From Erythrobacter sp. (GTDB taxonomy: Bacteria > Pseudomonadota > Alphaproteobacteria > Sphingomonadales > Sphingomonadaceae), in the NCBI RefSeq assembly GCF_030066995.1, contig NZ_JASJAP010000004.1, positions 186,001 to 250,000 on the forward strand: a stretch of DNA of 64,000 nt. Direction: 5' to 3'. The notes under the pieces are model-generated. The model was given only the letters and a program-made list of their open reading frames with translations. It did no database searches and was not told the DNA's origin. Positions 1 through 64,000 of the stretch are shown here, in pieces (positions within the stretch are counted from its first letter, which is position 1; each line of letters begins with the position of its first letter). Made by a program: the position numbers and the translations under genes.

Positions 1-1
1 C

Positions 2-2440
2 TTGCCGAAGGCTGTGGAGGCTCTGAAATCAGCCGCCCGACGCCTGACCGAAGAGGACGCGGTCGAGCGGCTGTTTGGCGTTGCCCTTGCCCAGCCGGAG
101 ACGTTGTTCGATTGCGCCGTGCACAAGGTCGGCGAGCGGGTGATTGTCGAGTTCGAGCGGCATGACCCGGACGAGTTCGTGAACCACGTCTCGCTCATCG
201 CGCCCCTGGTGTCCAAGCTTGAAACGATCAACGACCTGCCCCGCCTGTGCTCACAAACCGCTAAGCTGGTGCGGGAGATGCTCGGATACGACCGGGTCAT
301 GGTCTACAAGTTTCATGCCGATGAGAGCGGCGAAGTGATCGCCGAAGACGCGCGCGAGGATTTGGAGCCCTATCTCGGGCTTCGCTACCCCCGGGCCGAC
401 ATTCCGCAACAGGCTCGCGATCTCTTTCGCCGCAACCGGGTCCGGGTGATTGCCGATGTCTCGGCCGAGCCATCGCCGGTTGACCCGGCCGTCACCTTCG
501 GCGGCCAGCCGCTCGATTTGTCCATGAGCGTCTTGCGCGCGCATTCCAACATGCATCTGAAATACCTGACCAACATGGGCGTCGGCGCGACGCTGGCCAT
601 GGCGATCGTGCGCCGCGGAAAACTGTGGGGCATGATTTCATGCCATCATGGCGAACCAAAGCTACCCTCGTTCTCGCTCAGGACCGTGGCTGAGACCTTC
701 AGTCAGATGTTCTCGCTGATCCTCGATCGAATGCTGATCGACCGTTCCGAGCGGCTGCGCTCGCGCGGGAGGGATCTGCACAATACGCTGATGGTAAACC
801 TTGCCGATGGCGAGTCCCTTGGCGCCAATGTCGCGAGAGTGGCAGAGATGCTGGAGGGTTTGATCCCGCATGATGGCCTAAGCCTAAAGGTCTCGAACGA
901 GTTCACAAGCTACGGCGCCGCGCCGAGCGAAGCGGAATTCGCCGCGATCGCGGGCGATCTGAGCGACGCGGATGTTCAAGTGGCCTATGGCACCACCAAT
1001 CTGGCCCAGCATATCCCGTCGGCGTCGGCTTTCGCCGAGCGCGCGACCGGCGCTCTCATCATTCCAATATCGCGCGATTCCAACGAGCATCTGATCCTTT
1101 GGCGCCAACCGCTGACCCAAACCGTGTCCTGGGCCGGCGATCCATCGAAAGCCAAGGTGGCGACGCCCGGCGAACGGCTGCAACCCCGAGAGAGTTTCGC
1201 GGCGTGGGAAAAGACTGTCGACGGGCATAGCGAGGAATGGAGCGAGGACGACCTGCAGATCGCCGAAGGACTGCGCGTTGCCCTGCTTGAGGTGATCCTG
1301 CGCATGTCCGACGAGGTGGCGCGCCAGCGCCACCGCGCGCAGGAGCAGCAGGACCTGCTTATCGCCGAGCTCAACCATCGCGTGCGCAACATTCTCAACC
1401 TTATTCGCAGCCTGGTTTCGCAATCGCAGCACGACGCCGTGAACGTCGAGAGTTTCGCCTCGATCGTGAGTGGACGCATCGCCGCGCTCGCGTCCGCGCA
1501 CGACAACATAACGCGCGAGAACTGGACGCCAGCGCCGCTCGCCAAGCTGTTCGAGAGCGAGATCGAGGCGTATCTCACCGGCAAGTGGGACCGCTTCACG
1601 CTCATCGGGGAATCGGTCCTTATCGCGCCCGAAGCCTACACCGTGCTCGCGCTGGTCGTACACGAGTTGATGACCAACTCGGCAAAGTACGGCAGTCTTT
1701 GCGATCGCTCGGGCTCGGTCACGGTCGAGGTCTCGCGCACCGCGCTGGACGATCTCGCTATCGCATGGCGCGAGCGGGGCGGGCCACCCGTGCAGCCTCC
1801 CACACGGCGCGGTTTCGGTTCCACCATTATCGAGCGCTCGATACCCTTCGAGCTGAAGGGCGAGGCACGGTTGCGTTTCCAGCTCGCGGGGCTGGAGGCC
1901 GACTTTGTTGTCCCCCGCCGGTATGTCAGCCACCGAAGCGCAGAGGTTGAAGCGGACCATCCCGCTGCGTCGAACGACGACAATCGTATCGTCGCGGCGC
2001 AGTCCCCCCATACGGCAAACGGTCTTCCACGCCGCGTTCTGGTGGTCGAGGACAGCATCATCATCGCTCTCGATACCGAGGAGAACCTGAAGCGACTGGG
2101 CGTCGGTCTCGTTGACGTCGCCAGCAGCGTGGCCGCCGGCCTCGCTGCGCTTCGAGACCAAGAGCCCGAGCTAGCAATTGTCGATTTCAACCTTGGCAGC
2201 GAATCGAGCACGCTCGTCATCGAAGAGCTCAAAGAGCGCGGCGTTCCTTTCGTGCTGGCGACCGGCTACGCCGAGCTGGGCGCCAAGATCGACGAACTTG
2301 GTGCGATGAGCGTGGTGCGCAAGCCCTATGGCCGCGCCGAAATCGAACAGGTCCTGGAGGCCTATGCGAGCCAAGCCAAAGTCAAGCCCGCCAAATCCAA
2401 GTCCTCCGAGGCCAAGTCCTCCGAGGCCAAGTCCGCCTGA
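2..2440 (+). CDS. Bacteriophytochrome-type HWE histidine kinase with C-terminal receiver (5' partial)
   Basis: Red/far-red light sensor kinase of the bacterial phytochrome family, cut at its 5' end by the window edge. The visible 812 codons begin inside the chromophore module: the N-terminal PAS segment with the bilin-binding Cys is missing. A GAF domain (about residues 65-240) holds the phytochrome signature PRADIPQQARDLFRRN. A PHY domain follows (about 255-430). The kinase is HWE type: His-box AELNHRVRN with phosphoacceptor His459, and the later WRERGG and GFGSTIIERS motifs. A receiver domain (about 677-795) has phosphoacceptor Asp728 in AIVDFNLG. The C-terminus is a low-complexity Lys/Ser/Glu/Ala tail with a tandem KSSEA repeat. 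HWE kinases lack the usual N-box layout, so signal flow to the fused receiver is inferred. No heme oxygenase gene is in view. Confidence 0.88.
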   Translation: MPKAVEALKSAARRLTEEDAVERLFGVALAQPETLFDCAVHKVGERVIVEFERHDPDEFVNHVSLIAPLVSKLETINDLPRLCSQTAKLVREMLGYDRVMVYKFHADESGEVIAEDAREDLEPYLGLRYPRADIPQQARDLFRRNRVRVIADVSAEPSPVDPAVTFGGQPLDLSMSVLRAHSNMHLKYLTNMGVGATLAMAIVRRGKLWGMISCHHGEPKLPSFSLRTVAETFSQMFSLILDRMLIDRSERLRSRGRDLHNTLMVNLADGESLGANVARVAEMLEGLIPHDGLSLKVSNEFTSYGAAPSEAEFAAIAGDLSDADVQVAYGTTNLAQHIPSASAFAERATGALIIPISRDSNEHLILWRQPLTQTVSWAGDPSKAKVATPGERLQPRESFAAWEKTVDGHSEEWSEDDLQIAEGLRVALLEVILRMSDEVARQRHRAQEQQDLLIAELNHRVRNILNLIRSLVSQSQHDAVNVESFASIVSGRIAALASAHDNITRENWTPAPLAKLFESEIEAYLTGKWDRFTLIGESVLIAPEAYTVLALVVHELMTNSAKYGSLCDRSGSVTVEVSRTALDDLAIAWRERGGPPVQPPTRRGFGSTIIERSIPFELKGEARLRFQLAGLEADFVVPRRYVSHRSAEVEADHPAASNDDNRIVAAQSPHTANGLPRRVLVVEDSIIIALDTEENLKRLGVGLVDVASSVAAGLAALRDQEPELAIVDFNLGSESSTLVIEELKERGVPFVLATGYAELGAKIDELGAMSVVRKPYGRAEIEQVLEAYASQAKVKPAKSKSSEAKSSEAKSA

Positions 2441-2469
2441 AGGTTGAACTCGGCCAGGCGGCCAGGCGT

Positions 2470-3297
2470 CTAGGCGGTTCGCGTCAGCAGCGTCACGCCC
2501 GCGTGTCGTAAGTCGATCGCGTCGAGCGAAGGGGCGTAGGCGCATTCGCCCGCTTTCACCGCGCCGGCGGCGCCGCGTAAGGTGACCTCGCCCTCGAGCG
2601 GGAGCACGAGCGCGCCTTGCGAATAGGCGTCTCGGTCGGCGGCGCTGGGCTCTCCCACGATGCGATCAAGGCGAAAATAGGGTCCATCGACAAGGCAGGG
2701 TTCGCGCTGCGCGACGGTGCCCTTGTGTCGCGCTGCGTATGGCGTTCCTTGCGCGACCGCGAGGCCCCTTTCAAGGTGCAGGTCCCGATCGCGCCCGTAA
2801 TCGTAGAGCCGGAATGTCGTATCGCTGTTCTGCTGGACTTCCACGAGCGCGAGCCCCGGACCGATCGCGTGCACGGTGCCGGCGGGAAGATAATAGATCT
2901 CTCCAGGCGCAACGTCATGCCATGTCAGCAGGTCTTCGATCGAGCCATCGCGCGCCGCCGCCTCAATCCGCGCGGGCGAGATGCGCTCGTCAAAACCGAT
3001 CGCCAGCTTCGCGCCGGGCTCGGCATCGAGGATCAGCCAGCATTCGTCCTTACCCGCCTCGCCCGGTTGCGCCGTCGCGTCGGAAGGGTGAACCTGAACC
3101 GAGAGCTTCTCGCTGGTGAAAAGGTATTTGACCAGCAACTCAGGCATTTCGGGGGGCGGCTCGAACAATATCTCTCCGATGCGAGCAGCGTCCGGCGCGA
3201 CAAAAGGCTCAGGAAGCGTGTCGCGGCCCCAGACCTTCTCCACCTTCCGCGTCGGCAATTGGCGCGCGGTGCCATCCAAAGCCGCATCGCTGGTCAT
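2470..3297 (-). CDS. manA: Mannose-6-phosphate isomerase, class I
   Basis: Cytosolic zinc enzyme interconverting fructose-6-phosphate and mannose-6-phosphate, the entry step to GDP-mannose. The 275-residue protein is the compact bacterial class I form. The expected metal ligands are visible: Gln68 and His70 in VQVHPSD, Glu85 in GKDECW and His143 in PAGTVHAIGPG. Its ATG overlaps the stop codon of the upstream mannose-1-phosphate guanylyltransferase by four bases (ATGA), so the two are translationally coupled. Together they supply GDP-mannose for exopolysaccharide or O-antigen, although phosphomannomutase is not in view. The gene converges on the phytochrome kinase gene. Confidence 0.9.
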   Translation of the reverse strand: MTSDAALDGTARQLPTRKVEKVWGRDTLPEPFVAPDAARIGEILFEPPPEMPELLVKYLFTSEKLSVQVHPSDATAQPGEAGKDECWLILDAEPGAKLAIGFDERISPARIEAAARDGSIEDLLTWHDVAPGEIYYLPAGTVHAIGPGLALVEVQQNSDTTFRLYDYGRDRDLHLERGLAVAQGTPYAARHKGTVAQREPCLVDGPYFRLDRIVGEPSAADRDAYSQGALVLPLEGEVTLRGAAGAVKAGECAYAPSLDAIDLRHAGVTLLTRTA

Positions 3298-4370
3298 TGC
3301 TGACTGGCTCCGGGGAGCTTGCCCACCCGTTGGGCGCCCTCGCGCGTCGTGACCAGAACCTCACCGTCCGCAACGACAATGCAGACATCCTCAACACCGA
3401 TCGCCGAGATGCGCGGACCGTCGCTGACGGCCAGGACATTGCGACACGTCTTGTCGAGATCGGCCTTGCCGCGTGTCACGTTGCCAAGCTCGTCCCTTTT
3501 CACGGATCGGTCGGCCTCTCCTCCAGCGCCAAGCGCGTCGTGCAGGGCGGCCCAGTTGCCGATGTCCGACCATCCCATATCCACCGGCACCATGGCGGCG
3601 CGATCGGTGTTCTCCATCACCGCGTAGTCAATCGATTCCCCGTCAATTTCCCCAAACGCCTCGGCTTGCGGGTGGAAGCGCGCGCCCTCCTCGCGCCCCG
3701 CCGCGACCGCCGCAGCCACCGCTTGAGCCATAGCCGGTCGGTGAGCGTTCAGCTCGTTCAGCAAGGCGCCGGCGCGAAAGGCAAAGATGCCGCCATTCCA
3801 ACTGTACTCACCGCTCGCGAGGTAGGCTTTCGCGGTCGCAAGGTCAGGCTTCTCGACGAATTCGGCGATCTGAAAGCCGTCAGCGAGCCGCTTGCCGCGG
3901 TGCAAATAGCCATAGCCGGTTTCCGGTCGCTCCGGCGCAATCCCGAACGACACCATCCAATCCTCGCTCGCCAGATCAGCCGCCGCCAAGGCCGCGCGCC
4001 GGAACGCGTCGTCATCGGCGATGTGGTGATCGCTCGGACACACGAGCATGATCGCATCGCTGGGCAATCGCGCGGCAGCAACAGCAATGGCTGGCGCGGT
4101 GTTCTTTCCCTCAGGCTCCACGATCAGACGATAGTCGGGCACGCCCGAAAGCTGATCTTCGATCAGGCCGCAATGCTGCGCACCCGCGACAACAATGGGC
4201 GGGGCAAACCGGCCAGAACCGGTCACGCGGGCAACGGCCTGTTGAAACAGCGTCCTCTTGCCAATCAGCGGCAGAAAGGGCTTGGGCTTTTGCTTGCGGC
4301 TGACGGGCCAAAGCCGAGTGCCGCTGCCGCCGCATAAGATCACAGGATGTATGAGAGCCGGGGTGCTCAT
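3294..4370 (-). CDS. Mannose-1-phosphate guanylyltransferase (GDP-mannose pyrophosphorylase)
   Basis: Converts mannose-1-phosphate and GTP to GDP-mannose and pyrophosphate. The 358-residue protein begins with the nucleotidyltransferase signature ILCGGSGTRLWPVSR followed by KPKPF, and contains VEKPD and SWNGGIFAFR typical of the family. It has the single-domain length (about 350 residues). The common bifunctional form of about 470 residues carries a C-terminal cupin isomerase domain; here that activity is a separate downstream gene (manA) overlapping by four bases. The TonB-family gene further left on the same strand is about 90 bases away and probably a separate unit. Confidence 0.9.
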   Translation of the reverse strand: MSTPALIHPVILCGGSGTRLWPVSRKQKPKPFLPLIGKRTLFQQAVARVTGSGRFAPPIVVAGAQHCGLIEDQLSGVPDYRLIVEPEGKNTAPAIAVAAARLPSDAIMLVCPSDHHIADDDAFRRAALAAADLASEDWMVSFGIAPERPETGYGYLHRGKRLADGFQIAEFVEKPDLATAKAYLASGEYSWNGGIFAFRAGALLNELNAHRPAMAQAVAAAVAAGREEGARFHPQAEAFGEIDGESIDYAVMENTDRAAMVPVDMGWSDIGNWAALHDALGAGGEADRSVKRDELGNVTRGKADLDKTCRNVLAVSDGPRISAIGVEDVCIVVADGEVLVTTREGAQRVGKLPGASQQ

Positions 4371-4459
4371 GATGCGCCAGGCTATAGCAGCGCGAAGGCC
4401 GGATGCCAGAGCGTTATCGGAGCCAAAATGGAAGCGATCGAGGCGTCTGGAAGGCGCGC

Positions 4460-5293
4460 TCAGAACCAGCGCTGTCGCCAGTAGAACGGCGCCTCGACCG
4501 GGTTGCCTTTGGCGTCGCGTGCGGGGCGAAAGCCCAGCCGCTCGACCACAAGCTGGCAGGTTATCCGATCCGCCTCGGGATCAGGGCTTGGGCGATAGAT
4601 CGAGCAACCGTGCGCGCGCCCGTCGATCCCGACCGTCACGCGTACGATGACTTCGGTGCCTCGCCGGGCGCTTCGTCCGCCCGCTGGTGTGGGGTAATCG
4701 CGCGCGTTGCTGATCGAGCCGGAGATATGCTCGGGCCGGGTTATCGCAACGCCGCCCTGTCCTCTCCCGCTGTTTCCGGAACCGGTGCCAAGGCCTTGAC
4801 CGGCCGCCCCGGTGCCTTCGCCAGTTTTGCGCGCGCCTGACACCGGAACTGCGCCGGTGGAGGCGGATTGCGGGCGATCTTCGGGTTTGGCTATCGGCGT
4901 TGGCACCGGTGGTGCGGTGATCGCTGCGGGCACGGCCTCGCGGCCCGGTGCGCCCTGTGCGCCTTCATCGGGTTCAGCGCGATTTTCCGGCGGCGGACTT
5001 TCGCTCGGGGGCGAGGTGGGGACCACGAAGGCGGCCACCACTTCGCGCTCGACAGAGCTCACAATGTCGGGAACGAGCGCGTGGGCAAGGCCGTAGAGCG
5101 CGGCAAGGTGAAACGCTACGATCCCGGCCAGCAAAGGCCAGCGCACTGTCTTGCGCGCCTTGTCTTCGCTCCCAAGCGTTCCCTCGATATCAGCGCTCCG
5201 ATTCACCATCCGCTCCATTTCGGAGGCGATTGCGCCCCCCTCTCCTCGCGCGCGGGCTATACCAAAGCCGAAGATTTTTTCGAAGAAGGGCAT
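4460..5293 (-). CDS. TonB-family energy transducer protein
   Basis: Periplasm-spanning protein that transmits proton-motive energy from ExbB/ExbD to outer-membrane TonB-dependent receptors. It has a cytoplasmic N-terminus, one hydrophobic anchor (WPLLAGIVAFHLAALYGLA), a long Pro/Glu/Gly-rich periplasmic linker and a TonB C-terminal fold with the usual R-x-G-T-x-V-x-V-R-V-T-V pattern and a terminal RQRWF. The frame is open up to base 5431, which would overlap the divergent kinase gene. I chose ATG 5291-5293, which has a GGTGGA element about ten bases upstream; ATGs at 5218 or 5209 are also possible. No exbB or exbD is adjacent. It probably serves receptors such as those encoded further along. 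Confidence 0.75.
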   Translation of the reverse strand: MPFFEKIFGFGIARARGEGGAIASEMERMVNRSADIEGTLGSEDKARKTVRWPLLAGIVAFHLAALYGLAHALVPDIVSSVEREVVAAFVVPTSPPSESPPPENRAEPDEGAQGAPGREAVPAAITAPPVPTPIAKPEDRPQSASTGAVPVSGARKTGEGTGAAGQGLGTGSGNSGRGQGGVAITRPEHISGSISNARDYPTPAGGRSARRGTEVIVRVTVGIDGRAHGCSIYRPSPDPEADRITCQLVVERLGFRPARDAKGNPVEAPFYWRQRWF

Positions 5294-5417
5294 CAGCCGC
5301 ATTTCCACCGGGCGCATTGACCCATCTCGAAGGCACGCTCTGGTCCATCGTATCGCGCCGGTGGACCGGTTTTCGGATGGGACCGGTCGCGCGTCTGAAG
5401 GGACGGCCAACTGAAAC

Positions 5418-8618
<3,201 letters not shown>

Positions 8619-8650
8619 TAGCAAGACTAGGACGGCACCAAAACGAAAAC

Positions 8651-8672
8651 GGCGGAGCCATAGGGCCCCGCC
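8651..8672 (-). terminator. Rho-independent terminator after the Oar-like receptor gene
   Basis: GGCGGAGCC and GGCCCCGCC form a nine-base stem with one mismatch and a four-base loop. On the minus strand it is followed by GTTTTCGTTTTGG, a good U-rich tract, 34 bases past the receptor stop codon. On the plus strand the trailing T content is weaker, so it may act only partly for the hybrid kinase gene. Confidence 0.72.
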
Positions 8673-8705
8673 GCTTCTTGTTGGATCAGTCAGTGAGCGC
8701 TGAGC

Positions 8706-11700
8706 TTAGAACTCGTAGCGAACGCCGATCTGGATACGCCATGCTGATGCCGACTGGGTGACATCATTGTCATCATCGGGGGCGAAGTTCGAGATGGAAT
8801 AGCGCCCCTGCGAGTCGACAGCACCAGCACTGATTTGGTCAAAGTCGCCGTCCGCATCGGGAACAAGATCCTCGGGATCGTCGATCTCGATACCGGCGTC
8901 GACAAGATCAACCCGGCTGTTACGCTGACGGAGCACGTTCCAGCTGCTGTCGAGCAAGTTCAGGAAGTTCGAGAAGTCCGCGAAGAATTCGATCCGATCA
9001 TCCGCAATCCCGGTCAGGTTGCCAATGAACGGGATTTCCTGGCTGATGCGGAAATCGACATCAAAGAACCAGTCATTCCGGCAGGTGTTGCGTTCAATGG
9101 TTTCGCCTAGCTCAAAGTCGCAGCTTGCCGCGCCCTCATCATTTTCGAGATAATTGAGAAGGCCTGTAACCGCTGACGCTTGTTCCGCCTGCAAGGCGGC
9201 CTGCTGCGCAGCACTGAAACCAAGGCCACTGTAGTCAGTCAGGTTCGGATCGTTCACGCCGGTCGGAATGTAGAGCAGCGCGTTGTCGCTACCGGATGCG
9301 CTGTCGGCAAACTCACCGCCACCATCGAAGGTAAGGCTGTAAGGACGGCCCGACCGAGCGTTGAAGAAGATACCCAGACCCGTGCTGTATCCCTCGAAAA
9401 ACTCTTCACGCAGGAAGAGGCTCGCAGTGATGTTGTGTTGGGTCTCGAAGTTCGATGTCGCAATCGCCGGGTCCTGAATATCGAAGTAAGCCACACCATC
9501 GAAGGAAGAGGTTGCCGTCGAACTTGCAGCATCGCGCGCATTCTCAGCGTTGGTAAAGGAGTAACCAAGTGTGAAGTTGGTGCTGCCGTTATCTGTAAAC
9601 AGCCCGCTGTCGAACCGCTTCGAAAGGATGAAGGAAAGAGCGTGACTTTCGGTGCTCGGCCCGTTGGTCAACTGGATATTGTCGTCGCGGAAGGTTCCAA
9701 AGCACTCATCCGTCAGGCCCGTATATTCGGGGCCGACACCGCCGGTTCCGACAAGTTGCGCGTCACAGCCAGCGCGAGTGACATCGACCGCCCGATAGAT
9801 CGGGCGACCATCAACCGTGAAGCCGTCTAGCCCCAGGCTCGGGTTCACCGCCTGTGAGAGATCAACCCATTGCAAGGTGTCGTTGAAACGCGAATAGATG
9901 TAATCGAGCTGCAGGTTCCAGTCGCTGAAAAAGCCGGTTTCGGAACCCACGGTCGTGTTAAAACCAACGTTCGCCCGGACGACCGACGGCAGGTCGAGGT
10001 TCGGGTCGATCGACTGAACGTCAGCGAGACCGGCCGACGCTTCGGCTTCACCTGCATTCACGACGCACTGCGGAACGCCGGTAAACTGACCGTTTTCAAG
10101 CACGCTGAACTGGCCATTGGCGTCACGACCCAGCTCCGCATCGCTGCATTCGTTGCTCGTCGCACGGCCAGTGGTAAAACCGTTGTTCGAAAAGGCGTTC
10201 GAATACCAGACAACAGGGTCGCCACCCGAGAAGACGCCGACGCCGCCGGTGATCCGGCTGTTCGAAAAGAAGCCTTCATTGTCGAATTCGTAAGTGGCGG
10301 ATACGCGTGGCAGGATCAGCGGATCGAGCGTCCCGAAGGAAACCGCGTTCGTGAAGCCATACCGGTCGATGAAGTTCTGGTTCGCCTGCGGTGCGTCACC
10401 GTCATAAAGTTGAACACGAACACCCATGTTCACCGCGAGCTGATCGGTGGCCTGCCACTCATCCTGAGCGTAGACCGAGTAAATCTGGCGACCAAATTCC
10501 GCAGCGGCGTTGTTGATGTCGTTGTCGACGGCAACGTTGATGTCCGCGCCAACGTTGTTCCCGCTCAGAATATCATTCGGATCGCCGCTGTCATCCGTAC
10601 CGCCTGCCGCGATACCCGCTTCAAAGTCTTCGAGGCTTTCGAAGAAAATGGTCCCCGTAGCGTTGACGGCGAAGAGGTTGAAGACTTCCAAATCGTTGAC
10701 TTCGAAGCCAAACTTCAGATTGTGGCCGTTGCCAGCGTCATAATTCATCTGGAAGCGCGCTTGATCGATCTTCTGGTCAAGCTGGTTGGCCGAGCGGAAG
10801 ATGCCCGGACCGGTGCTGAGCGTGCCCTGCTCAATCTCATCGTCTGCGGTACCAAGGATACCATCTTCACCCGGGCCGGTCACGTTCTCAACGCCCACTT
10901 CAAGACGCACGGTCGGATCGTCGGACTGGGCTTCCCCAGCTCCGACTGGGCCTTGAACGTCGCCGACTTCGGCGCGGCTGACACGCAGTTCCGTCGAAAG
11001 CACATCGCTCCAGTTCGAGTAGAGACGAACCGAATAATAATCCGAGATGGTGCCTTCATCTTCGAACGAGTTATATCCCGTGAAGTTGTCGCCACCGCCG
11101 TCGAATTCGACGTTGGTTTCTTCAAGACGCTGATAGGTACCCTCAAGACGGTGATCCTCAGTGATCAGGGCGTCAAGGCGACCGAAATAGCGCACGTTGC
11201 CTTCCGGCAGCGTGCTTTGAATGCCACCGGTATCCTGTCCGTAGACATCACGGGCGATGCGGTCGAATTCGTTGAACTGTTCGGTGGTGACGAAGTCGCG
11301 GGTGTTACCAGCCGTGCTGTCCGCTGTGCCAAGGTTGTTGCCTTCGGCGAGATCCGCCTCTTCATAACCGAATGAGAAAAACAGGCGATCTTTGATGATT
11401 GGACCTGAGAGCGTGGCACCCCAGCGCTGTTCTTCGCCCGCGTTGAACGGCTGGCCGTCAATCTCGTCGTTCTGAAGTCCCGCGTCGAAGTAGGTAAAGA
11501 AGGCCGAACCGCTGAAACGGTTGGTACCGGCCTTGGTCACAACGTTCACAAGGCAACCGGTGAACTCGGAATATTCAACGTCAAACGGCGCAAATTCAAC
11601 CGAGGTCTGGTCGACCACGTCGAACGGAAGCGGCAGCGAGTTACGCGCGGCGAACGGGGTGCCGTTCAGACCGAACGTGTCCGACTGAACAATGCCATCA

Positions 11701-12284
11701 ACCGTAAATGTGTTCGAACGGTCGTTACCGCCGATGCACGAGATGCGATCGACTTCGTTGTCGCGATCGAGGCTTACACGCGGGTCGATACGGATGATGT
11801 CGCGAATGTCGCGTGTGATCGACGGGAAGTTTTCCAGCGTCTCAGTGCCGAACGCCGTACCCGGGCCGACGGCGACCTGGCTGGCGCGGGCGCGGGCCCC
11901 GGTGACAACGATGACCTCGTCGCTGGCGCCGGCCGCGGTGCTGGTGAGCGTGAAGCTGAAGCTCTGGCGACGGCCCAGATCGGCAAAGACGTCTTCAACC
12001 GTTTGGCCTTCGTATCCGGGCGCCGTGATGGTCACGGTGTAGGGGCCGCCAGGAGGAAGCGACTGAACGCGGAAATTGCCCTCGCTGTCGGCTGTGGCGG
12101 TGCGAACGGAGTTTGTGCGAGTGTCCGTGATGGTCGCTGTCGCGCCGGGGATCGGCTCACCGGCGTCGGTCGTCACCTGACCTTCGATACCTGAGGTGAT
12201 CTGCTGCGCGTAGGCGGGTGCGGAGAGGGTAGCAGCGGCGGAGAGTGAAACAACGCTAGCTGCCAGGAGATATTTGATTTTCAT
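8706..12284 (-). CDS. Oar-like TonB-dependent outer-membrane receptor with carboxypeptidase-regulatory-like domain
   Basis: Outer-membrane transporter of 1192 residues. A Sec signal peptide (MKIKYLLAASVVSLSAAATL to APAYA) is followed by a carboxypeptidase-regulatory-like beta domain (about residues 33-115, GIEGQVTTDAGEPIPGATATI), a plug region with VIVVTGARAR as a TonB-box-like segment, a DRSNTFTVDGI stretch and a long beta-barrel ending in the outer-membrane signature IQIGVRYEF. This architecture matches the Oar/OmpA-related family common in Sphingomonadales and Caulobacterales; some members respond to phosphate or carbon starvation. The substrate is not evident. A Pho-box-like repeat lies 83-100 bases upstream and a terminator downstream, so the gene is probably monocistronic. 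Two Cys pairs (CIGG, GCLV) in the plug region could form a disulfide. Confidence 0.88.
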   Translation of the reverse strand: MKIKYLLAASVVSLSAAATLSAPAYAQQITSGIEGQVTTDAGEPIPGATATITDTRTNSVRTATADSEGNFRVQSLPPGGPYTVTITAPGYEGQTVEDVFADLGRRQSFSFTLTSTAAGASDEVIVVTGARARASQVAVGPGTAFGTETLENFPSITRDIRDIIRIDPRVSLDRDNEVDRISCIGGNDRSNTFTVDGIVQSDTFGLNGTPFAARNSLPLPFDVVDQTSVEFAPFDVEYSEFTGCLVNVVTKAGTNRFSGSAFFTYFDAGLQNDEIDGQPFNAGEEQRWGATLSGPIIKDRLFFSFGYEEADLAEGNNLGTADSTAGNTRDFVTTEQFNEFDRIARDVYGQDTGGIQSTLPEGNVRYFGRLDALITEDHRLEGTYQRLEETNVEFDGGGDNFTGYNSFEDEGTISDYYSVRLYSNWSDVLSTELRVSRAEVGDVQGPVGAGEAQSDDPTVRLEVGVENVTGPGEDGILGTADDEIEQGTLSTGPGIFRSANQLDQKIDQARFQMNYDAGNGHNLKFGFEVNDLEVFNLFAVNATGTIFFESLEDFEAGIAAGGTDDSGDPNDILSGNNVGADINVAVDNDINNAAAEFGRQIYSVYAQDEWQATDQLAVNMGVRVQLYDGDAPQANQNFIDRYGFTNAVSFGTLDPLILPRVSATYEFDNEGFFSNSRITGGVGVFSGGDPVVWYSNAFSNNGFTTGRATSNECSDAELGRDANGQFSVLENGQFTGVPQCVVNAGEAEASAGLADVQSIDPNLDLPSVVRANVGFNTTVGSETGFFSDWNLQLDYIYSRFNDTLQWVDLSQAVNPSLGLDGFTVDGRPIYRAVDVTRAGCDAQLVGTGGVGPEYTGLTDECFGTFRDDNIQLTNGPSTESHALSFILSKRFDSGLFTDNGSTNFTLGYSFTNAENARDAASSTATSSFDGVAYFDIQDPAIATSNFETQHNITASLFLREEFFEGYSTGLGIFFNARSGRPYSLTFDGGGEFADSASGSDNALLYIPTGVNDPNLTDYSGLGFSAAQQAALQAEQASAVTGLLNYLENDEGAASCDFELGETIERNTCRNDWFFDVDFRISQEIPFIGNLTGIADDRIEFFADFSNFLNLLDSSWNVLRQRNSRVDLVDAGIEIDDPEDLVPDADGDFDQISAGAVDSQGRYSISNFAPDDDNDVTQSASAWRIQIGVRYEF

Positions 12285-12366
12285 GATTCTGGGCCCCTGG
12301 TCACAGTGGAAAGGATGTGAGCCCGGTCGCCCTAGGAAGCTTCCAAGTCGGAAAAGCTACCATTAT

Positions 12367-12384
12367 GTGACAGTTTTGTGAAAC
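12367..12384 (-). promoter_or_regulatory. Pho-box-like direct repeat upstream of the Oar-like receptor
   Basis: On the minus strand GTTTCAC-AAAA-CTGTCAC forms two seven-base half sites separated by four A/T bases, giving the 11-base period of PhoB sites (CTGTCAT-N4-CTGTCAT). The downstream half matches six of seven positions, the other four of seven. It lies 83-100 bases before the start codon, a reasonable activator position. This is a pattern match only. Confidence 0.45.
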
Positions 12385-12537
12385 TGAACGGCGGCTGAAT
12401 TTCAAGGGCCGGATCAGGGTCGCTGCCCGGCCCGCAAACCCGCGAAATAGCTCGACTTTTGGCACTGTGTTGCGTGGATGCAACGAGGCGGGGTTTTCTC
12501 GACTCAGTGGCCGCCAGGAACCGCGTTTTCGCGTCGG

Positions 12538-13527
12538 CTACGCCAGGTTTATCTCCTGCAGGCGCTGCATCAGAAAATCGTGGGCGCTGATTGGCGGCTC
12601 GGCGCTCTCAGAGCCCATCTCATCGACACACGATTCGAGCGGTTCGATCAGATAGTCTGGACGGAAGTGGAGGAAAAACGGCATCGAGTATCGCGAGCGC
12701 TGCGCAGCTTGCCCGGCGGGATTGACAACCCGGTGCGTGGTCGAAACGAGCTTACCCGCCGTCAGCCGTTCGAGCATATCGCCAACATTGATCACCAGCG
12801 CGCCCTTTGGCACATCGACGGCGTGCCATGTGCCGGCCTTTGTAAGGAGTTCAAGCCCGGCTTCTTCCGCTCCCAGCAACAGCGTGATCGTGTTGATATC
12901 GCCATGCGCCGCCGCGCGGATGGCGCCCTCGGGCGCGTCGGGGCCGAGCGGCGGATAATGGAGCAGCCGCATCACCGAATTGCCGTCTGCCACAGTCGGC
13001 GCGAAGAAATCGCGCTCCAGACCAAGGTGCAGAGCGATCGCCTCAAGGACACGCAACCCTGCGGTTTCGAACGCCGAAAATAACTCGGTGTAAGTGCTCT
13101 TGAAGCCATCGACCTCATCTGGCCAGACATTGGGGGCCATGAACTCAGCAAGCTCATGCCCCTCGGGGAGCGAGCGTCCGACGTGCCAAAACTCCTTGAG
13201 GTCGAAGACGTTGGCGTCCTTGGCCTTCTCCGTCCCAAAGGGCGTATAGCCACGCGCGCCGCCGCCGCCTTCGATCGCGTAGGCCCTCTTGGTCGCTTCG
13301 GGCAGCGCGAAGAAGGCCTTGGACGTCGCCTCGGCGCGGTCGATAAGCTCTTGCGGGATGCCGTGATCGCGGATGACCGCGAAGCCGTTCTCCGCAAAGC
13401 TGCGCCCAAGCTCGTCGGCAATATCCTCAAGCGGCTGCGCCAGGCTGACACTGGCTATGTTGATGGTGGTATCGTTCACGGGAGCAGCCTGTGCCTTATT
13501 GGTCGCCATATCAATCATGATGTTCAT
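12538..13527 (-). CDS. Isopenicillin N synthase-like Fe(II)/2-oxoglutarate-dependent oxygenase
   Basis: Soluble non-heme iron oxygenase of 329 residues. An N-terminal DIOX_N-like segment (about residues 20-130, with FAENGFAVIRDHGIP) precedes the double-stranded beta-helix core. The facial triad is His208-x-Asp210 in AAHGDIN and His265 in TTHRVVNP; Arg279-x-Ser281 in RYS fits the 2-oxoglutarate binding pair. The family includes many uncharacterised bacterial proteins, so substrate is unknown. The start codon used gives an acceptable N-terminus; ATGs four and seven codons in are alternatives. It lies 254 bases upstream of the receptor gene on the same strand and 72 bases downstream of the nucleoside transporter gene, so it may be co-transcribed with the latter. 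Confidence 0.82.
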   Translation of the reverse strand: MNIMIDMATNKAQAAPVNDTTINIASVSLAQPLEDIADELGRSFAENGFAVIRDHGIPQELIDRAEATSKAFFALPEATKRAYAIEGGGGARGYTPFGTEKAKDANVFDLKEFWHVGRSLPEGHELAEFMAPNVWPDEVDGFKSTYTELFSAFETAGLRVLEAIALHLGLERDFFAPTVADGNSVMRLLHYPPLGPDAPEGAIRAAAHGDINTITLLLGAEEAGLELLTKAGTWHAVDVPKGALVINVGDMLERLTAGKLVSTTHRVVNPAGQAAQRSRYSMPFFLHFRPDYLIEPLESCVDEMGSESAEPPISAHDFLMQRLQEINLA

Positions 13528-13599
13528 TAGTCATCGCCCTTGCTCGTGCCAAGTCGGACGCTGTGTGTCGGCTTGGCGCTGGGCGAGCTTTGAGCGGGA

Positions 13600-15090
13600 T
13601 CAAATCGGGAGAAACAGGCTCGCCAGAGCCGCGCTCATCAAATTGGCGAGACTTCCCGCGGCCAGGGCTTTGAGGCCAAGACGCGCGATTACGGGGCGCT
13701 GATTGGGCGCAAGCCCCCCGGTGACCGCCATCTGGATCGCGATTGACGAAAAATTCGCGAAGCCACAAAGAGCAAAGGTAACGATCGCGCGACTGCGCTG
13801 CGTAAGCTCACCCTCGCCCATCGCACCCAGATCGATGAACGCGACGAATTCATTGAGCACAACCTTGGTCCCGAACAGACCACCGGCAAGCTGGGCCTGC
13901 TGCCAATCGGGTATGCCGATCAGAAACATGACCGGCGCAAAGACATAACCCAGCAACGTCTGAAGACTGAGCGTGCTCAGCCATTGTGCCGTCGCGGGCG
14001 CGAAAGGTAGGCCCATGCCTTCAGCCGCGCTGGCCAACGAGGCTCCAAGTCCGGCCAGAAGGCCGTTGGCGAGCGCGACGAGGGCCACAAACACCATCAC
14101 CATAGCGCCGACCGCGACGGCCAGTTTGACGCCGGTCTGAGTCCCCTGCGCGGCCGCTTCGATTATATTGGCGGGGCGATGCCCTTCCTCAAAGGTCTCC
14201 GCCATCTCGACGTTTTCCGGTTCCGCTCCCTCGACCAGCGCGGCTGGGCCGGCTCCACTGATGCGCGACTGCGGCAGTTCCACTTCCTCGCCGTTGCGAT
14301 CGATCATGGTGACGCGCGCGCCGGGTGCAACCGCGCCCTGATCGCGCTTGAGCGCATGCCGTGCGAGGCTAGGCTCTTCGCCCACATGGGTCGGGGCCGC
14401 GCTTCCATCCGAGCGTGGATCATCGGGCATGATGATCTTGGCCATCAGGATGCCGCCTGGCGCTGACATGAACGCCGCAGCAAGAAGATAGGGCACCGTC
14501 TCGTTGCCGATGAAGCTGGCATAGGCGGCAAGGATCGTTCCAGCGACGCCCGCCATGCCGACACTCATCAAGGTGAACAGGCGCGATGGTGACAGGCCTT
14601 CCAGATACGGACGCACCACAAGCGGGCTTTCTGACTGCCCCACGAAGATGTTCGCCGCCGCGCCCAACGCTTCAACCTTGCTGATCCCGGTGACCCAGCC
14701 GATCGCGCCGCCCACCCAGCGCACCAGCCGCTGCATGATGCCCAGGTGATAAAGAATCGAGACAATCGCCGCGAAGAAGACGATGACAGGGAGGGCGGCG
14801 ATGACAAAGGTGTTGGCAAACGGATTGCTTTCCATCGGCCCGAACACCGATGTGATGCCGACTTTCGAATAGTCGAGAAGTGCGATCACTCCGTCAGAGA
14901 GAAACTGGATAAGACCCACGCCAAAATCGGTGCGCAGGACAAGCAGCGCCATCAGTGCCTGCAACCCGAACGCCGCGCCGACTACGCGCAGGTTGATAAT
15001 CCGCTTGCCCGAGGACAAGGCGAAGGCGAGACCGAGAATGGCGAAAATGCCCAGAACGCTCGACCCGGCGGACGCAAGATAATCATTCAC
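13600..15090 (-). CDS. Concentrative nucleoside transporter (CNT/NupC family)
   Basis: Cation-coupled inner-membrane nucleoside importer. Family motifs are clear: GQSESPLVVRPYL (residues 151-163), MSAPGGILMAKIIMPD (208-223) and NIIEAAAQGTQTG (308-320), among about ten hydrophobic segments. At 496 residues it exceeds the usual 400-430 because a hydrophilic, Glu-rich insertion occupies about residues 224-304, between the two halves of the transport fold. The start appears to be GTG at 15088-15090 with no clear Shine-Dalgarno, so the N-terminus is less certain. Nucleosides are a source of carbon, nitrogen and, after 5'-nucleotidase action, a by-product of phosphate scavenging, which suits the phosphatases nearby. 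Confidence 0.88.
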   Translation of the reverse strand: MNDYLASAGSSVLGIFAILGLAFALSSGKRIINLRVVGAAFGLQALMALLVLRTDFGVGLIQFLSDGVIALLDYSKVGITSVFGPMESNPFANTFVIAALPVIVFFAAIVSILYHLGIMQRLVRWVGGAIGWVTGISKVEALGAAANIFVGQSESPLVVRPYLEGLSPSRLFTLMSVGMAGVAGTILAAYASFIGNETVPYLLAAAFMSAPGGILMAKIIMPDDPRSDGSAAPTHVGEEPSLARHALKRDQGAVAPGARVTMIDRNGEEVELPQSRISGAGPAALVEGAEPENVEMAETFEEGHRPANIIEAAAQGTQTGVKLAVAVGAMVMVFVALVALANGLLAGLGASLASAAEGMGLPFAPATAQWLSTLSLQTLLGYVFAPVMFLIGIPDWQQAQLAGGLFGTKVVLNEFVAFIDLGAMGEGELTQRSRAIVTFALCGFANFSSIAIQMAVTGGLAPNQRPVIARLGLKALAAGSLANLMSAALASLFLPI

Positions 15091-15113
15091 AGCGGTGGTA
15101 CGATCCCAGTTTA

Positions 15114-15132
15114 ACCCGTCAGAACGACGGGT
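15114..15132. repeat. Short perfect inverted repeat in the nupC-yhhQ divergent region
   Basis: ACCCGTC and GACGGGT form a seven-base dyad around a five-base centre, 24 bases upstream of the nucleoside transporter start codon. There is no trailing T-tract on either strand, so an operator or leader hairpin is more likely than a terminator. The rest of the 200-base divergent region shows no recognisable riboswitch. Confidence 0.35.
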
Positions 15133-15289
15133 GCGACCGCCGTGCGGCCTGTGGCCCCAGCCAGACGCGCTCGCCTAGCAGGCTGTGTGTTGCATCCCCG
15201 CGCGCGCGGCGCAACCTTGAAGGCTCTTCCCCAAAGAGCATAGCCACGCGCCTTCCCTTTTCGCGAGTGGCGCTTTACCGCTTGGGAGG

Positions 15290-16003
15290 ATGAATAAAGC
15301 CGATCTGTTTCCGCAAGCCACCGCTGCCAGCCCGCCCTCGCCTGCGGCGATCAATATGCCGCTGGGCCTGTTCGTCTTCACTCTGTTGTATGGCGGGATG
15401 ACCGTGCTGGCGGGCGTGCTGGCGTACAAGCAGGTGCAATTGTGGCCGACCGACCTCGCGGTTGAGAGCGGAATTTTCGCCTTCCTGATTCTCGTCGTGA
15501 TCTCAAGCACCTTGTCGCAGCTTTATGGCAAGACGCTGGCGAACCGAATTGTGTGGTGGGGGTTTCTGCCGCTGGCCGTTTCCATTCTGCTAATGACGCT
15601 CGTGCTGACGCTTCCCGTGTCGCCCGAAATGGTCGAGGGTCGGCCTGGCGCCATTGAGGCCTTTGAGATGGTGCACGGCCAATTCTGGCGCGTCGTGGCC
15701 TCCGGACCAGTCGCCTACCTTGTCTCGCTGCTTCTGAATGTATGGATATTCGATCGCCTTCGCGGCGAAGGCGAAACGACGACCCTTGGCCTCATGCTGC
15801 GCGGCGCAGTGGCCTCAGCGCTCAGCCAGGCGATGGATTCAGTGATCTTCGTCACGCTCGCGTTCTACGGCGAATTCGACATCACCAACCTACTAGTCGG
15901 ACAAGTGCTTGCCAAGGTCACGCTCAGCTTTGTCTTAGTGCCTTTCCTCATCACCTTTGGCGTGCGCGCCGCTCAATGGCTGGACAGTCGCCAAAGCGAT
16001 TGA
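15290..16003 (+). CDS. Queuosine precursor transporter (YhhQ/VUT family)
   Basis: Inner-membrane importer for queuosine precursors (preQ0/preQ1), used to modify tRNA wobble positions. The 237-residue protein has about six hydrophobic segments and the family landmarks GMTVLAGVLAYKQVQL near residue 36, SALSQAMDSVIFVTLAFYG and GQVLAKVTLS in the C-terminal half. The ATG follows a strong GGGAGG ribosome-binding site. It diverges from the nucleoside transporter gene and precedes the exported phosphatase gene by 94 bases, probably in a separate unit. I found no preQ1 riboswitch in the leader. Confidence 0.85.
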   Translation: MNKADLFPQATAASPPSPAAINMPLGLFVFTLLYGGMTVLAGVLAYKQVQLWPTDLAVESGIFAFLILVVISSTLSQLYGKTLANRIVWWGFLPLAVSILLMTLVLTLPVSPEMVEGRPGAIEAFEMVHGQFWRVVASGPVAYLVSLLLNVWIFDRLRGEGETTTLGLMLRGAVASALSQAMDSVIFVTLAFYGEFDITNLLVGQVLAKVTLSFVLVPFLITFGVRAAQWLDSRQSD

Positions 16004-16036
16004 AGGGAACTGCGAATGACCGCGCGGTCGCGATCC

Positions 16037-16054
16037 AACCGTCATCGTGCTGTC
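16037..16054 (+). promoter_or_regulatory. Pho-box-like direct repeat upstream of the exported phosphatase
   Basis: CCGTCAT-CGTG-CTGTCGC shows two seven-base half sites with 11-base spacing, matching 11 of 14 positions of the PhoB half-site consensus CTGTCAT. The spacer is not A/T-rich, which weakens the case. It ends 43 bases before the ATG of the phosphatase gene. Confidence 0.42.
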
Positions 16055-16097
16055 GCGAGCGGGGCATAGGCCTTTCCCCAAGGAAAAGGGAAAAACC

Positions 16098-17555
16098 ATG
16101 CGCCGTAGCCTAGCCATCAGTCTTGGTCTCACTCTCGCGAATTTGAGTCTTAGCCCCGTTCATGCGCATCCGGACGGACACAACGACGCGGTGCTTCCGT
16201 GGCAGGAGGCGACGAGCTGGCCCGATCGCATCGTCGCCACAATCGACGGCGATCCGGCAACCACCCTCGCCGTGACTTGGCGCACCGACAGGAGCGTGAG
16301 CGAGACCAGCGCGCAGATCGCTCTCGCCAGGCCCGATGCCCGCTTTGATCGCGAAGCGCTCTCGGTCCCCGCTCAGACCGAAGCCCTCGATCTCTCGGTC
16401 ATTAAAGGCAAGGGCTTCACCTTCGAGGTCAGCGACAACACCGGGCTGCCCAAGACGCATCACCACTCTGTGCGCTTTGACGGTCTGGAGCCCGACACGC
16501 TCTATGCCTACCGAGTGCAGGGCGCGGATGGAATGTGGAGTGAATGGTTTCAGACCCGCACTGCTCCGCGCGACGGGCCGATCCGCTTCATCTATCTGGG
16601 CGATGCGCAGAACAATCTGGACTCGCACTGGCCGCGCGTGATCCGCGAAGCCTTTCGCACCGCGCCCGACGCGCGTTTCATTCTGCATGCGGGCGATCTG
16701 GTGAACCGCGGCTCGCGCGATCTGGAATGGGCGAACTGGTTCAAGGCCGGCGGCTTTATCCACGGGATGATTCCGGCGATCGGCGTGACGGGCAATCACG
16801 AGTATGACGACTTTGAGCTTTCCAACGAAGAAGAGGTCGAGCTGCTCTCAATCCTGTGGCGGCCCCAGTTTCGCTTTCCGGTTGAGACGGGGCTGTCGCC
16901 CGAACTGCACGAGACCGTGTATTCGATCCGGTACGCTCCGGACCTCGAAATCTTCGTGCTCAACACCAATATCGAGGATATGAGCGAGCAGGCGGTCTGG
17001 CTGGATGCGAAGCTGGCCGCGAGCGATGCACGCTGGCGCGTTGTGACGATGCACCACCCGATCTTCTCCTCGGGCCGGGGGCGCGACAACCCTGAAAGCC
17101 GCGCGAGGCTTCTTCCGATCCTTCTCAAGCATGAGGTCGATCTGGTCTTGCAGGGGCACGACCACACCTATGCGCGCGGCACATTGCCCGCCGGTGCAGC
17201 GCGAGGACAGACGCCTGTGAGGCAGGCGGCCACCAACAAAGCGGGCGTCATGACGATGTTCGTCAACTCTGTCTCTGGGGCAAAGATGTACCCGTTCAAT
17301 AAAGATGGCTGGGATAGATACGCGCCGAACGGCGTCACGCTGGATCGGAAGGGCGAAAACACACAATTCTTTCAGGTGATTGAGCTGGAGGACGGACAGC
17401 TCCACTACGCGGCCTACAGCGCAGACGGCGCGCTTTACGATGAGTTCCGGCTGGAGAAATCCGCTGACGGGAGCAAGGCACTGGCCAACACGGCAACGCT
17501 ACCGCCCGAGCGCACGTTCGAGAACACACTGCCTTATGAGAAGCTTGAGGAATGA
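16098..17555 (+). CDS. Exported purple-acid-phosphatase-like metallophosphoesterase
   Basis: Secreted or periplasmic binuclear-metal phosphatase of 485 residues. The ATG at 16098 follows AAGGAAAAGGG and begins a Sec signal peptide (MRRSLAISLGLTLANLSLSP to VHAHP). A fibronectin-like N-terminal domain (about residues 35-150) precedes the calcineurin-like core with the metal-binding blocks GDAQNN, HAGDLVNRG, GNHEYDD, MHHPIFSSG and QGHDHTYARG, all intact. The layout matches purple acid phosphatases, which release phosphate from organic esters. It converges on the phytase gene 24 bases away and carries a Pho-box-like element upstream, suggesting a role in phosphate acquisition. An in-frame upstream start at 16047 would place charged residues before the signal peptide and is unlikely. 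Confidence 0.88.
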   Translation: MRRSLAISLGLTLANLSLSPVHAHPDGHNDAVLPWQEATSWPDRIVATIDGDPATTLAVTWRTDRSVSETSAQIALARPDARFDREALSVPAQTEALDLSVIKGKGFTFEVSDNTGLPKTHHHSVRFDGLEPDTLYAYRVQGADGMWSEWFQTRTAPRDGPIRFIYLGDAQNNLDSHWPRVIREAFRTAPDARFILHAGDLVNRGSRDLEWANWFKAGGFIHGMIPAIGVTGNHEYDDFELSNEEEVELLSILWRPQFRFPVETGLSPELHETVYSIRYAPDLEIFVLNTNIEDMSEQAVWLDAKLAASDARWRVVTMHHPIFSSGRGRDNPESRARLLPILLKHEVDLVLQGHDHTYARGTLPAGAARGQTPVRQAATNKAGVMTMFVNSVSGAKMYPFNKDGWDRYAPNGVTLDRKGENTQFFQVIELEDGQLHYAAYSADGALYDEFRLEKSADGSKALANTATLPPERTFENTLPYEKLEE

Positions 17556-17579
17556 TCGCCGTGGCGGCGGCCTTCTCCC

Positions 17580-18629
17580 TTAGCGCACTTGGTTACGTGC
17601 CGCCTCCAAAGCGGCTAGAATCTCATCCCAGCGCGCCAATTTGAAATTCTGCGCCGCTGGCGGATTCACGCCGTCTTGTGCGACGAACAGGCCGCCGGGA
17701 AAATCAGGACCGAAGGAACGCGGATCAAGCTCGATCCCATCGGTTTCCTCGACGCTGCCGAAAGCTCCTTCGGAGATGCGGAAGCGCCCAAGCGGTTCGA
17801 CCCCCGGCAAGCGGTAGACCGCAAAGGCGTTGTCGCCCTGGCTGGAGGCAACAAGGTAGCCGCCTTTCTCGCCCTCGGGCGCAATCGCGAGCCCTTCAAC
17901 GTCGGGCACGGTCATGCCGGTGCCCGTCGGCGCAACGAGACGCTTCTCACCGCTGGCGATGTCGATAGCCCAGATACCAGCGAGTTCCTCGCCAACATAA
18001 AGCGTGCCGGTGCGATCATCGACAACGCAGCCTTCGGGCTGGCTGGGGACCGATGTGAGGGTGCGAGGAGCAGCAGCGGGCGCTCCAGGCTTGTAACTCA
18101 GGCTGTAGATAACGCCGTTCTTGGGAGCGCTAAAGATCTCCACATAGCCCTCACCATCAGGCTCAGAGAGACAGATGCCATAGCCCTCCCCGGCCCCAAC
18201 GGGTGCACGCTCAATCGGCTCGAGAAACCCCGACTGCTTGTCGAGCACCGAGATATGGACATGCGCGGTTTCTGGATCAAACCGGTCGCTCGCGGCCACC
18301 AGCACACGCCCATCGGGCAGCTGGGCCAGATCGACGTTGTTGAGGCCCTGGGCTGGTAGAAAGCTCAATTGCCTGCCAGCGAGATTGAAGACGTAAAGCC
18401 CGCCCTTCTTGTCGGTCCCCACAATCAGGCTCTTCGCCGGGTCCTCAGCGTTGCGCCAGATAGCGGGATCGTCCGCTGCGTCTTCGTTGATGGTGCCGAC
18501 CGGTGCCGTCTCGGCGCGCGCTGTAACGGCAACCGCAGGATCGCCGCCCCGTCTTTCAGGAGGCACCGTGGCGCACGCCGCCGCAATCGCGAGCGTGATC
18601 AGGGAAAAGCTGTGGAACGGGCGAATCAT
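17580..18629 (-). CDS. Beta-propeller phytase (3-phytase type), probably lipoprotein or exported
   Basis: Hydrolyses phytate or other inositol phosphates. The 349-residue protein carries beta-propeller phytase features: EDAADDPAIWRN and SLIVGTDKKGGLYVFNLAG near residues 50-85, EGYGICL, the EGCVVDDRTGTLYVGEELAGIWAI blade, and PDVEGLAIAP with SSQGDNAFAVYRL. The Asp-rich blades usually bind calcium. The N-terminus (LITLAIAAACATVP) has a hydrophobic core ending at a Cys, so lipoprotein processing is possible but the lipobox is not ideal. The ATG has AGGGGGA upstream. It follows a TonB receptor gene by 13 bases on the same strand; such receptor-phytase pairs are known for beta-propeller phytases of aquatic Gram-negatives. 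Confidence 0.87.
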   Translation of the reverse strand: MIRPFHSFSLITLAIAAACATVPPERRGGDPAVAVTARAETAPVGTINEDAADDPAIWRNAEDPAKSLIVGTDKKGGLYVFNLAGRQLSFLPAQGLNNVDLAQLPDGRVLVAASDRFDPETAHVHISVLDKQSGFLEPIERAPVGAGEGYGICLSEPDGEGYVEIFSAPKNGVIYSLSYKPGAPAAAPRTLTSVPSQPEGCVVDDRTGTLYVGEELAGIWAIDIASGEKRLVAPTGTGMTVPDVEGLAIAPEGEKGGYLVASSQGDNAFAVYRLPGVEPLGRFRISEGAFGSVEETDGIELDPRSFGPDFPGGLFVAQDGVNPPAAQNFKLARWDEILAALEAARNQVR

Positions 18630-18642
18630 CTGCCAAGTCCCC

Positions 18643-21462
18643 CTAGAACGTCAGCCTCAGGCCGCCCTTCATCGTCCAGTTGTACTCTTCGTACTGGAGG
18701 AGGTTCTGTCGACCACCAAGATTGTTGAACGCAAAGAATTCCGCGTTGTTGATGTTGATCCACTCATAGTAGACCTGCACATTGTCGGTCACTTGATAGC
18801 GGGCGGTAAAATCGAGCTGAAACAGGCTGTCCGTGTACCGGTCGAAGTCCGGCCCATCGGCGTTCAGTTCGTCAAGGAACCCGTCGCGGTACGTCCCGGC
18901 CAAGCGGAGGTTGAGGCCCGCCTTGTCATAGCCCAGCACGGCGTTGAAAGTGTTCTCGCTGGTGGCGGGGAGCTGAATTTCGCGGAAGGTTGGATCCGCG
19001 CCAACCTCACCTACCGGATCCTCAGCGATCAGACCGCTCGCATCAGTGTATGTGTAGTTGAACTGAACCAGCGTGCCATCGAGGAAGCCGGGCAGAAAAT
19101 CGAGTTTCTGATAGAGGCTGAACTCGAAGCCGTAGACCTCGGCGCTTTCACCGTTGACGAAGGTCTCGGCCTCTTCGAACTGCACGCCAAACAGTTCGCC
19201 CGGTTCCTCAATCACCAACCCAGTGATGTAGTCTTTGATATCCTTGTAGAAAAAGGCCGCCGTGATCGCGCCGTTATTGGCCATATAGTATTCGATCGAG
19301 GCGTCAAAGTTCCAAGCCGTCGTCGGGTCCAGTTCAGGGTTGCCGATCACCGCTTCGCGATCCTCGTTAAGTTCCACCCGTGGTGCGAGTTGTTCGAAAC
19401 CGGGTCGCACCAGACTGCGATAGCCAGCCAGGCGCAGGATCAGATTGTCCTGAGCCGCGTAGCGCATATTCAGACTAGGCAGCCATTGATCGTAGTCCCG
19501 CTCAAAGTTCAACGGGGTGACCGAGACGTTCTCATCGCCATCCACGGCGGTCGTGAAACCGTTTAACACGTTGTCGGTGCGCTCATAGCGCACCCCGCCA
19601 ATCACCAGCAGCTCGTCGGTTTCCCACCGCCCGAGCAAGTAGCCTGCCAGGATATCCTCTTCGACTGCGTAATCCTCATTGGCGCTGTCGATCGCGGAGT
19701 CCGGCTGAACCGGATCGCCGAAGACATCGGGGTTGCTGTCGAAGAAATCGCTGAATTCGGTGAGGCCAGGCAGCGGATCGAGATTGGCAAGCGTGTTGCT
19801 CGGGCCCTCACCAAGGAACTGCGAGAGGTCGAGATCATCAGCTTCGTAGAACTCGATCTCGCCGTTGAAGGTCTTTTCACGCAAACGAGCCTTCACGCCG
19901 CCCTGGATGGTGAACACGCCGCTGTCGGTGAGAATGTCGTAGCCGAGGTCAAACCGGCCCGCGTACTCTTCATCTTCCGCATCTGAGAGCGAGGTCAACT
20001 CAACCTCGTCCAGTTCGTAGGTCGACGGATCGAAGAACGCATCCGCACCGGTCGCAACATCAAAACCCGGACGGCGCAAATCGGTGAAGTCAAAGCCAAC
20101 GGTCAGCTCGTTCTCAAATTCGCCCAGGAAGACCGCTGGATCCACCGAGCCCTGGTTTTCGAGCTCTGAGGATTTGGCCCAGCTTACGGAGTATTCCGCG
20201 TTCAGATTGCCCCAATCGCTCTCGCCGCCGAACACGAGCGTGCGGATACGTTGGCGTTCAAAACGGTCCTTGATGTCTCGCTCAACCTCGATCACCGTTT
20301 CGTCCTCGGGATCGTTTAGATCGCGGATATCGTCAAACACCGGATTGGCGCTGGTTCCGCTTACATTGGCATCGCCGAGTCCGAATACCAGGCGGCGGCG
20401 GAACTCCTGGTCGTCGAACTGGCTCCACACGCCTTTGAGATACAGCTCCGTGCTCTCGCCAACCTTGGCGTCAAAACCCAAGGTCGCGCTGATACGCTCA
20501 CGATCGACAAGATAGTCGCGATACTGGACTTCCTCAGCGTAAATCTGGCCATCTTCAAGCTGCCAGTCATCGGCTTCGATATTGTCGGTCTGAAATTCGC
20601 GGTTGTAATATGAAAGACCACCGCTGACGCCGAAGTTCTCCGTCAACCGAGTGGCGAAGTCGAAGCCGAGATCGGCAGTGAACGTATCGCGCAGCTCATT
20701 GTAACTGCCGCCCAGCTTAACGACGTAAAGATCCTCCTTGCGATCAAACGCGCTGGTCGTGTTAATCTGGATCGAGGCACCAATCGTGTCGGCGTCCATG
20801 TCCGGTGTCAGCGATTTCTGAACTTCGATGCTCTCGATGATCTCGCTGGAGACCACATCGAGCGCGACGCCGCGGATGTCGCCCTCAGGCGCCGGGATAC
20901 GCACGCCATTGATTGAGGTCGCGTTAAGATTGGGGTCAAGGCCGCGAACCGCGACGAAGCGCCCCTCGCCCTGATCATTGAGCATGTTGATGCCAGGCAG
21001 ACGCCGAAGGCTTTCGGCGACGTTCTGATCAGGGAATTGACCGATGGCATCGCGCGTCAAAACGTCCGAGACGACGTCCGAGTTGCGCTTGCGCGACAGG
21101 GCAGAGGCTTGCGCGGCGCTTTGCCCGATCACAAGGATAGCGGTCCCGCTTTGTCCAAGGGCGAAATTGCGGGTCACCGTTCCCTCAGCCGAAACCGCGA
21201 TCGTATAGCGAACCTCGGGCGCGCCGACATAGCTGGCGACGATCGTGTAGCTTCCCTCGGGGACATCCCTGAAAACAAAGCTGCCGTCGCGTGCGGTCGT
21301 CGTACGGCGGCCCAATTCGACGATCAGAATTTCGGCTGCACGAAGAGCGTCGACCTCACTCGCATCGGAGACGGTCCCGCGCACTTCACCGGCAAAGGCC
21401 GGTGTGACCAGGCACGCAGCGAGGGCGGCAGACGCACCGCTGAACAAGTAACGAAAACGCAT
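18643..21462 (-). CDS. TonB-dependent receptor paired with phytase
   Basis: Outer-membrane active transporter of 939 residues. The ATG at 21460-21462 follows GAGGGGGA and begins a Sec signal peptide (MRFRYLFSGASAALAACLVT to PAFA). A carboxypeptidase-regulatory-like domain (about residues 26-100) precedes the plug, recognisable by DVLTRDAIGQFPDQNVAESLRRLPGI and RGLDPNLNATSINGVR, then a barrel ending in LLQYEEYNWTMKGGLRLTF. The plug motifs are those of receptors often coupled to glycan or organophosphate use. Its tight spacing to the phytase gene suggests one operon and uptake of inositol phosphate products or phytate. A weak Pho-box-like pair lies at 21548-21565. Confidence 0.88.
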   Translation of the reverse strand: MRFRYLFSGASAALAACLVTPAFAGEVRGTVSDASEVDALRAAEILIVELGRRTTTARDGSFVFRDVPEGSYTIVASYVGAPEVRYTIAVSAEGTVTRNFALGQSGTAILVIGQSAAQASALSRKRNSDVVSDVLTRDAIGQFPDQNVAESLRRLPGINMLNDQGEGRFVAVRGLDPNLNATSINGVRIPAPEGDIRGVALDVVSSEIIESIEVQKSLTPDMDADTIGASIQINTTSAFDRKEDLYVVKLGGSYNELRDTFTADLGFDFATRLTENFGVSGGLSYYNREFQTDNIEADDWQLEDGQIYAEEVQYRDYLVDRERISATLGFDAKVGESTELYLKGVWSQFDDQEFRRRLVFGLGDANVSGTSANPVFDDIRDLNDPEDETVIEVERDIKDRFERQRIRTLVFGGESDWGNLNAEYSVSWAKSSELENQGSVDPAVFLGEFENELTVGFDFTDLRRPGFDVATGADAFFDPSTYELDEVELTSLSDAEDEEYAGRFDLGYDILTDSGVFTIQGGVKARLREKTFNGEIEFYEADDLDLSQFLGEGPSNTLANLDPLPGLTEFSDFFDSNPDVFGDPVQPDSAIDSANEDYAVEEDILAGYLLGRWETDELLVIGGVRYERTDNVLNGFTTAVDGDENVSVTPLNFERDYDQWLPSLNMRYAAQDNLILRLAGYRSLVRPGFEQLAPRVELNEDREAVIGNPELDPTTAWNFDASIEYYMANNGAITAAFFYKDIKDYITGLVIEEPGELFGVQFEEAETFVNGESAEVYGFEFSLYQKLDFLPGFLDGTLVQFNYTYTDASGLIAEDPVGEVGADPTFREIQLPATSENTFNAVLGYDKAGLNLRLAGTYRDGFLDELNADGPDFDRYTDSLFQLDFTARYQVTDNVQVYYEWININNAEFFAFNNLGGRQNLLQYEEYNWTMKGGLRLTF

Positions 21463-21623
21463 AGAATTCCCCCTCAAGGCCCGTGAATGCGGATCAACTC
21501 GATGCGCGTCGCCTACGTGCAGCAGGTGACGGGGGAACTACGAATGTGCGAAAGAAGTCTGACAATCACCGAGGCAATTGTTACGCCGCTGTCGCAAATA
21601 TTGGATGATCGAGGGCGACGGGG

Positions 21624-21699
21624 TGGTGAGTCCTGCTGGGTTCGAACCAGCGACCTACTGATTAAAAGTCAGTTGCTCTACCAACTGAGCTAAGGACCC
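21624..21699 (-). tRNA. tRNA-Lys (TTT anticodon)
   Basis: Read on the minus strand, the cloverleaf is complete: acceptor GGGTCCT pairs with AGGACTC, the D-arm contains AGTTGGTAGA, the anticodon stem CTGAC/ATCAG encloses a loop with TTT, and the T-arm holds GGTTCGAACCC. Discriminator A and an encoded CCA end the gene at 21624. Length is 76 bases. Confidence 0.97.
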
Positions 21700-21771
21700 C
21701 CGTGACCGGGCCGCGCCAAAGCAAATCAGCGCCGAGTTGGAGCGTCCCGATAGAAAGCGATGCCCTTCGGG

Positions 21772-22272
21772 TCAAGCGCGGATCCTGGACATAAGGCGCG
21801 CCTTGAGCTGTTCAAGGCTAAGACCTGTCACCGGATCACGCCAGCGGGCGGCGATCGCGCTAGCCGGGCCGAGGACGAATGGGCGGCTTCGCATCTCACG
21901 ATGCGGGATCGTCAGCTCCCGGCTCACCCACACCCCTCCGCTCCACAGGATGATGTCGAGATCGAGCGCTCTTGCCCGCCAACGCTGGCCGCGCCGCTGC
22001 GCTCGGGTTCGGCCAAATTGGCGTTCAACCGCATGAAGGACTTGCAGCATGTCGGTTGGATCAAGCGCGCTTTCCACCACCGCCGCGCCGTTGGCGTAGC
22101 GCCTGAGCGAGGGGCCAACCGGATCGCTCTCCACAACCGGCGCGGCCGTCACAACCTCAACCCGGTCTTCGGCCTGCAAGGCCTCAAGCGCCGCCGCCAG
22201 CACGCGCCGCGGCCCGCCGAGACTCGCGACGCGCATGTTGGAGCCCAGCGCGATGAGATAGGTCTCGCTCAA
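21772..22272 (-). CDS. folK: 2-amino-4-hydroxy-6-hydroxymethyldihydropteridine diphosphokinase
   Basis: Folate pathway enzyme transferring pyrophosphate from ATP to hydroxymethyldihydropterin. The 166-residue protein has the family blocks YLIALGSN at the N-terminus, APVVESDPVGP, RALDLDIILWSGG with metal-binding Asp residues, and PHREMRSRPFVLGP. The frame is open further upstream, but homology begins at a TTG at 22270-22272 that overlaps the TGA stop of the upstream amidase gene, so I take TTG as start with translational coupling. No ATG lies before the conserved YLIALGSN block. The tRNA-Lys gene is downstream on the same strand. Confidence 0.87.
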   Translation of the reverse strand: MSETYLIALGSNMRVASLGGPRRVLAAALEALQAEDRVEVVTAAPVVESDPVGPSLRRYANGAAVVESALDPTDMLQVLHAVERQFGRTRAQRRGQRWRARALDLDIILWSGGVWVSRELTIPHREMRSRPFVLGPASAIAARWRDPVTGLSLEQLKARLMSRIRA

Positions 22273-23147
22273 ATGTCCTCGGCGATCCGGCCGTAAAGCT
22301 GCGGGCGACGATCGCGGAAGAATCCCATGCCCGCCCGGTGTGTGGCCGCGCGCGCCAGATCGAGTGTTGCGATCAGGAGGCTTTCTTCTTCTGCTCCGAA
22401 CTCGGCAACCAGATCCCCCCACTCGTCGCTGATGAAGGAGTGGCCGTAGAACCGTTGCACGGCCCCCTCTGGGCCCTCGGCCCCGATCCGATTGCTCGCG
22501 ACCACCGGTATGCAATTGGAGACTGCGTGGCCGATCATGGCACGGCGCCACATGCGACTGGTGTCGAGATCGGTATCGTAGGGTTCCGAACCGATTGCGG
22601 TGGGATAGAACAGGACTTCCGCGCCCTGCAACGCCATCACCCGCGCCGCTTCCGGATACCACTGGTCCCAGCACACGCCGACGCCGACGCGAACACTCTG
22701 CCCCGCATCACCCGGCACGTCCCACACCTTGAAGCCGTCATTGCCGGGGCGAAAATAGAACTTCTCCTCATAACCCGGCCCATCTGGAATATGGCTCTTG
22801 CGATAGGTCCCCATGATCTCGCCGTCAGGGCCAATCATGGCGAGGGTGTTGTAGTAATGATGCCCATCGCGCTCAAAGAAGCTGGTCGGGATGGTCACCT
22901 TCAGCTTTGCCGCGAGATCCTGCATGGCGATCACGCTGGGATGCTCGTGCGTGGGACGGGCCAGCGCAAACAGCGCCTCATCCTCCTCGCGGCAGAAATA
23001 CGGACCGGAGAAAAGCTCCGGAGGAAGGATCAGCTTTGCGCCTTTGGCCGCGGCTTCCTTGACCAGCGCTGCGACGGCGGCGATGTTCTCGCCTTCACGC
23101 TCGCGGCTAAGAGAAAGCTGCAGGGCGGCGACGGTCAGTGTGCTCAT
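22269..23147 (-). CDS. aguB: N-carbamoylputrescine amidase (nitrilase superfamily)
   Basis: Cytosolic carbon-nitrogen hydrolase releasing putrescine from N-carbamoylputrescine in the agmatine route to polyamines. The 292-residue protein has the nitrilase triad: Glu44 in LPPELF, Lys117 in YRKSHIPD and Cys159 in GVGVCWDQWYPEAAR. The IPDGPGYEEKFYF and CWDQWYPEAARVMALQGA stretches are typical of AguB rather than of general amidases. Its partner agmatine deiminase (aguA) is not adjacent, which is less common. The folK TTG start overlaps its stop codon. Confidence 0.9.
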   Translation of the reverse strand: MSTLTVAALQLSLSREREGENIAAVAALVKEAAAKGAKLILPPELFSGPYFCREEDEALFALARPTHEHPSVIAMQDLAAKLKVTIPTSFFERDGHHYYNTLAMIGPDGEIMGTYRKSHIPDGPGYEEKFYFRPGNDGFKVWDVPGDAGQSVRVGVGVCWDQWYPEAARVMALQGAEVLFYPTAIGSEPYDTDLDTSRMWRRAMIGHAVSNCIPVVASNRIGAEGPEGAVQRFYGHSFISDEWGDLVAEFGAEEESLLIATLDLARAATHRAGMGFFRDRRPQLYGRIAEDI

Positions 23148-23196
23148 ATCGCCGCCCGTTAGCGTTACGTTGACCGAATGAACAGGCCGGTTGCCA

Positions 23197-24057
23197 TCAA
23201 GCCGGCTTCCTGAACAAAAGTGTCATGCGATCGCTCTCGCCGATCGCCGCGTATTTTTCGCGGTCCTGGTCGCCTTTTGCGAAGCTCGGCGGGAGGGTCC
23301 AAACGCCGTCATCATAGTCGGCGGTATCGTTGGGGTTGGCGTTGATCTCGCTTGTCTCCACCAGCTCAAAGCCCTTGCCCTCAAAAAAGGCAATCATCTC
23401 GTCCTGCTTGAGATAGCCCTTGTTCCCGTCAACATATTCGTCCGCCGCCTCGGCTTTGGCGCGGTGCTGCACGACGCCAAGCATGCCGCCCGGTTTAAGC
23501 GCGGCAAACAGGCCCTCGATCTCGGCATCCGCAACGCCCCACCGCTTGAGGTTATGCATCATGCGCATGATCAGCACACGATCGACCGTGCCCTCCATCT
23601 CATCGGGGATGGCGCTGGTGAAGTAATAAGGCAGCTTCTCCGCCGCGATACCTGTGCTTTCGGCTTGCCTTTGCGAGAAGGTCGCCGCCCCCTCCTTGAC
23701 CCGCTCCACAAAGGCTTCGCCCAGCGAAGCCGCCGCGTCCGGGCCAAAACCCACACCCACATACTGGCCTTCATCCGCCACATAGGGCGCAAGGATCCGA
23801 GTGTACCAACCGCCGCCCGGCGCGTATTCGATCACCGTATGGCTCGGCTCGACCTGAAAGAAGGCGAGCGTCTCAGCCGGGTTTCGAAACGCGTCGCGCG
23901 CCTTGTCTTCGGCCCGCAATTCAGCGTCGAGAACCTCTGCAAGCTTTGCGTTGTCGACCGACGCCTCGGTGTCCGTCTCGGTTGCTTCCACCGAGACGTT
24001 TGCTTCACACGCGCCGAGCGCCAACGCGCTCGCGAGAATCATGACCTTGAGTTTCAT
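23197..24057 (-). CDS. Putative lipoprotein with class I SAM-methyltransferase-like fold (COG4798 type)
   Basis: 286-residue predicted lipoprotein: MKLKVMILASALALGAC is a signal peptide with lipobox LGAC, putting the mature protein in the envelope. The rest resembles a class I methyltransferase: VIEYAPGGGWYTRILAPYV as the glycine-rich motif I, DRVLIMRMMHNL, GLFAALKPGGMLGVVQHRA as motif III, and a C-terminal GESDRMTLLFRKPA. A strong AGGAGGAAT precedes the ATG. It is the second of two tandem paralogues of equal length, 23 bases after the other. S-adenosylmethionine is not known in the periplasm, so catalytic activity there is unproven. No substrate can be inferred. Confidence 0.8.
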   Translation of the reverse strand: MKLKVMILASALALGACEANVSVEATETDTEASVDNAKLAEVLDAELRAEDKARDAFRNPAETLAFFQVEPSHTVIEYAPGGGWYTRILAPYVADEGQYVGVGFGPDAAASLGEAFVERVKEGAATFSQRQAESTGIAAEKLPYYFTSAIPDEMEGTVDRVLIMRMMHNLKRWGVADAEIEGLFAALKPGGMLGVVQHRAKAEAADEYVDGNKGYLKQDEMIAFFEGKGFELVETSEINANPNDTADYDDGVWTLPPSFAKGDQDREKYAAIGESDRMTLLFRKPA

Positions 24058-24080
24058 CCCATTCCTCCTGTGCGATCCGC

Positions 24081-24941
24081 TCAGCCGGCTTTCTTGAACA
24101 GCAGCGTCATCCGATTGCTCTCGCCAATCGCGAGATATTCAGCACGCCTGGGATCACTTTCGCCAGTCGCCAGCACCGGTGGCAGCGTCCACACACCGTT
24201 TTCCCAATCAGCCGGGTCTTCGGGGTTTGCGTTGATGTCGCTTTCGGCGGCCAGTTCGAAGCCGTTGGCCGCGAAGATCGCGACAACATCTTCCTTGCGC
24301 ATGTAGCCGCGCTGGCGCGCGCCGTAGTCGTCATAGCTCGCACCTTCGGGAGCCATGTGCTGGACGACACCGACCATGCCATCGTCCTTGAGCATCTTGC
24401 GCGCCGCCTTGAGCACGTCGTCCGCGGTGTTGCCAATGTTGAGGCCGTGCATCGAACGGAAGATGAGCACACGGTCCACCGTGCCCTCCACGCCATCAGG
24501 CATCTCGTCGATCTCAAATGCGGTCACGGCGTCCGGCTTCGCGCCTACCATCTCGGCCACGCCGGCCTTGAAGCGCTCGGTCCAGCCCTTGGCGCGCGCT
24601 TCCTGAGCGCGGGTGCGATAGGCGCGCCCCTCGCTGTCCCCGTTAAACGCGATGTACTTACCTTCGGGCGTTAGGTACGGTGCGAGGACGCGGGTGTACC
24701 AGCCGCCTCCCGGGCTGAACTCGGCCACCGTCATTGTCGGCTCGACGCCGAAGAAGCCAAGCGTTTCAACCGGGCGGCGATACTGGTCGCGCTTGCCATC
24801 CTCCCCGCGCTTTTCGCTGGCAAGCACCTCTTCAAGGCTGGGCGCGGAGCCTTCGGTGTGGCCATCGGCAAAAGCGGGCGAGACCACAGCAGCGCTGGCG
24901 ATGAGCGCAGCAATCGGGGCGATAAGGAATGCAGGTTTCAT
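24081..24941 (-). CDS. Exported class I SAM-methyltransferase-like protein (paralogue of the neighbour)
   Basis: 286-residue protein with a Sec signal peptide (MKPAFLIAPIAALIASAAVV to SPAFA, then DGHTEG). It shares block after block with the lipoprotein gene downstream: VETLGFFGVEPTMTV, EFSPGGGWYTRVLAPYL, EGTVDRVLIFRSMHGLN, KDDGMVGVVQHMA, NANPEDPADWENGVWTLPP and a GESNRMTLLFKK end. The ATG at 24939-24941 has AGAGGAGAGGA upstream; the reading frame extends much further left of it but without family similarity. It differs from its paralogue in lacking the lipobox Cys, so one copy is probably soluble in the periplasm and the other tethered. A tandem duplication is the simplest origin. Confidence 0.8.
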   Translation of the reverse strand: MKPAFLIAPIAALIASAAVVSPAFADGHTEGSAPSLEEVLASEKRGEDGKRDQYRRPVETLGFFGVEPTMTVAEFSPGGGWYTRVLAPYLTPEGKYIAFNGDSEGRAYRTRAQEARAKGWTERFKAGVAEMVGAKPDAVTAFEIDEMPDGVEGTVDRVLIFRSMHGLNIGNTADDVLKAARKMLKDDGMVGVVQHMAPEGASYDDYGARQRGYMRKEDVVAIFAANGFELAAESDINANPEDPADWENGVWTLPPVLATGESDPRRAEYLAIGESNRMTLLFKKAG

Positions 24942-25067
24942 GACGAACGTCCTCTCCTCTGAATATTCTGCTGCGTCCTCTCCTGACGCGGTGGCATCGC
25001 AATGACAAGTCCGGGGGTGGTTTGACCCTACGAAGACCCTACATGGCTGGTCGAAGGAGAATGCGAG

Positions 25068-25613
25068 ATGGAACAAGCGATCATTGCGGGCGGATGCTTC
25101 TGGTGCACCGAAGCGGTGTTCAAGGACGTTATCGGCGTGAGCGCGGTCGAAAGCGGCTATATCGGCGGCACCACAGCCAATCCAACCTACAAGGAAGTGT
25201 GCTCCGGTCGCACGGGCCATGCGGAGGGCATAAGGGTAACCTTCGATCCCGCCGTGATCAGCCTTGCGGAAATCTACGATGTGTTCCTGGGCACGCACGA
25301 TCCGACCCAGCTCAATCGCCAAGGCAACGATGTGGGCACACAGTACCGCTCGGCGATTTTCCCGCTTTCTGCCAAGCAGGCCGAGGAAGCCGAAGCGGCG
25401 ATTGCACGCTGGAACGCGGAGAATAGCGGAAGCGCGGTGACGACAATCGAAGGTCTCGTTGACGGCGAGCAGACCAAGCCGTGGTATGTCGCCGAGGATT
25501 ACCATCAAGAGTACTGGGATGGCGAAGGGCAGCGAAACCCCTATTGCCTCGCGACGATCCCGCCCAAGATCATGAAGCTGAGGAAGAGCTTTCAGAAATA
25601 CGTGAAGGCTTGA
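25068..25613 (+). CDS. msrA: Peptide-methionine (S)-S-oxide reductase
   Basis: Repairs methionine-S-sulfoxide in proteins. The 181-residue protein begins with the catalytic motif GGCFWCTEA (Cys10) and contains GYIGG, GHAEGIRVTFDP, FLGTHDPTQLNRQGNDVGTQYRSAIF and the C-terminal EDYHQEYW. There is no signal peptide, so it is cytosolic. The partner for the R epimer, msrB, is 15 kb away. It diverges from the exported methyltransferase pair. Confidence 0.95.
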   Translation: MEQAIIAGGCFWCTEAVFKDVIGVSAVESGYIGGTTANPTYKEVCSGRTGHAEGIRVTFDPAVISLAEIYDVFLGTHDPTQLNRQGNDVGTQYRSAIFPLSAKQAEEAEAAIARWNAENSGSAVTTIEGLVDGEQTKPWYVAEDYHQEYWDGEGQRNPYCLATIPPKIMKLRKSFQKYVKA

Positions 25614-25631
25614 CCGAAGTACCGCGTCAGA

Positions 25632-26159
25632 TCACGCGCGGACCTGTCCATCTGCACTCAATTGCAGCGCTTTGCTCAAGGCCCATGCTCCTCCGATGAG
25701 AAGGGGCAGCGATGTTAAGGACAAGATCGCTGCAAGCGCGGCGATACCCTCAAGCCGGATGAACTCACCCAGTTCGAACACCGAAGTTGCGCCGTCCGTG
25801 AGCGACGGAATGAGCGTGTTCAAGCCTGCCAGCAAGAGGATTGCCGCAGCAACAAAGAAGGATCGATCCACACGCCCGCAGGTCACGATCCATGCCGCCA
25901 AAAGAAATAAGACGACCACGGTTCCCGCTATGGCCGTGACTGCGAAGCCGCTTTGAGCCGACAGCATGCCGTATTGATAGCCGGAATAAGTCGGATCGAT
26001 CACACCACGCAGCGGCGCTGCCGAGTTGAACGATGCGTTGAGAACCAGAAAGGTCGCGCTTAGCCAGCCCATGAACGGCGCTTTGCGCGCAAGGGCGCGG
26101 GTGAAGACCATGACCGCGAACACAAAGCCGAACCCGATTGCAAGATATGGCCAGAACAT
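25632..26159 (-). CDS. Conserved-type membrane protein of unknown function
   Basis: I do not recognise this 175-residue protein. It has about five hydrophobic segments: residues 2-20, 31-45, 70-93, 103-117 and 138-160, with a short loop NSAAPLRGVIDPTYSGYQYG between the second and third. Hydrophobic pattern and codon use fit a real inner-membrane protein, and the ATG is clean. It converges on msrA with 18 bases between stop codons. No charged or catalytic motif indicates a role. Confidence 0.65.
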   Translation of the reverse strand: MFWPYLAIGFGFVFAVMVFTRALARKAPFMGWLSATFLVLNASFNSAAPLRGVIDPTYSGYQYGMLSAQSGFAVTAIAGTVVVLFLLAAWIVTCGRVDRSFFVAAAILLLAGLNTLIPSLTDGATSVFELGEFIRLEGIAALAAILSLTSLPLLIGGAWALSKALQLSADGQVRA

Positions 26160-26237
26160 AGGATATCCCCACCGCCTCAGTGTATTAAGTCACTATATCA
26201 CTCCAAAGTGGATTGCAAGTCGATGCCCCGTTTTTTG

Positions 26238-27488
26238 CTAAGGACGGCGCTTGAATCGAGCTACGAAAAACCCATCGAGCCCGCCCTCATCGCCCAGCAT
26301 TCCCGGATGCGTGCGCACCCAGCCTTCGGGTGTGGGTTTCAGGCCCGCTGGCAAATCATCGACGCGGATAGGCATGGGCGAGAGGTTAAAGGTCGCGTCG
26401 ATCCACTCCGCCTGCTCCTCGCCCTCTTCGCGCTCAAGCGAGCACACCGCGTAGATCAACGTACCGCCTGGCTTAAGCCAATCGGTTGCCCTGGCAATGA
26501 GCGCGCGCTGGATCTTGACCATCTGGACGATCTCTTGCGGGCGGATGCGGTGCAGCACGTCGGGATGGCGGCGACATGTGCCCGTCGCGGTGCACGGTGC
26601 GTCGAGCAGGATCGCATCAAACGCGTGCTTGGGCTCCCATTTCAGAGCGTCGGCGCGCACGGTCGACGATGTAAGACCGGTGCGCTTGAGATTGGCCTTG
26701 AGCGCATCGAGCCGCCGCTTGGAGATGTCGATTGCGGTGACATTCCAGCCGTTTGCCGCCAGCGCCATTGTCTTGCCGCCGGGCGCTGCGCACAGGTCGA
26801 GAGCGTGCCCCCTGCCCCCTCCCAAGACGGTCGCTGGAATGCTGGCGGCGAAGTCCTGGACCCACCATGCGCCCTCCTCATAGCCTGAGAGCTTCTCAAC
26901 CGGCGTTCCGCGCGGGACGCGAACGTGACCGGACGAAAGACTCATCCCGCCAAGCCGCGCCTGCCAGAGCGCGGTGTCCGCGGCGTTCTTGAGTCTGAGA
27001 TCCACCTCCGGCGGCTCGGTGAGACCGGTGGATGTGGCAGCGGCGCGCTCAGTCCCCCAGCGCACAACCACCTCAGCGGGAAGTGTGGGAACCCGAGGAA
27101 GCGCAACATTCCGCTTCATGAGCGTCGAAAAGACGCCGTGGGCAAGCCGCCGCGGACCTCCGGCGAGGAGCGGAAGTCCCGTCGCGATCACCGCGTGCGC
27201 GGGCGTCTCCAACCGCAAGGCCTGCGCCAACATCAGCCGCAGCACGCTGCGCGGCTTCGCGTCCTTGGGCAGCGGCTTTTGAGTGGCGCTGTCAATCAGG
27301 TGATCGAGGTCGATCAGCCAGCGTAACGCCTCCCCTGCAATCGCACGCGAAAGCGCCTTGTCGTTCGCGTCGCGCACATCGCGCAGGGCAGAGGGGGCGG
27401 CCTGCTCCAGCGTCTCGCCCCGGCGCAGCACGGCGTCGAGCAGCTTGAGCGCAGCGCGGCGCGCGTGAATCCCGGTGGGTTGGGCCAT
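26238..27488 (-). CDS. RsmB/NOP-family rRNA (cytosine-C5) methyltransferase
   Basis: S-adenosylmethionine-dependent RNA m5C methyltransferase, probably acting on 16S rRNA. The 416-residue protein has an N-terminal NusB-like RNA-binding domain (about residues 8-130) and a C-terminal catalytic domain with LDLCAAPGGKTMALA (motif I), the motif IV loop LLDAPCTATGTCRRHPDV and motif VI YAVCSLEREEGEE. Both functional Cys residues of the family are present. The ATG at 27486-27488 is preferred over an in-frame TTG ten codons upstream. It diverges from the DUF1674 gene, with 49 bases between start codons. Confidence 0.87.
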   Translation of the reverse strand: MAQPTGIHARRAALKLLDAVLRRGETLEQAAPSALRDVRDANDKALSRAIAGEALRWLIDLDHLIDSATQKPLPKDAKPRSVLRLMLAQALRLETPAHAVIATGLPLLAGGPRRLAHGVFSTLMKRNVALPRVPTLPAEVVVRWGTERAAATSTGLTEPPEVDLRLKNAADTALWQARLGGMSLSSGHVRVPRGTPVEKLSGYEEGAWWVQDFAASIPATVLGGGRGHALDLCAAPGGKTMALAANGWNVTAIDISKRRLDALKANLKRTGLTSSTVRADALKWEPKHAFDAILLDAPCTATGTCRRHPDVLHRIRPQEIVQMVKIQRALIARATDWLKPGGTLIYAVCSLEREEGEEQAEWIDATFNLSPMPIRVDDLPAGLKPTPEGWVRTHPGMLGDEGGLDGFFVARFKRRP

Positions 27489-27537
27489 TAAGGCCGCGAT
27501 AGCGACCCCTGAAACCAAGCGCCAGCGCGCGCGTTAA

Positions 27538-27714
27538 ATGGCTATGACCAAAAAGAAATCGGAAGCCGCCAAGAATTTCAAGAAGCCGGCGCACTGGACC
27601 AACGATCCGGCACCCGAACCCAAAGCTGTCGACCCTTTGAAGGGCGAACCGCGCGAAAAGTCTCCAACCCGCTACGGCGACTGGGAAAAAGACGGCATCG
27701 CCTGGGATTTTTGA
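27538..27714 (+). CDS. DUF1674 / SdhAF4-like small protein
   Basis: A 58-residue protein: a Lys/Ala-rich N-terminus (MAMTKKKSEAAKNFKKPAHW), a Pro/Glu linker, and the diagnostic C-terminus PTRYGDWEKDGIAWDF. That ending is the DUF1674 signature, shared with the succinate dehydrogenase assembly factor SDHAF4, which binds flavinylated SdhA. A role in complex II assembly is therefore inferred from the family. The first of two in-frame ATGs (27538, 27544) is used. The hairpin element starting at 27736 lies just downstream. Confidence 0.83.
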   Translation: MAMTKKKSEAAKNFKKPAHWTNDPAPEPKAVDPLKGEPREKSPTRYGDWEKDGIAWDF

Positions 27715-27735
27715 GTGACGGGTTTTCTGTTTCAT

Positions 27736-27980
27736 GATCGCCCATCCGGGCGATCGTCCTCGCTAGTCGTCCTCCGGGGAATCTTCTCCTGCGGACCCGC
27801 TGCGGGCGCGCAATCGCGCTTGCAAAATGATGGACTTCGTTTCGCACGATCAGGTGAGATAAGCGCTAAGGACGGTTTGCGGCAGCAAACCGCAAGGCCG
27901 ACCGGCCGCCCGCAGGTGCCCCGAAGCCGAAGCTTCGGCGTAGGGAACAGCACCGAGGATGCTCGCCCGGATGGGCGAGC
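27736..27980. repeat. 245-bp hairpin-rich element bounded by imperfect inverted repeats
   Basis: Both ends carry the same palindromic module in opposite orientation: GATCGCCC-ATCC-GGGCGATC at 27736-27755 and GCTCGCCC-GGAT-GGGCGAGC at 27961-27980, each extended inward by a related TCCTCG stretch (27757-27762; complement of 27954-27959). Inside are further dyads: CGGTTTGC-GGCA-GCAAACCG at 27873-27892 and the perfect palindrome GCCGAAGCTTCGGC at 27926-27939. No frame has credible coding content. It fills the space between two convergent genes (DUF1674 and the P450). It could be a MITE-like or REP/BIME-like repeat, a structured RNA, or a bidirectional terminator block. No second copy is in this window. 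Confidence 0.6.
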
Positions 27981-27985
27981 AAGAC

Positions 27986-29449
27986 TTAGAGACTCTTAAA
28001 CGTCACCTTCAGCCCGTCCTTGGGCTGGGGGATTGGCCAGGCTTGCCAGTCGGGCTTGTAATCCGTCCCGCCGCTCGTCGGTTCAATCCGATAGCGCTGC
28101 AGCAGCTGCGCCATCAGCACCTTGATCTGCATATACGCGAAATGAAGGCCCAGGCACATATGCGCCCCGCCCCCAAAAGGCACCCAGGCGTATTTGTGCC
28201 GCGCCTTCACCATCTCGGGCGTGAAGCGCATCGGATCGAAGGAGTAGGGGTTGTCCCAGTACTCCTCTGAGTGGTGCGTCCAGTGGATGTTGATGCCCAC
28301 CATCTGCCCGGCGGGGATATGATAGCCGCCAAACTCGAAATCCCGCAACGCGCGGCGCGGCATGGAGGGGACGGGCGGGATCAGGCGCAAAACTTCCTTG
28401 AAGATCATCTCGGTGAGCTCAAGCTGGCCAAGATGATCGTAATCGAGCGGTCGCGGGCTCCCCCCCGAACCGATTACGCCGTCCGGACCGCCGGTTACAG
28501 CCATGATCTCGTCGCGCATCTTCTCTTGCCACTCGGGCTTCGTTGCGAGGTGATAGATCAGCGAGGTGGCCGACGAGGTGATCGTGTCGTGCGCGGCCAT
28601 CATGAGAAAACTCATATGATCGACCACTTCGTCCACGGGCAGTAGCGAGCCATCTTCGCGTGTGGCGGTGGCGAACTGGCTGAACATGTCCTGCCCGCCA
28701 CCTTCGGCCCGCCTGCGATGGGTCTCGCGGGTCAGATAGTCGACCATGTAGGCGCGGCCATCGACGCCCCTTTTCATCTTCGTAAAGGGCAGCGGTTTGC
28801 GAATGGGTGCGACGCTTGCCTGAACCATGTCGACGAACGCCGTGTTGATCCGGTCTGCTTCGGGGCCCCATGGGATACCGAGAAAGCTGTCCGCAGCCAG
28901 ATCAAGCGTCAGCTGCTTGATGGCCGGTTGGAATTCCATCGCGCCTTCCCACTTGGCGGTTTCGCTTGCAATCCCGGAATTCAGCGCGCCCATGTAGTGG
29001 CGCATCGGCTCCGGCTTGAACGCAATTGACAGCGCGCGCCGATCTATCCGATGGTGATCGAAATCCATCAGCATAAGCCCACGCGGGAACAACTGATCAA
29101 GCACCGGGCCCCAGCCCTGCTCGGAAGAAAACAGCTTGTCCTTGTTGAACAGCACCAGCTCGTTAGCCTCGGCACCGATCAAGGACACGTGCCAGCCGCC
29201 AAAAGCGAAGCTTTTGTAAACCTTGCCATAAGTCTCGACCATGCGCCGGGTGAAGGCATGCGGATCGGCGAGCTGTGTGAAAGTGTTGCCGACGACCGGC
29301 CAGCCTTTTTCGCCCGGGACGTGCGCGATCGCATCGTCTGCCGGAATACCCTCGCTCCAATGCGCAAACGGGGACGCCTTCAGTGGGCCTGTCTTGTCCG
29401 GCGCTGCGGTGGCTTGCGCCTTCTCGGCTTGGGGGGCCAGGGTTGCCAT
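27986..29449 (-). CDS. Cytochrome P450
   Basis: Heme-thiolate monooxygenase of 487 residues without membrane anchor, so probably soluble. Landmarks: I-helix MMAAHDTITSS (oxygen-activation motif), K-helix FKEVLRL with the ExxR pair, the PERF-like region FDPMRF, and the heme loop FGGGAHMCLGLHFA with proximal ligand Cys432. The N-terminal part (VVGNTFTQLADPHAF, FGGWHVSLIGAEANELVLF, LMLMDFDHHRIDRRAL) resembles P450s of the CYP120/CYP26-like branch that act on retinoids or similar lipids, but substrate is not determinable. The stop codon is six bases from the hairpin element. It is 113 bases downstream of the ferrochelatase gene on the same strand; no ferredoxin or reductase gene is nearby. Confidence 0.92.
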   Translation of the reverse strand: MATLAPQAEKAQATAAPDKTGPLKASPFAHWSEGIPADDAIAHVPGEKGWPVVGNTFTQLADPHAFTRRMVETYGKVYKSFAFGGWHVSLIGAEANELVLFNKDKLFSSEQGWGPVLDQLFPRGLMLMDFDHHRIDRRALSIAFKPEPMRHYMGALNSGIASETAKWEGAMEFQPAIKQLTLDLAADSFLGIPWGPEADRINTAFVDMVQASVAPIRKPLPFTKMKRGVDGRAYMVDYLTRETHRRRAEGGGQDMFSQFATATREDGSLLPVDEVVDHMSFLMMAAHDTITSSATSLIYHLATKPEWQEKMRDEIMAVTGGPDGVIGSGGSPRPLDYDHLGQLELTEMIFKEVLRLIPPVPSMPRRALRDFEFGGYHIPAGQMVGINIHWTHHSEEYWDNPYSFDPMRFTPEMVKARHKYAWVPFGGGAHMCLGLHFAYMQIKVLMAQLLQRYRIEPTSGGTDYKPDWQAWPIPQPKDGLKVTFKSL

Positions 29450-29562
29450 AGTCTGTCTCTGCTCTCTCCAAAGCGGCTATTCAGGATACTCTGCGGTCCA
29501 AGCGTGCTAGCGCGATCTCGGTTCGCAAATGCAACTGACACAAGTGTAAATTGAGTTAAGCC

Positions 29563-30597
29563 TCAAATCCAGCCCGAAAGCTCGCGCCGGATCATCGCTT
29601 CGAGCATGGCGACACCGCTTTGGCTGACGTTCAGGCAGCTGAGCACCGCGTAATCCTCGCCGCCCGCTTCGACGAACTCATCCCGGCCTTCAAGCGCGAG
29701 CTCTTCGAGCGTTTCAACGCAGTCCGCCGAAAAACCTGGCGCGGCGACGACCAGGCGCTTCGTGCCTTTCTCGCCCTCGGCGATCAGCGTGTCATCGGTG
29801 GCGGGTTCAAGCCATTTGGCCGGGCCGAAGCGCGACTGGAACGTCGTCTCGAAGCGCACGCCGTCAAACTCGGGGCGATCGGCCAGACGCTCGCGCAACA
29901 GGCGCGCGCTCTTGTGGCAGTGGCAATGGTAGGGATCGCCCCGTTCGAGCGTGCGCTGCGGCATTCCATGAAAGGAGTGGAGCATCACTTCCGGCTTGAA
30001 ATCGAGCGCCGCGACCTGACGAGTCAAATCCTCGGCCAGAGCATCGAGGTAGTTCGGATCGTCGTGATAGGGAGGCAAAAAGCGCAAGGCGGGTTGCCAA
30101 CGCATGTCCCCCAGAACGCGGGCGACCTCGTCAAACACGGTGGCCGTCGTTGCCGCGCAATACTGCGGGTAGAGGGGCGCGACGAGAATGCGATCACACC
30201 CCTTTTGTGTCAACGCGACCAGCCGTTCTTCAATCGAGGGCTTTCCGTAACGCATGGCGTAGTCGACCACGATGTCCTCACCCAAATCCTCGGCGATCGC
30301 CTCGGCCTGACTCGCGGTAATGTCGGCAAGAGGGGAGCCGCGGTCTGTCCAGATCTTGGAATAGGCTTGCGCGCTCTTTTGCGGGCGCGTGTTGAGGATG
30401 AGGCCGCGCAGGATCGGCTGCCAGGCGATCGCGGGCAGCTCGATCACCCGCCGATCCGAAAGGAATTGCTTGAGATAGCGCTTGACGGAGGCGGGATCAG
30501 GCCCGTCGGGCGTGCCCAGATTAACCAAAAGCACGCCAACACTGCCGCTCTTTACGGGCGAGTGATCGTTCGGGAGGTGCTGCTTTTGCCAGGTCAT
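29563..30597 (-). CDS. hemH: Ferrochelatase
   Basis: Inserts Fe2+ into protoporphyrin IX as the last step of heme synthesis. The 344-residue protein has VLLVNLGTPDGP near the N-terminus, the active-site segment LHSFHGMPQRTLERGDPYHCHC with His210, and PGFSADCVETLEE with Glu295. Length is normal. It sits directly upstream of a cytochrome P450 gene on the same strand, a heme consumer, though the 113-base gap leaves room for a separate P450 promoter. Confidence 0.95.
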   Translation of the reverse strand: MTWQKQHLPNDHSPVKSGSVGVLLVNLGTPDGPDPASVKRYLKQFLSDRRVIELPAIAWQPILRGLILNTRPQKSAQAYSKIWTDRGSPLADITASQAEAIAEDLGEDIVVDYAMRYGKPSIEERLVALTQKGCDRILVAPLYPQYCAATTATVFDEVARVLGDMRWQPALRFLPPYHDDPNYLDALAEDLTRQVAALDFKPEVMLHSFHGMPQRTLERGDPYHCHCHKSARLLRERLADRPEFDGVRFETTFQSRFGPAKWLEPATDDTLIAEGEKGTKRLVVAAPGFSADCVETLEELALEGRDEFVEAGGEDYAVLSCLNVSQSGVAMLEAMIRRELSGWI

Positions 30598-30678
30598 TGC
30601 ACGCTCAACGCGTTAAATCGCATCTGTATCCGCCAGACCAAAACCGCAAGCACCGGAAGGGAGAGGCGAGGATTCCGG

Positions 30679-32991
30679 TCATAGGCCATCTGAAAGTAGG
30701 GGCAGGCGACGAAGGCGCAAGCCTGTGGCGGAATAGAACGCGTTGGCGATGGCAGGAGGGGCGACAACCACGCCCAATTCGCCCGGGTCAGCAGGCGGTG
30801 CGGTACTGGCGATGAAGGCCACTTCGATCTTGGGGCAATCGCTCAGTTTCGGAAGCCCCAAATCTTCGTAGCGAAAGCTGGTGGGCAGGCCCGCGCGCCA
30901 ACGCGGCGCAGCGCCCATCGCAAGGCCCAGCCCGAATATGAGGCCGCCTTCAATCTGTTGCAGCGCAATGTCGCGGTTGATGATGCGCCCGATATCGACC
31001 GCGACCGAAAGACTGGTCACACGAACGCCTCCCTCCCCAGCGCGCGCGGTCGCCACGCATGCGATCCGCCCGCCGGCTTGTGCGCTGCCGATGCGATGGC
31101 ATGCCAGCCCCTGCCCGCTCTGGTCCGCGCCGCCGTTCCACTCAGCCAACCGCGCCGCGCGCTGGAGGCAAGCCGCAAGGCGCGCATCATCGCCCAACAT
31201 CGAAATGCGATAGGACAGCGGCTCGCGGTTATGCGCGGCGGCGATCTCGTCGATAAAGCTTTCCATCGCAAAAGCGGTGTAACTGTGAGCGTTGCCGCGC
31301 ACGCGGCCAGTGGGGAGGCCGATCTCGACCGGAACGTGATCGACCGCCAGGCGCGGCACACGGTAGGGCGGCACCGCGCCTTCGCAGGCCAGAACGTCCT
31401 TTTCCCCCTCACTCTCGCGGATTGCAGCCCAGCAGGTGCGCTCGCGAAACAGGCGTTCGCCAAATTCCAGCGTGGAGGGCGGGCAGGCAATGCGCACGCG
31501 CAAGGCATCGATGCTGCCCGACGAGGCTCTGGATGCGCCGAGTGGCCTTGCAAGCTGCGCGCCCAGCAACATGTGAGCGGGCGCGCGCGGGCGGCTGCGC
31601 ACCAGCTCGTCGCGACGCGGCCATGTGAGCTGCACGGGCGCGCCGATCTCGCGCGCGATCAGCGCGACCTCGATCGCGTGATCGTGTTCGAGCCGCGCGT
31701 CATAGCTGCCACCTGCGGGCATGGGATAGAGGGCTACATCCTCGGGCCGGATACCCAGCGCCTTGGCCGCGGCCGTGCGCGCTTGTTCGGGCGCTTGCGC
31801 AGCCATCCACAATTCGAGGCGCCCCCCTGCGTAGCGCGCGGCGGCGCTGGCGGTCTCCAACGGCGCGGCGAGCGCGGGTTCAACCTCGTAACGCCGCGCA
31901 AAATCCACGCGCTGCAAAGCGTCGCCGCCCTTCTCATTGAGGCCTTTCTCGGCAATTCGAAAGGAGGGGCCGCCGTTCAGCGAAGTGCTCAGCCGCCCTG
32001 CAATTTCGCCGCTTTCGACCGGATAGAGCGTCTTGAACTGTGGCTTCATCGCCTTGAGCGCTTCGTTGGCGGTCCACCAGGTGGTTGCAGCGACCGCAAC
32101 CCATCGCTTTGAACGCACGACACCCTTGATGCCTTCGAAGCCCCGGGCGCGATCCACGTCAAAACCAGTAAGCTGCGCGCCATGGTTGGGGCCATGGCGG
32201 ATCGAGGCGTAGACCATGCCAGGCAAGCGCACATCGCTTGCATATTGATGGCTGCCGTCGACTTTGGACGGCAAGTCGATGCGCGGATGCGCAAGGCCGG
32301 CGCTTTCCGGCCCGGTGAGCACGTCTGAGAATACCACCTCTGCGGGCGGATCGGGACGCAAGGGGGGCGGGTCGGGCGGCACTCGGGTGGCCGCGCCCGC
32401 CGCCAGCTCGCCGAACGCGGCGCGCTCTTGCCCCAGGCGTACAAGGCCGCCGGAGACCTCGCACTGCTCCCAATTCGCGCCCCAGCGCTCGGCCGCTTCC
32501 ATCGCCAGCATCGCCCGCGCCCCCGCCGCCGCGATCCGGCACGGCTCTTCGTAGGCAGCAATGGACGTGCCATCGGCCGTCGCGTTGAACCGCCGGGCTG
32601 TCGCCAGCCTTTCAGCCAGCGATGCATCGAGACTTTCGGACACGCCTTGCAAGAGCGGATCCCACAGATGCAGCCAGCGACTGGCCAGCGGGACATTGGC
32701 GTAAGCACCCGAGACCGCGGCGGGTTCGACCGCAATCTGGCGCCAATCCGCACCCAGCTCGTCGGCAATTATCTGCGGCAGAAGCGTGGTGATCCCCTGC
32801 CCCATCTCGCATTGCGGGACCGCGACCGTGACAACACCGTCCTCCCCGATCTTGAGCCACGCATCGAAGGCGAATTCTCCCTCGGCGGGGGCGAGCGGAT
32901 TGGGCACGCTGCGCGGCACCCACCACCACGCCACCAGCAAGCCACCCCCGAGGGCCGCTCCTGTTGCAAGGCCGCGGCGCGAAATCTTCAT
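30679..32991 (-). CDS. Tat-exported xanthine-dehydrogenase-family molybdopterin subunit (IorB-like)
   Basis: Large molybdenum-cofactor subunit of the isoquinoline 1-oxidoreductase/aldehyde oxidase type, 770 residues. A twin-arginine signal (ISRRGLATGAALGGGLLVAW) opens the protein, implying periplasmic export of the folded holoenzyme. The body has two Ald_Xan_dh_C2-like halves with QCEMGQGITTLLPQIIADEL, the LPGMVYASIRHGP hammerhead segment and a C-terminal PGELGVVVAPPAIANAFYSATG block whose Glu738 corresponds to the catalytic Glu of the family. The partner [2Fe-2S] subunit IorA, normally adjacent, is absent here. It begins three bases after the stop of the Mrp ATPase gene, so the two are probably one operon. 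Confidence 0.85.
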   Translation of the reverse strand: MKISRRGLATGAALGGGLLVAWWWVPRSVPNPLAPAEGEFAFDAWLKIGEDGVVTVAVPQCEMGQGITTLLPQIIADELGADWRQIAVEPAAVSGAYANVPLASRWLHLWDPLLQGVSESLDASLAERLATARRFNATADGTSIAAYEEPCRIAAAGARAMLAMEAAERWGANWEQCEVSGGLVRLGQERAAFGELAAGAATRVPPDPPPLRPDPPAEVVFSDVLTGPESAGLAHPRIDLPSKVDGSHQYASDVRLPGMVYASIRHGPNHGAQLTGFDVDRARGFEGIKGVVRSKRWVAVAATTWWTANEALKAMKPQFKTLYPVESGEIAGRLSTSLNGGPSFRIAEKGLNEKGGDALQRVDFARRYEVEPALAAPLETASAAARYAGGRLELWMAAQAPEQARTAAAKALGIRPEDVALYPMPAGGSYDARLEHDHAIEVALIAREIGAPVQLTWPRRDELVRSRPRAPAHMLLGAQLARPLGASRASSGSIDALRVRIACPPSTLEFGERLFRERTCWAAIRESEGEKDVLACEGAVPPYRVPRLAVDHVPVEIGLPTGRVRGNAHSYTAFAMESFIDEIAAAHNREPLSYRISMLGDDARLAACLQRAARLAEWNGGADQSGQGLACHRIGSAQAGGRIACVATARAGEGGVRVTSLSVAVDIGRIINRDIALQQIEGGLIFGLGLAMGAAPRWRAGLPTSFRYEDLGLPKLSDCPKIEVAFIASTAPPADPGELGVVVAPPAIANAFYSATGLRLRRLPLLSDGL

Positions 32992-32994
32992 CGC

Positions 32995-34020
32995 CTACGA
33001 CGCTCCGGTGTCCAGCCAGCGCGCCAGGCGCTCAGCGACAGCGTGGAACGGCTTGCCAGCCTTGCCGTCTTCAACCGCCGGGGGCACGCCCTTGTCGCCA
33101 GCGAGCCGGGTTTCGATCGTCAGCGGAATACGCCCGAGAAACGGTATTTCGAGCGCTTGCGCAAACCGTTCAACCCCTCCCTGTCCGAACGGGTCGCTGA
33201 TATGTCCGCATTTTGGGCATTCATAGCCCGCCATGTTTTCAACCAGACCGATGATCTCCACATCGCCCTGCTCGAACAATTGCCCGGCTCGCGCGGCGTC
33301 GAGCAAGGCAAGGTCCTGCGGAGTCGAGACAAGAATCGCGCCATCGGGCTTGCTGTCCGCCATCATGGAAAGCTGAACATCGCCGGTGCCCGGCGGCAGG
33401 TCGATCAGCAGTATGTCAGTATCGCCCCAATCGGCCTCGACCAGCTGACCGAGCGCCTTGCCCGCCATCGGCCCACGCCAAGCCAGCGCTTTGCCGGGGG
33501 CAACAAGGTGGCCCATCGAGAGCACTTTTACGCCGTGTGGGCTCTCGATCGCGACGAGTTTGTCGTCCTGCGCCACAGGACGCTCACCTTCGGTGCCCAG
33601 CAGTTTGGGCTGCGAAGGACCGTAAATGTCGCCATCGATCACGCCGACCTTTCGGCCCATGCGCGCCAGCGCCACGGCGAGATTGGTGGTCAGCGTCGAT
33701 TTGCCCACACCCCCCTTGCCCGATCCGACCGTGATGATTTGACGCCTTTGGCGATCGGCGGTGAGCGCAATGTGCACCTCGGACACGTCGTCAAGTCGTG
33801 TGACCGCCAGCTTCATTGCGGCTTCGAGTTCGACCCGCGCGCCTTTTGACAAATCGCCTGCCTCAGCGACGAGGATCGCGCGCCCATCCTTCAGACGCGC
33901 CGAACGCACACGCTGCGCCATGTCGGGCGGCAAAGCGCCTCGCAGGCGCGCATCAGCCTCGCTCGACGGAGTCGCGGATTTGTCGGTGGAACCGCCTGGG
34001 GAGGGATCGCTGTCGCTCAT
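32995..34020 (-). CDS. apbC: Mrp/NBP35-family iron-sulfur carrier ATPase (ApbC)
   Basis: P-loop scaffold or carrier protein for Fe-S cluster delivery, 341 residues. The deviant Walker A motif GSGKGGVGKST (residues 99-109) is followed by VIDGDIYGPSQPKLLG, DILLIDLPPGTGDVQL and the cluster-binding ECPKCG pair. A shortened DUF59-like segment precedes the ATPase. The ATG at 34018-34020 is chosen because upstream codons lack family similarity; AGGGA lies about ten bases before it. It diverges from hflK and is immediately followed by the molybdenum hydroxylase gene, which needs an Fe-S partner, so a dedicated link is possible but unproven. Confidence 0.9.
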   Translation of the reverse strand: MSDSDPSPGGSTDKSATPSSEADARLRGALPPDMAQRVRSARLKDGRAILVAEAGDLSKGARVELEAAMKLAVTRLDDVSEVHIALTADRQRRQIITVGSGKGGVGKSTLTTNLAVALARMGRKVGVIDGDIYGPSQPKLLGTEGERPVAQDDKLVAIESPHGVKVLSMGHLVAPGKALAWRGPMAGKALGQLVEADWGDTDILLIDLPPGTGDVQLSMMADSKPDGAILVSTPQDLALLDAARAGQLFEQGDVEIIGLVENMAGYECPKCGHISDPFGQGGVERFAQALEIPFLGRIPLTIETRLAGDKGVPPAVEDGKAGKPFHAVAERLARWLDTGAS

Positions 34021-34118
34021 AGCGACTTTGTCCCTAACACCAATTGAGGATCGTCTCGCCAGCAAAATTCGAGAGCCACCCCCTGTTTTTCCCAGTTTTG
34101 CGTTCCTATAAGGAAGAC

Positions 34119-35261
34119 ATGCAGAATACGGACGGATTGACATCACGGCTTGGCAAGGCGTTTGGCGTTTTGACCATGGCTGGCAAAAAGAGCCCCTGGG
34201 GCGGTGGCTCCGGCGAAGACGGCGCGCCCACGGGCGACAAGCCGGACAAGAGCGAAGGGCCGCGCAACCCCTGGCTTCCGGGCGGAGGCGGGGGTAAACG
34301 CCCGTCCAACATCGAAGACATCTTCAAGAACAAAGGCCCCGAAGGCCCGCGCCGCGGTGGTGGTCCGGGCGGTCCCAATCTTCGCCTTCCCGAGCTTCCG
34401 GGCGGTCGCAGTTGGGCGCCAGTCATCATTTTTGCTGTGCTGGCCCTATGGTACGCCGTAACGGGCGTTCACATCATCGAGCCGCGCGAAAACGCCGTCG
34501 TCAAACGGCTTGGTACCTATGTTGAGACCTTGCAGCCCGGCTTTCATCTGCGCCTGCCGTATCCCATAGAGACGGTCGACGTGGAAGACGTAGAGGGCGT
34601 GCGCGCCGTCAACATTCCGGGCGGTTCGAGCGAAAAGCTGATCCTGACAGGCGACCAGAACCTGGTCGACCTCAGCTATATCGTGCGCTGGCGTATCAAG
34701 GATCTGCCGGACTTTAAGTTCGAGCTGGCCGAGCCTGAAGAGACTGTCAACGAAGTGGCCGAAGCCGCGATGCGCGCGTCGGTCGCCGAAAAGACGCTTG
34801 ACGAGACCTTCACGGGCCAAGGCCGTGCGGAGATCCAGCAATCGGTGCGCGAACGGATGCAGGAAACGCTCGACCGTTACCAATCCGGCATTCAGGTCGT
34901 TGGTGTCGAAATCGCGAAGGCGGACCCGCCCGGCGCCGTGGTCGAAGCCTTCCGCGACGTCTCCGTCGCCGAACAGAACGCCGACCGTGCGCGCAACCAG
35001 GCGCAGGGCTACGCGCAGCAGACGATCGCCCAGGCGGAAGGTGAGGCCGAGGCTTTTGACAAGGTGTATGAGCAATATCGTCTTGCACCGGGCGTCACCC
35101 GCCAGCGCCTCTACTACGAAACCATGGAGCGCGTTCTCTCGCAAACCGACAAGACCGTTGTCGAAGCGGAGGGCGTTACTTCCTATCTGCCGCTGCCGGA
35201 GGTGCGTCGTCGTTCGACCCCGCCCCCTCCCCCCACAACCGCAACGACAGGAGGGCAGTGA
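34119..35261 (+). CDS. hflK: FtsH protease activity modulator HflK
   Basis: Inner-membrane SPFH protein that with HflC forms a cage around FtsH. The chosen ATG at 34119 has AAGGA upstream; another ATG at 34176 would drop 19 residues. The cytoplasmic N-terminus is Gly/Pro/Lys-rich (SPWGGGSGEDG, NPWLPGGGGG), followed by one transmembrane segment (SWAPVIIFAVLALWYAVTGV) and a band-7/SPFH domain starting IIEPRENAVVKRLGTYVETLQPGFH, then a helical region with EQNADRARNQAQGYAQQTI. It overlaps hflC by four bases (GTGA), so the two are coupled. Confidence 0.93.
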   Translation: MQNTDGLTSRLGKAFGVLTMAGKKSPWGGGSGEDGAPTGDKPDKSEGPRNPWLPGGGGGKRPSNIEDIFKNKGPEGPRRGGGPGGPNLRLPELPGGRSWAPVIIFAVLALWYAVTGVHIIEPRENAVVKRLGTYVETLQPGFHLRLPYPIETVDVEDVEGVRAVNIPGGSSEKLILTGDQNLVDLSYIVRWRIKDLPDFKFELAEPEETVNEVAEAAMRASVAEKTLDETFTGQGRAEIQQSVRERMQETLDRYQSGIQVVGVEIAKADPPGAVVEAFRDVSVAEQNADRARNQAQGYAQQTIAQAEGEAEAFDKVYEQYRLAPGVTRQRLYYETMERVLSQTDKTVVEAEGVTSYLPLPEVRRRSTPPPPPTTATTGGQ

Positions 35262-36106
35262 TCGTGGAAAACATCTGGACCAAGTATCGTTTCGCCTTCG
35301 TCGCGGTGGGCCTCGCCATCGTCGCCTTCATGATGAGCGCGTTCGTGGTCAACGAGGAAGAGCAAGTCGTCGTCATCCAGACCGGTGAACCCATCGGCCT
35401 CGTCAACACACCGAAGGTTGAGGACACGCACCCAGCCGGGCTTTATTTCCGGGTTCCGATCATCCAGTCGGTGCGACGCATCGAAAAGCGCGTGCTTGAC
35501 CTCGAGATGACCGACGAGGAAGTGCTTTCGAACGACCAGCAGCGTCTTCTCGTCAACGCCTACGCGCGCTTCCAGATCACCGATCCCAAGCGCATGATCG
35601 AGCGCGCAGGTACGACTGACGGTGTGCGCGGCGCGCTTGAGCCGATCCTCAACTCTGCGCTGCGTCAGGAACTGGGTCGCCGCACCTTCGCCGCCATGCT
35701 CACCGCCGAGCGCGGGACCGCGCTCGCCAATGTGCGCGCCAACCTCGACCGCGAGGCGCGACAATACGGCGCCGAGGTGATCGATGTGCAGATCAAGCGC
35801 ACCGACCTTCCCGAAGGCGCGCCGCTGCAATCGGCTTTCCAGCGCATGGAATCGGACCGCGAAAGGGAAGCGCGAACCATCCGTGCGCAAGGCACCCGCG
35901 ATGCCCGCATCATCCGCGCCGAGGCGGACGCCGAAGCGGCTCGCATCTATGCGGACAGCTTCGGCAAGGACGAAGGGTTCTACGATTTCTATCGGGCAAT
36001 GCAGAGTTACGACACCAGCTTTGCCAAGGGGGAGGGACGCGGCGATAGCTCGATCATCCTGTCGACCGACAACGAGTATCTCCGTCAGTTCCAGGGCCAG
36101 CCCTGA
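35258..36106 (+). CDS. hflC: FtsH protease activity modulator HflC
   Basis: Partner of HflK, 282 residues. It has an N-terminal signal anchor (YRFAFVAVGLAIVAFMMSAFVV), the SPFH opening NEEEQVVVIQTGEPIG, and the helical C-terminal region REARTIRAQGTRDARIIRAEAD. The GTG at 35258 overlaps the hflK stop; a second GTG at 35264 is better spaced from the GGAGGG site, so the N-terminus is uncertain by two residues. The C-terminus ends STDNEYLRQFQGQP, as expected for the family. Confidence 0.93.
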   Translation: MIVENIWTKYRFAFVAVGLAIVAFMMSAFVVNEEEQVVVIQTGEPIGLVNTPKVEDTHPAGLYFRVPIIQSVRRIEKRVLDLEMTDEEVLSNDQQRLLVNAYARFQITDPKRMIERAGTTDGVRGALEPILNSALRQELGRRTFAAMLTAERGTALANVRANLDREARQYGAEVIDVQIKRTDLPEGAPLQSAFQRMESDREREARTIRAQGTRDARIIRAEADAEAARIYADSFGKDEGFYDFYRAMQSYDTSFAKGEGRGDSSIILSTDNEYLRQFQGQP

Positions 36107-36303
36107 TCCAGAGCGTCCGGCGCGCCCGTTTCGGTCGCGTCGAACGACGAACCGTCAACACGGTCCGGCGAGCGGTTGGACTGTTCAAACAGCGTTCAGT
36201 GCGTCTTGCCCTAAGACGAGGGCGTAACTGGACCACACACGCGGCGCCGAACTGCGCGCCGGGTCCGCTTTGGGCGGGCGTAGACGAAAAGGAAAAGAAG
36301 GAC

Positions 36304-37836
36304 GTGAGCAACGTGCGGTATGTGTATGGATTGACGAGCGCGCTCCTTGTGGGCGGTGCAGCGGTGACGCTGATGACCGGCCAACCTGTTGGCGCGCAGG
36401 TAGCCCAGAACGAGACCGAAGTGATGCAGCGCATCGTCCCGCGGGCTGGCGCGCCGGCGAGCTTTGCCGACCTTACCGAACAGCTGCAGCCCGCGGTCGT
36501 CAACATCGCGACCCGGCAGCGCGTGCAAATCAATCGCAACCCCTTTGCCGGCACGCCCTTTGCCGAGCTGTTCAACCGCCGCCGCGGCGGTCGCTCGCAG
36601 CCGCAGACGCGCGAGGCGCAGTCGCTGGGCTCCGGCTTCATTATTTCCGCGGACGGCTTCGTGGTGACCAACAACCATGTGGTTGCGCCCAATGATCGCG
36701 CGACGCTGGAGGAAATCACGGTCACCATGCCTGACGGAACCGAGTACGAAGCCGAGCTGGTCGGCGCCGACGCGCCCTCGGACCTTGCGGTGCTCAAGAT
36801 CAAGTCGGACCGGACCTTCCCCTTCGTCAAATTCGGCGATTCCAGCCAGGCGCGCCCGGGAGACTGGGTGGTCGCCATTGGCAATCCGTTCGGCCTCAAA
36901 GGGACAGTGACCAGCGGGATAATCTCCGCTGTGTATCGCAACACGGGGCAAGGCGGCGCCTATGACCGCTTTATCCAGACCGATGCGAGCATCAACCGCG
37001 GCAATTCGGGCGGCCCTCTGTTCGACATGCGCGGCAACGTGATCGGCATCAACAACGCGATTTTCTCGCCTTCGGGCGGGAGCGTGGGCATTGGCTTTGC
37101 CATCCCCGCCGAAATCGCCGCGCCGATCGTCCAGCAGCTTAAAGAAGGCAGCGAGATTGAGCGCGGCTTCCTGGGCGTCGGTCTTGGTCCGGTCACGGAA
37201 GACATGGCGGATTCGCTGGGCCTTGAGGCCAATCGCGGCGAGATCGTCCAGAGCGTGCAGGATGACAGCGCGGCGCAGTCCGCCGGCCTCCAACCCGGGG
37301 ACATCATCACCAGCATCAACGATCAGGAAGTGACCAAGGAACAGACCGTCATCTTCCTCATCGCCAATCTCCAGCCGGGCGAGACTATCCCGATCGAAGT
37401 GTTGCGCAACGGCCAGATCGTCTCGCTCACAGCGACGCTGGGCAAGCGTCCAAGCGAGCAGGAACTGCGCGCGCAACAGGAAACCTTCGATCCCGATTCC
37501 GAAGAACCGATGGACCCGGAAGAGATGGACGATGTGGTGGCCGACAAGCTTGGCCTTCAGGTTGTGCCGCTCACGCCGCAAATCGCGGGCCGTCTGGGTA
37601 TTGACGAAGACACGGTCGGCCTCGTGGTCGCTGCGGTGGATCCGAATTCGGACGCGGGCCGCAAGGGCTTCCGTCGCGGCGACCTCATCCTTGAGGCCAA
37701 TTACCAACCCGTTGGCACGGTCGAGGCGCTTCGCGAACAAATCGATCTGGCCGAAACCGAAGAACGCGCGGCGCTCTTGCTGCGCGTGCGTCAGAGAAGC
37801 GGCATCACCCTCTTCAGAGCCGTGCGCCTGCGCTAA
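36304..37836 (+). CDS. Periplasmic Do-like serine protease/chaperone (DegP/DegQ family)
   Basis: Envelope quality-control HtrA protease. With the GTG at 36304 as start (GTG 36313 is an alternative; AAGGA lies just upstream of both) the protein is 510 residues. A signal peptide (VRYVYGLTSALLVGGAAVTL to VGAQ) is followed by the trypsin-like domain with the triad His125 in TNNHVV, Asp160 in SDLAVLKI and Ser235 in GNSGGPLF. PDZ1 spans about residues 290-385 and PDZ2 about 410-505. Following hflK-hflC, as in many alphaproteobacteria, it forms an FtsH-modulation and periplasmic proteolysis cluster. A terminator follows. Confidence 0.93.
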   Translation: MSNVRYVYGLTSALLVGGAAVTLMTGQPVGAQVAQNETEVMQRIVPRAGAPASFADLTEQLQPAVVNIATRQRVQINRNPFAGTPFAELFNRRRGGRSQPQTREAQSLGSGFIISADGFVVTNNHVVAPNDRATLEEITVTMPDGTEYEAELVGADAPSDLAVLKIKSDRTFPFVKFGDSSQARPGDWVVAIGNPFGLKGTVTSGIISAVYRNTGQGGAYDRFIQTDASINRGNSGGPLFDMRGNVIGINNAIFSPSGGSVGIGFAIPAEIAAPIVQQLKEGSEIERGFLGVGLGPVTEDMADSLGLEANRGEIVQSVQDDSAAQSAGLQPGDIITSINDQEVTKEQTVIFLIANLQPGETIPIEVLRNGQIVSLTATLGKRPSEQELRAQQETFDPDSEEPMDPEEMDDVVADKLGLQVVPLTPQIAGRLGIDEDTVGLVVAAVDPNSDAGRKGFRRGDLILEANYQPVGTVEALREQIDLAETEERAALLLRVRQRSGITLFRAVRLR

Positions 37837-37865
37837 ACGCGGGGCTCGGATCAGCGCGAAACAGG

Positions 37866-37904
37866 AAAAGGCGCTTCGGAACTTCCTTGTCCGGGCGCCT
37901 TTTT
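37866..37904 (+). terminator. Rho-independent terminator after the Do-like protease gene
   Basis: AAAAGGCGC pairs with GCGCCTTTT across a 20-base loop and is followed by two more T residues, 29 bases past the protease stop codon. The A-rich left arm would also give T residues on the minus strand, so it may serve as a bidirectional terminator with the convergent PBP1A gene. Confidence 0.78.
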
Positions 37905-37933
37905 CATGAGCTTTGGCCCCACCCCGATCCGCT

Positions 37934-40147
37934 CTAGTCGATAAAAACCTCTTCAAACGACGGGGGCTCACCGTCGTTCGGTGGCGGACGCGCTGGCGGC
38001 TCGTCGGGCGGCAGGTTCTGACCGGTCGCCTCCTCAAGGAAGTCCTCGCTGGCTGCAGGAGGAGGCTCTGGAGTTAAGGGCGATGTGTCATCGCTGCCTT
38101 CGGGCACCCCAAAACTGTCTTCGAACTCGGTGCGGCCCGGATCGACCAGATTGCCCTGCTCGTCGATGTAATAATAGTCGTCCGGATCGCCATAGAGGTA
38201 TTCGTCATCGGGCTCGATCATCCAGTCCGGCAGGTTCAACTCGGTGTCAAAGGGGATGTCCGCGCGATCCTTCACCGCGACGCGCATAAACGCCGCAAAA
38301 GCCTGAGCGGGCGCGCGCCCGCCTTGCAAGCCCGGCACGCGCCGCGCGTCGTCCCGACCCATCCACACGCCAGTGGTGATACCGGAAGAGAAGCCGACGA
38401 AATAGCCGTCCTTGTTCGAACTCGTCGTACCGGTCTTCCCCGCGACATGGCGTCCTTCGATTTGCGCCGCGCGGCCCGTCCCGGTCTGGACGGCGGCCTG
38501 CAACAGATCGGTTATTCCAGCGGCCACATATTCAGGCACAAGTGTGCGCCGGGGCGGTTTCCGGCGCTCGTAAAGCAGCTCACCGCCCGCCGTGACCACT
38601 TTGGTGATCCCATAGGGCTCAACGCTTTCCCCACGCGCCGCAACTGCGGCAAAGGCGCGGGTCATCTCGATCAGACGCACCTCTGAGGTGCCGAGCACCA
38701 TTGAGGGAAAGCTGGAAACAGTCGAGGAAATGCCAAAACGGCGCGCGGTCGAGGCGACCCGGCCAAACCCCACCTCGTTACCCAGCTGCGCGGCGATCGT
38801 GTTGATCGAAAAGGCAAAGGCGGTGCGCAGGTTGGTCTCGCCGATATTGCGCCCGTTGGCGTTGCTCGGGCTCCAGCCGTCGAAGCGAACCGGTTCGTCG
38901 GTAACGCGGCTTTCCGGCGTGTACCCTTCTTCCAGCGCGGCGAGATAGACAAACAGTTTCCAGGAGGATCCCGGCTGGCGCAGCGCGTCGGTCGCGCGGT
39001 TGAAATTCGTCGCGACGTAATCCGTCCCCCCGACCAATGCGAGGACAGCGCCGTCGCCGTCGAGACTGACAAGCGCGCCCTGCGAACCGTCGGGCACATT
39101 GCTCTTCACCGCCGTAGTCGCTGCGCGCTGCATCCCCACATCGAGCGTCGTCCACACCTCGATCGGGGCGGAGGTTTCCGGCAGCAGCAGATCGAGCTGC
39201 GGCAGCGCCCAATCCGTGAAATAGCGCACCGAATTGGTGCCCGCCTGCTGCTTGATCTCAACCGTGTCGACATCAACGCGCGCCTGACTGGCGGTGATAT
39301 AGCCCTGCTCGCGCATCAGCCGCAGGACAACTTTCGCGCGGTCGACCGCGGCCTGGACGTCGGCGGTCGGCGAGTACCGGCTCGGTGCCTTCACAAGCCC
39401 GGCGATGATCGCGGCTTCGGCAACGCTCAATTCCTTCGCCGGGTGGCTGAAGAATTTGCGGCTCGCGCTGTCGATCCCATAGGCGCCGCCGCCGAAATAG
39501 ACCTTGTTTAGATACAGCTCGAGGATCTGTTCCTTGGTGAACTTCCATTCGAGCGCCATGGCCAGCACCGCCTCGCGCGCCTTGCGGTCATAGGTCCGAT
39601 TGGAATTGAGGAAGATGTTGCGCGCCAGCTGCTGCGTGATCGTCGAAGTGCCACCCACGCGTTCGCGCGCGCCGGTTAGCCCCTCGATGATCGCGCCGGT
39701 CAGCCGGATCGGATCGACACCATAGTGATCCTCGAAACGCTTGTCCTCGACGGCGACCATCGCGTTTTTCATGGTGTCGGGAATTTCGTTATACGGCAGC
39801 CAGACACCAAAGCTCGGCCCCAGTTCGACTATTTCCGATCCGTCGCGCGCGCGCACCAGAATGGTCTGGGCGTTCTGGGTGGACTTGAGCTGATAGAAGC
39901 TGGGGATCTCACGCGCGGCAAAACCGACCGCAAACGCCAGAAAAACCGCGCCAAGTAGCGCGACACCGACGCCCGCCACGACCAGGCGCTTGGTCCATTT
40001 CCATAGAAACGAAGGGCGCTCTTCACCGCTCGAGCCCCCATTGCGGGGCGCCTTCTTGCGCGGCGCAGCCTGGCGCGCGCGTTCGCTCGCGCCCCGGCGG
40101 CTGCCTCGCTTGTCCTTGTTTGTCAGCTGTCTGCCGCGTTTTGCCAT
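37934..40147 (-). CDS. Penicillin-binding protein 1A (bifunctional transglycosylase/transpeptidase)
   Basis: Class A PBP polymerising and cross-linking peptidoglycan, 737 residues. A basic cytoplasmic tail (residues 1-53) and one transmembrane helix (about 54-77) precede a GT51 domain with VAVEDKRFEDH (Glu134 as likely catalytic residue) and GTSTITQQLARN. The transpeptidase has SxxK as S394-S-W-K397, SxN as S447-I-N449 and KTG at 571-573. The C-terminus is a long acidic, Pro-rich tail of about 100 residues (EPDDEYLYGDPDDYYYID onward), which is unusual in composition and probably disordered. Gene length is within the range for alphaproteobacterial PBP1A homologues. Confidence 0.92.
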   Translation of the reverse strand: MAKRGRQLTNKDKRGSRRGASERARQAAPRKKAPRNGGSSGEERPSFLWKWTKRLVVAGVGVALLGAVFLAFAVGFAAREIPSFYQLKSTQNAQTILVRARDGSEIVELGPSFGVWLPYNEIPDTMKNAMVAVEDKRFEDHYGVDPIRLTGAIIEGLTGARERVGGTSTITQQLARNIFLNSNRTYDRKAREAVLAMALEWKFTKEQILELYLNKVYFGGGAYGIDSASRKFFSHPAKELSVAEAAIIAGLVKAPSRYSPTADVQAAVDRAKVVLRLMREQGYITASQARVDVDTVEIKQQAGTNSVRYFTDWALPQLDLLLPETSAPIEVWTTLDVGMQRAATTAVKSNVPDGSQGALVSLDGDGAVLALVGGTDYVATNFNRATDALRQPGSSWKLFVYLAALEEGYTPESRVTDEPVRFDGWSPSNANGRNIGETNLRTAFAFSINTIAAQLGNEVGFGRVASTARRFGISSTVSSFPSMVLGTSEVRLIEMTRAFAAVAARGESVEPYGITKVVTAGGELLYERRKPPRRTLVPEYVAAGITDLLQAAVQTGTGRAAQIEGRHVAGKTGTTSSNKDGYFVGFSSGITTGVWMGRDDARRVPGLQGGRAPAQAFAAFMRVAVKDRADIPFDTELNLPDWMIEPDDEYLYGDPDDYYYIDEQGNLVDPGRTEFEDSFGVPEGSDDTSPLTPEPPPAASEDFLEEATGQNLPPDEPPARPPPNDGEPPSFEEVFID

Positions 40148-40286
40148 TACGCGCTGTGTGCCCGGTCATCGATGATCATGAAGAGCGCCCTGCATAGGCA
40201 AGTTGTAACAAGGAGTGAACACCGACGCACGGGCGCGTCCCCGCCCGATCTGCACCACACGGCGCATCGCGCAACCGTTTACGCGC

Positions 40287-40697
40287 TCATCCCTCGTTCT
40301 CGGGGGCAAAGCTGAGCGCGGCGGAGTTGATGCAATAACGAAGTCCGCCTTCCTCGGGAGGGCCGTCGGGGAAAACATGCCCCAGATGGCTGCCGCAATT
40401 GCCGCACAGAACCTCGGTACGGATCATGCCGTGCGACATGTCACGCCGTTCTTCGATCGTGTCTTCGTCCGCCGGCCGTGTGAAGGCGGGCCAGCCGCAG
40501 CCCGAATTGTATTTAGCCGCGCTGATGAACAGCCGCGTGCCGCAGGCCGCGCACATATATTCCCCGTCCTCGTAGAACTTGTCGTATCGGCCCGAAAAGG
40601 GGCGCTCCGTCCCGGCCTCGCGCAGGATATGAAACTGTTCCGCGCTCAGCCGTTCGCGCCACTGCGCTTCGGTCAGTGTCTTGGGGTCTTCGCTCAT
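40287..40697 (-). CDS. msrB: Peptide-methionine (R)-S-oxide reductase
   Basis: Reduces methionine-R-sulfoxide in proteins. The 136-residue protein has the zinc pairs Cys49-x-x-Cys52 (CAAC) and Cys98-x-x-Cys101 (CGNC), the GCGWPAF and GSHLGHVFPDGP blocks, and catalytic Cys122 in RYCINSAAL. No signal peptide, so cytosolic. It is separate from msrA. It lies next to the GST-fold gene on the same strand, with 53 bases between them. Confidence 0.96.
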   Translation of the reverse strand: MSEDPKTLTEAQWRERLSAEQFHILREAGTERPFSGRYDKFYEDGEYMCAACGTRLFISAAKYNSGCGWPAFTRPADEDTIEERRDMSHGMIRTEVLCGNCGSHLGHVFPDGPPEEGGLRYCINSAALSFAPENEG

Positions 40698-40750
40698 CGC
40701 CGCTGCCTCTTCTTGTTACGCGGCGCATATAGGACGCGCGGCGCACAAAA

Positions 40751-41422
40751 TCACGCATCGACCTTGGCATAGTGATCGGGCGGGCGGATACCGTCCATGC
40801 GCTCGGTCAGCAGCGGCTGAAAGCTCGGGCGGCTCTTGAACACCGCGTACCAGCCGCGCGTCTGTTCGTGATCGGTCCAGTCGATGCCGCCCAGATAGTC
40901 CGCGACCGAAATCTGCGCGGCCGCAGCAAGGTCCGCCATGCTCATGGTCGATCCGGCCAGCCACGGGCGCGTGTCGATCAGCCAATCCATGTAATCGAGG
41001 TGGCCATGCGCCATACGCATCGCGTTCGAAAGGACAGTGCTATCGGGAGGTTGGCGCAAGATCAGGCGTTTCTTCATTCGTTCGTTGAGCAGTGGCTGCG
41101 TGACATCGTGGAAGAAATTCTCATCGAACAGCGCGGTCAAGCGCCGGATTTCGGCTCGCGCGGTGGCCGATCCGCTGATCATCGGCAGACGATCAACGGT
41201 CTCTTCAAGATATTCGCCGATCGCGCGGCTGTCCGACAACACCGCCTTGCGATCCTCGCTCACGATCACGGGCGTGCGCCCGGCCGGGTTGAGGTTGTAA
41301 AACTCGTCGGAAGCGTTCCACGGATCCGCGCGCACGGGCTGATAGGCGATATTCTTTTCGCCCATGAGCAAGCGGATCTTGCGGCTGAACGGGCACAGCG
41401 GGAATTGGTAGAGATACCACAT
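40751..41422 (-). CDS. fzlA: FzlA-like glutathione S-transferase-fold protein
   Basis: 223-residue GST-fold protein. The N-terminal thioredoxin-like half contains LYQFPLCPFSRKIRLLMGEK and NPAGRTPVI with SDSRAIGEYLEE; the C-terminal helical half contains RPWLAGSTMSMADLAAAAQISVADYLGGIDW, KSRPSFQPLL and the terminal PPDHYAKVDA. That set, particularly the PPxHYAxxD end, fits FzlA, the FtsZ-binding division protein of alphaproteobacteria, which lacks normal GST activity. If so it acts at the divisome rather than in detoxification. Assignment is from remembered family pattern; a generic GST is the alternative. Confidence 0.7.
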   Translation of the reverse strand: MWYLYQFPLCPFSRKIRLLMGEKNIAYQPVRADPWNASDEFYNLNPAGRTPVIVSEDRKAVLSDSRAIGEYLEETVDRLPMISGSATARAEIRRLTALFDENFFHDVTQPLLNERMKKRLILRQPPDSTVLSNAMRMAHGHLDYMDWLIDTRPWLAGSTMSMADLAAAAQISVADYLGGIDWTDHEQTRGWYAVFKSRPSFQPLLTERMDGIRPPDHYAKVDA

Positions 41423-41494
41423 ATTGCGGCGAACCCTTAACGCGCAAAAGCGCGCGTTGAAAGCGTGGTTAACGCCCCTTTCTGAATAGGGCGA

Positions 41495-41887
41495 TCAGAG
41501 CCCGGCGGCTTGCAGCATCAACAGGCAGGCAGGCATCACGGCGTCGACCTCACCCGCTTCGTTGAGCCGCACGGCTTCGGCGCGCACTTCGCGCTCGATG
41601 GCGGCGCGGTCGAGCCGATGCTCGTCCATAATCCCTGCCAGCGTCACCACGAAAAACTCGCGTCCCCGTTCGCGCAAGTCGGGCTCGGCGCCCCCCGCCA
41701 TCTCCGCGCGGTTGGCCGCGAGCGCAAACGCCGCCGAGCACCGAATCGCGGCGCGATTTTCGCTTGTCAGCCGGGTTTCACGTGCGGACTCGGCAACTTC
41801 GGCGGAGGGCGTGACGGGCGCGGGCTCGGACGGATTGGTGGCCTGAAGCGCAAGCGCGAGCGCGGACAAAAAGAGGGTTTCGATCAT
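41495..41887 (-). CDS. Small exported protein of unknown function
   Basis: 130-residue protein starting at ATG 41885-41887. A short hydrophobic N-terminus (MIETLFLSALALALQAT) looks like a signal peptide, followed by a Pro/Ala/Glu linker and a helical domain with two Cys residues (IRCSAAFALAANRAEM and MPACLLMLQAA) that could pair in the periplasm. I do not recognise the family. It diverges from the VOC protein gene and has normal codon use for the region. Confidence 0.62.
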   Translation of the reverse strand: MIETLFLSALALALQATNPSEPAPVTPSAEVAESARETRLTSENRAAIRCSAAFALAANRAEMAGGAEPDLRERGREFFVVTLAGIMDEHRLDRAAIEREVRAEAVRLNEAGEVDAVMPACLLMLQAAGL

Positions 41888-41961
41888 GGCCAAGGCACTA
41901 TACGACTTTGGCTGAACGCCCGGCTACAAGGTCTGGGCGTAGATGAGAGGAGAACCCCCAA

Positions 41962-42354
41962 ATGCTCAACCATGTGATGATCGGCTCCAACGACATCGAA
42001 AAGTCCAAGACGTTCTACAACGCCGTTCTCGGTGTGCTGGGCGCGGGCGAACCTATGGTCCATGTTAACGACACCGGACAGACCCGCCTGTTCTACGTTC
42101 ACGATGGCAGCACGTTCTCGATCAGCGAGCCGATCAATGGAGAGCCGGCCACGGTCGCCAATGGCAGCACAATCGGGTTTGTCTGCGATTCGCCAGAACA
42201 GCTCCAGAAATTTCACGATGTGGCCCTGGCCAATGGCGGCGCGACGATGGAAGACCCCCCTGGCCTCCGTGAAGGCAGCATGGGTCCGATGTATCTGTGC
42301 TATTTCACCGATCCCGATGGCCACAAGATCTGCGGCATTCACCGCCCTGGTTAA
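41962..42354 (+). CDS. VOC-superfamily (glyoxalase/bleomycin-resistance-like) protein
   Basis: 130-residue vicinal-oxygen-chelate protein. It starts LNHVMIGSNDIEKSKTFYNAVLGVLG and ends YLCYFTDPDGHKICGIHRPG, the two beta-alpha-beta-beta-beta halves of the fold. His4 near the N-terminus and the DPDGH turn are typical. The metal and substrate cannot be told from sequence. A GAGGAGAA site precedes the ATG. It converges on metW with three bases between stops. Confidence 0.85.
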   Translation: MLNHVMIGSNDIEKSKTFYNAVLGVLGAGEPMVHVNDTGQTRLFYVHDGSTFSISEPINGEPATVANGSTIGFVCDSPEQLQKFHDVALANGGATMEDPPGLREGSMGPMYLCYFTDPDGHKICGIHRPG

Positions 42355-42357
42355 GCC

Positions 42358-42960
42358 TCAGCGGCTGACCTCAAACAATGCGAATTCGGCGCGCCAGTTT
42401 GCGCCTGGCGTGCCGATTTCCTCTCCGCCCGAGAAGAACCAGCGGCGTTCGATGCGAGCGCCTCTTTCATTCACCAGGCGGCGAAAGTCCTCAATTGTTA
42501 CATGGTGGATATTCTGCGTCTCGTACCAGCTCACCGGCAAAGCCTGCGTCACGGGCATTCGTCCGCTGAAAAGCAACGCTGAACGCGTGCGCCAGTGAGC
42601 AAAGTTTGGAAAGCTGATGAAGGCCGTGCGGCTCACGCGCAGCAATTCCTCCAATGTCTTGTCCGGTCGCGCGCTGGTTTGGAGCGTTTGGCCCAGCACG
42701 GTGTAATCGAACGCGTTGTCCGGATAGTCGGCAAGGTCTCGGTTCGCGTCGCCCTGCACCACTGACAGTCCGCGCGAAACGCATTTCTCGACCAGCTCCG
42801 CATCGATCTCGATCCCGCGCGCGTCGATCCCGCAATCGTCGCGCAGCACCGCCATCAAGGCGCCATCACCGCACCCAACATCAAGCACGGTTTGGCCAGC
42901 CTTCTCTCGCAGTTCCTGAGCGATCACGGCGAGGTCAAAACGCAGAGGGGGCTTAGCCAT
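42358..42960 (-). CDS. metW: Methionine biosynthesis protein MetW
   Basis: 200-residue class I methyltransferase-fold protein that works with MetX in homoserine acylation. Motif I is [15 protein letters not shown], followed by [46 protein letters not shown], which is diagnostic for MetW, and [16 protein letters not shown]. The ATG overlaps the end of metX by eight bases, so the pair is translationally coupled. Confidence 0.93.
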
Positions 42961-44053
42961 TGAGGAAGCCCTCCACGACGCGATCGAGCTGATCGTGCGG
43001 CAATAGAAAACTATCGTGCCCGGCGCTGGCGCTCAATTCCACGAAGCTGACCTGCGCGCGCGTCGAATTGAGCGCGTGGACCACGTGACGGCTCTCGCTG
43101 GTGGGATAGAGCCAGTCAGTGTCGAAACTGACGAGACAGAAGCGTGCCGTCGTACCGGAAAAGGCGTCCGCCAGCTTGCCGCAGTGCTCCTCGGCCAGGT
43201 CAAAGTAATCCATTGCGCGGGTGATGTAGAGATAGCTGTTCGCATCGAAGCGCTGGGTGAAGCCGCTGCCCTGATAACGCAGATAGCTTTCCACCTGAAA
43301 ATCGGCGTCGAAGCCGAAGCTTTTCGCGTCGCGATCCTGCAAACGCCGCCCGAACTTCTCGGTCAGCCCCTCCTCGGAAAGATAGGTGATGTGCGCAGCC
43401 ATCCGGGCCACCGCAAGGCCATTGTCGGGCCGCGAGCCGCTCGCATAATAATCTCCATCGCACCACGCCGGGTCTGCCATGATCGCCTGACGACCAACCT
43501 CGTGAAAGGCGATGTTCTGCGCAGAGTGCCGCGCGGTCGAGGCGATGACGAGGACGCGCTGCGCGCGCGTCGGCCAATTGGCCGCAAGGCTGAGCGCCTG
43601 CATCCCGCCCATCGATCCACCGATGACGGCGTGCAATCGCTCGATGCCAAGCCCATCGAGCAGCGCCACCTGCCCTCTCACCATGTCGCGGATGGTGATG
43701 ACTGGGAAACGCATCGCGTAGGGCTCGCCATCGGGCGCGAGGCTCTTGGGTCCGGTCGATCCCATGCACGATCCGATGACGTTGGCGCAGATGACGTGGA
43801 AGCGATCCGTGTCGATCGGCTTTCCAGGACCAACCATGCGCTCCCACCAGCCCGGCTTGCCCGTGATCGGATGCGCGCTCGCCACAAACTGGTCGCCGGT
43901 CAAAGCGTGGCAGATCAGGATCGCGTTCGACTTGTCCGCATTCAGCTCGCCATAGGTCTCATACGCGATTTGTGCACCAGCCAGATTCTGTCCGCTGTCA
44001 AGCGGGAGCTCGCCGGGGATGGCGTAGAGGTTCGAGGCGGAGGCCGGCTTCAT
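42953..44053 (-). CDS. metX: Homoserine O-acetyltransferase/O-succinyltransferase
   Basis: First committed step of methionine synthesis from homoserine. The 366-residue alpha/beta-hydrolase has the nucleophile elbow [10 protein letters not shown] with Ser147, Asp313 in FDTDWLYPT and His346 in SAGHDSFLL as likely triad, plus HALTGDQ and CMGSTGP blocks. I start at ATG 44051-44053, where family similarity begins; the frame is open for 41 further codons that overlap the divergent hisC leader. metW follows with an eight-base overlap. Presence of MetW usually goes with this form of MetX. Confidence 0.93.
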
Positions 44054-44144
44054 CCCGGTGCCTAAAGAGGAAAAAGCGCGGCTCGACAAGTTCGCGCATG
44101 ACGGCTTGTGGCTTTTGCTTTTTTTGTCCAAGCCTCGCGGCGCG

Positions 44145-45257
44145 ATGACCAAACACGCTTCCAAACCTCGTGCCAAACCCTGGATCGACCAAATCCACGC
44201 CTACACGCCGGGCAAATCCAGCGCGGCCGATGGGCGCGCATTGATTAAGCTCTCGGCGAACGAAAATCCGCTCGGCACCAGCCGCGCGGCGATGGCAGCC
44301 CTGGCCGAAGCGCGCGAGCAAGCCGCGCTTTACGCGGACCCGGCCTGCACACGGCTGAGGGAAGCGCTGGCACAGCTGCATGGTCTGGAAGCGGACCAGA
44401 TCGTGTGCGGCACCGGCTCGGGCGAATTGCTGCATTGCGCGGTGCAGGCGTTTGCGGGCGCTGGCGATGAGGTGCTCTTCTCGCGCTATTCCTTCTCGCT
44501 CTATCCGTTGATCGCGCACAAGGTCGGTGCGACGCCGGTGATGGCAGCGGACGCGGACTACGCGGCTGATGTCGACGCGCTGCTGGGGGCGGTGACGCCG
44601 GCGACGCGCGTTGTGTTGCTCGACAATCCGAACAACCCGACCGCGACATGGATCGATCCCGACGCCGTGCGCCGCCTGCATGCCGGGCTGCGCGGCGACA
44701 TCCTGCTCGTGCTTGACGAAGCTTACGCCGAGTATCTCCCCGAGGCGCACCAGCCGGTGGGCTTCGAGCTTGCCCGGAGACACGAAAACGTGCTGGTCAC
44801 GCGCACATTCTCTAAAGCCTATGGTCTGGCCGCTGAACGCATCGGCTGGGCCTATGGCGCGCCGCATCTGATCGACTATCTCAACCGCCTGCGCGGCGCG
44901 TTCAACGTCAGCGCAAGCGGGCAGAAAGCCGCGCTCGCTGCCGTCGGCGATCAGGAGTTCGTCCAGCGCTCGGCGGCCAGCAACCGCGAAGCGCGCTCGC
45001 GGTTCGTCGCCCAGATCGAGGCTCTGGGCAATCGTGGTCTGCGCGCTCTGCCGAGCGAGGCGAATTTCGTACTGGTCGAGTTTGCCGGAAAGCTGAGCGC
45101 GCAATCGGCGATGCAGGCGCTCGGCGATGCGGGCTATGCGGTGCGCCATCTGCCGGGCCAGGGCCTGCCCAATCACCTGCGGATCACGATCGGCACGCCG
45201 CACGATATGGACGTGGTCGCGCAAACCCTGTCTCAGGCGGCGGGGGTCTCGGCGTGA
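44145..45257 (+). CDS. hisC: Histidinol-phosphate aminotransferase
   Basis: Fold-type I PLP aminotransferase of 370 residues. Motifs: [44 protein letters not shown] and the Schiff-base segment [17 protein letters not shown] with Lys224. It overlaps the downstream dehydrogenase gene by four bases (GTGA), an arrangement seen where HisC also transaminates aromatic precursors, so dual use in histidine and tyrosine/phenylalanine synthesis is plausible. The ATG at 44145 is preferred; the frame is open earlier but into the metX leader. Confidence 0.9.
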
Positions 45258-46156
45258 AGATCGAGACCGTCGCGATTATCGGGCTGGGCCTGCTTGGCGG
45301 CTCGATCGGGCTGGCCATTGCGCAGCGCGCTCCGGGCATCGTCACCACCGGCTATGACCGCGACGAGGCCGTGCGCGCCGCCGCGCGCGAGCGCGGTCTG
45401 GTGGGCGCGGTGTGCGAGAGCGCTGCGGAGGCGGTCGCCAAGGCGGATCTCGTCATTTTGTGCGTGCCCGTCGGCGCCATGGAAGCGGCCGCGCGCGCCA
45501 TCGCCGAGCACCTGCCGCAGCGCGCCATCATCTCCGATGTCGGCTCTTCCAAAAAGAGCGTGATCGAAGCGCTCAGCGCCGCTCTGCCGGGCCGTACGAT
45601 CATTCCCGCGCACCCCGTGGCCGGAACCGAGCAAAGCGGGCCGCAAGCCGGCTTTGCGACGCTGTTCGCCGGGCGCTGGTGCATTCTCACGCCGCCCGCC
45701 GACGCCGATCCCGCGGCCCTCGAGGCGCTGTCGGACTTCTGGACAAAGCTGGGCGCGCGCGTCGAGCTTATGGACGCTGAGCATCACGATCTGGTTCTGG
45801 CGGTGACCAGCCATATTCCCCACCTCATCGCCTTCACGATTGTCGGCACGGCCAGCGACCTTGAGGACGTGACGAGGTCCGAAGTCATCAAATATTCCGC
45901 CGGGGGCTTCCGCGACTTCACCCGTATCGCCGCGAGCGACCCCGTAATGTGGCGCGATGTGTTCCTCAACAACAAGGGCGCTGTGCTGGAGATGCTGGGC
46001 CGGTTCACCGAAGACCTCACCGCCCTTCAGCGCGCGATCCGATCCGGCGATGGGGAGACGCTGCACGAATTGTTCAGCCGCACCCGCGCGATCCGGCGCG
46101 AAGTCATCGATCAGGGGCAGGACGACGAAAAACCCGACTTTGGCCGGGAACACTGA
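45254..46156 (+). CDS. Prephenate/arogenate dehydrogenase
   Basis: NAD(P)-dependent TyrA-family enzyme for tyrosine synthesis, 300 residues. The Rossmann motif is IIGLGLLGGSIGLAI at the N-terminus, followed by ISDVGSSKKSVIE, PAHPVAGTEQSGP and the C-terminal helical domain with HDLVLAVTSHIPHLIAF and GGFRDFTRIAASDPVMW. No ACT or chorismate mutase domain is fused. The start is GTG, overlapping the hisC stop. Substrate preference (prephenate or arogenate) is not decided by sequence. Confidence 0.9.
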   Translation: MKIETVAIIGLGLLGGSIGLAIAQRAPGIVTTGYDRDEAVRAAARERGLVGAVCESAAEAVAKADLVILCVPVGAMEAAARAIAEHLPQRAIISDVGSSKKSVIEALSAALPGRTIIPAHPVAGTEQSGPQAGFATLFAGRWCILTPPADADPAALEALSDFWTKLGARVELMDAEHHDLVLAVTSHIPHLIAFTIVGTASDLEDVTRSEVIKYSAGGFRDFTRIAASDPVMWRDVFLNNKGAVLEMLGRFTEDLTALQRAIRSGDGETLHELFSRTRAIRREVIDQGQDDEKPDFGREH

Positions 46157-46303
46157 CGCGCCGAATCGGAGTTAGTTGATCAAACACATCCCTGGAGGGG
46201 GGTGAACGAACTCCTCGCCCGATTGTTCGCCAGGATTGAGCGTAAAGCGGCCCGCAGCAAAGCTAGCAGGCCTTTTGCAAGTAGGAAAACACGCCCGCGC
46301 TCG

Positions 46304-46984
46304 TCACGCATTCAACGCGTTGATCGCCGCGTGCACGCGGGTCTCGATTTCCTCACGCTTCAGTCCCGCCGGAATGGTCTCCCCCACGCGGTATGTGATC
46401 GTCCCGGGTCGCTTGATCAGGCGGTGATAGACCGGCCCGCTGTTCACCGCGATCGGAACAACCGGCAGACCCAGCAGCTTGTACGTGCCCGCAAAGCCCG
46501 ATTGCAATGGCGGCTGCGAGCCGTGCTCGACCCGCGTTCCTTCGGGAAAGATCACCAGCGGTCGCCCTTCCGCCACGCGTTCGCGCGCGGTCTTGATCAT
46601 TTCGCGCAACGCGCGTGCCCCCTTGTCACGGGCCACGGGGATGAGCCCGTAAATCCGCGCCGAATAGCCCCAGCCCGGAATCAGGAACAGCTCACGCTTG
46701 GCGAACACTGTTGGAAAGCGAAACAGGCGCGGCATGTCGATCGCCTCGAAATAGCTTTCATGCTTGACCGCGATCAGCACCGGCCCGTCGGGCAGCGTCC
46801 CTTCAAGGACCACCTTTATCCCGACGATACGCTCAAGGCACCAGCGATGCCAGCGCCCCCATGTGGCAACCACGCCGCGCAGCCGCTCACGGCCAAAGGG
46901 AATGGCCAGCACCGAGGCGACGACCAGCAGAGCGCTGAAGCCGTAAAAGACGGGGTAAAACAGCAGGCTGCGCGCGAAGGGCAT
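46304..46984 (-). CDS. plsC: 1-acyl-sn-glycerol-3-phosphate acyltransferase (PlsC family)
   Basis: Inner-membrane acyltransferase making phosphatidic acid, 226 residues. An N-terminal hydrophobic segment (YPVFYGFSALLVVASVLAIPF) anchors it. The catalytic block is AVKHESYFEAID, with His-x4-Glu in place of the usual His-x4-Asp, and block III is FPEGTRVEHGS. It is the last gene of the ftsE-ftsX-ydcF-plsC run on the minus strand, 22 bases after ydcF. It converges on the tyrA-type gene, with an unremarkable 147-base gap. Confidence 0.88.
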   Translation of the reverse strand: MPFARSLLFYPVFYGFSALLVVASVLAIPFGRERLRGVVATWGRWHRWCLERIVGIKVVLEGTLPDGPVLIAVKHESYFEAIDMPRLFRFPTVFAKRELFLIPGWGYSARIYGLIPVARDKGARALREMIKTARERVAEGRPLVIFPEGTRVEHGSQPPLQSGFAGTYKLLGLPVVPIAVNSGPVYHRLIKRPGTITYRVGETIPAGLKREEIETRVHAAINALNA

Positions 46985-47006
46985 GGGAGGGCGGAGGCGC
47001 TCCTTT

Positions 47007-47537
47007 TCAGACGTTGAGCCAGCCAGCGATCTGGCTTGCGATCAGCTTGTGATACTCAAGAAAAAGCGCCCACATGCTCGGCTGCGAAGGCACCGCGTCG
47101 CGCACCACGCGCACGCCATCGGGCAGCTTGCGGTTAAGCTCGCCCGCCGCGCGGCGCATGTGCCAGTCGGTCGTCACCAGACGCAGGGAAGCGACGTCGT
47201 TCTGCTCCACCCACTCGGCGGTCTCGGACGCGTTGCCGCGTGTGTCGAGCGCCATGAAGCCGAGCGAGACGCAGCATTGCATCTGCGCTGCCGGTACATC
47301 GAACTGGGCCGCGAACTCGTCCGGCTTCACTTCGGGATCGACCCCGGTGACCAGCATCCGCCGCGCCAAACCTTCATCCAGCACATCGAGCCCGCGCGCG
47401 ATCCGCCCCGCGCCGCCCGTGGGTACAATCACGGCGTCGGTCGCCATCTTCTTGGCTGGCTGCGGCAGATCAACCGCGAACCACAGGAAGCCGAGCGCCC
47501 AGACCAGAAATGCCACCGATAGGAATGTGCGAACCAT
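47007..47537 (-). CDS. YdcF-family (DUF218) membrane-anchored protein
   Basis: 176-residue protein with an N-terminal anchor (TFLSVAFLVWALGFLWFAVDL) and a DUF218 domain carrying DAVIVPTGGAGRIARGLDVL, RMLVTGVDP, DTRGNASETAEWV and LVTTDWHMRRAAGEL. The family includes ElyC/SanA-type envelope proteins; the precise reaction is unknown. Placement between ftsX and plsC, with 13- and 22-base gaps, implies one operon and an envelope role. Confidence 0.84.
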   Translation of the reverse strand: MVRTFLSVAFLVWALGFLWFAVDLPQPAKKMATDAVIVPTGGAGRIARGLDVLDEGLARRMLVTGVDPEVKPDEFAAQFDVPAAQMQCCVSLGFMALDTRGNASETAEWVEQNDVASLRLVTTDWHMRRAAGELNRKLPDGVRVVRDAVPSQPSMWALFLEYHKLIASQIAGWLNV

Positions 47538-47550
47538 TACCGGCTCTTCT

Positions 47551-48453
47551 TCACAGCATCGCCCTTAACGCAAGCGAAATGGTGATCCGCGCCGTCAGCA
47601 GAGCGAGCAGAACTCCGGCAAGCGGAATGGCGGCGACGATAACCCAGTCGGACGCCGTCAGGCTCGCCCCGCCGATCATCCCGCTACCCAAGGCGGCAAA
47701 CTGAAAACCGAGCAGCCACACGACCGCCACACCCACAGCGGCCCCCACCAGGGCGCCAAGGCTCGCCTCGATCGTAACGCTGCGCTGAAAGATGCGCGTG
47801 ATCTGGTTGTCGGTGCCGCCCAGCAGATGGATGATCTGCACTGTCTCGCGGTGGTTGGCGAACGCGCTGCGCGCCGCAAGCCACACCGCGCCCGCCGTGG
47901 CGATCGCCACCAGCGCGATCAGCGCCAGCGCCAGCCATTGCAGCGCGGCGAGCGCATCGTAGACAGGCCGCAGCCAGGTGGACTGCGCATCGATCTTGGT
48001 TCCGGGCACCGCCCGGTCGAGCGCCGTTTGCAGGCCGGCAATTTCGCTCGCGGTGGCGCGGCGGGAGAGCTCGACATCGATCAGCGCCGGGATCGGCACA
48101 TCCTCTCCGCCAACACCGGTTCCCAGCCAGGGCTCAAGCAAGCCGATCAGCTCTTCCTCGGGCACGATCCGCAAGGAGACGACAAGCGGCTGGCTGGCCA
48201 GCGCTGCGGCGGCGGCTTGCGCGCGCTCGGCCCTTGTCTGCGGGTTCGCCTCGATGATCTGCACGGTTACCGCGTTCGACAGGTCCGCGCGCGCAGTGTC
48301 GGCAAGGTTGCCAAGCGCCAATCCGCCCGCAGCGGCGATAACGACGAGCGCCATGAGGATCGCGATGACCCAGGGTATCGGCCCCTTGAAGCGCGAAGTG
48401 GGCAACAGCCGGGCCGCTTCGCGCGCGTCGATCGGATGGTCGTGGTCGCTCAC
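47551..48453 (-). CDS. ftsX: Cell division protein FtsX
   Basis: Four-helix inner-membrane component of the FtsEX ABC-type complex that controls septal peptidoglycan hydrolysis. The 300-residue protein has a first transmembrane helix at about residues 27-52, a periplasmic domain, then three helices (WLALALIALVAIATAGAVWL, ALVGAAVGVAVVWLLGF, VIVAAIPLAGVLLALLTA), and the REVQII-like ETVQIIHLLGGTDNQI loop after the second helix. The start is GTG, overlapping the ftsE stop (GTGA). Confidence 0.9.
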   Translation of the reverse strand: MSDHDHPIDAREAARLLPTSRFKGPIPWVIAILMALVVIAAAGGLALGNLADTARADLSNAVTVQIIEANPQTRAERAQAAAAALASQPLVVSLRIVPEEELIGLLEPWLGTGVGGEDVPIPALIDVELSRRATASEIAGLQTALDRAVPGTKIDAQSTWLRPVYDALAALQWLALALIALVAIATAGAVWLAARSAFANHRETVQIIHLLGGTDNQITRIFQRSVTIEASLGALVGAAVGVAVVWLLGFQFAALGSGMIGGASLTASDWVIVAAIPLAGVLLALLTARITISLALRAML

Positions 48454-49232
48454 GCCTGGCCCCCATTGCCCCCGGCGCCCTCAGCGCTGAAAGGGTCGCG
48501 GCCCGGCTGAGGCGAGCGGGTTCGCGCCGGCGGGTAACGCAGCGCGCGCGTGGGATCGGCCAGGCGCCCCTTATGGAGACGCATGATGAGCGGATCGGGC
48601 ATTTGCTGGATCAGTTGCACATCGTGGGTCGCCACCACCACCGTCGTCCCCACTCGGGCGTTGAGCGCCTCGAAAAGCCTCAGCAGCTTGAGCGCCATCT
48701 CGGGATCCACATTCCCGGTCGGTTCGTCCGCGAGGAGCAATTGCGGGCGGGCAATCACCGCGCGCGCGATCGCCACGCGCTGCTGTTCCCCGCCCGACAA
48801 TGTGGCCGGGAGCGCCTGCGCGCGGTCGGCAAGATTCACCCAGTCGAGCATGTCGTGGACCGCCTTCAGCACGCGCGGTTCCTCAACGCCGGCCAGGCGC
48901 AGCGGCAAGGCCACGTTGTCGAACGCGGAAATGTGCTCGATCAGGCGGAAATCCTGAAACACAACGCCCAGCCGTCGACGGAAATCGGGCAGGTCGGCGC
49001 GCGGCAGGGTTATCATGTCGCGCCCGAACATCCGGATCCCCCCGCGCGAGGGGCGCTGAGCCAGATAGAGGAGTTTTAGAAGCGTGGTCTTGCCGGCGCC
49101 GCTTGCGCCGGTGAGGAAGTAGAAACTGCCAGGGTACAGCGTAAACGACAGATCGCTCAGGACCTCCTGATCCGCGCCATATCGCACGCCGACATTGTCA
49201 AATTTCACGATTTCGCTTGCGCGCTCGGTCAT
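48450..49232 (-). CDS. ftsE: Cell division ATP-binding protein FtsE
   Basis: ABC ATPase partner of FtsX, 260 residues. Walker A is GASGAGKTT, the Q-loop VVFQDFRLI, the signature [15 protein letters not shown], Walker [13 protein letters not shown] and the switch THD. It is about 35 residues longer than many FtsE proteins because of a Pro/Arg-rich C-terminal tail. It heads the ftsE-ftsX-ydcF-plsC operon and diverges from the zinc-ribbon gene. Confidence 0.93.
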
Positions 49233-49339
49233 GGCGCGGCCCTATCAGCGCCCCCGTTGCGGGGAAAGCCCATGATCGCGCCCGAGCAGCGCCCAGGGGC
49301 TCCCAACACGGCAAAACCGGGTCAGCGGTGTGGAAAAAT

Positions 49340-49364
49340 GCCCCTATTCACCCCACCTAGGGGC
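49340..49364. repeat. Inverted repeat in the ftsE/zinc-ribbon divergent region
   Basis: GCCCCTA and TAGGGGC form a perfect seven-base dyad with an 11-base centre, about 48 bases before the zinc-ribbon gene start and 108 bases before ftsE. It could be an operator in the divergent promoter region. No other copy was noticed. Confidence 0.35.
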
Positions 49365-49411
49365 TCAGCACCCTTGTGCGCAGGGTACCGGCAAGTATGG
49401 CCAAGAGGACG

Positions 49412-50590
49412 ATGATAATTTCGTGCCCTAATTGCGCGACGCGCTACGCGGTTCCGGACACCGCCATCGGCGTTGAAGGCCGCACCGTGCGCTGCGCCAA
49501 GTGCAAGCACAGTTGGTTTCAGGAGCCGCCCGAATCCCTTTTGGTCGAGGCCGAGACCGAAACCGTCGATGGTTCTTCGCAGACCGCTCCGACAGCTCCT
49601 CGGGAAGCAGCGACCGAGCCCGCGTCATCTGAGCCGCCCTCTGTGTCGGCCCCGTCACCCCCACCGCCCGAAGGCGCGTCAGCCGAACCCGCGCCAGAGG
49701 AACCGGTATCCGGACCCGCCACTCAGCGCGGCCCGGTGATCCCCAAGCCTGTGGGCGCGACGACACCGGACACTGTGGGCTCTCCCCCGCGTATTCCGAC
49801 ACCGCCCGCACCGGCGAACGAGCCCGACGGCGAGGTTGGGGAGGCGGTCGATGGCCCCTCGGTCAGCCACTGGACGACCAGCGACGCCGATATGAGTTCC
49901 ATCGCCGCCCAGGCGCGCAGCGCGGGGGCCGAGAGCGCGCAGACGCGTTCCGAAGACGCACCGGACAGCGAAGCGGGTTTCGGCTTTGAGCGCGACCCGC
50001 TCGCTTCGAGTTTTCCCGATACGCTCGCTGAGGAGGACGAGCCCGAAAGCGAATATTCCGAAGGCGCGACCCCGTTCGACGACGATTACGAGAGCCGCTA
50101 TGCCGAGGGTGAGGACGAAGAAGACGTCTCGCAATTCGAGTATCGCGCGCCCTTCACCGCGCGCCGCAACCCGCTCAAGATGTGGACCATCGCAGCGGTC
50201 GTCTTCGCGCTGATGGCGGGCGGCACCGCGATTGCGGTGAATTATGTCGGCCTGCCCGCCGGGCTGCCCTTCAATCGCCCGACCTTCGGCATCGGCAAAC
50301 CCGACCTCGTGCTCAACTTCCCCGCCGCACAGCAACGCAAGGAAATCCTCGAAACCGGCGTCGAGATCTTTCGCGTGCGCGGCTCGATCACCAATGCGGG
50401 CACCGAGACCGAGACCGTCCCGCGCCTGATCGTCGTGTTCGTCGATGAGAACGACAAAGAGATTTTCAGCAAGACGGTCGTGCCCGCCAAGAACGAGCTG
50501 GCCCCCGGAGAGAGCCTCAACGTGACCGAGGGGATTTCCGATTACCCCGCCGAAGCGCGGCGCGCGCGTCTGGGATGGGCCCCCAGCTAA
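49412..50590 (+). CDS. Zinc-ribbon (MJ0042-type) membrane protein with DUF3426-like C-terminus
   Basis: 392-residue protein starting MIISCPNCATRY, the usual family start; an ATG 15 bases earlier is possible. The zinc ribbon uses Cys pairs SCPNC and RCAKC. A long Pro/Glu/Ser-rich linker of about 220 residues leads to one transmembrane segment (MWTIAAVVFALMAGGTAIAVNYVGL) and an extracytoplasmic beta domain with GVEIFRVRGSITNAG and LIVVFVDENDKEIF, ending in AEARRARLGWAPS. Function is unknown; the combination suggests an envelope-associated sensor or scaffold. Its position opposite ftsE is common in related genomes. Confidence 0.83.
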   Translation: MIISCPNCATRYAVPDTAIGVEGRTVRCAKCKHSWFQEPPESLLVEAETETVDGSSQTAPTAPREAATEPASSEPPSVSAPSPPPPEGASAEPAPEEPVSGPATQRGPVIPKPVGATTPDTVGSPPRIPTPPAPANEPDGEVGEAVDGPSVSHWTTSDADMSSIAAQARSAGAESAQTRSEDAPDSEAGFGFERDPLASSFPDTLAEEDEPESEYSEGATPFDDDYESRYAEGEDEEDVSQFEYRAPFTARRNPLKMWTIAAVVFALMAGGTAIAVNYVGLPAGLPFNRPTFGIGKPDLVLNFPAAQQRKEILETGVEIFRVRGSITNAGTETETVPRLIVVFVDENDKEIFSKTVVPAKNELAPGESLNVTEGISDYPAEARRARLGWAPS

Positions 50591-50629
50591 GGCGCCTTCG
50601 ACAGGCGTTTGGTCGGTTTGGTCGCAAGC

Positions 50630-50896
50630 TCAGCTGAACTCGATCCAGAGCGTTCCGTTTTCGTCGCGCTGTTCTTGCGGCTCTTGCTGGCGGGGCGCAT
50701 CGACAACCGGTCTTTCTCCATCGCGGCGGATCCGGACCCTCACCGGGCGCACGATCCGCGCGGTGGCGCGCGCGGAGGCTACGGGCGCGGCGTCAGCGGC
50801 GCGACCGCGCTGCGAAGAGACGTCCGTTGCGGCCGCACCCTCGGCGGCGGCGAACAGCGCAAGAGACAGACCTATCGCCATGGCCGGGACCTTCAC
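50630..50896 (-). CDS. Small exported basic protein of unknown function
   Basis: 88-residue protein with a convincing Sec signal peptide (MKVPAMAIGLSLALFAAAEG to AAA) and an Arg/Pro-rich mature part ending QRDENGTLWIEFS. The family is not recognised. The signal peptide and clean ATG favour a real gene over the opposite-strand frame, which has no such feature. It converges on the zinc-ribbon gene. Confidence 0.55.
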   Translation of the reverse strand: MKVPAMAIGLSLALFAAAEGAAATDVSSQRGRAADAAPVASARATARIVRPVRVRIRRDGERPVVDAPRQQEPQEQRDENGTLWIEFS

Positions 50897-51039
50897 GCGC
50901 TCTTAACCATGTTTGCAAGGCCTTCGTTAACCGCGTCCCGTCGCGGAACAGCTCGACAGGCGAGCGGCGACGCGCGGCGCGTCTCGCCTTGAGCAAAAAC
51001 GGGCGCATTCGGCGTATCGGAAGGGCCGCGTCAAAAGGC

Positions 51040-51067
51040 TTGCGCAGGTCAAACCGGGTTGCTATCG
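51040..51067 (+). promoter_or_regulatory. Possible sigma-70-type promoter for tRNA-Leu
   Basis: TTGCGC and CTATCG are separated by 16 bases, about 50 bases before the tRNA. The -35 fits alphaproteobacterial stable-RNA promoters, the -10 only loosely. Nothing else in the 223 bases between the small exported protein gene and the tRNA is recognised. Confidence 0.3.
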
Positions 51068-51119
51068 GGCCGCTCCTACCCCGGGGTGAGCCTTGCTGTG
51101 TCCCGGCCTTTCATTGAGT

Positions 51120-51206
51120 GCGGTCGTGGCGGAACTGGTAGACGCGCAACGTTGAGGTCGTTGTGGGCTAACGCCCGTGGAAGTTCGAGTCTTCTCGACC
51201 GCACCA
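51120..51206 (+). tRNA. tRNA-Leu (GAG anticodon)
   Basis: Type II tRNA of 87 bases. Acceptor GCGGTCG pairs with CGACCGC, the anticodon stem CAACG/CGTTG encloses TTGAGGT giving anticodon GAG, a long variable arm (GGGCTAACGCCC) is present, and the T-arm contains GTTCGAGTC. Discriminator A and CCA are encoded. Confidence 0.96.
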
Positions 51207-51784
51207 ATTCCTTCTTTTTATGACGGAACACCCCTGCACAAGGGTCTCGGCAAGCGTGGGGTTACGCTGCTCGGGCGTCGATGCGTGGATGCACATCCAT
51301 GTCGCTGTTTCGCGCCCATTCGGGCGGTTCGAAGGGTAGCTTGTATTTCGTGGTAAAGCTGAGTGCGGTCACGGGCCAAGTCGGGCTGCGTGCGGCTATG
51401 TGGAATTCGCCAATGAAACGCCTCGACCGACCGGTGGGGCTTGCCGGGCGGATAACTCCCGCGCTTCACATCGCGCCGCATCCAGAGGTGCGGATCATTA
51501 GAATTGGTCCCTTCGACCCGCGCTCCGTTGATCATCATGACCGACGGGCTGCCTTCATCCAGACCAGCAAAGGGAGAGCCTGAAGACGTTCGCATCCGCC
51601 CTTGCCCACGTCCATCACAGTTGTGGACCAGCAGCGCAATCCGATCGACGCACAGACCTAGAAGAGCCGCCGCTCCGCCGCCCTGGTTGAACGGCCAAAG
51701 CCTTCTGTCCCCCGGATCAATGATCATCGAGTGCGAGTGTAACTTCCGCTTCACATTTCACCGTCCATTCGGCAAGCGACTGAC
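51207..51784. other. Non-assigned stretch between tRNA-Leu and the sugar locus
   Basis: Nearly 580 bases without a secure gene. Minus-strand translations are partly coherent: one frame reads MMINGARVEGTNSNDPHLWM around 51478-51537 and another reads LSFTTKYKLPFEPPEWARNS further downstream, around 51305-51364, ending at a stop near 51265. Two good-looking segments in different frames suggest a decayed gene, but I cannot name a family. Plus-strand frames look like shadows. The stretch directly follows a tRNA gene, a common insertion site, but no duplicated tRNA 3' end was found. Confidence 0.3.
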
Positions 51785-51798
51785 TGACCGTGCGGTCA
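51785..51798. promoter_or_regulatory. Palindromic operator upstream of the TonB-receptor pseudogene
   Basis: TGACCGTGCGGTCA is a perfect dyad (TGACCG/CGGTCA with a TG centre), 47 bases before the receptor ATG. A closely related site, TGACCATTCGGTCA, lies at 58211-58224, and similarity continues outside the dyad (AC before, TGAAA after). The dyad resembles TetR-family operators in size and symmetry. Confidence 0.6.
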
Positions 51799-51845
51799 AT
51801 GAAAGCGCCGATCCGCGAAGCGGGCAGTGAACAGGGGAGAGGGAA

Positions 51846-54126
51846 ATGAGTTTAAGGAAACTTTCTTGAGGGACAGCGCTCGCGAGCGTCGTATTCTTTC
51901 ATCAGCAGAGTGCAGCGCAGAACACAGAAAGCGCCGGTGCAGAGAATTCGGCCCCCGAGATTGTCGTGACTGCGCAGCGGCGCGAGGAGCGGTTGATCGA
52001 GGTTCCCGCTTCTGTTGCCGTCACGGATGGCACAACCCTCCAGCGCTACAATCTTTCCGAAGCAAGCAATCTGGTTCTGACCACTCCGGGGCTGGCGTTG
52101 GGCGACGCCAACACGCCGAGAGGCGCAGGGTTTCGAATTCACGGTATTGGCACAAGCGTGTTCGCGGACGGGATCGAACAATCCGTCGGAACGGTGGTTG
52201 ACGGGGTTCCTTATGCCCGAGCCGGTCAGGGACTGGCCGATCTTGTCGACGTCGAGCGCATCGAAGTCCTGCGAAGCCCTCAAGGCCTGCTCTTCGGGCG
52301 CAACGCGTCTGCCGGGCTCATCAACATTACAACACCGCTGACGGTATCGTCACGAACCTGACGACTGGCGAGGAATACAACGATCGCAACGAATACGGTG
52401 TGCGCGGCCAAATCGAGTTTACTTCAAGCGACGACTTCGAAGTGATCCTGCGCGGAGACTGGTCGGAGAGAGAGACAACGCGGGATCGATCTGGACCGTT
52501 CGCGAATTCGCCGATCCCACAACAGACCCACGTCCGGGCACCGCTTTCCTTTCAAGTGCAACAGGCCCGATCGAAGAGGGGCCTTCCGCCGATGTCATCA
52601 ATCCAGGCGGCGCGATCGAGAATCTGGTCGAGAACTACGGCGGTTCGGTTGAGGCGAACGTGTTTCTCGGGGAGTTTACCCTCGCATCCCAAACCGCCTA
52701 TTGCGAGTGGAAGCAGGAAGATAACAACGACGCTGACCTGTCGCAGCTCAACGTCCTCGACATAAATTTCGGAGCGAACGATCTTTGGCAATTCAGCCAG
52801 GAATTGCGCCTGACCTCACCCACCGGCGGCGCTTTCGAATTTGTCGGCGGCGCGTTGTATTATCCAAGCTCAAATCGAGGCTCTTTTAGTCAGGTTGGCC
52901 GATTCACCGTCGGTCTTGCTCAAGCGCAGGCAGCGAACTTTGATGTGCCGCTTGCACCGGGCCTCGTGCTTCCGGCCTCGCAGAACTTTGGCCGAGATAT
53001 CGAGTCCGATATTGATGTCGAAGATATCGCCGTGTTCGGCCAGACCACAACCCGGATCACAGATACCCTTTCACTGATTGGCGGCGCACGTCTCATTTAC
53101 TCTCAGGTCTCGCTTGATTACGAACGGGTGGGAACGCCCGGAGCCAGCGCGTTCAATTTCATTCTGGGACCGGCCTTTGCTCCCTTGGCGTTCGATGCCG
53201 AAACCGATGACACCGCGCTGTCCTGGCGTGGGGGCCTGGAATTCCAACCCAACCGGGATCTCAACATCTTCGCGACGGCGAGCCGCGGTTACAAAGGTCC
53301 AGGGTTCAACAACCTTCTCGATCTTACCGTACCGGATGGGATGACGGCGGCGGAGTTTGCCGAAGTCGAACCGGAAATCCCCACAAGTTTCGAAGTCGGG
53401 ATCAAATACGCAGAACCAGACGGCGTTTTCCGCGGAAGCCTCACCATCTTCAGGACCGAAGTCGAAAACTTTTAGGCTCAGGTCGTCGAATTTGCAGAAG
53501 GCGCCCAGATCGGCTCTTTCGCGATCCGCAACGCTGGCGAACTCCTTAGCCAGGGCTTCGAGCTCGAACTCGGCGCGCAGCCGGTCCCAGGTCTGAATTT
53601 TGCCTTTGGACTGGCTTACAACGATGCGGAGTTTGTCAGCTTCGAGGGAGCCGCTTGTCCGAGCGTTGGCGCTTTGGTTACAACGGTTGGTGCGCCATGC
53701 GGTCCGCAGGTGGCCGGAGGACCGAACGCAACCTCTTTCGACGCCTCGGGGCTGGAGGTTCCCAACGCGCCGGAGTGGACAGGCAATGTATCGGGCACTT
53801 ACGAATTTGATATCAGCCCGTCATCGGGGGTCGGAGGGTTCGTCCAGGCGCTCTATTCATTCCGATCGGATACCGTTTTTGGCCTTTATCCCGCGAATAT
53901 ACCCAACCCGACCGAGCAGGATGGATATGGCATATTGAACGCCACTGTTGGCGCGACCTTCAACGATGAACGGATCACGGTCGATCTTTGGGGGCGCAAC
54001 CTGCTCGACACGAATTATGTCACTTCGATCTTCGAGCTGCCCTTTGATGGAGCAGGCGGGCTTGGCCAATTTGTAACCCGAGACGCCGATCGTCGTGTCG
54101 GCGTGCGCGTCGGGTTCGATTTCTAG
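51846..54126 (+). pseudogene. TonB-dependent receptor, multiply disrupted
   Basis: The gene would run from ATG 51846 (MSLRKLS) to TAG 54126 (VGVRVGFDF). Lesions: TGA at 51867 inside the signal peptide, after which the same frame continues GTALASVVFFHQQSAAQ and the TonB box/plug APEIVVTAQRREERL; loss of roughly 80-100 residues plus a frame change near 52335, joining plug end NASAGLINITT to barrel text DGIVTNLTTGEEYNDRNEYG; a frame change at a (GA)5 run, 52466-52475, where one extra GA unit explains WSERD turning into WSERE; and TAG at 53473-53475 where ENF[stop]AQ suggests CAG to TAG. The rest is receptor-like up to a terminal Phe. Two 14-mer operators flank the locus, so it was once co-regulated with the glycosidase genes. 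Its stop overlaps that of the convergent GH3 gene. Confidence 0.88.
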
Positions 54127-56513
54127 GAATAGACGAACGGCCCCGCGGCAGAAAGCGCTGCACACAAACGCCGCGGGTTCGTTTGCCAGTCGCCCAAGTC
54201 CTTGCTCCATGAAGAGTGCACTGCCGGATCGATGGGAACGGTGGTGTCCATTGTGGCACCGGGCTCGACAACCACTTTCGCGAAACCCGCGAGCACGCGA
54301 ATTGGCATGCTGGGGTCGGCGCTGGCTGTCTCTGCATAGATCTGGACCACGACCGCTGTCGGGCGATCGCCGTCATTGTGTATCGATACAACGCAAGCGT
54401 TTTCAAGGTTGTCCGCTGTCGAGACTTGCAGGAGCCGGGCCTTTCCGTAGCCAAGCCCGAAACCGAACGCAGCGAGTGGTCTTTTGCCGCGCCGATCATA
54501 CCAGCGGTGCCCAATCAGGAGCCCTTCGCCATAGACGAGGCGACCGTCTTTGGGCGGGTAAAACGCACTGTGCGAATGGTCGCCTACTTCGCGCGGCCAT
54601 GTGAAAGGGAGCCGACCCGAAGGTTCCGCTTCGCCAAGCAGCACATCGACCAGCGCATTGCCGAATTCTTCTCCCGGGAACCACGGCACCAACACCGTCG
54701 AGGCCCGATCGTACCACGGCATCGCTGTTGCCGCGCCGACGTTCATAACAACGATTGCGTCTGGGCGAGCGTCGAGCACCGCCTCTGCCAATTCATCCTG
54801 TGGGCCGGGCAAAGCACGGGTCGATCGATCTTCACCCTCCGTTTCCCAGTCCGAATTGGACCCGAGAACCAGCAGAACCCTATCCGCCTGCTGCGCCAAC
54901 TCAACCGCCCGCAAAATTGAATCCGCGGGCGAGGGCTTCGCGATGCCGAATTGAAAACCTGCGATCAGCGCATTTGCCGGCTTCAGATACTCAATCCGCA
55001 GCGCGTAACGGCATCCCTTCACGAAAGCCTTGGTGGCCCTGATCTCGTCCGACCCAAAGCCGAAATAGCTTCCGCCGGGCGCAAAACTGTCCCAGTTGTC
55101 GATCACGATCTCATCGTCGATGATCAGACGCGCTGGCCCCGCGCTGAACAGGCCAAGGTCGAAATCGCCGTCCTTCTGAGGGATGAATTCGCCGCTCAGG
55201 CGCACGAATTGTTCGTTTTCCGTGAGGTTTGCTTCGCCGAAGAACAACAGCGAATTCGCCGCGTGTTTTTCCTCGCTGACCAATGGATGGTGTTCGCTTG
55301 GTCCGTCGAAGCGGGCAAGCATCAATCCGCGCTGGCCGGCTCCGTTCTGCAATTCCTCGTCGCTGGCAGGCTCGACATACTTGGCGTTGGAGCAGCCCTT
55401 CTCGAATTGGATATCAACGCCTGGCAATCGGTCGCGTAGAGCTGCGAGCGGGTGAGAGATCGGGTGCGAGCGTACGAAGGAACTGCCGCCCCCCATGATC
55501 TGTCCATGCTGCGCATTCGGTCCGATGACTGCCAGCGAGCGAAGATCGGCTGGGTCGAGGGGTAGAACCTGGCGTTGGTTCTTGAGCAACACCGTCCCTT
55601 CCGCAGCGGCCCGACGTATCAGCTTCCTGCGCTCTGGATCGTCAACGCTCGCTTCAGGATCGTCGGCATCTCCCTGCGCTTGGGCTCTCTCGGCAAGGCG
55701 CTCCAGTCTGGCGATCTTGGCGTCGATCACTTCGAGCGGGACGTCACCCGATTCCAGCGCCGTCTTGAGTTGATCGCCCCAAACGCGCGAGGGGCCTGGC
55801 ATTTCCAGATCGAGCCCACCAAGCGCGTTGCCGATCGTATCCCTGGCAGCGCCCCAATCGCTGACGACCACACCTTCGAATCCCCATTCGCTGCGCAGGA
55901 CGCCTTCGATAAGGTCGCCATGCGCGCACATCTGAACGCCGTTTACGAAGTTGTAGGCTGCCATGATCATCCATGGGTCCGCAGCCTTTACGGTCATTTC
56001 GAAGGGACGCAGATAGACCTCGCGCAAGGCCTGCTCGTCAACGACGCAATCAACGGTCAGTCGATCGACTTCGCAGTCGTTCGCGACGAAATGCTTCGGG
56101 CAAGCGCCGACGCCCGTTGATTGAACTCCGAGCACATAGGCGGTGGACAAGAACCCGGTAAGGACTGGGTCTTCGGACAGGCATTCGAAGTTCCTCCCGC
56201 CAATCGGGGTCCGCTGCAAATTGATCGTCGGTCCAAGAAGCACGTGGGCTCTCTTGGTGTGGGCTTCTTCGCCGAGCGCTCGCCCGATGTCGCGCACGAG
56301 ATCAGTGTTCCACGATGCGCCGAGGGACACACCAACCGGAAAGCTGGCGGCCGTCACGAAATTCGCAAGGTCGCCGCGGGCGCCGTTCGGCCCATCGCTC
56401 AGCTTGACTTGCGGTATGCCCGTTCTGTTTGAAGAGGCGGTGCGCCAGAAGTCGCTGCCTGTCAGGAGGTCGATCTTCTGATCAAGCGTCAAATCGCTCT
56501 TCGGCTTAGTCAT
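54123..56513 (-). CDS. Glycoside hydrolase family 3 beta-glucosidase-like enzyme with PA14 insert
   Basis: 796-residue GH3 enzyme with no signal peptide, so cytosolic; it would act on imported oligosaccharides or glycosides. The N-terminal barrel has SDGPNGARG, GPTINLQRTPIGGRNFECLSEDP, CPKHFVANDCEVDR and the nucleophile motif VVSDWGA with Asp219. A PA14 domain is inserted at about residues 385-525 (LSGEFIPQKDGDFDLGLFSAGPARLIIDDE), then the second alpha/beta domain (LVLGSNSDWETEGEDRS) and a fibronectin-III-like C-terminus. Substrate is unknown; PA14-bearing GH3s often take beta-glucosides. Its ATG overlaps the end of the epimerase gene by eight bases and its stop overlaps the receptor pseudogene stop. 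Confidence 0.92.
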   Translation of the reverse strand: MTKPKSDLTLDQKIDLLTGSDFWRTASSNRTGIPQVKLSDGPNGARGDLANFVTAASFPVGVSLGASWNTDLVRDIGRALGEEAHTKRAHVLLGPTINLQRTPIGGRNFECLSEDPVLTGFLSTAYVLGVQSTGVGACPKHFVANDCEVDRLTVDCVVDEQALREVYLRPFEMTVKAADPWMIMAAYNFVNGVQMCAHGDLIEGVLRSEWGFEGVVVSDWGAARDTIGNALGGLDLEMPGPSRVWGDQLKTALESGDVPLEVIDAKIARLERLAERAQAQGDADDPEASVDDPERRKLIRRAAAEGTVLLKNQRQVLPLDPADLRSLAVIGPNAQHGQIMGGGSSFVRSHPISHPLAALRDRLPGVDIQFEKGCSNAKYVEPASDEELQNGAGQRGLMLARFDGPSEHHPLVSEEKHAANSLLFFGEANLTENEQFVRLSGEFIPQKDGDFDLGLFSAGPARLIIDDEIVIDNWDSFAPGGSYFGFGSDEIRATKAFVKGCRYALRIEYLKPANALIAGFQFGIAKPSPADSILRAVELAQQADRVLLVLGSNSDWETEGEDRSTRALPGPQDELAEAVLDARPDAIVVMNVGAATAMPWYDRASTVLVPWFPGEEFGNALVDVLLGEAEPSGRLPFTWPREVGDHSHSAFYPPKDGRLVYGEGLLIGHRWYDRRGKRPLAAFGFGLGYGKARLLQVSTADNLENACVVSIHNDGDRPTAVVVQIYAETASADPSMPIRVLAGFAKVVVEPGATMDTTVPIDPAVHSSWSKDLGDWQTNPRRLCAALSAAGPFVYS

Positions 56514-57354
56514 TCGACCGGGTTCCTTCTCGCTCTGCGTTGAGAGCGTCCATCACTTCCAACATGGCGAGAGCGTCCCGCCAACGATCACCGACTTCCT
56601 CTCCCTCGTGCAGCGTTGCATAGTTGATCCGATGAGTGGTGCCCTGGAAATCGACCGAGGCCGGGAGCGTTTCCGGCGCGAAAACTGTCGGCTCATTCTC
56701 GTTGGCGTTGGCAAAGCCCTCGAGACACAAGCGCCACATCGCGCGATAATCCTCCCAACATTCGTGGTCGCGCGCTTGTTCAAGCGGAAGCTGCATCGTG
56801 CAACTGTGTCCGATACGGCCATGCATGAAACGGGTTCGCTCAAAAACTGGAGCGAGCGCTGCAAGCTTGGCCTCAAAGTCACCGTATCGCATCTCCGCTC
56901 CTGTATACCAATGAGAGAGGTCCGCGTTGAACTTTAGATCGGGAGAGCGGGAACAAAGATCGGTTGTGCGGCGCATATCCTGCGTCATTGTTGCCCGGTG
57001 GGTTTCGATGTAAACCGGCAGGCCAGAGTCAGACGATGCATCAAGCGTCGCGCGCGCCGGCGCGTCCATCTCCGCATCGCTTTCAAAGCCGGTACCCACA
57101 CGCCAGGTGGAGCAAACGAATCCCCACGCCTTGTGCTGCATCGCTATCGGACGAGCCTCTTCGGGATCGGTTATGCGCGCCATCCCGCTCATTTCCAGCC
57201 CAGCTTCGATTGCGGCAGGCTCGGGGAAATAATGCTGGAGGCCCACAAACCCGGCGTTCCTGACAGCACGCCAATCGGTGCCGCTTTCGTCCAGGGGTGC
57301 GGCGCTCGACGTCGGCAAAGACCACAGGACTCCTGCGTTAATGTGGAACCGCAT
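56506..57354 (-). CDS. Sugar phosphate isomerase/epimerase-like TIM-barrel protein
   Basis: 282-residue AP-endonuclease-2/xylose-isomerase-like TIM barrel. Visible elements: FVGLQHYFPEPAAIEAG, GLPVYIETHRATMTQD with a Glu-Thr-His metal-site pattern, LKFNADLSHWYTG, and RTRFMHGRIGHSC. These fit members acting on sugars, inositols or keto-sugars with a divalent metal. The ATG at 57352-57354 starts four bases after the stop of the dioxygenase gene; upstream codons in the frame lie inside that gene. It overlaps GH3 by eight bases, so dioxygenase, epimerase and GH3 form one operon. Confidence 0.78.
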   Translation of the reverse strand: MRFHINAGVLWSLPTSSAAPLDESGTDWRAVRNAGFVGLQHYFPEPAAIEAGLEMSGMARITDPEEARPIAMQHKAWGFVCSTWRVGTGFESDAEMDAPARATLDASSDSGLPVYIETHRATMTQDMRRTTDLCSRSPDLKFNADLSHWYTGAEMRYGDFEAKLAALAPVFERTRFMHGRIGHSCTMQLPLEQARDHECWEDYRAMWRLCLEGFANANENEPTVFAPETLPASVDFQGTTHRINYATLHEGEEVGDRWRDALAMLEVMDALNAEREGTRSND

Positions 57355-57358
57355 GGCG

Positions 57359-58162
57359 TCAGTTCTGCAAGGGATCGTGCGATTGCCAGTCGCCGCGGTC
57401 GCCCGCAATGGCCGCCAGCGCGTTGGCGTTGGCAAAGGAAAAGATGAAAGCGCGACGGTGGCGGTCTTTGGTACGATTGGGACCGGTGTAGTGCGGCGCC
57501 GCGTAACCATGGACCGTCGCGGAGCCTGCGTCGAGCGCACATGGCACCGCCTTGGATAGATCCAAATCCCTTTCGGGATGCGTCATTGCCATAAGTCTGC
57601 CCTCATCATCGGGGTCACCGCTCGAGACGATGTGCTCGGGCATCGGGTCGGCTTGCTTGCCCGGGATAAAGGTCATGCACCCGGTCTCTTCGTCGACATC
57701 GTCGAGGGCCAGCCAGAACTGCAGGATTGCATCGTTGGGCAGGGTCGCGCCAGCTTCGGTGACTGGCCTGCCTGCATAGGCCATGTCCTGGTGCCAAGGT
57801 GTCTCGTGCCGATGCCCCGGCGGTTTGTAGATCAGCATCGAGAACATCAAGGGCAAATCGGAAGTTCCGATTATACCGCCTGCGATCTGTGCCGCGTTAC
57901 GCACGGCTTCGTTCTCGGCAAATCTTGCGTCATGCAGATGCGGGTTCATCAACTGCCGCGTCAGGCCGCCCAGGTGACGGTCATCGGCTTCAAAGTCGGT
58001 TTTCCCTGAGAGCGCGTCATCATATGCGGCCTGGAGTTCGGCCAAACCTTTCTTGCCAACAAGCCCGCGGACGACAGCAAAGCCATCGGTCTGGAACCGG
58101 TCCTTTATCCGCCGCAAATTGTCGGCCTGCCTGTCTTCCACACTTCCCATTTCTGAAACCAT
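57359..58162 (-). CDS. Phytanoyl-CoA-dioxygenase-family (PhyH) Fe(II)/2-oxoglutarate oxygenase
   Basis: 267-residue PhyH-family oxygenase. N-terminal FQTDGFAVVRGLVGKKGLAELQ, iron-binding His-x-Asp in ETPWHQDMAYAGRP, and the distal His in VHGYAAPHYTGPNR with Arg residues in KDRHRRAFIF for 2-oxoglutarate. The ATG at 58160-58162 follows a GAGG ten bases upstream; an ATG four codons on is possible. It heads an operon with the epimerase and GH3. In this setting it may hydroxylate a sugar or an aglycone. The shared operator lies 48 bases upstream. Confidence 0.82.
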   Translation of the reverse strand: MVSEMGSVEDRQADNLRRIKDRFQTDGFAVVRGLVGKKGLAELQAAYDDALSGKTDFEADDRHLGGLTRQLMNPHLHDARFAENEAVRNAAQIAGGIIGTSDLPLMFSMLIYKPPGHRHETPWHQDMAYAGRPVTEAGATLPNDAILQFWLALDDVDEETGCMTFIPGKQADPMPEHIVSSGDPDDEGRLMAMTHPERDLDLSKAVPCALDAGSATVHGYAAPHYTGPNRTKDRHRRAFIFSFANANALAAIAGDRGDWQSHDPLQN

Positions 58163-58210
58163 TGGTGGGGTGCCTCGCGCTTGCCCGTTTCGCCGACCGG
58201 TACATTTCAC

Positions 58211-58224
58211 TGACCATTCGGTCA
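58211..58224. promoter_or_regulatory. Palindromic operator between the PhyH operon and the GPH symporter gene
   Basis: TGACCATTCGGTCA, a near-perfect version of the dyad at 51785-51798, sits 10 bases before the symporter ATG and 48 bases before the PhyH ATG. The spacing to PhyH equals that of the other copy to the receptor start (47 bases). Placement right before the symporter ATG favours repression. Confidence 0.6.
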
Positions 58225-58234
58225 TTGAAACTCG

Positions 58235-59605
58235 ATGCAAGATGCAAAGACCACTTCTCGTGCCGAGGAAGATATCGTCGCCTGGCCCGCTCGCCTGGCT
58301 TTTGGTGTGGGAGATTCCTCGCTCAATCTGGTTTGGAATGGCACGGCGCTGCTCTTGATGTTCGTTTACACGGATATCCTCGGCATTGCGCCGGCCACCG
58401 CGGGGCTCATCTATCTGATCGCCATGGTCTGGGATGCGGTCACCGACCCGCTTATCGCTGTATTCGTAGACCGCACGCGGACGCGTTTTGGACGCTATCG
58501 CCCCTGGCTAATGATCGGCAGCGTGCCGCTGGCTCTGAGCTATCCGATGGCCTTCTCTCAGCCACTTGTTTCAACTATCGATCCGGTCGTCTGGGCGCTT
58601 GGGACCCATCTGCTGCTGCGAACCTGTTATACAATTGTCGGTGTCCCGTTTTCCGTTCTGCAGGCCAGGCTCACGCAGGATGCGGATGAGCGCACTAGGT
58701 TGGCCGGCTTTCGTATGGCGGGCGCGGCTCTAGGCGGGCTAACCGTTGTCTTTGCGACACCGCTGATCGTCTCGATGCTTGGTTCGGCGAGAGCAGCGGA
58801 GGCTTACCAAATCGCCGCATCGATCGCAGGCGTCATGACCTTTGCGGGGATCGTGTACTGCGCTTTGGCAATTCGGGAACCTGCCAGTGGACCTCACGAA
58901 CCCGCCGTCTCTCTGCGTGAGGATATCGCCAGCGTTCCGATCTTGTTCAAGGCCAACGAGCCATTGATCCGAGTCTTCTCGATTGTCGTCGTAGCGTCCA
59001 TTTGTCTGGCGATGTTCTCGAAAAATATCCTCCACTATTTCAAGTACATCGCTGAACGCGAAGACCTTGCGATCTGGGCACTCACCCTACCCGCAGCCCT
59101 GTTGTTCGTAAGCGTGCCCTTCTGGGTCTGGGTGGCATCCAGAACAACCAAGGCCAGAGCACTCCACTACGGCTGTCTGATAGCCTTGGTCGGATATCTT
59201 TGCTTCCTCGCAGTGCCGGCAAGTTCGATCTTCGGGACCTTTGCCAGTATCTGCATTCTGGGTTTTGGGAGCAGTTCATTGCCTGTGCTGTTCTGGGCGA
59301 TACTTCCAGACACCGTCGAATTCAGACGCTGGAAGACCGGAATACAAAGCGAAACGAAGATCTTTGGATTTGCCACGTTTGCGCAAAAAACGGCCGTCGG
59401 AATAAACGCGCTCTTGCTGGGCGCATTGCTCGATATCGCGGGATACGTCCCTAACACGGAGCAGGCACCGGGCACGCTGGTCGCCATTGAAGGTATGATG
59501 GCTGGAATTCCGGCCCTGGGTGTAATGGCCATCATCGTCATGCTGCGCGGCTACACACTTGATCAGGATAGGCATCGCGAAATCAAATCCGGTTTGATTG
59601 AGTAA
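58235..59605 (+). CDS. GPH-family (glycoside-pentoside-hexuronide) cation symporter
   Basis: 456-residue inner-membrane sugar:cation symporter with 12 hydrophobic segments. The GPH signature is clear: GLIYLIAMVWDAVTDPLIAVFVDRTRTRFGRYRPWLMIGSVPLALSY near residues 60-110, with the cation-site Asp residues, and EFRRWKTGIQSETKIFGFATFAQK in the second half. It presumably imports the glycoside cleaved by the GH3 enzyme. The ATG chosen lies just past the operator; a second in-frame ATG is not present for some distance. The 291 bases to the next gene hold nothing I can identify. Confidence 0.9.
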   Translation: MQDAKTTSRAEEDIVAWPARLAFGVGDSSLNLVWNGTALLLMFVYTDILGIAPATAGLIYLIAMVWDAVTDPLIAVFVDRTRTRFGRYRPWLMIGSVPLALSYPMAFSQPLVSTIDPVVWALGTHLLLRTCYTIVGVPFSVLQARLTQDADERTRLAGFRMAGAALGGLTVVFATPLIVSMLGSARAAEAYQIAASIAGVMTFAGIVYCALAIREPASGPHEPAVSLREDIASVPILFKANEPLIRVFSIVVVASICLAMFSKNILHYFKYIAEREDLAIWALTLPAALLFVSVPFWVWVASRTTKARALHYGCLIALVGYLCFLAVPASSIFGTFASICILGFGSSSLPVLFWAILPDTVEFRRWKTGIQSETKIFGFATFAQKTAVGINALLLGALLDIAGYVPNTEQAPGTLVAIEGMMAGIPALGVMAIIVMLRGYTLDQDRHREIKSGLIE

Positions 59606-59896
59606 GATCGCCAGCCCACGCGCGGCGTTTGAGCCCGAAGAGACCGGCAGTTCAAGCGCCTTCGCTAACCACTGCGAGCGGCGTGGCACCGGTCCGCCTT
59701 TGAAACCACCTGCAACAGGGTAGCGTTGCGGAGGTCACTTCATAGCAGGGGACGCCTTCCGCCCGCCCGATCTGATCGCTGCAGCATGGTCACACGGTTA
59801 TGTCGTGGTCTTCTGGGTACAGGCCTCCGGTTTCACCGCGCCTTGAGATAGCCATTTCACGACGTAAGCAAGTTCTCGATACGCCAAACACGTCAA

Positions 59897-62740
59897 TCAG
59901 AACCGAAGTCCCCACGCTTCATAGACTTCCCGGAGCGACGGCTTCATCGCCAACGCCAAGTCTACGTCTTCGCGCGCGCCCGGGTCGCCCTGAGCTGCGC
60001 GGACCACGCCTCTCAACAGCCTGGAATCCGCCATGCTCGGGTCTTCGAGCAACACTGCATCCAGATCCGATTGCGCTTCATGCAGATTGCCAAGACGGAA
60101 GTTGGCCATGGCCCGGCTGTCCAACGCCGCGAGCGAATAATCGCTTTTCTCGACCGCTTCGGTGCACGTGCCCAAGCGCTCGATGTCGACCTTGTTCCAA
60201 ATTCCGGAAAGCCAGCAGATGGCGTTGAGCAACGAGCCGTCTCCAGGACGTCGCAGCTTCAGATCCTCAAGGATTTGCAGCCCTTCATCAAGCGAGCCGC
60301 CCCACGCAAGCGCGTGCGCCATCAGTTCCGCCTCCGACACCCGGTCATCGACATAGTCGCCATATTCTTCGGCTATGGAGACCGCCTCATCATGACGTCC
60401 GAGCAAAGAAAGCAGCTCGACTTGATCGTAATGGGTCGAACCATCCGGCTTTAGATCCTCCGCAAGGCGATAGTCGTCCAGCGCCCCCTGAAGATCGCCA
60501 ACCTGGCGCTTGAGCGCCGCGCGGAAGTGATAGATTTCCTGTGAGGCTTCAATGTCATGCGCCGCCTCTACATCGGCCAGCGCCGCAGTGTAGTCGAAGA
60601 TGCCGGAAAGGAAGCGCGCGCGATTGAGAAGCGCGGTCGGATCATCGGGCTCGGCCTCTTCGATCGACTGCGCGTAGAACGCCTCAAGAGGCGCGAGCAA
60701 AGCGCGTTCGTCACCGAAATACTCCCACCTTGAGCGCACTTCGGTCGGCGAGCGCAGCACGGGCAATGATCGGCTGAAGCGAGTGAGGTTACGACGAGCA
60801 CTCGATAACTCGTTGGCGGGCAGTTCCTCATCAAGGCCACGCATGCGCTGCGACAAGATGAACCTGTCGTCTTCCAATTCAGCGTTCGAGTTCAGCTCCA
60901 CGCCGCCGATTATCTCGGAAACCTTGCTTTGCCCCTCAATTTCGAAGCCTGAGGGCTCGTTCGGCAAGATGATCTCGAGGCGGCTCGAATAGTGAACGGG
61001 TCCATTCAAAAGCAGCGGGATATCGCGCCAGGCCGCCCGCGCGCGATCAGCGTCGAAGCTTACATCCTTGGCGGCCTGTGCGGGCGGTTCAAACTCGAAG
61101 ACCGCTCTATCCTGCGTCCATTGCGTGGTCTGCAGGGCGCGCGCCGATATCGTCGCCACTCCCGTTTCCTGATCATAGCGGAGCGCTTCGTCGAGCAAAT
61201 GCGCTTCGCCCAGCAGACCCGATACGGCTCTTCGGATCGCGCTGTTTCGAACATCTTCGTCCGCCTGGTTTGCCATCGCGCGCCATGCCGCTCCCCCGGC
61301 GCCGGTGTACTCGATCTCGACATCGAGCAAGGCCGGCACACTGATCCCCGCGCTGTGATCAATCGTCAGCTTCAGGGAACGGTTCGGCGTCTGCGGTGGC
61401 CGCTCATCAAGCCGTATCAGTTCAGAGCCCGCCTCTCGCAAGGGAAGCGCGAAATAGAACCTGGGAACCACATCGATGTTCTGGCGCCGCGTGCCGCTTG
61501 TCGTGCCGTCGAGCCAATAGCTCGTCCCGCCGATCTCCGCTCTAACGATCATGTGATCGAAGTTGCCGGGCATCGGCGCAAGCCCTGGGAGAGCGTCGCC
61601 ACCTCTGGTCCTGACCAGCGCAACTTCCGCTTCGATGTCCAGCTTCCGCAGCATGGCGAGCAGCAGGAGCGACTTGGCTTTGCAATCCCCGAAGCGCTTT
61701 TCCCAAGTCTCTTCGGGCGCCTGCGGAAGGTAATTCCCGCCATTCAGGCCATTGAGCAGATAGCTCACATCGTCTTGCACCTTTTGGACCGCAAGGGCGG
61801 CGCGAGTCAGCGGGTCAGCGGTCTGTTTCGCGATTTCCTTGATCGCCTCTGCAAGATCATCGTCTTGGCCAACGCTGTCATTGACCTGATAGTGTTGCGC
61901 CATCTGCCGCGATACATCTTCCCAATTCTGGTAGGTCGTAACCTGCATCAGGTCGCCGATCTTATACCGTAGCGGAGCATCGACCGGAACTTCGTCGGGT
62001 TCATCGACCGGAAGCGAAGCGGACCATGTGTAATAGCCGTCCTCGAGAGTGGGCTCGGCCACCGACCCGTCGCCAAGCCTCACGCGCGAGACCTCCAGAT
62101 CGACTGGCCATGAGACGCTGACCCGACCATCCTCCAAGGGAAAGGGTTTGGCCGGGAGTGGCGATTGCCACTGGACGTTCTCTTCCAGCGCCTGATCATC
62201 GAGCGAAACCGAATAGGCCAGATGGATGATGTCGCCGACACGGGCTCCGGGGACATTCAAGGTTGCGGTAAGCGAGCCATCAATCAGCCGGGCTTCCAAG
62301 CCTTGCTCGCGGCGAAGCACCTCGAACTGCGCTCCATCCGCAAGGAGGTTGATCACCTCGCCTTCGCGGATGATCTCGGCCGAATGGACGATAAGATCGC
62401 CCTTGTCGGGAAGCCACTCGGCGGTGAGTGTGCCAAACTGAGTGAGCGCTTGCGGTGTGTCCAGCGCCGCTGCGGTGCTGACGTAAGTCCACAATTCGCC
62501 ATCCTCGATGCGCGACTGCTGATCAAGGAGCACAAGCGGGGAGTTGGACGTCCTTCCTTTTTGGACAAGATCAGCTTCCTCGACCCATTCCGGGGCCGGT
62601 TGGTAGATGACCTCGTCGCCAGCGAGTGCTGGAATGGGGAGCGCTAGCGCCGAAGCTCCAGAAACGAGGTATGTCACCATAACATGCGGGCGTTCTTGAA
62701 GCCGGTTCGATCGTTTTAGTGTCTTCGCAGTCACGCGCAT
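59897..62740 (-). CDS. Exported DUF3857/transglutaminase-like protein with TPR C-terminus
   Basis: 947-residue envelope protein. The N-terminus is a long signal peptide with a basic stretch (residues 1-20) then VTYLVSGASALALPIPALAG. A DUF3857 beta domain (about 45-260) precedes a transglutaminase-like domain with the triad Cys353 in RFGDCKAKS, His396 in NFDHMIV and Asp411 in YWLDGT, then a second beta domain (about 440-640) and TPR-like helices to the end. The ATG has AAGGA eight bases upstream. The family is common in Sphingomonadales and Bacteroidetes; targets are unknown. It is convergent with the symporter gene and not obviously part of that locus. Confidence 0.85.
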   Translation of the reverse strand: MRVTAKTLKRSNRLQERPHVMVTYLVSGASALALPIPALAGDEVIYQPAPEWVEEADLVQKGRTSNSPLVLLDQQSRIEDGELWTYVSTAAALDTPQALTQFGTLTAEWLPDKGDLIVHSAEIIREGEVINLLADGAQFEVLRREQGLEARLIDGSLTATLNVPGARVGDIIHLAYSVSLDDQALEENVQWQSPLPAKPFPLEDGRVSVSWPVDLEVSRVRLGDGSVAEPTLEDGYYTWSASLPVDEPDEVPVDAPLRYKIGDLMQVTTYQNWEDVSRQMAQHYQVNDSVGQDDDLAEAIKEIAKQTADPLTRAALAVQKVQDDVSYLLNGLNGGNYLPQAPEETWEKRFGDCKAKSLLLLAMLRKLDIEAEVALVRTRGGDALPGLAPMPGNFDHMIVRAEIGGTSYWLDGTTSGTRRQNIDVVPRFYFALPLREAGSELIRLDERPPQTPNRSLKLTIDHSAGISVPALLDVEIEYTGAGGAAWRAMANQADEDVRNSAIRRAVSGLLGEAHLLDEALRYDQETGVATISARALQTTQWTQDRAVFEFEPPAQAAKDVSFDADRARAAWRDIPLLLNGPVHYSSRLEIILPNEPSGFEIEGQSKVSEIIGGVELNSNAELEDDRFILSQRMRGLDEELPANELSSARRNLTRFSRSLPVLRSPTEVRSRWEYFGDERALLAPLEAFYAQSIEEAEPDDPTALLNRARFLSGIFDYTAALADVEAAHDIEASQEIYHFRAALKRQVGDLQGALDDYRLAEDLKPDGSTHYDQVELLSLLGRHDEAVSIAEEYGDYVDDRVSEAELMAHALAWGGSLDEGLQILEDLKLRRPGDGSLLNAICWLSGIWNKVDIERLGTCTEAVEKSDYSLAALDSRAMANFRLGNLHEAQSDLDAVLLEDPSMADSRLLRGVVRAAQGDPGAREDVDLALAMKPSLREVYEAWGLRF

Positions 62741-62826
62741 CGCGTTGTCCTTTGGCTCAGCATGAATACCCTGTTTGGCATCGCAGATCTAAATCCGACA
62801 AAAATCAGAGAGATTTCATAACGATT

Positions 62827-62854
62827 GCACAAGACCTTTTGGATCGTCTTGTGC
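62827..62854. repeat. Hairpin in the leader region of the DUF3857 gene
   Basis: GCACAAGAC and GTCTTGTGC form a perfect nine-base dyad with a ten-base loop, 86-114 bases upstream of the DUF3857 gene start. No T-tract follows on either strand, so an operator or mRNA leader structure is more likely than a terminator. Confidence 0.4.
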
Positions 62855-63087
62855 CGATCGGGTCGTCTTGGCATGGAGCAGTCCAGGATGAGTAAACGCC
62901 CCACAAACCGATTATGGATTGCCGGCGTGGTCGATATTCGTCGCCGAAGCCACCCGCCTGCTCGATTGTGGAGAAGGAACGCGTGCTTGCCCGATCCGAA
63001 AGCTGCGATGACGCGCAAATCGCCGATAAGCCCTGCATTCTGGGCCGACGTCGGATGGCTCGCGCCAGCAAAAATGCAAGTGTTCCG

Positions 63088-63116
63088 AAAAAAAGGCCCC
63101 GCCCTGGGGCGGAGCC
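63088..63116 (-). terminator. Strong Rho-independent terminator (minus strand)
   Basis: On the minus strand GGCTCCGCCCCAGGGCGGGGCC forms a GC-rich stem with one mismatch, followed by seven T residues (A-tract at 63088-63094). It ends transcription coming from the polysaccharide export gene. The core resembles the terminator at 8651-8672. Confidence 0.85.
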
Positions 63117-63491
63117 ATAAAGTCTCAGAACCCGCTATCAAAAACGTGGCTCTCTGGGTCGTAAGCCAGGTTATAGGCGTGGTGATTGACCAGGCGATGA
63201 ACCATCAAGACAAAGACGGGGTTAACAGCCGTCTTTTCCTCAGCGGCTGGTGAAACGTCCCCTTCTAGCCGAAGAACTCGGGTGTCATGTCCTCGATGCT
63301 CATCGCAGCCGGGGCGGATGGCGGGTTGGGGGCGGCGGCGTAAGCGGTGGCGGATGGGCTGGCCGCGAGCTTGTCGGGCGCGGGCGCTTCCTGCGCGGTT
63401 GTGAACCAGACGTTCCGCCGTTGACAGCCGCGTTGGCGCTCCGGACTGCCGCTCTCCCGCGGCAAACCCACAAGCTCAGCGATGGCCGTCC
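63117..63491 (-). other. Unassigned stretch between the export gene and its terminator
   Basis: About 375 bases with no secure gene. A GTG-started 68-codon frame at 63265-63471 ends in an Ala/Pro-rich tail and MSIEDMTPEFFG; it may be a small protein or a remnant. Another frame ends HAYNLAYDPESHVFDSGF at a TGA at 63125, only eight bases from the terminator stem, which hints that some coding text once ended here. Neither matches a family I know. Confidence 0.3.
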
Positions 63492-64000
63492 CTACTGGCT
63501 GTTGAGCGCGTTGGACGTGGCGACGATGGTGAACGCGGCGCTTGCAATGGTGGAGAGGAAGCGTTCCAGCTCCACGCCAGGCGCGGTCGCGATGTAGAGC
63601 ACGTCGCCATCCTGCATCATGAAATCCTGCATCGCGAAAAGGCTCTGCGCGTCGGTCATGCGCAGGCTGTAGACGACAGGCACGCGGCCATCAGCCGTGG
63701 TCGGCGCGTCCGCCCCAACCAGCGGATCAACCGCGTCGGAGGGTTCCATGCGAAAGACGAAAACGCCTTTGACGTTGGCGCGCGTCTCATTGAGGCCGCC
63801 CACACGGCCCAGAGCTTCCGCTAGGCTGATACCGCGGCTTTCGAACGGCACCTCAGCGTTGGCCTTGACCGCGCCAAGCGCCACGAAGCTGTACGGCTGG
63901 TGCTGGAGCGTGATCACATCGTCGGGCCGCAAGCCGATGTTCTGGGTCGGATCGGCGATCACGTTTTCGAGCGGCATCGCCGCCTGAACGGAGCCGCGCG
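63492..64000 (-). CDS. Polysaccharide biosynthesis/export protein, SLBB domains (5' partial)
   Basis: C-terminal part of an outer-membrane Wza/GumB-type polysaccharide export protein; the frame is open through the right edge of the window, so the start and the polysaccharide-export domain lie outside. Visible SLBB-type repeats: NIGLRPDDVITLQHQPYSFVALGAV with AEALGRVGGLNETRA, and YSLRMTDAQSLFAMQDFMMQDGDVLYIA. The end is a hydrophobic segment (FLSTIASAAFTIVATSNAL) matching the C-terminal membrane helix of Wza-like proteins. It probably opens a capsule or exopolysaccharide cluster to the right, which would use GDP-mannose made by the gene pair at 2.5-4.4 kb. Confidence 0.8.
   Translation of the reverse strand, partial: RGSVQAAMPLENVIADPTQNIGLRPDDVITLQHQPYSFVALGAVKANAEVPFESRGISLAEALGRVGGLNETRANVKGVFVFRMEPSDAVDPLVGADAPTTADGRVPVVYSLRMTDAQSLFAMQDFMMQDGDVLYIATAPGVELERFLSTIASAAFTIVATSNALNSQ

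Follow-up and report, generated by a model that had tools for sequence, protein, structure and literature searches.

Folded composite repeats next to stop codons in Erythrobacter-like bacteria

The element between the DUF1674 and cytochrome P450 genes

The window analyzed here is a stretch of 64,000 nucleotides (G000:C3:186001-250000) from the 3.30-Mb genome of an Erythrobacter sp., referred to as the own genome (G000). A 245-bp element in this window lies between two convergent genes, DUF1674 and cytochrome P450, whose stop codons are 21 and 5 nt away from its outer ends. It is a head-out dimer of two half-units, and its features, numbered by window position, are as follows.

27541..27714, + strand: DUF1674 gene (PF07896), with 21 nt between the end of its stop codon and H1 of A
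27723..27735, + strand: T-rich lead TTTTCTGTTTCAT; the G004 orthologue has a similar lead
27736-27980: whole element, 245 bp, head-out dimer of half-units A (left) and B (right)
27736..27825, + strand: type A half-unit, covariance model match of 55.7 bits (G000:C3:213736-213825)
27736..27755, + strand: H1 of A, 8-bp stem with loop ATCC; left end GATCGCCC-ATCC-GGGCGATC
27757..27766, + strand: type A linker TCCTCGCTAG; TCCTCG of the left end at 27757-27762
27769..27796, + strand: H2 of A, GTCC...GGAC around GGGGAATCTTCTCC, paired by eye; several other copies carry GGGGAATCTTCCCC in place of GGGGAATCTTCTCC
27808..27819, + strand: H3 of A, GCGC-AATC-GCGC
27826..27872, no strand: centre between the half-units, of low conservation against two aligned copies
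27873..27892, - strand: H4 of B, dyad CGGTTTGC-GGCA-GCAAACCG; another stem in G004
27890..27980, - strand: type B half-unit, covariance model match of 90.4 bits (G000:C3:213890-213980), this half-unit being itself a row of the model that scores it
27896..27907, - strand: H3 of B, GGCC-GGTC-GGCC as read on -
27915..27954, - strand: S2 of B, in which GGTGC (27950-27954) pairs with GCACC (27915-27919), both read on -, and encloses H2
27926-27939: H2 of B, dyad GCCGAAGCTTCGGC
27954..27959, - strand: type B linker TCCTCG, seen at the right end as its reverse, CGAGGA
27961..27980, - strand: H1 of B, GCTCGCCC-ATCC-GGGCGAGC as read on -; right end GCTCGCCC-GGAT-GGGCGAGC
27986..29449, - strand: cytochrome P450 gene (PF00067); its stop codon is 5 nt from H1 of B

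A sequence-only reading of this DNA had described the two ends as the same module in opposite orientation, with internal dyads at 27873 and 27926 and partly compensatory T/A to C/G differences between the ends. Re-reading of the sequences agreed on each point: the inverted arms are 31 nt long, 87% complementary and separated by 191 nt, the dyads occupy 27873-27892 and 27926-27939, and the A/T to C/G difference of the end stems is present in both arms. Two features go beyond that description, namely that the ends carry different inner modules, with linkers of type A (TCCTCGCTAG) on the left and type B (TCCTCGGTGCTGTTCC) on the right, and that both ends adjoin stop codons. The + strand of 27730-27990 folds at -139.6 kcal/mol, compared with -103.6 +/- 5.1 in 200 shuffles (z -7.0), and no shuffle equals it.

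A half-unit reads, in order, T-rich lead, H1 (8-4-8), TCCTCG with the type-specific linker, H2, CTGCGGGCG, H3 (4-4-4), CTTGCG and H4. Across the family, H1 has an 8-bp stem and a 4-nt loop, mainly ATCC or CTCC. Type C and possibly type D half-units were found elsewhere, outside the window copy. Those of type C (L180, L103, L104, L111) have a TCCTCGCTCA-like linker and share the core and the H3 pattern with A and B; the one in L180 stands at a gene end whose orthologue in L187 carries type B. The D-like unit, in which GCGAGGATAGCCAAG adjoins a CGCAAGGCC core, was seen in L058 (490-590) and, downstream of the P450 stop, in L110.

Pairing, distribution and position of the copies

Pairing is kept while the stem letters vary widely, both from copy to copy and between orthologous sites. 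In an alignment built with MAFFT without fitting to the structure (A1), 95.7% of cells are paired, double changes occur at 13 of the 20 pairs, and the 171 double-change cells compare with 54.7 +/- 5.0 in shuffles (0 of 500 reach the observed value) and with 11-33 in slid versions. These figures come from 56 of 64 half-units, the other eight having been dropped by eye, mostly for a shifted or weak H1, which favours pairing. The search that used the linkers and ignored H1 did not depend on the model and involved no choice by eye; it took the best of four offsets, with duplicates and locus ends dropped. At least six of the eight H1 pairs were found in 168 of 177 B cases and in 24 of 25 A cases, H1 was perfect in 129 of the 177 B cases, and the 168 B hairpins contain 71 distinct left arms. 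The selection on structure suggested by the sequence-only reading is supported by the excess of double changes.

The same reading had named, as evidence that would count against it, a single copy with no conservation in relatives, which is excluded by the copies in the own genome and the matches within the genus. BLAST of the element against its own genome gave 22 matches, of which three are self-matches of the element or of its inverted halves; in all, 19 half-units (E up to 1e-3) were located at 12 sites, seven of which hold dimers. The own genome aside, BLAST of the element matched 23 of 24 same-genus genomes and one of 16 genomes from other genera of the order. A covariance model of the B half-unit (R1, 56 sequences) matched all 24 same-genus genomes and none of the 16 from other genera. 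G000 and 13 same-genus genomes supplied its rows, which are those of A1, and matches there are partly by construction; the other 11 genomes matched gave no row to the model. The number of R1 matches ranges from at least 3 to at least 41 per same-genus genome, except for G002 with one weak match, and copy numbers from R1 are lower bounds, with stricter filters and up to 111 (genus set) or 23 (order draw) candidates scored per genome. In an even draw of the order, R1 matched 38 of 196 genomes (own included), all in one family and in 13 of 63 genera.

A pattern scan of named genomes returned 30 stretches, whose titles name Erythrobacter, Porphyrobacter, Aurantiacibacter, Alteraurantiacibacter, Altererythrobacter, Qipengyuania and Croceibacterium, together with Blastomonas marina and unnamed members of Erythrobacteraceae, Sphingomonadales or an alphaproteobacterium; Erythrobacter longus and Erythrobacter sanguineus are among the named carriers. 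No match to the element was found in plasmid collections, phage collections or a distant blastn search. The B linker is present in five IMG/VR contigs, of which L090 (494-14630) was read for gene content: half-units lie beside its genes, and of its 44 ORFs of at least 120 aa seven were searched and five matched, including a terminase, a portal protein, a prohead protease and an Rcc01698-like tail protein. In our reading, this gene set suggests a gene transfer agent cluster and not a phage.

The position of the copies was surveyed in 72 regions of nine genomes, taken from the R1 matches listed and the own-genome matches, with 109 half-units in total; genes were called with our own dicodon script, which misses RNA genes. 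By these calls, 35 of the 80 clusters occupy convergent gaps, 41 tandem gaps and 4 divergent gaps. After removal of three half-units overlapping a called gene and two facing another half-unit, 87 of the 104 outermost heads face a gene 3' end and 17 a 5' end. For the 3'-end heads, the median distance from the stop codon is 10 nt, and 62 of the 87 start within 15 nt. Half-units often stand alone (49 of 109); of the 29 close pairs, 27 are head-out, two tandem and none tail-out, and in 15 of the 27 head-out pairs the model matches are 60-68 nt apart. Pfam searches of ten called proteins, nine from genes next to elements of the own genome and one an ORF of L198 whose call covers an element, indicated unrelated ordinary genes; the L198 ORF had no Pfam match and is probably a false gene call. 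The family is a lineage-specific set of scattered folded DNA repeats, located mainly right after stop codons in Erythrobacter-like bacteria.

The T-rich lead before H1 ends at about -13. At least six T in the 14 nt before H1 were counted for 143 of 192 heads, whereas three control stretches further upstream gave 14, 6 and 3, and over the same heads the letters from -4 to -1 are T (0.86), T (0.82), G (0.54) and C (0.77). In some copies, L203 among them, the lead is at the same time the T-run of a probable intrinsic terminator, with candidates at 26 of the 192 heads, several of them doubtful. The copies in L203, L007, L083 and L218 lie after such a T-run.

Turnover at single sites and the molecule that is read

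Of 25 genomes searched, 13 gave a close P450 match, and in these the P450-DUF1674 gap was read. The full A-B element is present in G000 and G004, whereas in G009 the two stop codons overlap with nothing between them, an empty site. Behind the P450 stop, G006, G008 and G011 carry a type C half-unit; G012 has a D-like unit, and three of the 13 genomes (G007, G010 and G011) have a separate CGTCATTGCGAG repeat pair; no A-B, C, D-like or CGTCATTGCGAG unit was seen in the gap of G001, G002, G003 and G014. A second empty site was found at an FtsJ-like/DUF6969 gene pair: a dimer occupies the gap in G000, and in G021 the two stops are 12 bp apart. The FtsJ-like gene of G022 and of G001 is flanked by different genes, with no element immediately after it. 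As relatives have empty sites (G009, G021), copies have been gained or lost. No target duplications were noticed by eye at the two sites with empty relatives.

Many element sites are common to several species. Even so, the H1 arm is the same in only 3 of 28 orthologous head pairs, though the neighbouring proteins are about 60-100% identical; in this count, sites common to three genomes enter three times, and in seven further pairs left out of it (L210, L224, L212 and the type C of L180) the arms also differ by eye. At the orthologous site of G004, H1 of B is GTGCCCGC-ATCC-GCGGGCAC, so that GCTCGCCC is replaced by GTGCCCGC with full compensation, and the linkers are unchanged. Types A, B and C replace one another at the same orthologous site. 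At one site the element of G004 aligns better when inverted, with scores of 99.5 vs 60.5 against G022, 75 vs 47.5 against G003 and 66.5 vs 39 against G011, which may reflect either an inversion in place or a separate insertion.

The mispairs of H1 bear on the molecule in which the structure is read. Among 115 distinct H1 (920 cells), C-A mispairs number 27 and G-U 9 (p 0.004), while the acceptor and T stems of the 24 tRNAs ending in CCA, among 26 distinct tRNAs in the loci, have 16 G-U in 288 pairs and no C-A. H3 has one G-U and two C-A, too few to tell. In the linkers, with one variable position left out, G-to-A changes amount to 1.3% per G compared with 2.6% per C for C-to-T; they show no G-to-A excess that would account for the C-A mispairs of H1, though the linkers, being constrained themselves, are an imperfect control for mutation bias. 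Judged from the mispair spectrum relative to tRNAs, sense RNA alone is unlikely to be the target of selection; a better fit would be DNA in folded form, the opposite strand or hairpin-templated copying.

The first loop base is largely shared among the copies of a genome. In 12 genomes with at least five H1, it is the same in 89% of within-genome pairs compared with 43% of between-genome pairs: it is C in 12 of 12 H1 of G022 and A in 19 of 19 of G078, and mixed in G084 (4 G, 3 C and 1 T). This uniformity suggests that the loop may be recognised by one factor per genome; alternatively, plain descent of two lineages could have set the loop letter.

Relation to known repeats and possible explanations

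A search of 27400-28300 of the window against Rfam 15 gave no match up to E 1. In eight further loci no match fell over the located half-units; the matches there were one tRNA and four below the gathering score (mir-188 twice, mir-532 and IRES_Bip). No published description of this repeat family was found in the literature searched. A REP count for Erythrobacter cryptus is given in the part of PMC12306157 available to us, and the available part of PMC3733652 names REPs inside genes of 'E. lithoralis', taken for Erythrobacter litoralis; given these mentions, such repeats may have been counted there, without a description as this unit in the parts concerned.

Among known systems, the CGTC REPs of Di Nocera et al. 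2013 (PMC3733652) are similar in several respects. As described in the available part of that paper, they have 8-9 bp stems of heterogeneous sequence, 4-5 nt loops and predominantly HH dimers, lie next to where convergent genes end (<20 bp away in S. wittichii), mostly in alphaproteobacteria, and have no associated transposase. The present family shares the stem and loop size, the 3'-end position, the heterogeneous stems, the lack of an associated transposase (Y1_Tnp and RVT_1 searched) and the head-to-head dimers, with the reservation that 'head' in that paper may differ from the head defined here. Compared with the same partial description, it differs in lacking the CGTC tag, in showing no CCA tail, in the letters on both sides of H1, in its first stem pair (G-C in 51 of 56, A-T in CGTC REPs) and in size, as a half-unit of about 110 nt with three further hairpins and conserved linkers contrasts with 20-40 bp. 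With GTAG REPs and BIMEs, which are described in part in PMC3733652, it shares inverted hairpin pairs between or after genes and variable stems with kept pairing. Unlike the GTAG REP/RAYT system, it has no GTAG tag at the hairpin foot, H1 being mostly preceded by T-T-G-C (192 heads), and no Y1 transposase was found in 57 of 61 genus genomes, the own one included.

BOX and ERIC are modular or palindromic repeats, larger than REPs, foldable and dispersed between genes. The element resembles them, as generally known, in being modular, foldable and dispersed, and differs in its head-out dimer at stop codons, an arrangement they are not known to have. Of the three readings offered from the sequence alone, MITE-like, BIME-like and structured RNA, the BIME-like one fits best: inverted palindromic pairs between genes are what was found, with 27 of 29 close pairs head-out and dimers at gene 3' ends. 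A MITE in the narrow sense, with fixed terminal inverted repeats, is not supported, because the end stems vary among copies, with 71 distinct left arms over the 168 B hairpins. We filed the family as a new, larger, composite REP/BIME-like one outside the GTAG and CGTC superfamilies.

The search for a mobilising enzyme covered Y1_Tnp and RVT_1. Y1_Tnp gave no match in G000, the same search being positive in 5 of 14 control-set genomes including E. coli and Caulobacter, and of 61 genus genomes 4 gave a match to the Y1 transposase (RAYT family), among them G007 and G013, which carry the element as well. Reverse transcriptase (RVT_1) gave no match in G000 and was found in 10 of the 31 genus genomes searched. 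Either enzyme as the mobiliser was rejected, as most element carriers lack them. G002, with one weak element match, has the most Y1_Tnp matches in the genus (six), which may be chance.

The explanation we prefer, with confidence about evenly balanced for the whole, is a lineage-specific composite REP/BIME-like element. A trans-acting factor would recognise the folded strand through the loop and linkers, and the structure would be read as single-stranded or extruded DNA, not only as 3' UTR RNA. Copies would rarely be seeded into gene-end DNA, at T-rich tracts and sometimes just past an intrinsic terminator, and then be inherited, with stems exchanged through hairpin-templated copying or conversion between copies. 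For the host, the effect would most likely be of the REP type, a mostly tolerated boundary at gene 3' ends; by analogy, gene-end roles of REPs such as mRNA 3' end protection and ribosome slowing near stops are possible. Against this explanation, the sites are long-lived, so that an RNA-level host function could be the main cause of retention.

A rival reading is a structured 3' UTR RNA, in which the half-unit would be co-transcribed with the gene and would protect the mRNA 3' end, slow ribosomes at the stop codon or be processed into a small RNA. The closeness of the heads to stop codons agrees with it, as do the conserved loops and linkers, and the available part of PMC12306157 reports that ribosomes stall at E. 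coli REPs located no more than 15 nt from a stop. The structured RNA proposed from the sequence alone keeps some probability, although the window stretch lacks an Rfam match, some copies lie past the T-run of a likely terminator, and the H1 mispairs (G-U 9/920 vs 16/288; C-A 27 vs 0) are unlike those of tRNAs; we consider this RNA possible but somewhat unlikely. Repeated, convergent origin of a transcription terminator, or of a gene-end signal working in both directions, would account for the distribution over convergent and tandem gaps. However, the linkers common across the family point to homology, the copies read have their T-rich stretch before H1 and none after it, contrary to the intrinsic pattern of a GC hairpin followed by a T-run, and a consensus scan of window positions 26000-32000 found 0 sites vs 5.8 in shuffles, making this origin highly improbable. 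A classical MITE, a non-autonomous DNA transposon that is bounded by terminal inverted repeats and mobilised in trans by an IS transposase, would match the 31-nt inverted ends and the empty sites in relatives; with its variable end stems, frequent solo half-units (49 of 109) and no target duplications noticed by eye, the family makes this the least likely of the readings weighed.

REPs without a known transposase pose an open problem of spread and of retention at gene ends. The composite REP/BIME-like family offers from 1 to at least 41 model matches per same-genus genome, site turnover, empty sites and a mostly genome-set loop letter. Because the loop letter is mostly set by genome and the turnover of sites is visible, the partner factor could be searched for through co-variation, and the mispair spectra allow RNA-level and DNA-level selection to be compared. 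A bolder version, which we regard as doubtful, is a third REP system besides GTAG/RAYT and CGTC: an invertible multi-hairpin element of gene ends whose loop would co-evolve, genome by genome, with a putative factor reading folded ssDNA and whose stems would be rewritten by hairpin-templated copying.

In L103, L105 and L108, a repeat pair CGTCATTGCGAG...CTCGCAATGACG lies between the P450 and DUF1674 stops, and these are probably CGTC REPs that share the gene-end gap in three genomes.
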